Positions 1 through 33,967 of a DNA stretch of 33,967 nt are shown here, in pieces. Source of the DNA: an uncultured Alphaproteobacteria bacterium (GTDB lineage Bacteria > Pseudomonadota > Alphaproteobacteria > Sphingomonadales > SMXR01); NCBI GenBank assembly GCA_937126915.1, contig CAKZLM010000031.1, positions 77,825-111,791 on the forward strand. Direction: 5' to 3'. Each line of letters starts with the position of its first letter. Positions within the stretch are counted from its first letter, which is position 1. A program made the translations under genes and the position numbers. Below the pieces are notes generated by a model. It worked only from the letters and a program-made list of their open reading frames with translations, had not been told where the DNA came from and searched no databases.

Positions 1-1327
1 CGGTAATCAGCAAGGCACCGTTTGCTTCTAAGACAGCATCTTTGACGCGGCCAATACAAGTGTCAATGGTTTCAACCGCTTTAATAGCCGCCGATAACAC
101 CCCTGTATGGCCAACCATATCAGGGTTGGCATAGTTAACCACAATCACATCATACCTGTCCGATTTAATAGCATCGACTAATTTGTCGGTTACCTCAGGC
201 GCTGACATTTCTGGTTTCAGGTCATAGGTTTTAACATCGGGCGAGGGGATTAGAATGCGATCTTCGCCATCAAAAACTTTTTCCTCACCGCCATTGAAGA
301 AAAATGTCACGTGGGCATATTTCTCAGTTTCAGCAATGCGTAATTGTTTCAGGCCTAGGTTACTCACCACTTCTCCAAGGCTGTTTCTCACTTCTACTGG
401 TGGGAATAGGGTGGTCATAAAGCTGGCATGATGATTTGAATATTCAACCAAGCCCGCCGCCGCACATAATGTTGGTTGGTTCTCACGTTGAAACTCATTA
501 AAGGAAGGGTCTGCAAGAGCTGATAAAATCTCACGCGCTCGGTCAGCACGGAAGTTCATCATCAATACGGCATCACCGTCTTTCATGCCTTGATAGTCGC
601 CAACCACAGCTGGCTCAACAAATTCATCCGTTATATCGCTTTCATAAGCCTGAGAAACCACGGTCTTGGCGTTGGCAAAGTTCTCACCCTTGGCCGATAC
701 CATTAAATGATAAGATTTCTCCACACGGTCCCAGCGTTGATCGCGGTCCATACCCCAATAACGACCGATTAGGCTGGCTATACCACCGTTGTTCAGGTCT
801 TTAATGCCGTCTTCATACGCGGCAATAAATTCTAAGGCGCTTTTGGGGGGTGTGTCGCGGCCATCTAAAAAGCCATGCAGGACACAGGGCACACCCGCAT
901 CGGTTAAAATTTTAGCCATGGCAATGAAATGGTCCAAATGGCTGTGCACACCACCGGGCGATAGTAAGCCCGCCATATGGCAGGTGCCGCCGCTAGATTT
1001 AAGGCTGGCGATCAGGCCTTTTAATTCAGGAATTTGCGCCAAGCTGCCATCATCAATGGCACTGTCAATGCGGGGTAGGTCTTGCATTACCACACGACCG
1101 CCACCCAAATTCATGTGGCCCACTTCGGAATTACCCATTTGCCCATCAGGAAGCCCCACGGCCAAGCCGCTGGTTTGAATCATTGAACGCGGCATGCTGT
1201 TCCATAAATCATCATAAATGGGGGTGTTGGCTAATTTAATGGCATTATTGCTGCTGTCTTCACGATAGCCCCAGCCATCTAAAATACATAAAACAACGGG
1301 CTTTTTGGTGTGACCTTGTGGGTTCAT
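1..1327 (-). CDS. gpmI: 2,3-bisphosphoglycerate-independent phosphoglycerate mutase (3' end missing)
   Basis: This enzyme interconverts 3- and 2-phosphoglycerate in glycolysis and gluconeogenesis, in the cytoplasm, using two Mn ions and a phosphoserine. Translation from the ATG at 1325-1327 gives 442 residues out of the usual ~510. The N-terminal LDGWGYRE metal-binding motif is followed by GNSEVGHMNLGGGR, whose Ser is the phosphorylated nucleophile. HGFLDGRDTPP, NFRADRARE, HVTFFFNGG and NPDMVGHTG follow in family order. The reading frame runs off the window at base 1, so the ADHGN metal motif and the C-terminus lie outside. It is the last visible gene of the rplU-to-gpmI block, 169 bases after rlmH, and may have its own promoter (1383-1412). 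The family call is secure; it is clearly the metal-dependent iPGM and not the cofactor-dependent dPGM. Confidence 0.97.
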   Translation of the reverse strand, partial: MNPQGHTKKPVVLCILDGWGYREDSSNNAIKLANTPIYDDLWNSMPRSMIQTSGLAVGLPDGQMGNSEVGHMNLGGGRVVMQDLPRIDSAIDDGSLAQIPELKGLIASLKSSGGTCHMAGLLSPGGVHSHLDHFIAMAKILTDAGVPCVLHGFLDGRDTPPKSALEFIAAYEDGIKDLNNGGIASLIGRYWGMDRDQRWDRVEKSYHLMVSAKGENFANAKTVVSQAYESDITDEFVEPAVVGDYQGMKDGDAVLMMNFRADRAREILSALADPSFNEFQRENQPTLCAAAGLVEYSNHHASFMTTLFPPVEVRNSLGEVVSNLGLKQLRIAETEKYAHVTFFFNGGEEKVFDGEDRILIPSPDVKTYDLKPEMSAPEVTDKLVDAIKSDRYDVIVVNYANPDMVGHTGVLSAAIKAVETIDTCIGRVKDAVLEANGALLIT

Positions 1328-1382
1328 GGGGTAACCAGTCCTCTATTAATAAGAAAATAATCGTCAACGGTTTTCACTGTTG

Positions 1383-1412
1383 GTTATATCGTGAAAAATG
1401 GGTGAAAACCAA
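1383..1412 (-). promoter_or_regulatory. Candidate gpmI promoter inside a 9-bp dyad
   Basis: On the minus strand TTGGTT (1407-1412) lies 18 bases from TATAAC (1383-1388), a five-of-six match to the -10 consensus, about 55 bases before the gpmI start. The arms GGTTTTCAC (1369-1377) and GTGAAAACC (1402-1410) form a perfect 9-bp inverted repeat that brackets the -10 box, which could be an operator. Judged by eye only. Confidence 0.35.
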
Positions 1413-1496
1413 CAAAAACTTTGATAATTCCCGTGGGTAATTAACGTGCTAATTAAATCGTCAAATCAGGACAAATTTAAGGCAAGACCCTGTGGT

Positions 1497-1952
1497 TTAG
1501 TCTTTGTGATAAGGATGGCCCGATAAAATGGTGGTGGCGCGATACAGTTGTTCGATCAGCATGGCACGAACCATCATATGGGGCCATGTCATGTCAGAAA
1601 AAGATAATCTCGTATCAGCACGCTTAAACACATCGTCAGAAAAGCCATCAGCACCACCGATCAGAAAAGTGATGTGGCCATGGCTGTCTTGCCAGTGGCT
1701 GCATTTTTGGGCAAATTGCGTGCTGCGCAATTGTTTGCCGCGTTCATCCAGGGCCACCACGAATGAGCTATCAGGAATGGCAGCGAGAATTTTCTCACCT
1801 TCACGCTTCTTGCGCTCATCCCCTTTAATGGGGCGGCGCTCTTCCAGTTCAATGATTTGGGTGGTTTTGGGTAGGCGTTTTAAATAGCGATCGATGATAG
1901 CCGCTTCAGGGTCTTTGCCAACACGGCCTATGGCAATGATTGTCAGTTTCAT
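1497..1952 (-). CDS. rlmH: 23S rRNA (pseudouridine1915-N3)-methyltransferase RlmH
   Basis: RlmH is a SPOUT-fold enzyme that uses S-adenosylmethionine to methylate pseudouridine 1915 in helix 69 of 23S rRNA on the assembled ribosome. The 151-residue product starts MKLTIIAIGRV. It carries the TFLIGGADGFS loop of the SAM-binding knot and ends with the family signature YRATTILSGHPYHKD, so it is full length. A frame open further upstream allows a start at 1982. The ATG at 1952 is preferred because AGGG lies 5 bases before it and because homologues begin with this MKL(x)I pattern. It follows rsfS by 124 bases, an interval that contains an 8-bp hairpin. The rsfS-rlmH pairing is conserved across many bacteria and fits a shared role in late ribosome maturation. 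Confidence 0.96.
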   Translation of the reverse strand: MKLTIIAIGRVGKDPEAAIIDRYLKRLPKTTQIIELEERRPIKGDERKKREGEKILAAIPDSSFVVALDERGKQLRSTQFAQKCSHWQDSHGHITFLIGGADGFSDDVFKRADTRLSFSDMTWPHMMVRAMLIEQLYRATTILSGHPYHKD

Positions 1953-2019
1953 TAAAACCCTATGTTCAACGCGCATCATCATGGATCAGATGGTAAATGA
2001 CGCGCGCTGACCTCTCTTG

Positions 2020-2044
2020 CCGCCTATGTCAATAGAATAGGCGG
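2020..2044. repeat. Intergenic hairpin between rsfS and rlmH
   Basis: CCGCCTAT (2020-2027) and ATAGGCGG (2037-2044) form a perfect 8-bp stem with a 9-base loop. No T-run follows on either strand, so it is not a classical intrinsic terminator. It may be an mRNA stability or processing element in the polycistronic transcript. Confidence 0.5.
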
Positions 2045-2076
2045 TTTGCACCCCTTGCCCCTTATCAGAATAAGGC

Positions 2077-2472
2077 TTAGTTGATAACGTCTTCTTCACT
2101 GACGTCAGCGGTCCACATCTTCTCGATATTATAGAAGCTGCGTACTTCGGGACGGAAAAGATGAACAATCACGTCGCCCGCATCAATCAATACCCAGTCA
2201 GCTTGTGCCAAGCCCTCAACATTTGGGCTGCCAAAACCACCTTCTTTCAACGCGTCGATTAGATAGTTGGAAACCGCACCAACGTGGCGTTGGCTGCGAC
2301 CAGATGCAACAATCATAAAATCAGCGATGGAGGTTTTGCCTTTCAGGTCGATAACTTGTAGGTCTTCTACTTTGTTATCTTCAAGGCACTCGGTGATGGT
2401 GTGAAGAAGGGATGATGTTCCTAATTTAGGGTCAGCATCCTGATTAGAGGATAGTACCTCAGTTGTTTGCAA
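2077..2472 (-). CDS. rsfS: Ribosomal silencing factor RsfS (Iojap/YbeB), TTG start
   Basis: RsfS binds L14 on the 50S subunit and blocks joining with 30S, lowering translation when nutrients are short. The product has the family core: VEDLQVIDLKGKTSIADFMIVASGRSQRHV, then the GLAQADWVLIDAGDVIVHLF segment with the conserved W and D residues, then RSFYNIEKMW. There is no ATG near the 5' end. The longest frame begins at a TTG at 2493, but AAAGGAG lies within its first codons. The next TTG (2470-2472) sits 7 bases after that ribosome-binding site and is chosen, giving 131 residues with a variable ~20-residue N-terminal tail. It is 73 bases downstream of nadD, and the nadD-rsfS-rlmH order is the common one. 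Function is certain; the exact start is inferred. Confidence 0.94.
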   Translation of the reverse strand: MQTTEVLSSNQDADPKLGTSSLLHTITECLEDNKVEDLQVIDLKGKTSIADFMIVASGRSQRHVGAVSNYLIDALKEGGFGSPNVEGLAQADWVLIDAGDVIVHLFRPEVRSFYNIEKMWTADVSEEDVIN

Positions 2473-2545
2473 TACAATGCTCCTTTTTTGCAAAACAAGA
2501 TCCCTGACGGGATTTAGCCCTAATGGGATTAACCCCCACTAGGAT

Positions 2546-3178
2546 TTACCAACGAAACAAACCAGCGTCACGAATGGCGGTTGATGATAAAGGGTTTTGT
2601 CGGCATTCAATAAATGTCCAGCCTATTTTCCCTTGACGTATGCGTGTTTTAAACACCCGCTCTGACACCATCAAATGGCGCATTCTTTGGGCCGCTAGCC
2701 CACATCGTGCCATCATAGAATAACGCGGTCGGGGAAAAATCGCAATGGGGATTCTGTGCATAATTTCCTGCCAGCCTTGCCATTTGTGAAAAAGCGCGAA
2801 ATTATCGGCCCCAATCATATAAAAAAAGTGGGTTTTTGGAAAGCGCGCTTGCAATTCACGGATGGTATCGATGGAATAGGTTAGCCCATATTGCTGTTCA
2901 AAGTCACTGATTCGAATTTTTGGATGCCCCTCTGCCATGGTTAAGGCGCTGTCATAACGCTGCTCAAAAGGGGCTAACTGGTCTTTTGATTTTAACGGGT
3001 TTTGCGGGCTTACAAGCCACCATAATTGGTCGGCCTTAAACCGTTTGATGGCTTCTTTAGAAATGTGCAAATGTCCAGCGTGGGCAGGGTTGAATGATCC
3101 ACCGTATAGGCCGATCACTTGTCCATCTAACTGATTGTTATGTGGATAAGATTGCAGCAACCCTAGATTGGCGACCAT
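2546..3178 (-). CDS. nadD: Nicotinate-nucleotide adenylyltransferase
   Basis: NadD transfers AMP from ATP to nicotinate mononucleotide, giving deamido-NAD in the NAD synthesis pathway. The 210-residue protein has the nucleotidyltransferase signature [18 protein letters not shown] (about residues 24-41), where HAGH is the HxGH ATP-binding motif. Near the C-terminus [10 protein letters not shown] carries the ISSTxIR motif that binds ATP phosphates. The ATG at 3176-3178 lies inside the 3' end of obgE (16-base overlap), so the two genes are probably translationally coupled; AAGGGG sits 10 bases ahead. Residues 1-20 precede the Rossmann strand, so a shorter start cannot be excluded. In many Alphaproteobacteria proB and proA separate obgE from nadD, and here they do not. 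Confidence 0.96.
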
Positions 3179-4248
3179 GTGCTATCGGCCCCTTCATCCA
3201 GGCGTTGTTGGGCTTCTTTTTCGGCTTCTTCTTGTTCTTTGGCTTCCAATTCAGCCTTTTTTGCGTCCAGCACGGTGTAGGACATTACATCAAGAACGGG
3301 ATCAAGATGTAACTGCCCCGCTGCGGATAGAACAAACACTTCTTGACCACTAAGGGATTCAAGCAAGGCTTTTTTCTCGGCAATTTCCTCGTCATCCAAC
3401 AAATCGCATTTGTTGAGACCAATGATGGTGGGCTTTTCAATCAATCCACCATCATATTGTTCCAGCTCATTTCGGATGGTTTTAAAGTCAGCTTCAATGT
3501 CTTCGGATGAGCCATCAACCAAATGCAGCAAAATACGGGTGCGCTCGACATGACCCAAGAAACGGGTGCCAAGCCCCACGCCTTCTGAAGCGCCTTCAAT
3601 AAGGCCCGGAATATCGGCGATTACAAATTCACCGCCATGACGGTAAACAACACCTAGGTTAGGTGATAGCGTCGTAAATGGATAATCAGCAATTTTAGGA
3701 CGCGCGCGGGTTGCCGCAGATAGAAAGGTTGATTTGCCTGCATTAGGTAGACCAACCAAACCAGCATCGGCAATAAGCTTTAGACGCAACCAGATGGTCA
3801 TTTCTTCGGCTGGGCCACCGGGGGTGGTGCGGCGCGGTGCGCGGTTGGTGGATGATTTAAAGTGGGCATTACCCAAGCCACCTTCACCGCCACGGGCGAT
3901 CATCACGCGCTGGCCTTCTTCAACCAAATCGGCAATCATAAATTCTTGGTCTTCATCAAAAATTTGCGTGCCAACGGGCACTTTAAGGACCAAATCTTCG
4001 CCTGCCTTGCCGGTGCGATCACGGCCCATGCCATGTTGTCCGGTTTTGGCTTTATGGTGCTGGGCATAACGATAATCAACTAGAGTGTTCAGGCCATGAA
4101 CGGCTTCGGCATAGACATGGCCACCACGGCCACCATCGCCGCCATCAGGGCCGCCAAATTCCACAAAAGCCTCACGGCGAAAGCTTTGACAGCCTGCCCC
4201 GCCTGCACCTGATTTGATATAAATACGTGCTTGATCATGAAACTTCAT
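3163..4248 (-). CDS. obgE: GTPase ObgE/CgtA
   Basis: Obg is an essential GTPase that binds the 50S subunit and links ribosome assembly to ppGpp and cell-cycle control. The glycine-rich Obg domain occupies roughly residues 1-158, with [12 protein letters not shown] and [13 protein letters not shown] segments. The G domain follows with G1 [10 protein letters not shown]3 [10 protein letters not shown]4 NKCD and G5 LSAAG. The C-terminal ~35 residues are a low-complexity Glu/Lys/Ala tail, variable in this family. Length (361) is normal. It is the first gene after the rplU-rpmA terminator, and a weak promoter can be proposed at 4291-4320. Its stop overlaps the start of nadD. Confidence 0.97.
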
Positions 4249-4290
4249 GGGTTTTGTCCCTGTTGTTTAAAAGTGTTCACTTGTTTGCCA

Positions 4291-4320
4291 TTATTACCCA
4301 AAGTTTAGGATAGGGGGCAA
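4291..4320 (-). promoter_or_regulatory. Weak candidate promoter for obgE
   Basis: Minus-strand TTGCCC (4315-4320) and TAATAA (4291-4296) are separated by 18 bases, about 45 bases before the obgE ATG and just after the rpmA terminator. The match is mediocre. Read-through from rplU-rpmA is an alternative source of obgE mRNA. Confidence 0.25.
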
Positions 4321-4322
4321 AT

Positions 4323-4353
4323 AAAAAAAGGGATGACCATGCATCCCCTTTTT
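4323..4353 (-). terminator. Intrinsic terminator of rplU-rpmA
   Basis: Read on the minus strand, GGGATG (4342-4347 complement) and CATCCC (4330-4335 complement) form a stem with a 6-base loop, preceded by an A-run and followed by seven Ts. It begins 25 bases after the rpmA stop. Confidence 0.8.
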
Positions 4354-4377
4354 CAAAATACTGTCTGAGGACGCTGA

Positions 4378-4635
4378 TTACTCAGCATTGTCCACATGCA
4401 CGTAAGAACGACCAAGTTTACCTTTAGCGAAGCGAACGTTACCTTCGGTAAGAGCAAACAAAGTGTGGTCTTTACCTATGCCAACATTTTGACCAGGATA
4501 AACTTTGGTGCCGCGCTGACGCACGATGATGTTACCAGCTAGAACGCTTTCACCACCAAATTTTTTAACACCAAGACGACGACCTTCTGAGTCGCGACCG
4601 TTACGTGAACTACCACCAGCTTTCTTATGAGCCAT
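4378..4635 (-). CDS. rpmA: 50S ribosomal protein L27
   Basis: L27 is a small basic protein of the large subunit whose N-terminal tail reaches the peptidyl-transferase centre. The 85-residue product begins [28 protein letters not shown] and continues with [31 protein letters not shown], both diagnostic. AAGGAG precedes the ATG at a good spacing. It starts 28 bases after the rplU stop and is cotranscribed with it; a terminator follows. The N-terminus has no Firmicutes-type cleavable leader, as expected for Proteobacteria. Confidence 0.98.
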
Positions 4636-4662
4636 GACTTAATCTCCTTTAATCAATCCGAA

Positions 4663-5139
4663 TTAATCAGCTTTTTTTGCAGCTGGTTTTTTAGCTGCAG
4701 CTTTTTTCGGTGCGGCCTTCTTTGCTGGAGCTTTTTTCGCCGCAGGTTTTTTTGCAGGCGCTTTCTTTGCTTCAGCAGCGTCGCCTTCAGCTTTCTTAGC
4801 TGGGGCTTTCTTGGTAGCAGCTTTCTTAGCGCCACCAATTTCAGTAATTTTCAAAATAGTCACTGATTGACGGTGACCATTTTTACGACGGTAGTTGTGA
4901 CGGCGCTTTTTCTTGAAGATGATAATTTTGTCATCACGCTTTTGCTCAAGAATTTCAGCAGTAACAACAGTGCCATCTAGAAGGGGAGAACCCACTTTAA
5001 CACCTTTGTCATCGCCAGTCATCAATACCTCAGCCAATTCAACTTTGTCGCCAGCAGCGCCTTCAAGTTTCTCGACCTTGATAATGTCATCTTTTGCGAC
5101 ACGATATTGTTTGCCGCCAGTTTTTACAATTGCGAACAT
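4663..5139 (-). CDS. rplU: 50S ribosomal protein L21 with Lys/Ala-rich C-terminal extension
   Basis: L21 binds 23S rRNA domains and stabilises the large subunit. Residues 1-103 are the normal domain: [18 protein letters not shown] at the start, then KVGSPLLDG and [17 protein letters not shown] with its rRNA-binding basic cluster. Residues ~107-158 are a low-complexity tail built of [11 protein letters not shown] units, giving 158 residues against ~103 in E. coli. Similar tails are known in alphaproteobacterial L21. They look disordered and strongly cationic, so extra RNA contact is plausible but not shown. AGGAAAAG lies before the ATG. The gene heads the transcript from the promoter at 5304-5331, with a structured leader of roughly 155 bases. 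Confidence 0.97.
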
Positions 5140-5272
5140 TTCGCTTTTCCTTAACTTCTTAACACCGCGACCAACCGGGCTCTAACTTGTTGAGCGCTTG
5201 ACCCTCAAAATGGCGGTTTCCGCTGGCTTTTTTCATTTAACGTTATCACCCTAAAGGGCAACAGCAAAAAGC

Positions 5273-5292
5273 CCAGACACACGTGTGGCTGG
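5273..5292. promoter_or_regulatory. 20-bp palindrome in the rplU leader
   Basis: CCAGACACACGTGTGGCTGG is a palindrome with a single mismatched pair, centred on a perfect CACACGTGTG core. It starts a few bases downstream of the expected rplU transcription start. On the minus strand it is followed by GGGCTTTTTG, so the RNA could form a hairpin plus U-run (attenuator-like), or the DNA could be a repressor site. Confidence 0.45.
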
Positions 5293-5303
5293 AAAGTGGG
5301 CGC

Positions 5304-5331
5304 AATATACGGATTTCTGGACTTATGTCAA
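5304..5331 (-). promoter_or_regulatory. Promoter of rplU-rpmA
   Basis: The minus strand shows a perfect -35 TTGACA (5326-5331), a 16-base spacer and a -10 TATATT (5304-5309). It is about 165 bases before the rplU start and is the best sigma-70-type match in this part of the window. Confidence 0.65.
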
Positions 5332-5399
5332 CGGCTAAATACCTTGATTTTTGTGGAATTTATTGGGACTTGCCGTTTTCGTTTGCGTTAGCGCCTGAA

Positions 5400-6008
5400 T
5401 TACCGATCAGAAACATAGAATAATGGCAGGATAAGCCTTGCTGTTTCAGGGGTTGTGCCAAAGCTGGGCCCGGCATTATGCCAATACCACGGGCGGAACA
5501 AAATTAGGCGGTTATATTTCATTGGCACCCGCATAAGATGGTCCCATGCGTCTAAATTGTTCGAATCAGGGATTAAAATTTTATCCCATATATCCGATTG
5601 TTGTTTCAAGCCGATGGCATCCAGCTGTTGCTGGGTATAGGGGGCATGATCGGTGCCTGTTGCTTTATGGCGATAAAAGTCGGTGCCGCCTTGGGCATGG
5701 TCATCTGGTGTTAGATAATAAATGCCCGACCAATGGCATTCGTCAATATGGACATTTGCAGCACCTTCATCACCTTCCATTGCCATGCGGAATACGCCGT
5801 GACTGGTGCCGGGTGCTGGACGTAATTTTTCCCCGACCATGCGCGAAATCATATCATCCATGCCGGGGATATTAACGCGGGTTGCGGCGTTGCGCCCTGG
5901 AAAATAGGTTTCAGCTGTGGGGTCAGGATATTGCACCCGCAGGGCTGCCTCACGTAATTGGTCAGCATTGTCGAAAAAATCGTCCAAAATCATTAAATTT
6001 AATTGCAT
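5400..6008 (-). CDS. 2OG-Fe(II) oxygenase-like protein (DUF6445-like)
   Basis: The exact reaction is unknown. The 202-residue cytoplasmic protein begins MQLNLMILDDFFDNADQLREAAL, the N-terminal pattern of small 2-oxoglutarate-dependent oxygenases that hold a substrate end. It has a plausible facial triad: HID at residues 87-89 and a distal His at 177 (WYWHNAGPSFG), with Arg191 fourteen residues later where the 2-oxoglutarate-binding Arg is expected. GGTDFYRH between them fits the jelly-roll core. The best guess from memory is the DUF6445 family, often linked with modification or tryptophan-related clusters; that name is less certain than the fold. The start is set by an AGGG 4 bases ahead. It is divergent from the M20 gene across 96 bases, and its stop lies 69 bases from the rplU -35 box. 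Confidence 0.6.
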   Translation of the reverse strand: MQLNLMILDDFFDNADQLREAALRVQYPDPTAETYFPGRNAATRVNIPGMDDMISRMVGEKLRPAPGTSHGVFRMAMEGDEGAANVHIDECHWSGIYYLTPDDHAQGGTDFYRHKATGTDHAPYTQQQLDAIGLKQQSDIWDKILIPDSNNLDAWDHLMRVPMKYNRLILFRPWYWHNAGPSFGTTPETARLILPLFYVSDR

Positions 6009-6046
6009 GCTACCCTAATCCCCCTAAAGATGGTCATCTAAACATC

Positions 6047-6074
6047 TTGGAAGGTGCCGATTAGCTGCTAAGAT
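6047..6074 (+). promoter_or_regulatory. Candidate promoter for the M20-type hydrolase
   Basis: TTGGAA (6047-6052), a 16-base spacer and TAAGAT (6069-6074) lie about 30 bases before the start codon in the divergent intergenic region. Moderate match. Confidence 0.35.
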
Positions 6075-6104
6075 GTCAAGGGAGATCAAATTGGGGAAAC
6101 ATAT

Positions 6105-7409
6105 ATGATCATTAAACGCATAGTCATTTCTGTACTTTTGGCATCAACAGCGCTGATGGGAAGTGTTTCAGCGTCCTTTGCCCAAGACGCTATCATCGAG
6201 CGGGTCGAGATTATGGTTAGCGACCTTGCGGTGTTTGGGGCTAATGCTGATGGTGGCATTGACCGTGTCGCTTATACCAATGCAGACCTTGCAGCGCGTG
6301 AATATATGATCACCCAAATGAGGCAAGCGGGATTAGAGGTGCGTTTTGATATGGTTGGCAATATCATTGGCCGTCGTGAAGGGCTTAACAATGATCTGCC
6401 GCCCATTATGTTTGGCTCACACATTGATAGTGTGCCTGGTGGCGGCAATTATGATGGTCAGGTTGGTAGTATTGGTTCCTTAGAAGTGATGAATATGCTG
6501 CAAGATGCCAACATCATCACCAACCACCCACTTGAGATGATTATTTTTCAAAACGAAGAAGGTGGACCTGTGGGCAGTTCTGCCGCTGCTGGTTTGATGA
6601 CAGAGGATGATTTAGACGCTATGACCACCTCAGGCTATACCATTGCCGAGGGCATAGCTCGCTTGGGCGGTGATCCTGCCAGATACAAAGAGGCCCATAT
6701 CCAATCCCCCATTCATGCCTTTATGGAATTGCATATTGAGCAAGGCGGATTTTTAGATGCAGAAGGTATAGATATTGGTGTGGTTGAGGGGATCGTCGGT
6801 ATTCGTTGGTGGGATGTTACGGTTGAGGGTTTTGCCAACCATGGCGGCACCACACCGATGCCGGGCCGACGTGATGCTTTGGTGGCGGCAGCAAAATTGG
6901 TTGTAGCGATCAATGAAATAGCCACCAACACGCCGGGCCGTCAGGTGGCAACAGTGGGGCGAATTCAAGCCTTTCCGGGGGCGCCGAATGTTATCCCTGG
7001 TCAAGTGGTGATGTCGCTGGAGATTAGGGATTTAGATCAAGCTAAAATGGATTGGACCTTTGCTGAGGTTCAAAAAAAGGCGCAAGAAATCAGTGAAGAT
7101 ATGAATGTCTCGGTTCGCTTTGATTTAAGCAATGTCGATAATGAACCAGCGCCAACTGACACGCGTATCCGTAAAATGGTTGAAGAAAGCGCCGAAAAGC
7201 GTGGTTTAAGCTATAAATATATGCCGTCTGGCGCAGGCCACGACGCCCAGCATATGGCGATGATTGCACCCACCGGGATGATCTTTGTGCCCTCAAGGGA
7301 TGGTATCAGCCATTCTCCCAACGAATATACCAGCGCCAAAGACATCGCCAATGGCGCCAATGTCTTGTTTGAAACCATCCTTACGCTTGACAAAACAAGC
7401 TTGAATTAA
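6105..7409 (+). CDS. Exported M20-family amidohydrolase (N-carbamoyl-amino acid/allantoate hydrolase type)
   Basis: Members of this family hydrolyse N-carbamoyl-L-amino acids, ureidoglycolate/allantoate or similar amides with a two-metal centre. Residues 1-26 form a signal peptide ending ASFAQ, so this copy acts outside the cytoplasm, unlike most carbamoylases. The metal-site motifs are in order: GSHIDSVPGGGNYDGQVG (His/Asp), NEEGGPVGSSAAAG (catalytic and metal Glu), ELHIEQG, and SGAGHDAQHMA with the last His. The lid/dimerisation segment GFANHGGTTPMPGRRDAL is typical of the hydantoinase/carbamoylase group. Length (434) is normal once the signal is removed. No transporter or hydantoinase gene is adjacent, so the substrate cannot be read from context. 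GGGGAAA precedes the ATG by 6 bases. Confidence 0.85.
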   Translation: MIIKRIVISVLLASTALMGSVSASFAQDAIIERVEIMVSDLAVFGANADGGIDRVAYTNADLAAREYMITQMRQAGLEVRFDMVGNIIGRREGLNNDLPPIMFGSHIDSVPGGGNYDGQVGSIGSLEVMNMLQDANIITNHPLEMIIFQNEEGGPVGSSAAAGLMTEDDLDAMTTSGYTIAEGIARLGGDPARYKEAHIQSPIHAFMELHIEQGGFLDAEGIDIGVVEGIVGIRWWDVTVEGFANHGGTTPMPGRRDALVAAAKLVVAINEIATNTPGRQVATVGRIQAFPGAPNVIPGQVVMSLEIRDLDQAKMDWTFAEVQKKAQEISEDMNVSVRFDLSNVDNEPAPTDTRIRKMVEESAEKRGLSYKYMPSGAGHDAQHMAMIAPTGMIFVPSRDGISHSPNEYTSAKDIANGANVLFETILTLDKTSLN

Positions 7410-7413
7410 AAGC

Positions 7414-7456
7414 GGGACAGTCATTTTTGGCGATATAACGTTATTATGACTGTCCC
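7414..7456. terminator. Long inverted repeat between convergent genes, probable terminator
   Basis: GGGACAGTCAT (7414-7424) and ATGACTGTCCC (7446-7456) form a perfect 11-bp stem. The 21-base loop itself contains the palindrome ATAACGTTAT (7435-7444). On the minus strand the stem is followed by GCTTTTAA, a short T-run. It lies between the convergent M20 and YHYH genes. Confidence 0.55.
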
Positions 7457-7467
7457 AAATATTGCGC

Positions 7468-7695
7468 TTATTTGTGTTTGTGGGTGGCGAGGGTTGATTT
7501 TTCGTCAACCTCGTGGCTGTGACCGACCATCTCGTCGCCTTGTCGGTGGTAATGATAGCCCGTGCAAAGGCCTTTTTGTTTGGATTTGGCACTGCAATTA
7601 TGGCCACCATTTTTATCGGTTCTACCACTGTGTGAATAAGCATAGCCTGTAAAACCCAAGACTAAAGCTGTTGATATCATGATGATTTTTCTCAT
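7468..7695 (-). CDS. Small secreted YHYH-domain protein
   Basis: This is a 75-residue protein of unknown function. Residues 1-20 are a signal peptide (KIIMISTALVLGFTGYAYS), so the mature protein is about 55 residues and exported. It has the compact pattern HSGRTDKNGGHNCS followed by GLCTGYHYH, which defines the YHYH family. The two Cys could form a disulfide and the dense His/Asp could bind metal, but this is inference. A further GHSHEVDEKSTLATHKHK tail adds more His. AGGGAG precedes the ATG by 7 bases. It is convergent with the M20 gene and divergent from the VTT gene. A 15-base dyad sits 32 bases upstream of its start. Confidence 0.75.
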   Translation of the reverse strand: MRKIIMISTALVLGFTGYAYSHSGRTDKNGGHNCSAKSKQKGLCTGYHYHRQGDEMVGHSHEVDEKSTLATHKHK

Positions 7696-7726
7696 CCTTT
7701 ATCTCCCTCTCTATTTTTACCGAATC

Positions 7727-7741
7727 ACACTATTATAGTGT
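7727..7741. promoter_or_regulatory. Dyad upstream of the YHYH gene
   Basis: ACACTA-TTA-TAGTGT is a perfect 6-bp dyad with a 3-base centre, 32 bases before the YHYH start codon. Its size and place fit an operator, but no regulator can be assigned. Confidence 0.3.
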
Positions 7742-7814
7742 AATACAGGCAAATATATAAACCATTTGTATTTTTCTAGAAGATTGGGCCGCGACTAGTA
7801 CTTGACAGAACTCA

Positions 7815-7831
7815 CATCTGTCGCTCAGATG
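7815..7831 (+). repeat. Small hairpin in the VTT gene leader
   Basis: CATCTG (7815-7820) and CAGATG (7826-7831) form a 6-bp stem with a 5-base loop, 15 bases before the AGGAGG of the VTT gene. A perfect TTGACA lies at 7802-7807, but the matching -10 region (TCAGAT at 7825-7830) is weak and is buried in the stem. Confidence 0.3.
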
Positions 7832-7854
7832 ACCGCACATAATGATAGGAGGTA

Positions 7855-8514
7855 TTGATTAAAGCACTGATATTCATAGGGTTGCGTGTTTTCGCGGTGT
7901 TTTTGCTGATCATGGCTTTGGTGAAGATAAGCGGTTTGGTTAGCTGGAATGATCTTGAGACGTGGATGCAGGCGGGACAGGACCTTAACACATTTTATGT
8001 GTTTGCCTTTGTGGTTACCCTCTTAATTATTGATACTTTTTTGTCGGTACCAACGGTATTGCTAAGTCTGTTGGCTGGTTATTATTTAGGCGTCTTTTTA
8101 GGTGGTTTGGCTGTGAGTAGCGGGTTATTGGCGATGGGAAGCGTTGCTTATGCTATGGGGCGCTGGCGCGGCGATGATATTTTAAAACGATTTGAGAAAG
8201 ACCCTAAAAAACGCGCTGAAACTCGAATGTTATTTGAGGAAAAAGGGGCTTTGTTACTGATATTTGGGCGCGCCGTTCCAATGTTGCCAGAAACATCGTG
8301 TGTGTTGGCGGGGCTAACTAAAATGCCGTTAACAAAATTTTATGTGGCCCATGGGTTGGGCAGCATTCCCTATGGATTTATTTTGGCGTTTAGTGGGGCT
8401 GTGTCCACTGTAACTGATCCTACAGCGGGTTTATGGGGCTGGTTGGGTGTAACTGCGGTCTTAGCCATTGCTTGGCAATTTTGGGGTAAAAAAGCCCACC
8501 ATGATAAGTCATAG
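7855..8514 (+). CDS. VTT/DedA-like (TVP38/TMEM64 family) membrane protein
   Basis: This family comprises integral inner-membrane proteins implicated in lipid flipping and envelope homeostasis; the specific substrate is unknown. The 219-residue sequence has an N-terminal hydrophobic helix, then FVVTLLIIDTFLSVPTVLLSLLAGYYLGVFLGGLAVSSG, then the family signature FGRAVPMLPETSCVLAGLTKMPLTKFYVAHGLGSIPYGF, and a last helix near the C-terminus. The start is unusual. An in-frame TAG overlaps the perfect AGGAGG (7847-7852), so translation must begin downstream of it. TTG at 7855 is only 2 bases from the ribosome-binding site, ATT at 7858 is 5 bases away, and CTG at 7867 is 14 away. The last codons and stop lie inside the terminator of the convergent M56 gene. 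Confidence 0.82.
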   Translation: MIKALIFIGLRVFAVFLLIMALVKISGLVSWNDLETWMQAGQDLNTFYVFAFVVTLLIIDTFLSVPTVLLSLLAGYYLGVFLGGLAVSSGLLAMGSVAYAMGRWRGDDILKRFEKDPKKRAETRMLFEEKGALLLIFGRAVPMLPETSCVLAGLTKMPLTKFYVAHGLGSIPYGFILAFSGAVSTVTDPTAGLWGWLGVTAVLAIAWQFWGKKAHHDKS

Positions 8515-8520
8515 TGGGCT
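8487..8520 (-). terminator. Terminator of the blaI-M56 operon, inside the end of the VTT gene
   Basis: On the minus strand AGCCCACTATGA pairs with TCATGGTGGGCT (12 bp with one G-T) around a 4-base loop, followed by six Ts. It is 33 bases past the M56 stop. It covers the last coding residues and the TAG of the convergent VTT gene. Confidence 0.85.
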
Positions 8521-8552
8521 ACAATGAGTTAAGGGCGGCTAGCGCGCTATAA

Positions 8553-10937
8553 TTAACGCGTGCCATTCTGCCTTTCGCGCAAGATACGGGCGACGCGGCC
8601 ATAATTTTGATCGCTGCCCATGGTCGCTGCGGCTTTATCAATTTGATTATAAAGGTCGGCGTCTTGCGGCATGCTATCAAGGATTGCGATCAGAGACTGC
8701 ATGCGTTCATGATCACTGTCCATGGTTTCAAGGGCGGTGATAAGCATCGACCATTGTGGTTTAGTAAGGGTGCCAGTTGAGGCTATTTTCACCACAACTT
8801 GGCGTTTTTCATAGTCGCTTTCAATCTCATCAAGGGCGCTCAAAACAAAGCCTAAGCTTTTATCAGAATTGCCAAGGCGATCACCCGCAGACATGATGAT
8901 TTGGCGCAATTCATAATCGCTTTCCACATTGTTGGTGGCAATCTCGATAAATTTAGCAAATGAGGCATCATCAATATCACCGCGTCCCAGGGCCTGCATC
9001 ATGATTTGGCGTATTTCATAGTCGCTATCCATGGTTTCCACCAGTGAGACAATGATGTCATAGGTCATGGCGTTAAGCTCATATTTCTCCAATACGGGCA
9101 TTAAGATTTGACGCTTTTCATAGTCACTGTCTAAGGGTTCTGCCATTTTTAAGATGTGCGGCAGAGTTTCAGCTGTCACTGTTTCGTTATTGAATAGGGT
9201 GGTTAAAATAACGCGGGTTTCATAGTCACTATCCAAACTTTTTGTGTGATCAGCAAAACGTTTCAAGTCATCGGCAGTAAGGTCAGCATGCTCAATTAGT
9301 GAAACCGCAATTTTTCTTAGGGTATAATCGGTTGGGGCTTTATCCATCATGGCATAAACAGCCTCAACGCCGCCGTCTGCAAGGGCAATCTCAACCCGCG
9401 CATCGGTATACATGCCGGAACGGTTAATCAAGTTGGTGATACCAGCTTCAAACCAAGCCTTTGCGGCATCGTCAAAAGGGGCATCATCGCCATCAATTTC
9501 ATAATCATAAACCAATTGGCCGTCTTTTTCGCTAATACGAACAGCGTGTTCACTATCGCCATCATCGGTTTGCATTTCGAAATGGCCATTCTCACTAATG
9601 CCTATGAGGTTGGTAAACAAGCGATTAAACTCAAGGTCTCCACGCCATGAGGCATCAACGGTGGTGTCGCCATCGCTGGTTTTAAAGTAGTTTTTGCCGC
9701 CATCATCGGTGATGTGAATGCTGGTGCTGTGGCCTTTGTCTTTATGGTCGTCAAACATGCTGGCTTCAGCAATTTGAAAATTGGGTAGCGATAAAGCAAG
9801 GCCAGTTAAAACAACAAATGACGCTGCTTTGGTTACTAATCCAGCGCTTTTAAAGCCAAGTGATTTTGAGCGAACAAGGCGTTCAATGCGGGTTTTTAAG
9901 AGTGAGTGGTTATGTGCCATGGCTATTCCTAACTGTCGTGATTCAGGTTGTATGTTTTGGTTGGTTAGTTTTTCCGCACAAACATACAGCGTGGTTGCTA
10001 CTGCTTGGGCGTTTTGGGTTTGTCTTGCAGCCCATTCATCTGCAGCCAGTTCAGCAATCACCCGAAGGCGTTTGTGAACCAATCGGAACAGGGGCTGGAA
10101 GAAGAAGATGCGCTCTAACGATTGCATCAATAGAAAGAAATGTGGGTCGCGGCGAACCAAATGGCCCAATTCGTGGGCAAGCATGCCTTCAAGCTGATCA
10201 TCATCCAATTCATTTAACGCCCATTTAGGGATGCAAATCTCATGACCGGGCAGGCAAATGGGACTGACCATGTCCTTGGCGACACTGATATGGGGCATAT
10301 GTTTTAGGCCAGCCCGCTGCACAGTACGGTTCAAAATTTGCCAAATTTTGTGATCAGGATTTAAGGGAATGCGTGGCCCAACGGTTTTAACCGCATCACG
10401 GTAAATCCAGATTAAATGCATTATTAAGCCAACAGCCACCGCCAGCCAAAAGACCGCAATTTGATGCAAAGGGTTGCTGGGCATACCAGGGAATAGGGCA
10501 GTGATATTTTCCATGAAAGACAGCGACGATTGTCTCTGGCGGCCTTCAAGATCAGCGCTTGCTACTGGTGTGTTGGTGTCATCAGTGTTACTGGCTTTTA
10601 GGGTTAAAGCTAGTTCTGATACGGGCATTTTATCAGTAAGATCGGCAATGTTATCAGGAATGGCTTTCACGCTTAGACTGTTGTTCCGTTCTTTTAAAAG
10701 GGCGGGTTTTTCAACAACCACATCTTTTGAAAAGGGTGAGCCCAAGGGGAATGACGCCAACGTGGCGGTTAAAAAGCCCACCGCCAAAGCGGTTTGCCAG
10801 ATGGTTTCAGATAGCCCCGCATTGGGTTGAAATCGCATTTTATGAATCGCCCATGCAAGGCCAATAATAACGGTGGAATGAACAATAAAATTCATCAGCC
10901 ACGATAAAATAAGATTTTCTGTGATGAGGTCGATCAT
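8553..10937 (-). CDS. M56-family (BlaR1/MecR1-like) membrane metalloprotease with SDYE-repeat sensor domain
   Basis: M56 proteins sense an outside signal and trigger proteolysis that relieves a BlaI-type repressor. Residues 1-390 are the membrane protease part: hydrophobic segments at about 9-31, 46-63, 158-178 and 370-386, with HELGH at 255-259 (zinc ligands and catalytic Glu) and Glu296 in AELAADEWA as the likely third ligand. Residues ~390-530 are Asp-rich and beta-like. Residues 530-785 contain eight repeats with SDYExRQIL-type cores at 536, 570, 604, 638, 673, 707, 741 and 775, a 34-35-residue period suggesting an alpha-solenoid outside the membrane. No penicillin-binding SxxK/SxN/KTG domain is seen, so a beta-lactam sensor role is unlikely; the ligand is unknown. 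The start overlaps the blaI stop (ATGA), so the two are coupled. Confidence 0.88.
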   Translation of the reverse strand: MIDLITENLILSWLMNFIVHSTVIIGLAWAIHKMRFQPNAGLSETIWQTALAVGFLTATLASFPLGSPFSKDVVVEKPALLKERNNSLSVKAIPDNIADLTDKMPVSELALTLKASNTDDTNTPVASADLEGRQRQSSLSFMENITALFPGMPSNPLHQIAVFWLAVAVGLIMHLIWIYRDAVKTVGPRIPLNPDHKIWQILNRTVQRAGLKHMPHISVAKDMVSPICLPGHEICIPKWALNELDDDQLEGMLAHELGHLVRRDPHFFLLMQSLERIFFFQPLFRLVHKRLRVIAELAADEWAARQTQNAQAVATTLYVCAEKLTNQNIQPESRQLGIAMAHNHSLLKTRIERLVRSKSLGFKSAGLVTKAASFVVLTGLALSLPNFQIAEASMFDDHKDKGHSTSIHITDDGGKNYFKTSDGDTTVDASWRGDLEFNRLFTNLIGISENGHFEMQTDDGDSEHAVRISEKDGQLVYDYEIDGDDAPFDDAAKAWFEAGITNLINRSGMYTDARVEIALADGGVEAVYAMMDKAPTDYTLRKIAVSLIEHADLTADDLKRFADHTKSLDSDYETRVILTTLFNNETVTAETLPHILKMAEPLDSDYEKRQILMPVLEKYELNAMTYDIIVSLVETMDSDYEIRQIMMQALGRGDIDDASFAKFIEIATNNVESDYELRQIIMSAGDRLGNSDKSLGFVLSALDEIESDYEKRQVVVKIASTGTLTKPQWSMLITALETMDSDHERMQSLIAILDSMPQDADLYNQIDKAAATMGSDQNYGRVARILRERQNGTR

Positions 10938-11305
10938 GATTTAGCATCCTCATCCAACAGCTTTTTAATTTCAGCCAAGTCGTCTTTTTCAAACTGGTTG
11001 TCTTCAACCAAATGCGCCATTAGGGCGGCTTTATTGCCGCCAAACAAGGTGCTGACAAGGTTGGAGACCATGCTACGTTTAACTTGTGCCTCGCTAATAA
11101 GGGGAACAAAGACTTTTTCGCGACCACGCATTTTTGATGACAAAACACCTTTTTTCTCAAGCCGCGTTAAAATGGTGCCAATGGTGGTATGCGCCAAGTC
11201 AAGATCAGGCTGGTGCTGCTGTATATCCTTAGCAGACCCTTCGCCTAAGGCCCAAAGAACTTCAACGAGGCTATATTGTTGTTCGGATAATTTATGCGCT
11301 GTCAT
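10934..11305 (-). CDS. BlaI/MecI/CopY-type transcriptional repressor
   Basis: This is a winged-helix repressor that binds dyads as a dimer and is inactivated when its M56 partner triggers cleavage. The 123-residue protein has the family N-terminus LSEQQYSLVEVLWALGEGSAKDIQQH, then the recognition segment LAHTTIGTILTRLEKKGVLSSKMRGREKVFVPLISE, then a C-terminal dimerisation helix region with FGGNKAALMAHLVED. Length is normal. It overlaps the M56 gene by 4 bases (ATGA) downstream. Two tandem 16-bp operators sit 20 and 42 bases upstream of its start, so it almost certainly represses its own operon. No beta-lactamase or PBP gene lies in the window, so its other targets must be elsewhere. Confidence 0.93.
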   Translation of the reverse strand: MTAHKLSEQQYSLVEVLWALGEGSAKDIQQHQPDLDLAHTTIGTILTRLEKKGVLSSKMRGREKVFVPLISEAQVKRSMVSNLVSTLFGGNKAALMAHLVEDNQFEKDDLAEIKKLLDEDAKS

Positions 11306-11324
11306 GTTTTCAATCCATATTTAT

Positions 11325-11340
11325 TACGACACTTGTAGTA
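11325..11340. promoter_or_regulatory. BlaI-type operator 1
   Basis: TACGACACTTGTAGTA is an imperfect dyad (TACGACA / TGTAGTA, one mismatch) of the TACnACA-n2-TGTnGTA form bound by BlaI/MecI repressors. It lies 20 bases before the repressor start codon. Confidence 0.75.
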
Positions 11341-11346
11341 GTTAAC

Positions 11347-11362
11347 TACGACATGTGTAGTA
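11347..11362. promoter_or_regulatory. BlaI-type operator 2
   Basis: TACGACATGTGTAGTA repeats operator 1 with only the two central bases changed. The period between the two sites is 22 bp, about two helical turns, so two dimers would bind on the same face. It directly follows a -35-like TTGACT (11366-11371, minus strand), so binding would block RNA polymerase. Confidence 0.75.
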
Positions 11363-11505
11363 GAGAGTCAATATATTTTTTATGATGATGTTTACGCTAC
11401 TGCTTAAAAGATTGCCTTTTTAGGCCGCGTGGGCTATTCAAAGTCTTAAGAGAAGAGCAGCTGGTCATCTGTGCCCAGCATAAAAGAATTTAAGGAATTG
11501 GTCGT

Positions 11506-13188
11506 ATGGCTTCTTATCAATATGTCTATGTGATGAAGGGTTTGAACAAAACCTATCCTGGTGGTCGTCAGGTCTTAAAAGATATTACCCTGTCTTTCTT
11601 ACCCGGCGCAAAAATCGCGGTGATTGGTACCAACGGTGCAGGTAAATCTACCTTGATGAAAATTATGGCGGGTATTGATACTGATTATACCGGTGAAGCA
11701 TGGGCGGCTGATGGGGTTAAGCTTGGCTATTTGCCACAGGAACCACAGCTTGACGAAAGCCTAACGGTTAAAGAAAACGTTATGGAAGGTTTGAAGGAAA
11801 TTAAAGAGCTGATGCAAAAGTTCGAAGAAATTTCCATGCGTTTTGGCGAAGACCTAACCGATGATGAAATGAATAATCTGATGGCAGAGCAGGGCGAGCT
11901 GCAAGAAAAAATTGATGCCGTCGATGGATGGTCTTTGGATAATCATATTGAGGTGGCGATGGAGGCCTTACGTTGCCCACCAGGCGATTGGGCGGTTGAT
12001 AAATTATCAGGCGGTGAGCGCCGTCGTGTTGCCCTTTGCCGCTTATTGCTTGAAAAACCTGACATTTTAATGCTCGATGAGCCGACCAACCACTTGGACG
12101 CTGAATCAGTGGCATGGTTGGAACGTTACCTACAAGAATATAAAGGAACCGTTATTCTGGTAACCCACGATCGTTACTTCCTTGATAATGTTGTGGGTTG
12201 GGTTCTTGAGCTTGACCGTGGAGCTGGTATTCCATGGGAAGGCAATTACTCCAACTGGTTAGAGCAAAAACAAAAACGCCTGAAACAAGAAAGCAAATCA
12301 GAAGAAGCCCGTGAAAAGGCCTTGGCACGCGAACTTGAGTGGATTAGGCAATCTCCTAAAGCCCGCCAATCTAAATCAAAGGCGCGTATTCGTGCATATG
12401 ATGAATTGGTCAATGAATCGCGTGAAAAACTTGAAAACCGGGCTCAAGTGATGATCCAACCGCCAGAGCGTTTGGGCAATGTGGTGCTTGAAGTTGAGCA
12501 TTTGAAAAAGGGCTTTGAAGATAAGCTTTTGATCGAAGATCTAACCTTTAAATTACCCCCCGGTGGCATTGTTGGTATCATTGGTCCCAACGGTGCGGGT
12601 AAATCAACCCTGTTCCGTATGATTACAGGCGATGAAAAACCAGATGAAGGCAGCATGCGTCTTGGCGATAGTGTGAAGCTGGCCTATGTGGATCAAAGCC
12701 GCGATGCCTTGGATGGTAACAAAACCGTTTGGGAAGAAATTTCTGAGGGTAATGACATTTTCTATTTCGGTAAAAAAGAGATCAACACCCGCGCCTACGT
12801 CAGCCAGTTTGGTTTCAGAGGGGCCGAGCAGCAAAAGAAAATTGGTGTTCTATCAGGTGGTGAGCGCAATCGTGTACATCTTGCCAAAACTTTGAAAGAG
12901 GGCGGTAACGTATTATTGTTGGATGAACCGACCAACGATCTGGACGTTGAAACCCTTCGCGCCCTTGAAGAAGCGTTAGAGACCTATGCAGGTTGCGCGG
13001 TGATCATCACCCACGATCGTTTCTTCCTAGATCGCTTGGCAACTCATATCCTTGCGTTTGAGGGTGACAGTCATGTGGAATGGTTTGAAGGTAACTTTGA
13101 AGACTATGAAGCCGATAAAAAGCGTCGCCTAGGCATCGATATCGATCAACCACAACGCATCAAATACAAAAAATTTGAACGCGGCTAG
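11506..13188 (+). CDS. ettA: Energy-dependent translational throttle protein EttA (ABC-F ATPase)
   Basis: EttA is a soluble ABC-F ATPase that binds the ribosomal E site and gates entry into elongation according to the ATP/ADP ratio. There are two ABC domains and no membrane segment. The first has Walker A GTNGAGKST (residues 41-49), LSGGERRR and LMLDEPTNHLD. The second has GPNGAGKST (from residue 360), LSGGERNR and LLLDEPTNDLD. The ~80-residue linker between them is Lys/Arg/Glu-rich (KQKRLKQESKSEEAREKALARELEW), as in the P-site tRNA-interaction motif. Length (560) and the YVYVMKGLNKTYPGGRQVLKDI N-terminus match EttA more closely than Uup or other ABC-Fs. AAGGA precedes the ATG by 9 bases. It is divergent from blaI and is followed by a terminator. 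Confidence 0.96.
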   Translation: MASYQYVYVMKGLNKTYPGGRQVLKDITLSFLPGAKIAVIGTNGAGKSTLMKIMAGIDTDYTGEAWAADGVKLGYLPQEPQLDESLTVKENVMEGLKEIKELMQKFEEISMRFGEDLTDDEMNNLMAEQGELQEKIDAVDGWSLDNHIEVAMEALRCPPGDWAVDKLSGGERRRVALCRLLLEKPDILMLDEPTNHLDAESVAWLERYLQEYKGTVILVTHDRYFLDNVVGWVLELDRGAGIPWEGNYSNWLEQKQKRLKQESKSEEAREKALARELEWIRQSPKARQSKSKARIRAYDELVNESREKLENRAQVMIQPPERLGNVVLEVEHLKKGFEDKLLIEDLTFKLPPGGIVGIIGPNGAGKSTLFRMITGDEKPDEGSMRLGDSVKLAYVDQSRDALDGNKTVWEEISEGNDIFYFGKKEINTRAYVSQFGFRGAEQQKKIGVLSGGERNRVHLAKTLKEGGNVLLLDEPTNDLDVETLRALEEALETYAGCAVIITHDRFFLDRLATHILAFEGDSHVEWFEGNFEDYEADKKRRLGIDIDQPQRIKYKKFERG

Positions 13189-13256
13189 GGTTTAAGGTTG
13201 CAACCATTTGGCGGCAACAATATTAAGCGCCATAAAAGCCCTTAAAAGACAAATAG

Positions 13257-13287
13257 GCATCATCAAGCAAATTGATGGTGCTTTTTT
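13257..13287 (+). terminator. Intrinsic terminator of ettA
   Basis: GCATCATC (13257-13264) pairs with GATGGTGC (13274-13281), 8 bp with one G-T, around a 9-base loop, followed by six Ts. It lies 69 bases past the ettA stop. Confidence 0.8.
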
Positions 13288-13745
13288 GCGGTTTATTGTT
13301 GTGACGTGTTTAACCGCCCTGCTGTAAAAACACTATAGCATTATGATGGTGCCTCATATCTGCTGGCAAGGATTGTCGGTGCCTTGGAACGCCTTTTGAT
13401 GGGCAATTAGCAACAAATATGTTTTGATAGCGCATCATTGTTTCAATTATTGCAACGCAACTGTTCAATATACGCGATTTATTTTGTGGATTGGTCGTCA
13501 TAGGTTAGTCTTAATCCATGAGGGGAGCTTATTGTTTGAAAGTAGGCACCGACAACAGGAGCTTTTAGATTGAGAAGGCTTATTGTACCGCCATCCCGAT
13601 GAGGCTTTGGTAAAAGCTTCAAGGTTAGGGGGGCACACATCGCACATGTCGGGGCATTTAAACAAATAAGGCTTTAGTTTCCTTAAATGGGGTAAAATTG
13701 TGGGTACCATGTTTTGGGCCTAAAAGATGAATAGGAGACGATAAA
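13288..13745. other. Intergenic stretch with no convincing gene
   Basis: Between the ettA terminator and the DoxX gene I see no recognisable protein or RNA gene. Two short minus-strand frames exist (13310-13501, 63 residues; 13498-13710, 70 residues, Cys-rich) and they overlap by ATGA. Neither has a clear ribosome-binding site or family resemblance. The last ~60 bases should hold the DoxX promoter and its AGGAG. Confidence 0.5.
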
Positions 13746-14156
13746 ATGTTGATGATGTTTCAAGCCAATGCAGAAAAATATGGCCCTCTGGTTGGACGTT
13801 TATTATTAGCCTTTATGTTTATCATGGCAGGCGTTGATAAAATTAATGGGTATGAGGGCACACAGGCCTATATGAATAGTATGGGTGTGCCGGGGGCTCT
13901 ATTACCCTTAGTGATTATCACCGAAGTTGTCGGTGGATTTGCCATTGTGTTGGGATGGCAAACGCGTCTTGCAGCCTTTGCTTTGGCTGGCTTTACCATT
14001 ATTTCAGGCTTGTTGTTCCATTATGACCCTGAAAACCAAATGCAAATGATCATGTTGATGAAAAATTTCTCAATTGCGGGTGGTTTCCTCCTATTGGTGG
14101 CCATGGGGCCAGGTCCGTTTGCCTTGGATAATCGTGGTAAAGGCAGCGAAGATTAG
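13746..14156 (+). CDS. DoxX-family membrane protein
   Basis: DoxX-like proteins are small four-helix inner-membrane proteins; some take part in thiosulfate oxidation or redox stress, but most have no defined role. The 136-residue product has four hydrophobic segments: GRLLLAFMFIMAGVDKI, GALLPLVIITEVVGGFAIVLGW, AAFALAGFTIISGLLF, and a last one ending GGFLLLVAMGPGPFALD. The R-x10-G-x2-K pattern in helix 1 and the E in ITEVVGG are typical of the family. AGGAG lies 8 bases before the ATG at 13746. It is monocistronic, with a terminator after it. The nearby genes do not suggest a partner. Confidence 0.88.
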   Translation: MLMMFQANAEKYGPLVGRLLLAFMFIMAGVDKINGYEGTQAYMNSMGVPGALLPLVIITEVVGGFAIVLGWQTRLAAFALAGFTIISGLLFHYDPENQMQMIMLMKNFSIAGGFLLLVAMGPGPFALDNRGKGSED

Positions 14157-14183
14157 GCGCTCAGGCGTTTTGAAAACTTGTTG

Positions 14184-14213
14184 AAGGAGGGGGCTTTGGA
14201 TCTCTCCTTTTTT
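14184..14213 (+). terminator. Terminator of the DoxX gene
   Basis: AAGGAG (14184-14189) pairs with CTCCTT (14204-14209), 14-base loop, followed by TTTTG. It lies 27 bases past the stop. The stem is short. Confidence 0.6.
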
Positions 14214-14342
14214 GTTTAGGGCACCATCAACTATTATAAGGAAAGTGTTTTAGGGTGATGCTTGATATCACATATTGAATATTTCCTATTTGAAGCGGCT
14301 TGTGCTAGCCTCTCTTAAATTCATGCGAGGGAGGGTAAGATC

Positions 14343-17300
14343 ATGAAACAAAAACACACAAAAATTTTAATGGGCATGGTATCAGCTATGGCGCTAGCAA
14401 TGACGGTGCAAAGCCCAGTATCCTTATCACAAAACTTAAATATGGACGCGGTGGAAAAAGCCGTTTCAGCCATGCAAATGCGCGAAATTGGTCCCGCTTT
14501 GATGGGCGGGCGCATTGCCCATATTGAGGTTGACCCTAATAACCCAACCACATGGTTTGTGGCGGCGGGGTCAGGCGGTGTTTGGAAAACCGATAACGCA
14601 GGGGTGACCTTTACCCCAGTTTTTGATGAACAAAAATCATACAGCATTGGCACCATCGCCATTGACCCAAAAAACTCTGATGTTGTTTGGGTTGGCACCG
14701 GTGAAAATGTTTCTGGTCGCCACGTTGGTTGGGGTGATGGACTTTATAAATCCCTTGATGGTGGTGAAACATGGACCAACATGGGCCTTGAGAGGTCTGA
14801 ACATATTGGGCGCATTTTGATTGACCCGCGTGATAGCAATGTGGTCTATGTGGCGGCAGAAGGGCCATTGTGGAATGCAGGCGGTGATCGCGGTCTTTAT
14901 AAAACCACAGACGGCGGCAAAACGTGGAATTTGATTTTAAGCATCGATGAAAACACTGGTGTTACCGATGTGGAATTTAAACCCGGTGACCCTGATACAC
15001 TTTATGCGGCAACCTATGAACGTCGTCGTCATATTTGGGGTTTGATGGCTGGCGGCAAAGGGGCAGGCATTCATGTCTCAACCGATGCAGGCGCTAGCTT
15101 CAAACGCGTGACCAAGGGCTTGCCAAAGGGTGATATGGGTAAAATTGGTTTGGCGGTAACGCCTGCTGACCCATCGCTGGTGTATGCCACCATTGAGGCG
15201 AATGATAAAGAAAAAGGTTTTTACAGATCCGTCAACAGTGGTCAAAGCTTTGAAAAACGCAACAGCTATATTTCTGGCGGCACGGGCCCACATTATTATA
15301 TGGAAATTGAAGCATCCCCCACTGATCCCGATACGGTTTATCAAATGGATGTTTTCATGCGCGTCACCAAAGATGGCGGCAAAACCTTCGAGATGGCAGA
15401 GGATGGTTGGTCCAAACACAGTGACAACCACGCCCTATGGATTGATCCTAAAAATGACAAACATATGTTGATCGGCTCTGATGCTGGCATGTATGAAAGC
15501 TTTGATCAGGGTAAAAGTTGGCGTCATTTTGGCAATATGCCCATTTCACAATTTTATAAAGTGGCAGCGGATAATGCCGAACCGTTTTATAATATCCTAG
15601 TGGGTGCGCAGGATTTAGGCACCCTTTATGGCCCAAGTCGTACCATGCACACAGATGGTGTTCGTAATAAAGATTGGTCGGTGCCAGCAGGGGCTGATGG
15701 ATATAATGTTGCCTTTGACCCCTTTGATAACAATATCCAATATATGGAGTTTCAAGAGGGTTATATGTTCCGCGTTGATGGAACCACGCTTGAAAATATG
15801 CCAATTCAACCAAAAGCTGCCCCCGGTGATCCAGCGTTGCGGTTCAATTGGGACACGCCGATTGTTCCAAGTCAGCACGTTGAAGGGCGTTTATACACGG
15901 CCTCACAATTTGTTTGGAAAAGTGATGATCGTGGCAATAGTTGGACAAAGGTTAGCCCAGATTTGACCACCAACACCAACCGTTATGAGTTGGGGTATCG
16001 TGGTCGTCAATGGTCGGTGGATGCCTTGCATGATAATGGTGCCATGTCGCAATATGCTACTCTTACCACAATGTCGGAAAGTGCGTTGGATGCCAATTTG
16101 CTGTATGTTGGGTCGGATGATGGCTTAACACATCGCAGTGATGATGGCGGCGCCAATTGGACCAAGCTTGGAAAGTTTTCTGGTGTAACCGATCGTGCTT
16201 TCATTAACGATATTGAGGCCTCGCTGCATGACCAAGACAATGTCTTTGTGGTTGTTGATGCCCATAAGGTGGGTGATTATCGCCCGCTGGTTTATAAAAG
16301 CACTAACAAAGGCCGCTCATGGCGATCAATCGCAGGGGACTTGCCTGAGGATTTAATCCTCTGGTCCATTCAGCAAGATCATGTTAACCCTGATTTGTTG
16401 TTCTTAGGCACCGAAAATGGTGTTTATGCCTCTATCAACGGAGGTAAGAACTGGGATAAAATGGGTGGCACGCCAACCATTGCATTCCGTGATATTGTAA
16501 TTCATCGCCGTGATAATGACCTCATCGGTGCCACCTTTGGGCGCGGAGTTTATATCATGGATGATTATACAGCGCTGCGTGACTTAGCGGCCAATGGCAT
16601 GGCTGCGGGTGCCTTACCGGTGCGTGATGCGTGGTGGTATATTCCTAATAATCCTATGCAGGCACAGGGCCAGCCAACCCTTGGCAGCAGTTCTTATCGT
16701 GCCGAAAACCCTGATTTTGGCGCGATGATTGATGTTTACTTAACGGACATTGCCAAAACCATGAAAGAGCAACGCCGCGAGGGCGAAAAGTCCTTACGTG
16801 AAAAGGGTGATGATGTGGGCTTCCCGGGCTTTGACCGCTTAACCGAGGAAAGCTTGGAAGTGGATCCTGAATATTATCTAGAGATATTGAACGAGGCAGG
16901 CCAGCCTGTCCGCATTTTGCCACTTAAAGCCAAAGAGGGCTTGCAGCGGGTCACATGGGATTTGCGTTATCCGGCAATGGCACCAATCGATCTTTCTACA
17001 CCTGGCTTTAAGCCACCTTGGGCCAGTGACCCTGAAGGCGTCCTTGTGGCCCCTGGAACCTATAAGGCCATGGTAACCACAAAAATTAACGGTCAGATCA
17101 GCCAAATTGGCTCGATCCAGTCTTTCACCGTGAAGCCCGTCGATAATATGGCGGTGCCGCAAGATTATGCCGCAACAGCCGCTTATTGGGCTGAGGTGGC
17201 CGAACAGCAACGACATATGGGTGTGATCTCTGAAAAGATAGCGCGCATGGCTGACTTGTTGCGCCACATGAAAGTGGCTGTGGTCAACGCACCTCGCGCC

Positions 17301-17603
17301 GCGATGGAGCTTCCGGGACAAATTGATCAGCTAGGCGTTGATCTGCAAAAATTGCGTATCAGTTTGTTTGGTGACAGGGTTAAAGGCCGCTTAAATGTGG
17401 CAGCGCCTGAAAGCATTGCGTCGCGCTTATGGGGCAGTATGGCGACCAGCTCGCGCGAGGCACCAACCCAAACTCAACGCGATAATTTTGCGTTGGTAAA
17501 ACAAGGTTTGGCAGAAACCGACGCTAAGATGAGCCAAATGCAGCAACGCATGGACACGCTTGAAGCCGCCCTTGAAGCAGCAGGTGCCCCAAGCTGGCGC
17601 TAA
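14343..17603 (+). CDS. Exported sortilin/VPS10-like BNR-repeat beta-propeller protein
   Basis: The function is not established; databases often call relatives glycosyl hydrolase or sortilin-domain protein without proof. Residues 1-30 are a signal peptide (MGMVSAMALAMTVQSPVSLSQ). The rest to about residue 760 is a propeller built from Asp-box (S/TxDxGxTW) repeats, with about ten visible, for example SLDGGETW, TTDGGKTW, STDAGASF, SFDQGKSW, SDDRGNSW, SDDGGANW and STNKGRSW. The N-terminal MREIGPALMGGRIAHIEVDP is the usual opening of this family. Residues ~860-960 look like a beta-sandwich (LEILNEAGQPVRILPL...), and the final ~130 residues are helical. AGGGAGGG precedes the ATG. Such proteins often sit beside exported peptidases, as here, and may bind peptides or glycans. 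A strong terminator follows. Confidence 0.85.
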   Translation: MKQKHTKILMGMVSAMALAMTVQSPVSLSQNLNMDAVEKAVSAMQMREIGPALMGGRIAHIEVDPNNPTTWFVAAGSGGVWKTDNAGVTFTPVFDEQKSYSIGTIAIDPKNSDVVWVGTGENVSGRHVGWGDGLYKSLDGGETWTNMGLERSEHIGRILIDPRDSNVVYVAAEGPLWNAGGDRGLYKTTDGGKTWNLILSIDENTGVTDVEFKPGDPDTLYAATYERRRHIWGLMAGGKGAGIHVSTDAGASFKRVTKGLPKGDMGKIGLAVTPADPSLVYATIEANDKEKGFYRSVNSGQSFEKRNSYISGGTGPHYYMEIEASPTDPDTVYQMDVFMRVTKDGGKTFEMAEDGWSKHSDNHALWIDPKNDKHMLIGSDAGMYESFDQGKSWRHFGNMPISQFYKVAADNAEPFYNILVGAQDLGTLYGPSRTMHTDGVRNKDWSVPAGADGYNVAFDPFDNNIQYMEFQEGYMFRVDGTTLENMPIQPKAAPGDPALRFNWDTPIVPSQHVEGRLYTASQFVWKSDDRGNSWTKVSPDLTTNTNRYELGYRGRQWSVDALHDNGAMSQYATLTTMSESALDANLLYVGSDDGLTHRSDDGGANWTKLGKFSGVTDRAFINDIEASLHDQDNVFVVVDAHKVGDYRPLVYKSTNKGRSWRSIAGDLPEDLILWSIQQDHVNPDLLFLGTENGVYASINGGKNWDKMGGTPTIAFRDIVIHRRDNDLIGATFGRGVYIMDDYTALRDLAANGMAAGALPVRDAWWYIPNNPMQAQGQPTLGSSSYRAENPDFGAMIDVYLTDIAKTMKEQRREGEKSLREKGDDVGFPGFDRLTEESLEVDPEYYLEILNEAGQPVRILPLKAKEGLQRVTWDLRYPAMAPIDLSTPGFKPPWASDPEGVLVAPGTYKAMVTTKINGQISQIGSIQSFTVKPVDNMAVPQDYAATAAYWAEVAEQQRHMGVISEKIARMADLLRHMKVAVVNAPRAAMELPGQIDQLGVDLQKLRISLFGDRVKGRLNVAAPESIASRLWGSMATSSREAPTQTQRDNFALVKQGLAETDAKMSQMQQRMDTLEAALEAAGAPSWR

Positions 17604-17643
17604 TTAATTAGTGATAGTCACTAACTTTTGAATCTAAATGAAA

Positions 17644-17678
17644 AAGCCAGAGGGTGACTAGCCCTCTGGCTTAATTTA
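17644..17678 (+). terminator. Terminator of the sortilin-like gene
   Basis: AAGCCAGAGGG (17644-17654) pairs perfectly with CCCTCTGGCTT (17662-17672), 11 bp around a 7-base loop, followed by AATTTATT. It lies 40 bases past the stop. Confidence 0.8.
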
Positions 17679-17706
17679 TTATAATTAAAGAGAAAAATCA
17701 GAGTAA

Positions 17707-18040
17707 ATAGTAACCGTCACTATTTTTTATGCGTGCCTCCAGAAAAGTTTTCACTTTTCTATGAGACGCGCTGACGGCTCGGAATTGCGTTCGCAATTCG
17801 ATAGAGCTGGTTCTGTGATCGCGCTGAAATCGCCATCAGTCTTGATCAGGGAACATCAAACATTGTGAAAACAATTCACAGCCTTGAGCGCGTTCCATAG
17901 CGTAGGTGAAAACCGCAGCAGGGAACATCAAACATTGTGAAAACAATTCACAGCCTTGAGCGCGTTCCATTGCGTAGGTGAAAACCGCAGCAGGGAACAT
18001 CAAACATTGTGAAATCCCGATCGCGAAACAACAACATAGT
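17707..18040. repeat. Hairpin-rich intergenic element with 72-bp tandem repeats
   Basis: This is the gene-free stretch between two convergent genes. It opens with two perfect hairpins: AGAAAAGT-TTTC-ACTTTTCT (17741-17760) and GAATTGCG-TT-CGCAATTC (17782-17799), the second inside an outer GCTC/GAGC pair. A 72-bp unit then repeats head to tail: copy 1 at 17847-17918, copy 2 at 17919-17990 (one base differs), and a 24-base partial copy at 17991-18014. Each full unit has GGAAC...GTTCC arms enclosing two mutually exclusive stems, ATTGT-GAAA-ACAAT and TGTGAA-AACAA-TTCACA. The flanks 17707-17726 and 18036-18055 match in 16 of 20 positions. It looks like a mobile or dispersed extragenic element or a structured RNA; which of these is unknown. 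Confidence 0.75.
17836..18000 (-). other. 54-residue open frame made of the 72-bp repeats
   Basis: Because 72 is a multiple of three, the minus strand is open through the repeats from an ATG at 18000 to a TGA at 17836. The 54-residue product is made of a 24-residue unit beginning MERAQGCELF and ending AAVFTYA. No ribosome-binding site is seen before it. Most likely a by-product of the DNA repeat, recorded because it would otherwise be missed. Confidence 0.2.
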
Positions 18041-18066
18041 ACCCGTCAATTATTTGACGGGTTTTT
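18041..18066 (+). terminator. Plus-strand terminator at the end of the repeat element
   Basis: ACCCGTCAA (18041-18049) pairs perfectly with TTGACGGGT (18054-18062) around TTAT, followed by TTTTT. The T-run is on the plus strand, so it would end transcripts coming through the repeat element. It overlaps the stop codon and last codons of the minus-strand S9 peptidase gene. Confidence 0.7.
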
Positions 18067-20938
18067 CGGGGTCAGGCTTCGAGAACGGTACCCCCTCTGT
18101 GATCCAGCTTTCAGCGGGTTCGCCCTTAAGATAATGGTCGAAATAAGCCTTCATCTTTAGGGTATAATCCACCTTGTTGGGATATTTCTTTAAGTGATGC
18201 GGCTCGCCTTCATATTGCAAGAAAACCACCTCTTTATCCAATCGACGCATGGCAAGGTAAAGTTCAATACTTTGTTGCCACGGCACGGCATCATCAATAT
18301 CGCCGTGCATGATTAAGGTTGGCGTGTTGATGCGTTCAGCAAAAAAGATAGGTGAGTTTTCAATATAAAGGTGCGGCTTATCATAAAGCGTGGCGCCGAT
18401 ACGGCTTTGGGTCTTTTCATACTGGAATTGACGGGCCAATCCTGACCCCAAACGAATGCCGGTATAAGCACTGGTCATATTAGAAACGGGTGCACCGGTC
18501 ACAGCGGCGGCAAACATATCGGTTTGGGTAATGACATGGGCAGTTTGATAACCTGACCAGCTGTGACCATGAAGGCCAATGGCGTCAGGGTCAGCAATGC
18601 CCATATCAATGATTTTTTGTACACCTGGCACTAAGGCGGCGGTGGCTGATGGCCCCGGATAGCCAACCTCAAACTTCACATCTGGTAGGAACACGGCATA
18701 GCCATTACTGCTGTAATAAGGGAAGTTCGGGCGGTGGTTCACCTTCATTTGGTTCCAGTTATACATGCGCTGTGAGAAATAGCGGTAATAATAAACCACC
18801 ACGGGATAGCGTTTGCCTTCTTCATAATTGGCGGGCTTGATCAACACGCCTTGCAATGGTTTCCCTTGGGTTGAGGTCCAGTCCACCAAGATAGGTTCAC
18901 CCCAGCTAAATTGATCAATCTGTGGGTTGATGGTGGTTAGCTTTGTCCCTTCTGGCACAATTTGACGTGGGCTTGAGCGACTGACCCAATAATCTGGAAA
19001 CTCACCCAAATCTTCGCGGGTGTAGATGTAGGTATCAGCTTCCTCGGCCTTTGCCACAAAGCGATAGGTCTTGTTGCCCTCAAATAACGCTGACACGCCT
19101 TGGGCATCCAACGATAATTGATAAAAACCATGCTGCTTGGTTTTATCATAATAGGCGCGCACCAACATACGCTGATTGGCATCAAAGAAGTTTTGGTCTT
19201 TATCGGCCTTCACAAGACGATAGGTGATCTCGCGTTTTCGCCCATCCCCTTCGGTTAGGTTGACATAGTCCCCATTGGGTTGAACTAACCAAATGTCATA
19301 GCGGTCATAGATTAAGACGCCTTGATCACCTTCTATCCATCCAGCAATGCCATAACCGGGAACATCGCTTGGGTAATCATGCAATTCATCACCAAAGCCC
19401 AGGTCATGGGCAGCAACAATGTCGGCGGTTAAGCTGCTGATGGTGCCTGTGCTGCTGTCATATAGCCAATAGGCCTGATCACGGTAATAGGCCACATAAC
19501 GCCCCGATGGAGATAAGGCCATGTCACGGCTGCCTTGTTTTTCCACCACCAATTGGCGCTCACCCGTTGCTAAGTCAACGTGATAGATATCATTGTAAAA
19601 ACCATCCCACGTGCGCAGTTTTAAATAAGGCACGTCAGACATGGCTAATAGGGCTGTAGGGTTATCGGTTGCATTGGCGGTTGGGATGTCTTCGTTGGCG
19701 ATGGCAACGTTGCGGTTTTCCGCCACATGAAGAACATGCAGATAGGTTTTTCGCAAATCACGGTTATAGGCCACTTGTTGTTGCGGGTTAATGCGTGGGT
19801 CATCGCCGTGCCAAACTTGCAATTCTTTTTGCGCCAATAATTTTTCAACATCAAAAAGATCGTCATAGTCTTCCACTTTGGTGTCAACAGGCTCAACAGC
19901 TTCTGTGACGGGTTTTTGACCGTAAAACAAGCGCGCCCCGTCTTCAGACCATGTTAGGCGGTTGTCATTACTTAAGAACCAACCATCAGCGCTGGTGTTT
20001 GCCAATGTGGCAGCGTCGCTTCCCGCTGAATAAAGGTGCAGGCTGTGGGTGCGTTGACGGGTTTTTTCGGTAAAGCTGCCTTTGGTGAAGGCCAGCATGG
20101 TGCCGTCTTCACTCCATTGCATTTGGGGGTATGAAGCCAGATCTGTCTCATCAAGGGGTTGGGCAGTGTTTGTGGCTAAATCATGAACCATCAAGGCATT
20201 TCCAGAACCATTGTTCTTTGTGGTTCTATAGGTCCAAAAGCTACCTTTATCAGCGAACTGAAAACCGCTGACCGCTTCAATCTCAGTGTTTTCCATGGTG
20301 CTAAGGTTAATCAGCTTGAAAGGGGTCCCTAACTTGCTTTTACTTTGATAATGCGGGGCCGCTTTATGTTCTTTTTCTTCTTCTGCTTCACCCGCTGCGT
20401 TTGTTTCTGTGTCTGCTTCTTCTGATGATGCCTTGGTTTTATCTTTGTCATTGCTGGCATGGAAAGAAATGCCAATATGGCTGCTGTCGCCTGAAAACTG
20501 TGCTGATTTAACAGCCTCATAGCTGGTTTGCTCACCATTTGAGAGGTTGATTAAAACTAAGCCAGCCTTAAGGTCTTTTTGTTTGGTTTTAGGGGTGGTT
20601 TCTTTTTCTAAAAGGGATACAGCTTTGGTAAAGGCTGCCCATTGACCATCGCTTGAGATCATAGGCTTGGTGCCTTCTTCCACCGTAAAATGCTGACTGC
20701 CATCGGTGCTGTGGATGTGGCCGACAATGGCACCGCGATCAGGCACCGCACTATAGGCAATCCATCGACCATCTTTTGAAAGAGTGAAGTCTTCCGCTTC
20801 TTTAAACTTCATAATATCGGTTACCGTTAAAGCGCGTTTTTCTTGCGCCTCAACAAATGTCGATGATGCGATAGATGTGAATGCAAATGCCAGTATGGCA
20901 AACAGTGCAACAAAATGACGAACAAAAGCGTGCTTCAT
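18050..20938 (-). CDS. Exported prolyl-oligopeptidase-family (S9) serine peptidase
   Basis: S9 peptidases cleave oligopeptides with an alpha/beta-hydrolase domain capped by a beta-propeller. Residues 1-32 are a signal peptide (VALFAILAFAFTSIASSTFVEAQ), placing it in the periplasm or outside. Residues ~40-690 are the propeller (SKDGRWIAYS, SPSGRYVAYYRD). The catalytic domain from ~715 has GHSWSGY with nucleophile Ser793, Asp882 in GDIDDAV, and His914 or His915 in GEPHHLKK. Within the propeller, residues ~162-202 are an unusual Lys/Glu/Ala-rich low-complexity insert. At 962 residues it is longer than typical S9 enzymes (~700-850). AGGGG precedes the ATG and a TTGACA-led promoter lies upstream. 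It is downstream of, but separated by a terminator from, the FtsX-type permease gene. Confidence 0.92.
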   Translation of the reverse strand: MKHAFVRHFVALFAILAFAFTSIASSTFVEAQEKRALTVTDIMKFKEAEDFTLSKDGRWIAYSAVPDRGAIVGHIHSTDGSQHFTVEEGTKPMISSDGQWAAFTKAVSLLEKETTPKTKQKDLKAGLVLINLSNGEQTSYEAVKSAQFSGDSSHIGISFHASNDKDKTKASSEEADTETNAAGEAEEEKEHKAAPHYQSKSKLGTPFKLINLSTMENTEIEAVSGFQFADKGSFWTYRTTKNNGSGNALMVHDLATNTAQPLDETDLASYPQMQWSEDGTMLAFTKGSFTEKTRQRTHSLHLYSAGSDAATLANTSADGWFLSNDNRLTWSEDGARLFYGQKPVTEAVEPVDTKVEDYDDLFDVEKLLAQKELQVWHGDDPRINPQQQVAYNRDLRKTYLHVLHVAENRNVAIANEDIPTANATDNPTALLAMSDVPYLKLRTWDGFYNDIYHVDLATGERQLVVEKQGSRDMALSPSGRYVAYYRDQAYWLYDSSTGTISSLTADIVAAHDLGFGDELHDYPSDVPGYGIAGWIEGDQGVLIYDRYDIWLVQPNGDYVNLTEGDGRKREITYRLVKADKDQNFFDANQRMLVRAYYDKTKQHGFYQLSLDAQGVSALFEGNKTYRFVAKAEEADTYIYTREDLGEFPDYWVSRSSPRQIVPEGTKLTTINPQIDQFSWGEPILVDWTSTQGKPLQGVLIKPANYEEGKRYPVVVYYYRYFSQRMYNWNQMKVNHRPNFPYYSSNGYAVFLPDVKFEVGYPGPSATAALVPGVQKIIDMGIADPDAIGLHGHSWSGYQTAHVITQTDMFAAAVTGAPVSNMTSAYTGIRLGSGLARQFQYEKTQSRIGATLYDKPHLYIENSPIFFAERINTPTLIMHGDIDDAVPWQQSIELYLAMRRLDKEVVFLQYEGEPHHLKKYPNKVDYTLKMKAYFDHYLKGEPAESWITEGVPFSKPDPEKPVK

Positions 20939-20974
20939 GGTTTCCCCTCATGAAAAATAATCAAATGGACAGCT

Positions 20975-21004
20975 AGTTAAGGCGATTGCGGGGCAATATG
21001 TCAA
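20975..21004 (-). promoter_or_regulatory. Candidate promoter of the S9 peptidase gene
   Basis: The minus strand has a perfect -35 TTGACA (20999-21004) and, 18 bases on, TTAACT (20975-20980), about 37 bases before the start codon. The -10 match is modest. Confidence 0.45.
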
Positions 21005-21112
21005 GAAATAGCAAGATTTTTTAACCAGAGGCACCGACAAATATAGTCATGCTTAAAACGTCATGGTGGATAGTAAGATCAAAGTTGTTATTAACATTAT
21101 GCAGAGTGCCAT

Positions 21113-21151
21113 CAAAAACGGGGCCTCTTGGTGTGAGGCCCCGTCTTTTTT
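21113..21151. terminator. Bidirectional terminator after the FtsX-type permease
   Basis: ACGGGGCCTC (21118-21127) and GAGGCCCCGT (21135-21144) form a perfect 10-bp GC-rich stem with a 7-base loop. A T-run follows on the plus strand (CTTTTTT) and a shorter one on the minus strand (TTTTTG). Its functional direction is minus, since it is 22 bases past the permease stop. Confidence 0.9.
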
Positions 21152-21172
21152 GATTCTTACTTGTTTAAAGGA

Positions 21173-23641
21173 TCATTCAGCTCCCAAAACCTCAGCCGGG
21201 TGGGTGCGGGCCGCTTTTAATATTTGAATGGTCATGGTCGCCCAAGCAATAACAATGGTAATGAGGGCAGCCACCACAACCAGGTTCATGTTTAGGTCGA
21301 TGCGATCAGGGAAAAGGGTCAAATATTTCTGCATAGCCTGAAAGCCAACCGGCAAGCCAATGATCATGGCAACCAAAATGGGCACTGAAAACTGAACATA
21401 AAGCACGCTTAAAATTTGGCTGGTTTTTGCCCCCATGACCTTACGCAGCCCCACTTCACGGCGTTTGCCGCGCGCCATAAAGTGCGCCAAGGCGTATAGG
21501 CCAGTGGTTGCCAAAATAATGGCAATAAGGGCAACAATGAAGAAAGTGCGCTCAATTTGGTTGGATGTTCTAAAGGCTGCTTCACGCATTTCTTCAATTG
21601 ATCGAATGTTCGCCCGCGCACCGGGGAATTGTTCTTTGACAATCGCTTCTAGCGCTTCAAGGTTCGGGATAACATTGTCTTTAAAGCGCACAGTCATTTG
21701 GTAATGCTGATTTTGATCATAATACATCACCATTGGTCTGAACTCTTCACTTTGCGATCCAATGCGAATATCAGGAATGACACCGACAATGGTCAGAAGA
21801 TCTTGTTGGCCTTCATCATTAGCAGCACCAGAAACGAAGGTTTTGCCAATAGCATCGTCTGGGCTGATAAAGCCTAAGGCACGCACCGCCGCGGCGTTTA
21901 CAATCACATTGGTGTTTTCGCGATCCCCAGCTTCATCGTGACCGCCATTATAAGCAACAAAATCTTCACTGCGGTTTTTATCCAAGTTACGACCCGCGAT
22001 CAGATCAAAGCCATAAATATCGAGATATTGATCGTCAATCCCAACCACTTGCATGGTTAAACCTTCAATAGTGCGTCCCATGTCGGTGAAAAAGCTAATG
22101 GATGTATTGTTGGAAAATTGCGCCAAGGAATTAAGGCTGGTTTGCGCCACATCTGGCAGGGCATTGGTTTGGTCACGCAGCACAGGGATTTTTTGTCTGT
22201 TTTCAGGATCATATATGCCTTCAACCGAATAAATATTGGTTGATTTAATTTCAGGCGCCCCTTCCAGCACCATGTCATTCTGTTCATTCACAACAATGAC
22301 CGAGAATAGCAGCGCCGTTACGATGGCAAATTGTGCGGTGGTCATGGCCTTACGCATGAAGCCTGATGAATTGCCAACCCGCAAAGTACGGGTCAAGGAA
22401 AAGCCTGACGCCATACCAGTGAGAAGGGCAATGGGATAACTTGCTGATAAAATGCCCACCAACAGCATGCAGCCCACCAGTGTCGTGATGAGGGGAGCAT
22501 TGAACATCAAAGCGACATCCAATTCACGGTCCATCATTTGACCAACATAAGGCAAGCTAAACCACACCAACCCAACCGCAACAATGAGGGCAAAGGTAGC
22601 AAGGAAGAGATTTTCTGCTAGAAATTGGCTAGCTAAATTTTGTCTGCTGGCGCCCATAATGCGACGCAAACCAATTTCTTGACTGCGGCCCAACATGCGC
22701 ACGCTGTTTAAGCTGATGCTGTTTAAAACCGCAATGGCTAAGAGGGCAACACCCGCGGCACGGGCAATCATTGGGCCATCTAAATCGCGTTCGTCCCAAT
22801 AATTAAGGTTCCAAACGCGTAAAGGGCGCAGCAAGGTTTTCTCAAAAATTGCCACCGAAAACCCTTGCAGGTGCTTTAAACTGGCGGTGGTTAGACCCTC
22901 TTCAAGATTGGCGATATTGGTGCCTTCTTTTACCAATAAATAACTTAATCGGTTGGTGCCAACATTGCCCCAGTCTTCGTTCACTTGGGTGTTGTTGGCT
23001 TTTTCCCAATAGGCAATCGGGGCTAAAATATTAAATTCAGGTCTGTTAGTGAAGGATGATCTGAAATGGCTGTTTAAGGGCAAGTCAGCAAACACGCCCA
23101 CCACCGTCATTGGGCTGGTATCATTAAAAATAAGGGTTTGCCCCATCGGATTATTGTTACCAAAAAAGCGGGTCGCCGCGGTTTGACTTAACATGATGCC
23201 ATCAGGACGGCTGATAAAGGCTTCTGGATCGCCTTGAAGATAATTGAGATTGAAGATTTTAAAAAAGTCATTGCTGACATAACGCAGCGCTGATGGAAAA
23301 TACTCGTTGCCTTTTTTAATGGAAATTTGATCACTAAAAATATGGGTTGCGGCTTCAATATTCTCAGACGCTTCAACCGCGGCAGGGACGATGCCAGGGA
23401 AATAAGAATAAAACACACGGCGATTAAAAGGCGCATCGGGTTTAATGCCAATGTTGGGGATATAAATTCGGTCAGCATTATCGAAAAACTGATCATAGCT
23501 TTCTTCATAATTGGCAAACGCAAAGGTCAGGGTAAAAACCATAAAGCCTGTTATCAGCCCAAGTAAATTAATGAAAAAGCCCGAACGATCGCGCTTGGCA
23601 GACCGAATGGCGGTGGTGATATAATGGGTCAAGATTGACAT
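21173..23641 (-). CDS. FtsX/MacB-type ABC transporter permease, no ATPase partner nearby
   Basis: This is a permease of the Type VII (MacB/LolCDE/FtsX) ABC superfamily, which transmits mechanical force from a cytoplasmic ATPase to periplasmic events. The 822-residue protein is a tandem duplication. One transmembrane helix at 22-42 is followed by a periplasmic MacB_PCD domain and three helices, then a helix beginning AMTTAQFAIVTALLFSVIVV, a second periplasmic domain, and three more helices: eight in all. The conserved cytoplasmic coupling motif appears twice, QEIGLRRIMGAS and REVGLRKVMGAK. Such 800-residue permeases are common in Bacteroidetes and some Proteobacteria and normally sit next to a LolD-like ATPase; none is in this window. 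It is divergent from the tricorn gene across 196 bases. A shared role with the flanking exported peptidases is only a guess. Confidence 0.88.
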   Translation of the reverse strand: MSILTHYITTAIRSAKRDRSGFFINLLGLITGFMVFTLTFAFANYEESYDQFFDNADRIYIPNIGIKPDAPFNRRVFYSYFPGIVPAAVEASENIEAATHIFSDQISIKKGNEYFPSALRYVSNDFFKIFNLNYLQGDPEAFISRPDGIMLSQTAATRFFGNNNPMGQTLIFNDTSPMTVVGVFADLPLNSHFRSSFTNRPEFNILAPIAYWEKANNTQVNEDWGNVGTNRLSYLLVKEGTNIANLEEGLTTASLKHLQGFSVAIFEKTLLRPLRVWNLNYWDERDLDGPMIARAAGVALLAIAVLNSISLNSVRMLGRSQEIGLRRIMGASRQNLASQFLAENLFLATFALIVAVGLVWFSLPYVGQMMDRELDVALMFNAPLITTLVGCMLLVGILSASYPIALLTGMASGFSLTRTLRVGNSSGFMRKAMTTAQFAIVTALLFSVIVVNEQNDMVLEGAPEIKSTNIYSVEGIYDPENRQKIPVLRDQTNALPDVAQTSLNSLAQFSNNTSISFFTDMGRTIEGLTMQVVGIDDQYLDIYGFDLIAGRNLDKNRSEDFVAYNGGHDEAGDRENTNVIVNAAAVRALGFISPDDAIGKTFVSGAANDEGQQDLLTIVGVIPDIRIGSQSEEFRPMVMYYDQNQHYQMTVRFKDNVIPNLEALEAIVKEQFPGARANIRSIEEMREAAFRTSNQIERTFFIVALIAIILATTGLYALAHFMARGKRREVGLRKVMGAKTSQILSVLYVQFSVPILVAMIIGLPVGFQAMQKYLTLFPDRIDLNMNLVVVAALITIVIAWATMTIQILKAARTHPAEVLGAE

Positions 23642-23837
23642 ATTGTTGTTACTTTCCTCGCTGTGTGTTTTGTTTTTCTTTATGGAGACATATTTGAGCG
23701 CAAATTTCCAGCCCCAAATGATGACTTTTAGGTCAAACGACCCAATTTCACGATAAAATTATGGGAAACACTCGACTCTTTTAGGGGAATCGGCTTATCC
23801 TCCTTAAAATATTGATCTTTATCTTGGGGAGGAACTA

Positions 23838-26800
23838 ATGATCAAACAATCCTTATTGTTCACCACGGCCTCAGCTTTATTGATGGCGGGTGCTGCAAAC
23901 ACAGCCACGGCACAAACCAAAATGTTGAGCGCACCATCCATCGCTGGCGATACAATTGCTTTTGTTTATGCCGGTGATATTTATGTCTCAAACCGTGATG
24001 GTAGCAATGTAAAGCGATTAACATCTGACCCCGCGCGTGAGGGGATGCCTTATCTCTCTGACGATGGTCAATGGGTGGCCTACAGTGCCAATTACAGCGG
24101 CAATTGGGATGTTTATGTTATTTCCGTTAATGGCGGCCAGCCAAAGCAATTAACATGGCACCCTGGAAATGATGTTGTTACAGGCTGGTCTAATGACGGC
24201 ATGATCACCTTTAATACCACCCGCACGGTGATGGAACGCCGTGGTACCCAGCAATACCACATTCCCCCCAGCGGCGGCATGCCAACCATGATGATGAAAG
24301 CCTTGGTTGATCGGGGTGACTTTAATGATGATGGCTCGCTGTTTGCCTATAACTCTTTCAGTCCCGCCCATTCAGGTTCCAGTGGTTGGCGTAATTATCG
24401 TGGCGGGCGTACCCCGCATATTTGGGTGATGAACACGTCCAATTATGAGGTTGAGAAAATCCCTCATGACAGGGTTAATGATACTTATCCTATGTTTGTG
24501 GGGGATAAGGTCTTTTTTATCTCTGACCGCAATCGGATGAAAAATATTTGGACCTATGACACCAACTCTAAATCATTAGAAATGGTCACCGACCAACAGG
24601 ACTGGGATATTAGAAGCGCGGCTGCCCATGGTAGCACCATTGTCTATGAGGCAGGCGGTGAGATTTATACCTTAGATACCAACAGTGGTCGCACCACAAA
24701 GGTTTCTATTTCCATCAATCCTGATTTGCAGCAATTGCGTCCACAGTGGAAAAATGCTGCCAGCATGATTGATAGTGCAGCGTTATCACCCACGGGTAAG
24801 CGTGTGGTGGTTTCTGCCCGTGGTGATGTTTTCACCATTCCTATTAAAGACGGTGGCACCAAAAACTTAACCAACAGCAATGGGGCTCGTGAAAAGGATG
24901 CCATGTGGTCACCTGATGGGGCCCATATTGCCTATATTTCTGATGCCAGTGGCGAGCATCGCTTGGTCTTGGACGATCAACATGTTGGTGGTGCGAGCAA
25001 AAGCTTTGCCCTTGGGGACCCCAATTATTATCGCCTTCTTGGTTGGACGGGTGACAGCAAACATGTGATGTTTGAAAACCAATTATTAACGCTGTTTGTA
25101 ATCAATGTTGAAAGCGGCGACATCACACAAATTGATCAAAACAACCATCGTGCTTTTGGCCGTGGTTTGTTTAACCCTGCCTCATCACCAGACGGGCGCT
25201 TTATCGCTTATAACAAAATGCAGCCAAACTATTTTAATGACCTGATGATCCATGATTTGGAAACAGGGCAAAAGGTTATGGTGTCTGATGGTATGAGCGA
25301 GATCGGCAGTCCAGTTTTCTCAAAAGACGGGCATTATTTGTACTTCACGGCCTCAACAAATTATGGTCAAAGCCAAATTGGCCTCGATATGTCTACCCAA
25401 GAAAAGCCTGTGCGCCGTGCCCTCTATGCTGTGGTGTTATCGGCGGATGGCAAATCACCCCTGTTACCAAAAACAGGTGATGAAATAGTCGGTGATGCTC
25501 AATCTGGTGATGATAATGCCAGTGCATCGGTCGACTTTGACGGCATTCAAAGTCGTATCGTTGCCCTGCCTGTGGATGAGCATGACTATACCAGCCTTGC
25601 GGTTGGTAAAGATGGTGCGCTTTATTATTTAAAACGCCAACAACCTGGCAGCACGCGCATGGCCCCGGGCAGTGGCAATCCGTTTTCGGTGCATGACATT
25701 CATCGCTTTGATATGGAAGAGAAAAAAGCCAGCACAATCGCCAGCGATGTTGCGGCCTTTGATATGAGCCATGATGGCTCAACCTTGCTGATGTCCTATG
25801 GTGGTGGTCGCATGGCAACCGCTGCGGCTGGAGCCAAGGCAACACCAAAACCGGTGACTACCTCTGACCTTAAAATGTTGGTCGATCCACGCAAAGAATG
25901 GGCGCAAATTTTCGATGAAACATGGCGCATGGAAAGGGATTATTTCTATGACCCCAATATGCACGGGCTTGATTGGGATGCCGTTCGCAGCAAGTATGAG
26001 GCTTTGTTACCGTATGTGGCCACCCGTGCTGATTTGAACGATCTTTTGGTTGAAATGATTGCGGTGATGGAAGTGGGTCATAACCGCATTGGTGGTGGTG
26101 ATGTTTATTCGCCAGATCGTGTGTCAGTGGGTTTGTTAGGCGCTGATATCAGTGATGATGGCAATGGCCTTAAAATTGACCGTATTTATACAGGTGAAAA
26201 TTGGAACCCCTATGTAGATGCGCCGCTAGCGGCCCCTGGTTTGGGTGTGAATGAGGGCGATTATATCGTCGCTGTGAACGGTCAAGCGGTTTCATCGGGT
26301 GATAATATTTATAGCTTCTTTATGAATACCAGTGGCAAGCAAACGGTGATCAGTGTGAATGATCGCGCTTCCATGGCGGGGGCCCGTGATATCACTATTG
26401 TTCCAACGGGCAATGACCGTCAATTACGTTTGTGGAACTGGATTGAAAGCAACCGCAAACATGTGGATGAAGCCACCAATGGCCGCGCGGGTTATGCATA
26501 TTTACCAAACACAGCGGGGGGTGGTTACACCTATTTTAACCGCATGTATTATGCTCAAGTGGACCGCGATGCCTTCATTGTGGATGAGCGCTCCAATGGC
26601 GGTGGGCAAGCTGCAAACTATGTCACCGACATTTTAAACCGTATGTATGAAGCGGGTTGGAAAGACCGCGCTGGTTTGGTGTTTGACACGCCAGCTGGTG
26701 CTATTCACGGTCCTAAGGTGATGTTGATTGATCAAAACGCTGGATCAGGTGGTGATTACTTGCCTTATACCTTCCGCCAAAAAGGCATTGGTATGCTCAT

Positions 26801-27092
26801 CGGTGTACGCACATGGGGTGGTCTCATCGGTATTGGCGGTAATCCTCGTTTAATCGACAATGGTGGTTTATCGGTGCCTTATTTCCGTTACTTTAACCCT
26901 GAGGGGGAATGGGAAGTGGAAAATATTGGCGTACCAGCGGATATGCGGGTTGAAATGACACCAAAAGAGGTCAACGCAGGCATTGATCCAATTTTGCAGG
27001 CGGGCATTGCTGAAATTATGCGCCAACTAGAAACCTTCCAGTCACCGCGCTTGAAGCAGGCACCCGCCCTACCAACCAAATTAGGGCAATAA
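23838..27092 (+). CDS. Exported tricorn-type protease (S41 family)
   Basis: Tricorn proteases are large barrel-shaped peptidases that cut oligopeptides, classically those released by the proteasome. In bacteria with a signal peptide, as here (residues 1-26, ending NTATAQ), they act in the periplasm. The order is as in the archetype: N-terminal six- and seven-bladed propellers (residues ~30-670, e.g. YLSDDGQWVAYSANYSGNWDVYVI), helical core C1 from ~690, a PDZ domain (GVNEGDYIVAVNGQAV), and core C2. The probable active-site residues are His748 in EVGHNRIGGG and Ser970 in AGSGGDYLPY followed by Asp, close to the archetypal numbering. DERSNGGG is the conserved oxyanion-side loop. GGAGG lies 6 bases before the ATG. 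Length (1084) is normal and a terminator follows. Confidence 0.94.
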   Translation: MIKQSLLFTTASALLMAGAANTATAQTKMLSAPSIAGDTIAFVYAGDIYVSNRDGSNVKRLTSDPAREGMPYLSDDGQWVAYSANYSGNWDVYVISVNGGQPKQLTWHPGNDVVTGWSNDGMITFNTTRTVMERRGTQQYHIPPSGGMPTMMMKALVDRGDFNDDGSLFAYNSFSPAHSGSSGWRNYRGGRTPHIWVMNTSNYEVEKIPHDRVNDTYPMFVGDKVFFISDRNRMKNIWTYDTNSKSLEMVTDQQDWDIRSAAAHGSTIVYEAGGEIYTLDTNSGRTTKVSISINPDLQQLRPQWKNAASMIDSAALSPTGKRVVVSARGDVFTIPIKDGGTKNLTNSNGAREKDAMWSPDGAHIAYISDASGEHRLVLDDQHVGGASKSFALGDPNYYRLLGWTGDSKHVMFENQLLTLFVINVESGDITQIDQNNHRAFGRGLFNPASSPDGRFIAYNKMQPNYFNDLMIHDLETGQKVMVSDGMSEIGSPVFSKDGHYLYFTASTNYGQSQIGLDMSTQEKPVRRALYAVVLSADGKSPLLPKTGDEIVGDAQSGDDNASASVDFDGIQSRIVALPVDEHDYTSLAVGKDGALYYLKRQQPGSTRMAPGSGNPFSVHDIHRFDMEEKKASTIASDVAAFDMSHDGSTLLMSYGGGRMATAAAGAKATPKPVTTSDLKMLVDPRKEWAQIFDETWRMERDYFYDPNMHGLDWDAVRSKYEALLPYVATRADLNDLLVEMIAVMEVGHNRIGGGDVYSPDRVSVGLLGADISDDGNGLKIDRIYTGENWNPYVDAPLAAPGLGVNEGDYIVAVNGQAVSSGDNIYSFFMNTSGKQTVISVNDRASMAGARDITIVPTGNDRQLRLWNWIESNRKHVDEATNGRAGYAYLPNTAGGGYTYFNRMYYAQVDRDAFIVDERSNGGGQAANYVTDILNRMYEAGWKDRAGLVFDTPAGAIHGPKVMLIDQNAGSGGDYLPYTFRQKGIGMLIGVRTWGGLIGIGGNPRLIDNGGLSVPYFRYFNPEGEWEVENIGVPADMRVEMTPKEVNAGIDPILQAGIAEIMRQLETFQSPRLKQAPALPTKLGQ

Positions 27093-27120
27093 GCAGCGCC
27101 CTAATCAAAATAGTCTTATT

Positions 27121-27158
27121 AAGCAGCACTGATAAATTTGTCGGTGCTGCTTTATTTT
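27121..27158 (+). terminator. Terminator of the tricorn gene
   Basis: AAGCAGCAC (27121-27129) pairs with GTGCTGCTT (27144-27152). Three further inner pairs (one G-T) leave an 8-base loop. TATTTTG follows. Confidence 0.75.
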
Positions 27159-27248
27159 GTCGCAGGGTGACCTACATAATCACTATCCCATTGAAAATTT
27201 TGGCACCATGTGCAACCATTCAATCATTGATTACAGTTGGTAGAATTT

Positions 27249-28340
27249 ATGTCCTTTAAGAAAATATCTCAGCAAGATTTTGAAGAAATGCACCGTCTGC
27301 ATGGCCTGTGGTTGGCTGAGGAAGACGATGGCGTTCAAGCAGATTTTTCTGACCATGATTTAACCAACCTTGATTTTATCAATGCCTATCTACCCAATGC
27401 CGTTTTTCATCGATCAGATTTGTCCGGTTGCAACCTGAAAAATATTGATTTTTCTGAAAGTGACTTTTTCAAAGCCAATTTGAAGGGCGCTAATTTAACG
27501 GGCGCTGACTTGACCGAGGCTGATTTACGCGGTGCTGTTTTAACCAACGCTGATATGACAGACGTTAAGATGGCTGGTGCCAGCCTGCGTCGTGGTTTGG
27601 TGATGGGTGATAGCAGCGGTGATGATGACGATGGTCCACAGGTTATCGAGCAAAATTTGGTGGGTGTCACCCTTGATGGTGCTGACATGTCTGGCGTCGA
27701 TGCGTTGAATGTGAATCTTAAAGATGCTTCCCTGAAAGCGGTTAAGCTAATGGGGGCCTCGCTCGGCGGCGCTAATTTAGAGAATAGTATTTTAGTCGGT
27801 GCAGACCTTAGCGATGTTGACCTACAAGGGGCATCGGTTGAAAACGCTGATCTTCGCGGTGCTAACGTTGAAGGGGCTGATTTAAGCAATTTAAACATCA
27901 CAGGTGCTGACCTGCGTGGTGTTGATTTGTCGCTAACCGTAACCGAAGGGGTTGATGTTGCCTCAAACAAATCAGTTGGCCAACCTGAGCCAAACATAGA
28001 TCAATCGCAAATGCCCGGTGGCATGAAAGATAAAATTTATCAGCATGAATCATGGCTTGAAACTGGTGAAGGCGAACCCGCTGATTTCCGTCATATGGAC
28101 ATGGCCTTTTTCGATTTAAGCAATATGAATTTAAGCGGGGCACACTTTGACAAGGCCAATTTATTTAAAGTTAAATTGACCAATACAAAGCTTGTGATGG
28201 CCAGTTTTGTGGGGGCGGTATGTGATCAGGCTGATTTTTCCAGCACCGACCTAAGACAGGCCAATTTTACGCACAGCTCCACCCGTGGCGCCAATTTTGA
28301 AGCCAGTAATTTAGATAAAGTGACAGGATTAAAAGTATAG
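27249..28340 (+). CDS. Pentapeptide-repeat protein with two HxxWL head modules
   Basis: No precise function is known. Pentapeptide repeats fold as a right-handed quadrilateral beta-helix and usually act as binding scaffolds. With the ATG at 27249 the protein has 363 residues; the frame is open to a TTG at 27237. A(D/N)LxX repeats run at about 31-115, 134-230 and 276-350, broken by an Asp-rich linker (119-133) and a flexible linker (231-262). Before the first and third blocks lies a similar head module, HGLWLAEEDDGVQADF (18-33) and HESWLETGEGEPADF (266-280), so the protein looks internally duplicated. Its stop is 2 bases before the cheD start, so the pair is almost surely one operon and a chemotaxis-related role is suggested. 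No signal peptide is seen. Confidence 0.88.
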   Translation: MSFKKISQQDFEEMHRLHGLWLAEEDDGVQADFSDHDLTNLDFINAYLPNAVFHRSDLSGCNLKNIDFSESDFFKANLKGANLTGADLTEADLRGAVLTNADMTDVKMAGASLRRGLVMGDSSGDDDDGPQVIEQNLVGVTLDGADMSGVDALNVNLKDASLKAVKLMGASLGGANLENSILVGADLSDVDLQGASVENADLRGANVEGADLSNLNITGADLRGVDLSLTVTEGVDVASNKSVGQPEPNIDQSQMPGGMKDKIYQHESWLETGEGEPADFRHMDMAFFDLSNMNLSGAHFDKANLFKVKLTNTKLVMASFVGAVCDQADFSSTDLRQANFTHSSTRGANFEASNLDKVTGLKV

Positions 28341-28342
28341 TC

Positions 28343-29032
28343 ATGCCATTAGTAACGTCAGAAAACCACCCGCGCATTAATCATCGCAGCCTAAGGGCCA
28401 AGCGTGAAGCAGCGCGTGGTGAAGATGACCAAGTTACAGGTGCGCGTTTCTTTAATCGCAAACTGAATGTCACGGTGATTCGAATTGACCAAGGTAATTG
28501 TTATGTCACAGGGTCGGATGAAGAAATGTTGTCCACTGTTCTAGGCTCGTGTATTTCTGCCTGTATTCGTGATACCAAATTGCACATCGGGGGCATGAAT
28601 CACTTTTTGCTGCCCGCCACTGATGATGCCAGTTGGACCAATAAATCAGGTAATATCGCCTCGGCCCATTTACGCTATGGTAATTTCGCTATGGAGCAAT
28701 TGATCAATGGTATTTTAAAACGGGGCGGCAGCCGTGAAAACCTTGAGATTAAGGTGTTTGGCGGCGGCAACGTCTTGAAAGGGAATGGCGGTGTTGGGCA
28801 TCGCAATGCAGACTTTATTGAGCAATATGTGCGTGATGAAGGGCTAAAAGTTGTTGCCAGTGATTTGCGTGGTGATCTGCCGCGTAAAATCCAATATTTC
28901 CCAACCACGGGGCGGGTTCAAATGAAGAAACTGGATACCCAGCACTCTAAAACCATCATCCGGGAAGAAGAAAATCGCCGCATGAAAACCCGTATTGTCG
29001 AAGAGGCAGGCTCTATTGAGCTGTGGGATTAA
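28343..29032 (+). CDS. cheD: Chemoreceptor glutamine deamidase CheD
   Basis: CheD converts specific glutamines of methyl-accepting chemotaxis proteins to glutamate and in some species interacts with CheC. The 229-residue protein has the core LGSCISACIRDTKLHIGGMNHFLLP. Cys70 is the nucleophile and His87 lies 17 residues on, the same distance as Cys27-His44 in Thermotoga maritima CheD. The third catalytic position, Thr in that enzyme, aligns with Ser64. KVFGGGNVL and the RKIQYFPTTGRVQMKKL end are also typical. An N-terminal basic extension of ~40 residues is not part of the core. It follows the pentapeptide gene by 2 bases. No other che or MCP gene is in the window, so the main chemotaxis cluster must lie elsewhere. 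Confidence 0.95.
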   Translation: MPLVTSENHPRINHRSLRAKREAARGEDDQVTGARFFNRKLNVTVIRIDQGNCYVTGSDEEMLSTVLGSCISACIRDTKLHIGGMNHFLLPATDDASWTNKSGNIASAHLRYGNFAMEQLINGILKRGGSRENLEIKVFGGGNVLKGNGGVGHRNADFIEQYVRDEGLKVVASDLRGDLPRKIQYFPTTGRVQMKKLDTQHSKTIIREEENRRMKTRIVEEAGSIELWD

Positions 29033-29039
29033 TCTTCCT

Positions 29040-30815
29040 TTAATTCATCTTACCTACTGGAATGCGAATATCTTCAACCATTTCTTGAATGTGTGTGGGG
29101 GCTGGACCAAAAGCCTGACCGTAAAGAACAGCGACAGCAAAATTGATAAACATCCCTAAAAAGCCAATACCTTCTGGTGAAATGCCCAGCCACCAATTGG
29201 CGGCAACGTTTAGTTCTGGATACCAAAATTTGAAATAGGCAATATAGCCCCATGTGAAGGCCAACCCTGCCAGCATGCCAGCAATGGCCCCTTCGCGGTT
29301 CATGGTTTTGGAAAAAATACCCATAAACAAAGCAGGGAAGATTGAGGCGGCTGCCAAGCCAAAAGCAAAGGCGACCACCTGTGCCACAAAGGCGGGCGGG
29401 TTAAGGCCAAAATACCCCGCCACCATAACAGCAGCGGCGGCACTGACCCGGGCTGCCCATAATTCTTGCTTTTCGGTTAGGTCATTCATGAAAGATTTTT
29501 TCAATAAGTCATGGGATATGGCCGCTGATATCACCAACAACAGGCCTGCCGCCGTGGAAAGCGCTGCTGCTAAGCCCCCCGCTGCCACCAAAGCAATGAC
29601 CCATCCGGGCAAATTGGCAATTTCTGGATTGGCGAGCACCATAATGTCACGATCAACATATATTTCATTGCTGTTATTGCTGGCCTCATTCGTCAGGGCC
29701 CGTTGGCCTTGTGACAAGCGATTGGTGCCATCAAAAGCGGGTTTGTCTTCATTAAAAGGGCTGCCAGCAGAATAATGCAGCTTGCCATCGTTGTTTTTAT
29801 CAATCCAAGCAATCAAGCCAATGTCTTCCCAATTTCGGAACCATTGTGGGGTTTCTTGGTAATCGGTATTTTGAACGGTATCGACAAAATTAATGCGGGC
29901 AAAGGCCGCTACGGCAGGGGCCGTGGTGTAAAGAATGGCAATGAAAATGAGCGCCCAACCCGCAGAACGTCTGGCGTCAGCCACTTTAGGAACGGTGAAA
30001 AACCGCACAATCACGTGGGGAAGACCCGCGGTGCCAAACATTAAGGCCGCGGTTATAGCAACCATATCCATGGTGGACTTTGAGCCTTCGGTATATTTAG
30101 GGAACCCTAGCTCAACCAATGTTTGGTCTAATTTTTCAAGAATACTAATTCCGCTATCAGGATTTGAAGCGATAAAACCCAACTGTGGCAAGGCGTTATC
30201 AGTCATTAGCATGGAAATGAAGAAGGCTGGCACCATATAGGCAAAAATAAGCACGCAATATTGTGCTACTTGGGTGTAGGTGATGCCTTTCATACCGCCC
30301 AGCACAGCATAAAAGAACACGATGCCCATACCGACATAAACGCCTGTTTCAATATCAACCTCTAAAAAGCGCGAGAAAACAATACCAACACCGCGCATTT
30401 GCCCCGCAACGTAGGTGAAAGACACGATCAAAAGACAAGCGATGGCAACCAGCCGTGCGGTTTTAGAATAATAGCGATCACCAATAAAGTCAGGCACGGT
30501 ATATTTGCCAAATTTGCGCAAATAAGGGGCTAAAAGTAGGGCCAGCAACACATAGCCGCCTGTCCAACCCATCAGATAAACCGATCCATCATAGCCCATG
30601 AAGGCAATAATGCCTGCCATTGAGATAAAGCTGGCCGCACTCATCCAGTCGGCGGCGGTGGCCATACCATTTAAAACTGGCGGCACATGCCCGCCCGCCA
30701 CATAAAAGTCTTTGGTGCTAGCGGCCCGGGACCAAATGGCAATGCCGATATAAAGCAAGAAACTGGCGCCAGTGAATAAATAGGTGAGGGTTTGGGTGTC
30801 CATGGTTTCAAACAT
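29040..30815 (-). CDS. Sodium:solute symporter, VC_2705/ActP-like subfamily
   Basis: This is an inner-membrane Na+/solute symporter of the SSS family, and its subfamily is thought to take up short carboxylates such as acetate. The 591-residue protein begins MFETMDTQTLTYLFTGASFLLYIGIAIWSR and has about 13 hydrophobic helices. KDFYVAGGHVPPVLNGMATAADWMSAASFISMAG is the SSS helix-1 signature, and GKYTVPDFIGDRYYSKTARL follows. A periplasmic loop carries DKNNDGKLHY, an EF-hand-like DxNxDG calcium-binding loop, which is common in this subfamily. The frame extends to a GTG at 30830, but the ATG at 30815 is preferred, with GGGG 6-7 bases ahead and 2 bases after the upstream stop. The upstream DUF4212 gene is its usual small partner. 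The substrate cannot be told from sequence. Confidence 0.9.
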   Translation of the reverse strand: MFETMDTQTLTYLFTGASFLLYIGIAIWSRAASTKDFYVAGGHVPPVLNGMATAADWMSAASFISMAGIIAFMGYDGSVYLMGWTGGYVLLALLLAPYLRKFGKYTVPDFIGDRYYSKTARLVAIACLLIVSFTYVAGQMRGVGIVFSRFLEVDIETGVYVGMGIVFFYAVLGGMKGITYTQVAQYCVLIFAYMVPAFFISMLMTDNALPQLGFIASNPDSGISILEKLDQTLVELGFPKYTEGSKSTMDMVAITAALMFGTAGLPHVIVRFFTVPKVADARRSAGWALIFIAILYTTAPAVAAFARINFVDTVQNTDYQETPQWFRNWEDIGLIAWIDKNNDGKLHYSAGSPFNEDKPAFDGTNRLSQGQRALTNEASNNSNEIYVDRDIMVLANPEIANLPGWVIALVAAGGLAAALSTAAGLLLVISAAISHDLLKKSFMNDLTEKQELWAARVSAAAAVMVAGYFGLNPPAFVAQVVAFAFGLAAASIFPALFMGIFSKTMNREGAIAGMLAGLAFTWGYIAYFKFWYPELNVAANWWLGISPEGIGFLGMFINFAVAVLYGQAFGPAPTHIQEMVEDIRIPVGKMN

Positions 30816-30817
30816 TG

Positions 30818-31384
30818 TTAAGCCCCCCACACATCATCATCTTTGTCGCCACCAAAGACATCCCCCTTGGCGGGCTTTTTTGGGCTTTCCTTTTGTTGAT
30901 GGGGCTCTGGGCTTTGATCATCTTTAGCACTATCATTCAATGGGTCAGCTGGTTTTACAAAACCATCGGGGTCAGTGGTGTTGTTAGGGTCATATTTGGG
31001 GATAGGGTCAAGGGCACTTTCAACCATGCGGTTGCCAGACGGTTTTTTTCGATATTGTGGTAATTGTTTTACGTCAGGGGTTTCGCCATAATTAAATGGT
31101 TCATCAGAAAGGCCAAATTGACGTTCAATATTCCCCATCATGCGAACATAAATAAAAATAATCAGGACAAAGACATAAATCGCCCCTTGTTGGGCAAACC
31201 AAAAGCCTAAAGGCGCGCTGCCCATGGAAAACTGATTAAGCCAGTCACGAAAGATAATACCCGCGCCAAAAGACACCAAAAACCATACCAACAACAATTT
31301 TACGGCCAAGGAAATATTGGCGCGCCAGAAGGCCTGCGCCAAATTTGGTGAAATTTTGACATTGCGCTTTTCAGCTTGTGACAT
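30818..31384 (-). CDS. DUF4212 small membrane partner of the symporter, with long acidic tail
   Basis: DUF4212 proteins are short two-helix membrane proteins encoded next to VC_2705-type symporters and probably assist them. From the ATG at 31384 (AGGGGG 7 bases ahead) the product has 188 residues; a longer frame starts at 31420 but lacks a good ribosome-binding site. The family part is residues ~15-90: NLAQAFWRANISLAVKLLLVWFLVSFGAGIIF, then FWFAQQGAIYVFVLIIFIYVRMM and NIERQFG. The C-terminal ~95 residues are a Pro/Asp/Lys-rich, probably disordered extension, making it about twice the usual length. The stop lies 2 bases before the symporter ATG. The operon has a good promoter at 31419-31446. 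Confidence 0.88.
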   Translation of the reverse strand: MSQAEKRNVKISPNLAQAFWRANISLAVKLLLVWFLVSFGAGIIFRDWLNQFSMGSAPLGFWFAQQGAIYVFVLIIFIYVRMMGNIERQFGLSDEPFNYGETPDVKQLPQYRKKPSGNRMVESALDPIPKYDPNNTTDPDGFVKPADPLNDSAKDDQSPEPHQQKESPKKPAKGDVFGGDKDDDVWGA

Positions 31385-31418
31385 GATAGCACCCCCTTCT
31401 ATATGTCCCGTTTCTTTC

Positions 31419-31446
31419 ACTATAAGCGCGCTGTGGTTTTCATCAA
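31419..31446 (-). promoter_or_regulatory. Promoter of the DUF4212-symporter operon
   Basis: The minus strand has TTGATG (31441-31446), a 16-base spacer and TATAGT (31419-31424, five of six to consensus), about 35 bases before the DUF4212 start codon. Confidence 0.6.
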
Positions 31447-31447
31447 G

Positions 31448-31478
31448 ATAAAAAAGGCGGCCCTAAAGACCGCCTTTA
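31448..31478 (-). terminator. Terminator of the Xaa-Pro aminopeptidase gene
   Basis: On the minus strand AAAGGCGG pairs perfectly with CCGCCTTT around a 9-base loop, followed by a run of Ts (31450-31455 complement). It lies 30 bases past the stop. Confidence 0.85.
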
Positions 31479-31507
31479 ATAGATGATGGATAGTGTGGTG
31501 GCCTTGC

Positions 31508-33292
31508 TTAAACGGGGCTGGTCACATTTTTCAGCCACGCTAAGACGTCGCCTTCTAAATAGGGCGATAAAGTATCAAACACGTTTTGATGATACTTGTT
31601 TAACCATTGTTTTTCGTCTTCGTTTAACAAATCAATGGTCAGTAGGTTTTTATCAATAGGCGCCATGGTCAGTGGCTTAAAGCCATACATTTCACGTTCA
31701 CCACCGTCAATCTCAACGGGAATAACCAGTTCAAGGTTTTCTTGCCTAAAACCAAAATGGTCTGCGAGATAATATCCAGGCTCGTTTGAAAAAATCATGC
31801 CCGGCACCAAAGCAACATCGTTAAAGCCTTTGGAAATTCGCCCTGGACCTTCATGAACCCCTAAAAAGGCACCAACGCCGTGGCCTGTGCCATGATCATA
31901 ATCCAAACCAGCCTGCCATAATGGGTGACGGGCAATTGTATCAAGGGCAGGGCCTGTGGTGCCCTTCGGAAATTTGGTGGTGGCAAGGGCAATGTGGCCC
32001 TTAAGCACCAGTGTGTGGAAGCGGCGCGCATCCTCGCCAGCGTCACCCACAGCAAGAGTACGTGTGATGTCTGTGGTGCCATCTAAATATTGACCACCAC
32101 TGTCGACCAAGAAAACGCTGTCTTTTTCAATGCGGCGATTGGATTTTTCATTCACGCTATAATGCGCCAAGGCGGCATTGGGGCCAGCGCCTGAAATGGT
32201 GCGGAACGAAATATCGCGCAACAATTCATCTTCTTCGCGGTATTGTAAAATTTTAGCAACCACATCTAATTCATATAGGTCACCCTTTGGTGCCTGTTGG
32301 GCGAACCAATGTAAAAATTTAGTCACCGCCACGCCATCACGAACATGGGCATTGATGGCACCTTGTTGCTCGGCCTGGTTTTTAATGGCTTTCATATAAA
32401 CAGCGGGATCTTTGCCTTTAATCACGATGGCACCAGCATTGTTAAGTAAGCTGTAAACCGCTTCTGAGGCAGTGGCATCATCAATTAACACTGTTTTGTT
32501 TGCGCTTCCTAGGGCTTTTAAGCTGTCAATAATGCTTGGCTTTTCATAAAGGGTAACATCTTTGCCGAGACCTTCTCTCAGGTCATCGGTTATTTTGCTT
32601 GGGGCCAAAAATAAGTCAGCCGTGCCATCCTTATGAACAAGGGCATAGGCAATGGAAACAGGGGTGTGTTTAACATCGCTCGATCTTATGTTAAAGGTCC
32701 ATGCAATGCTATCAAGCAGGCTCATCACCACACAATCAGCGCCTTCTTCTTGTAGCTCAGCAGCAATGCGTTGGCGTTTGCTAGCGGCGCTTTCACCAGC
32801 ATATTTTTCTGGATGAATATTAATAGGGTTGGCGGGTTCGGCAGGTTGGTCCTCCCAAATGTGATCAATGGGGTTTTCATCAACCGCTTTAAGGTCTATG
32901 CCTTTACTGGCTAGCTTTTTACGCGCCATGGCGATCCATTGTGCTGTGTGCAGCCATGGGTCAAAGCCAATGACGTCACCGCTTTTTGCATGGCTGATAA
33001 TCCAGTCTAAATGGGTTTGGTCAGCAATGTTTAGGCGGTCAAATAAATTGCCGTCGACCTCTTCTTTAATTTGGATGGTATAGCGACCATCAGACACCAC
33101 ACAGGCAGTGTCCATCAACACGGCAGCAACACCGAAAGAGCCATTAAAGTTGGTCAGCCATGGCAGACGTTGAGCGTTAACGGGGACATATTCACTTTGG
33201 TGTTCATCGGTAAGCGGTACAATAAAGCCAGCAAGACTTTGCTCGTTTAAGCGATGGCGTAATTGTTCTAGGCGCTGTTTGTGGACATTCAT
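31508..33292 (-). CDS. Xaa-Pro aminopeptidase (aminopeptidase P, M24B)
   Basis: This enzyme removes the N-terminal residue from peptides whose second residue is proline, using two metal ions in a pita-bread fold. The 594-residue protein has the three-domain layout of eukaryotic-type XPNPEP1: an N-terminal creatinase domain (LAGFIVPLTDEHQSEYVP, SDGRYTIQI), a second similar domain from about residue 160, and the catalytic domain from about 315. Metal-ligand motifs are DSGGQYLDGTTDITRT (two Asp), HGTGHGVGAFLGVHEGP (His), NEPGYY (Glu) and ENLELV (Glu), all present. There is no signal peptide, so it is cytoplasmic. AGGGA lies 8 bases before the ATG. It is divergent from the oligopeptidase B-like gene across 79 bases; the two would act together on imported peptides. 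Confidence 0.95.
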   Translation of the reverse strand: MNVHKQRLEQLRHRLNEQSLAGFIVPLTDEHQSEYVPVNAQRLPWLTNFNGSFGVAAVLMDTACVVSDGRYTIQIKEEVDGNLFDRLNIADQTHLDWIISHAKSGDVIGFDPWLHTAQWIAMARKKLASKGIDLKAVDENPIDHIWEDQPAEPANPINIHPEKYAGESAASKRQRIAAELQEEGADCVVMSLLDSIAWTFNIRSSDVKHTPVSIAYALVHKDGTADLFLAPSKITDDLREGLGKDVTLYEKPSIIDSLKALGSANKTVLIDDATASEAVYSLLNNAGAIVIKGKDPAVYMKAIKNQAEQQGAINAHVRDGVAVTKFLHWFAQQAPKGDLYELDVVAKILQYREEDELLRDISFRTISGAGPNAALAHYSVNEKSNRRIEKDSVFLVDSGGQYLDGTTDITRTLAVGDAGEDARRFHTLVLKGHIALATTKFPKGTTGPALDTIARHPLWQAGLDYDHGTGHGVGAFLGVHEGPGRISKGFNDVALVPGMIFSNEPGYYLADHFGFRQENLELVIPVEIDGGEREMYGFKPLTMAPIDKNLLTIDLLNEDEKQWLNKYHQNVFDTLSPYLEGDVLAWLKNVTSPV

Positions 33293-33371
33293 GCTTTCGT
33301 TCCCTTGTTAATGTGTTTAATGTCTCTTGCAACACGATGTAACATTTTTAGCGCAAAATGAAAGACCTGAT

Positions 33372-33967
33372 ATGAAAAACTCTGCTGTATTCCCCTCACC
33401 AGACAAGGCCCCAAAAGCAGAAAAGCACCCGCACAGCGAAATATGGCATGGTATCTCTTTGGAGGATCCTTATCATTGGTTGAAGTCTAAAACCTACCCA
33501 GATGTGACACAGCAAGATATTTTAGGGTATTTGAGAGAAGAAAATGCCTATTTTGATGAGTTTTTGGCAGGCGTAGCAGAGAAAAAACAGGCCTTGTTTG
33601 ATGAAATGAAGGCTCGTATTCCAGCAGATGATGAAAGTGTGCCAGTGAAAGACGGCGATTATTATTATCACTGGGCCTTTCGTCAGGGGGCTGAGCATCG
33701 ACAATGGTTTAGACGCCCTATTAAAGATAGTGGGCAAGAGGCGGCAACCCTAATGCTAGATGAAAATAAACGGGCAGAGGGGTTGGAGGCCTATAGCCTT
33801 CATGCTTTAAGCGTTTCACCCTGCGATCATTATTTAGCATGGGCCGAGGACAATGACGGCTCTGAACGCTGCAAGATATACCTAAAAGCCCTAAATGATA
33901 GTGGCATCTCTCCAAATACTGTGACTAACACTGTCGGTGACGATAACGAAAAAAGTACCGCACCAGA
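33372..33967 (+). CDS. Oligopeptidase B-like S9A peptidase (5' part only)
   Basis: Oligopeptidase B is a cytoplasmic S9A serine peptidase that cleaves short peptides after Lys or Arg. The frame opens at the ATG at 33372 and is open to the end of the window, giving 198 residues of an expected ~690. The N-terminal features are typical: HPHSEIWHGISLEDPYHWLKSKTYPDV, then ILGYLREENAYFDEFLAG, KQALFDEMKARI, and the propeller start DDESVPVKDGDYYYHWAFRQGAEHRQWFRRP followed by EAYSLHALSVSPCDHYLAWAEDNDGSE. The catalytic domain is outside the window, so activity cannot be judged. No signal peptide is seen. The ribosome-binding site is weak (GAAAGA). Confidence 0.88.
   Translation, partial: MKNSAVFPSPDKAPKAEKHPHSEIWHGISLEDPYHWLKSKTYPDVTQQDILGYLREENAYFDEFLAGVAEKKQALFDEMKARIPADDESVPVKDGDYYYHWAFRQGAEHRQWFRRPIKDSGQEAATLMLDENKRAEGLEAYSLHALSVSPCDHYLAWAEDNDGSERCKIYLKALNDSGISPNTVTNTVGDDNEKSTAP

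Follow-up and report, generated by a model that had tools for sequence, protein, structure and literature searches.

Hairpin units between two convergent genes

The window, that is, the whole stretch of 33,967 nucleotides that was analysed, carries at 17707-18066 a 360-base element that comprises three copies of a unit of ~73 nt, each consisting of hairpin 1, a 12-nt box (GCGCTSAMGGCT) and hairpin 2. The element is flanked by two convergent genes, one for a Sortilin/BNR-repeat protein on the plus strand, ending at 17603, and one for an S9 peptidase on the minus strand, with its stop codon at 18050-18052. Behind the left gene, a genome pattern search and the sequence itself revealed a decayed copy of the palindrome AGTRACNGTYACT (TAGTGATAGTCACT, 17609-17622, C31:95433-95446, assigned to no strand). 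The left gene then has its intrinsic terminator (17644-17672), a hairpin that was scored as two-way by the terminator scan and lies between two palindromes. The second of these is the left terminal palindrome of the element, an exact motif match at 17709-17721 that reads AGTAACCGTCACT and then ATTTTTT; this palindrome and T-run match the motif upstream of the Y1 transposase gene described below. An arrangement like that at 17609-17721, in which an intrinsic terminator is flanked by a pair of AGTRACNGTYACT-like palindromes, was also seen without any hairpin unit at C171:1739-1857 (L235 / L221 ~1490-1620).

Unit 1 (17730-17803, plus strand, B half) was detected by the covariance model R1 with 67.2 bits and consists of hairpin 1 at 17735-17767, the box GCGCTGACGGCT at 17768-17779 and hairpin 2 at 17782-17799. 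The two perfect hairpins that the sequence-only reading had noticed are found here, AGAAAAGT-TTTC-ACTTTTCT at 17741-17760 and GAATTGC-GTTC-GCAATTC at 17782-17799. By alignment, the spacer of the head-to-head dimer occupies 17804-17855 and is in part shared with other dimers; GGGAAC in this stretch is what remains of one more truncated unit. Unit 2 (17856-17931, minus strand, A half, R1 67.6 bits) has its hairpin 2 at 17862-17875, its box at 17880-17891 (AGCCTTGAGCGC on the plus strand) and a hairpin 1 with the stem GTTCC/GGAAC. Unit 3 (17928-18003, minus strand, R1 69.8 bits) is a tandem copy of unit 2 with a period of 72 bp, as found by TRF, and 24 nt of a truncated fourth unit follow at 17991-18014 on the minus strand. 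The array at 17847-18014 was reported by TRF as 2.3 copies of 72 bp with 98% matches and a score of 329, and a single base differs between the two full copies (CCATAGCG / CCATTGCG); the copy number and the one difference agree with what had been read from the sequence. The stem ATTGT-GAAA-ACAAT, described in that reading for each unit, was located at 17862-17875 and again 72 bp further on. When the loci are read across the genome, the natural unit proves to be ~73 nt long and does not coincide with the 72-bp block delimited by the tandem finder.

At the right end of the element a decayed palindrome (AGTACCCGTCAAT, 18038-18050, two differences from the motif) was recognised by eye and is suggestive; by eye, too, it now lies within the 5′ arm of a terminator hairpin. 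This hairpin, CCCGTCAA-TTAT-TTGACGGG-TTTTT at 18042-18066, overlaps the S9 peptidase stop codon. The sequence-only reading had called it a plus-strand terminator, and hairpin and T-run do stand there on the plus strand, but the terminator scan scores the hairpin on the minus strand, and the terminator at 17644-17672, which is the stronger of the two, had escaped that reading. Folded as single-stranded DNA, the whole element gave z = -3.8. Elsewhere in the window, an imperfect 15-bp tandem repeat at 4668-4830 lies at the 3′ end of the ribosomal protein L21-like gene, where it encodes a lysine/alanine-rich tail.

A dispersed, covarying unit and its heterodimers

The sequence-only reading had proposed to search the segment against its source genome and to fold aligned copies by covariance. 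The BLASTN search returned 35 matches, spread over clearly more than ten places, and a covariance model built from an alignment of 37 units gave 55 matches in the 2.8-Mb genome, 53 of them strong. A tandem repeat confined to a single locus was thereby rejected, as was a known Rfam family, none of which matches the window. The 53 units, below the >100 often seen for REPs, fall into 25 clusters, none inside a long gene or ORF. Most lie near 3′ ends of genes, and of the 18 loci at which both neighbours could be read, about 11 are flanked by convergent genes, an approximate count from simple ORF calls. The suggestion that this is a dispersed extragenic element was thus borne out, within its own genome and, for box and stem, in many alphaproteobacteria. 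Many BLASTN matches fall at the ends of contigs, where the repeat probably interrupted the assembly, and with many units at such ends the array lengths are lower bounds. At two of these ends, those of C54 (L098 right) and C13 (L101 left), a terminator stretch is shared as reverse complements, and the two contigs probably join beside hairpin units. Tandem runs with a spacing of ~70-75 bp were found on ten contigs (C35, C24, C171, C151, C54, C93, C55, C37, C25 and C31). Therefore the 72-bp tandem of the window is no special feature but an ordinary local expansion for this family, shared with some ten other loci.

Each unit reads from a T-run/TTG through hairpin 1, which has 5-bp arms (e.g., GTTTC...GAAAC) and an inner stem, to the box and hairpin 2. 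Hairpin 1 measures ~33-35 nt, within the range of REPs, which are palindromic stem-loops of 20-40 bp. Both hairpins covary very strongly. In the 37 aligned units, 89% of the pairs in the two-hairpin structure are standard, and 96 changes affect both sides of a pair; the covariation score of the structure is 0.532 compared with 0.186 ± 0.016 after shuffling (reached in 0/500 shuffles), and it falls to ≤0.18 when the structure is slid by 1-3 columns. For 42 model-aligned units, an alignment that favours the structure by construction, the score was 0.575 versus 0.188 ± 0.016. The stem variants include GTTTC/GAAAC, GCCTC/GAGGC, GTTCC/GGAAC, GTCTC/GAGAC, GCTTC/GAAGC and GCACC/GGTGC. Among 532 cells there were 11 G·T pairs (G-U in RNA) and 14 A·C mismatches. 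That G·T is not in excess argues for pairing at the level of DNA over an RNA fold, and because of it, and as no Rfam family matches, the modular structured RNA also considered in the sequence-only reading is not supported, real as the covariation is. The loop is strand-specific: in 3.9 kb of units GCTTTCGC occurs 42 times and its complement GCGAAAGC not once. The strand opposite the loop, d(GCGAAAGC), and in some relatives d(GCGAAGC), correspond to DNA mini-hairpins of exceptional heat stability (PMC4686876). No GT[AG]G (or CGTC) tag was found at the hairpin foot, the four bases before the stem being mostly TGTT, TTTT or GTTT.

In clusters of mixed orientation the plus units always precede the minus units; the sole exception, a cluster of seven units, consists of two adjacent composites of this type. 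In all nine dimers an A half faces a B or C half head to head, and the dimers share spacer sequence. The box of the A half reads ...CTCAAGGCTG, and that of the B or C half ...CTGA[AC]GGCTCGG or RTGCCGCAGGCG. Folded as DNA, one dimer gave a box stem that is closed by TTTTTGTT/AACAAAAA and carries four hairpins (z = -3.2). We do not claim that pairing between boxes is backed by covariation, the C variant RTGCCGCAGGCG being unable to pair with the A box.

Beyond the source genome, BLASTN of the segment (E ≤ 0.001) gave no match in 39 relatives, and the exact 52-base unit was found in no other genome. The covariance model detected a divergent set of 14 units in a genome of the same family (G001), and some further genomes of the order have 1-5. 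A pattern of the 3′ arm plus the box (arm3 + box) was found at 65 loci in ~85,000 species genomes, mainly in Emcibacteraceae, Kordiimonadaceae, Maricaulis, Hyphomonas, Hyphobacterium, Woodsholea and other marine alphaproteobacteria; an estimated ~8 matches are expected by chance, and the coding-like ones in Treponema, Shewanella, etc. are of that kind. The 5′ arm, which was outside the search pattern, complements its own 3′ arm in 38/67 cases in the named genomes, compared with 9.6 after shuffling and a maximum of 19 in 2000 shuffles. The sequence-only reading had linked database junk proteins containing MERAQGCELF with a widespread element. This peptide is the minus-strand frame ATG GAA CGC GCT CAA GGC TG., that is, the conserved arm and box read through, and therefore the idea fits; a literature search for MERAQGCELF gave no match. 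A comparison with an empty site through the S9 peptidase gene yielded none, as in G016 (55-56% identity), the nearest relative that has this gene, another gene stands beside it and synteny is not conserved.

In Maricaulis and its allies the unit often lies behind a tRNA gene, starting 8-12 nt behind the CCA. Towards its end the Maricaulales unit shows TTCGA, resembling a T-loop, always in one position, and 10/12 units have CCA; its last bases match its own neighbouring tRNA better than other tRNAs (60 identities versus 46 shuffled, p = 0.0012). These tRNA-linked units (L141, L146, L154, L164, L167, L181, L188, L189, L193, L197, L201), some of which are in tandem, end in what resembles a decayed tRNA 3′ half. 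None of the units in the genome of the window was found near a tRNA gene.

Outer ends and the Y1 transposase

We examined the 37 outer ends of the unit clusters. At eight of them AGTRACNGTYACT stands 0-8 nt before the unit, compared with 0.7% in the random control, and at about ten the unit starts on or close to the T-run of an intrinsic terminator (control, 3.7%); palindrome and terminator together were found at 0/37. The palindrome is present at only ~9 of the 25 loci. As terminal inverted repeats it is exact at both ends of C31:24820-25014, decayed at some other loci and absent at the terminator-linked ones, and no target-site duplication was recognised by eye in the T/A-rich flanks. Abundance of the palindrome as a repeat by itself is not supported: with at most one mismatch it is no commoner (13/14) than its reversed control (25/29), and it is exceptional only in its position beside units.

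The source genome has a single Y1_Tnp gene (Pfam Y1_Tnp above cut-off), with a product of 221 aa that contains the motifs HIH and YVELNP and scores 79.4 bits against NCBIfam REP_Tyr_transpos, where the cut-off is 80. Upstream of the start of this gene, on contig C35, are the palindrome AGTGACGGTCACT at 47 bp and three tandem units at 67 bp. Hairpin units adjoin the gene on this side only, and no second palindrome with ≤1 mismatch was found downstream of it on the contig. By a rough estimate from one array and one gene, the chance of an accidental array beside the gene is 1-2%.

The closest relative of the transposase is a 48%-identical protein in G019, a genome of another family of the order, with AGTGACAGTTACTTTTTT upstream of its gene. 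That genome also holds a MITE-like repeat of ~100 bp bounded by AGTGACAGTTACTTTTTTT ... AAAAAGGTAACTGTCAC, the same ends as upstream of its Y1 gene; sites of the repeat are at L239 ~1500-1640 and L037 ~1410-1500. Several related transposases in the order are instead preceded by GGGGACAGTATAC-like motifs, which match the GGGGWSAS terminal inverted repeats (TIRs) described for ‘TIRYT’ genes (PMC3733652, PMC6006769). Motifs of the GGGGACAGTATAC type lie near the Y1 genes at L038, L041, L042, L044 and L058. Members of the TIR-associated subclass, which the transposase of the source genome resembles, have been described with flanking TIRs and without REPs (PMC6006769). No units were found near the transposases of relatives, and several unit-carrying genomes (G001, G025, G033 and G059) have no Y1_Tnp gene; therefore the transposase cannot be the whole story of the units everywhere.

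Origin of the units and relation to known systems

We are highly confident that the element is a REP-like dispersed DNA repeat. More specifically, it probably belongs to a family of non-autonomous, REP/REPIN-like mobile repeats that acts at the level of DNA and is moved in trans by the Y1 transposase, a judgement that weighs the REP-like part most; that this transposase mobilises the units through the palindrome is by itself plausible, with a little less than even support. We infer from the sequences that the units are mobile and that their active form is single-stranded DNA. In the proposed mechanism, the unit is two hairpins around a 12-nt box, unlike A and B units face each other, and the dimer would fold as a four-hairpin cruciform when single-stranded. 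The inverted AGTRACNGTYACT with its T-run, which bounds dimers and tandem runs at many loci, is likely the terminal repeat of the single Y1 (HUH, TIRYT/RAYT-type) transposase, and of the Y1 subgroup that includes the G019 enzyme, while the hairpin arrays would be cargo. The transposase most likely moves dimers or arrays in trans as MITE-like cargo, with the T-rich strand that follows a terminator or another 3′ end as the predicted place of insertion, and the 72-bp tandem of the window arose by local duplication of a unit. The family would then be mainly selfish; the element is probably a small DNA parasite and not an RNA with a function.

The placement at 3′ ends beside terminators, the covariation in both stems and the GAAA tetraloops on one strand are also what one would expect if the units were RNA elements of transcript 3′ ends, either extra terminators or 3′-UTR stem-loops that protect the mRNA, with selection on the RNA fold. 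We regard this as improbable, given that G-U pairs are not in excess, that the units of each dimer face both ways, that unit copy number is not conserved across genera, that Rfam has no match and that many units begin after a complete terminator. In another reading, with no part for the Y1 enzyme, the unit would be a self-contained element of single-stranded DNA or retro type whose insertion sites lie behind transcript 3′ ends, and the palindrome would be just one more favoured landing site. It would account for the outer ends (about ten) that abut terminators without a palindrome, for the Maricaulales units behind tRNA genes with their tRNA 3′-half-like end, and for units in genomes without a Y1 gene. 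We consider it unlikely, as it names no candidate enzyme and fits poorly with a palindrome association far above chance in the source genome and with three units beside the transposase gene itself. A related possibility, also rather unlikely in our judgement, is that the box-hairpin unit represents a separate alphaproteobacterial class of mobile elements inserting behind transcript 3′ ends, at terminators in the source genome and at tRNA genes in Maricaulales, where they would copy or capture the tRNA 3′ half; they would perhaps borrow an available Y1 TIR. Host-selected protein-binding sites kept for chromosome structure and not for mobility, of the kind that has been proposed for REP/BIME with gyrase, IHF or replication-termination factors, would agree with the conservation of the box GCGCTCAAGGCTG across several alphaproteobacterial groups and with the intergenic, mainly convergent positions; this is the least likely of the explanations, and very unlikely, as copies are few and unevenly distributed among relatives (53, 14, 1-5) and we know of no protein that binds the box.

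To return to the favoured reading, a REP-like repeat with a Y1 transposase, one genome here joins REP-like hairpin repeats and TIR-associated Y1 transposases, described apart so far, with a terminal palindrome that can be tested. A structured repeat family is also added, whose box is shared by several groups of alphaproteobacteria, and if it is true that the units target terminators and tRNA ends, the site choice of REP-type elements becomes directly testable. No mention of a hairpin-unit family with a conserved box was found in the literature searched. In the tyrT operon of E. coli, rtT repeats lie behind a tRNA gene, some in tandem, and each finishes with a duplicate of the tRNA 3′ end. They may be compared with the Maricaulales version only; the copy in the window is not near a tRNA.

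As in REP/REPIN (BIME) systems with their RAYT (TnpA_REP), the units are short extragenic palindromes in tens of copies with compensatory stem variants, they form inverted dimers of defined polarity and local tandem clusters, and, as in a REPtron, the one Y1 gene of the genome has units beside it, on its upstream side. Where REPINs or BIMEs are defined by inverted REPs with a conserved spacer, we found nine plus/minus dimers of fixed polarity with a partly conserved spacer. Unlike in those systems, there is no GT[AG]G tag, each unit has one hairpin more and a long conserved box, only A/B heterodimers occur, and the transposase resembles the TIR-associated subclass. Because the GTAG tag is missing, we do not file the family as canonical REP. 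TIRYTs/TIRtrons (PMC3733652; PMC6006769, subclass 2.1) share with it a Y1 gene with HUH and Y---NP motifs and a self-complementary terminal palindrome upstream of the gene that is also dispersed and paired in the genome, but here the palindromes bound REP-like hairpin arrays, read AGTRACNGTYACT and not GGGGWSAS, and have no downstream TIR that we could find. The CGTC-tagged alphaproteobacterial repeats (PMC3733652) are likewise short stem-loops, mostly in head-to-head dimers with heterodimers common. They have no transposase gene beside their units (PMC3733652), whereas here one adjoins the units, the CGTC tag is absent, and stem and tail differ. The hairpin-unit family is best described as a new one, REP-like, heterodimeric and partly TIR-bounded, of a kind that is already known.
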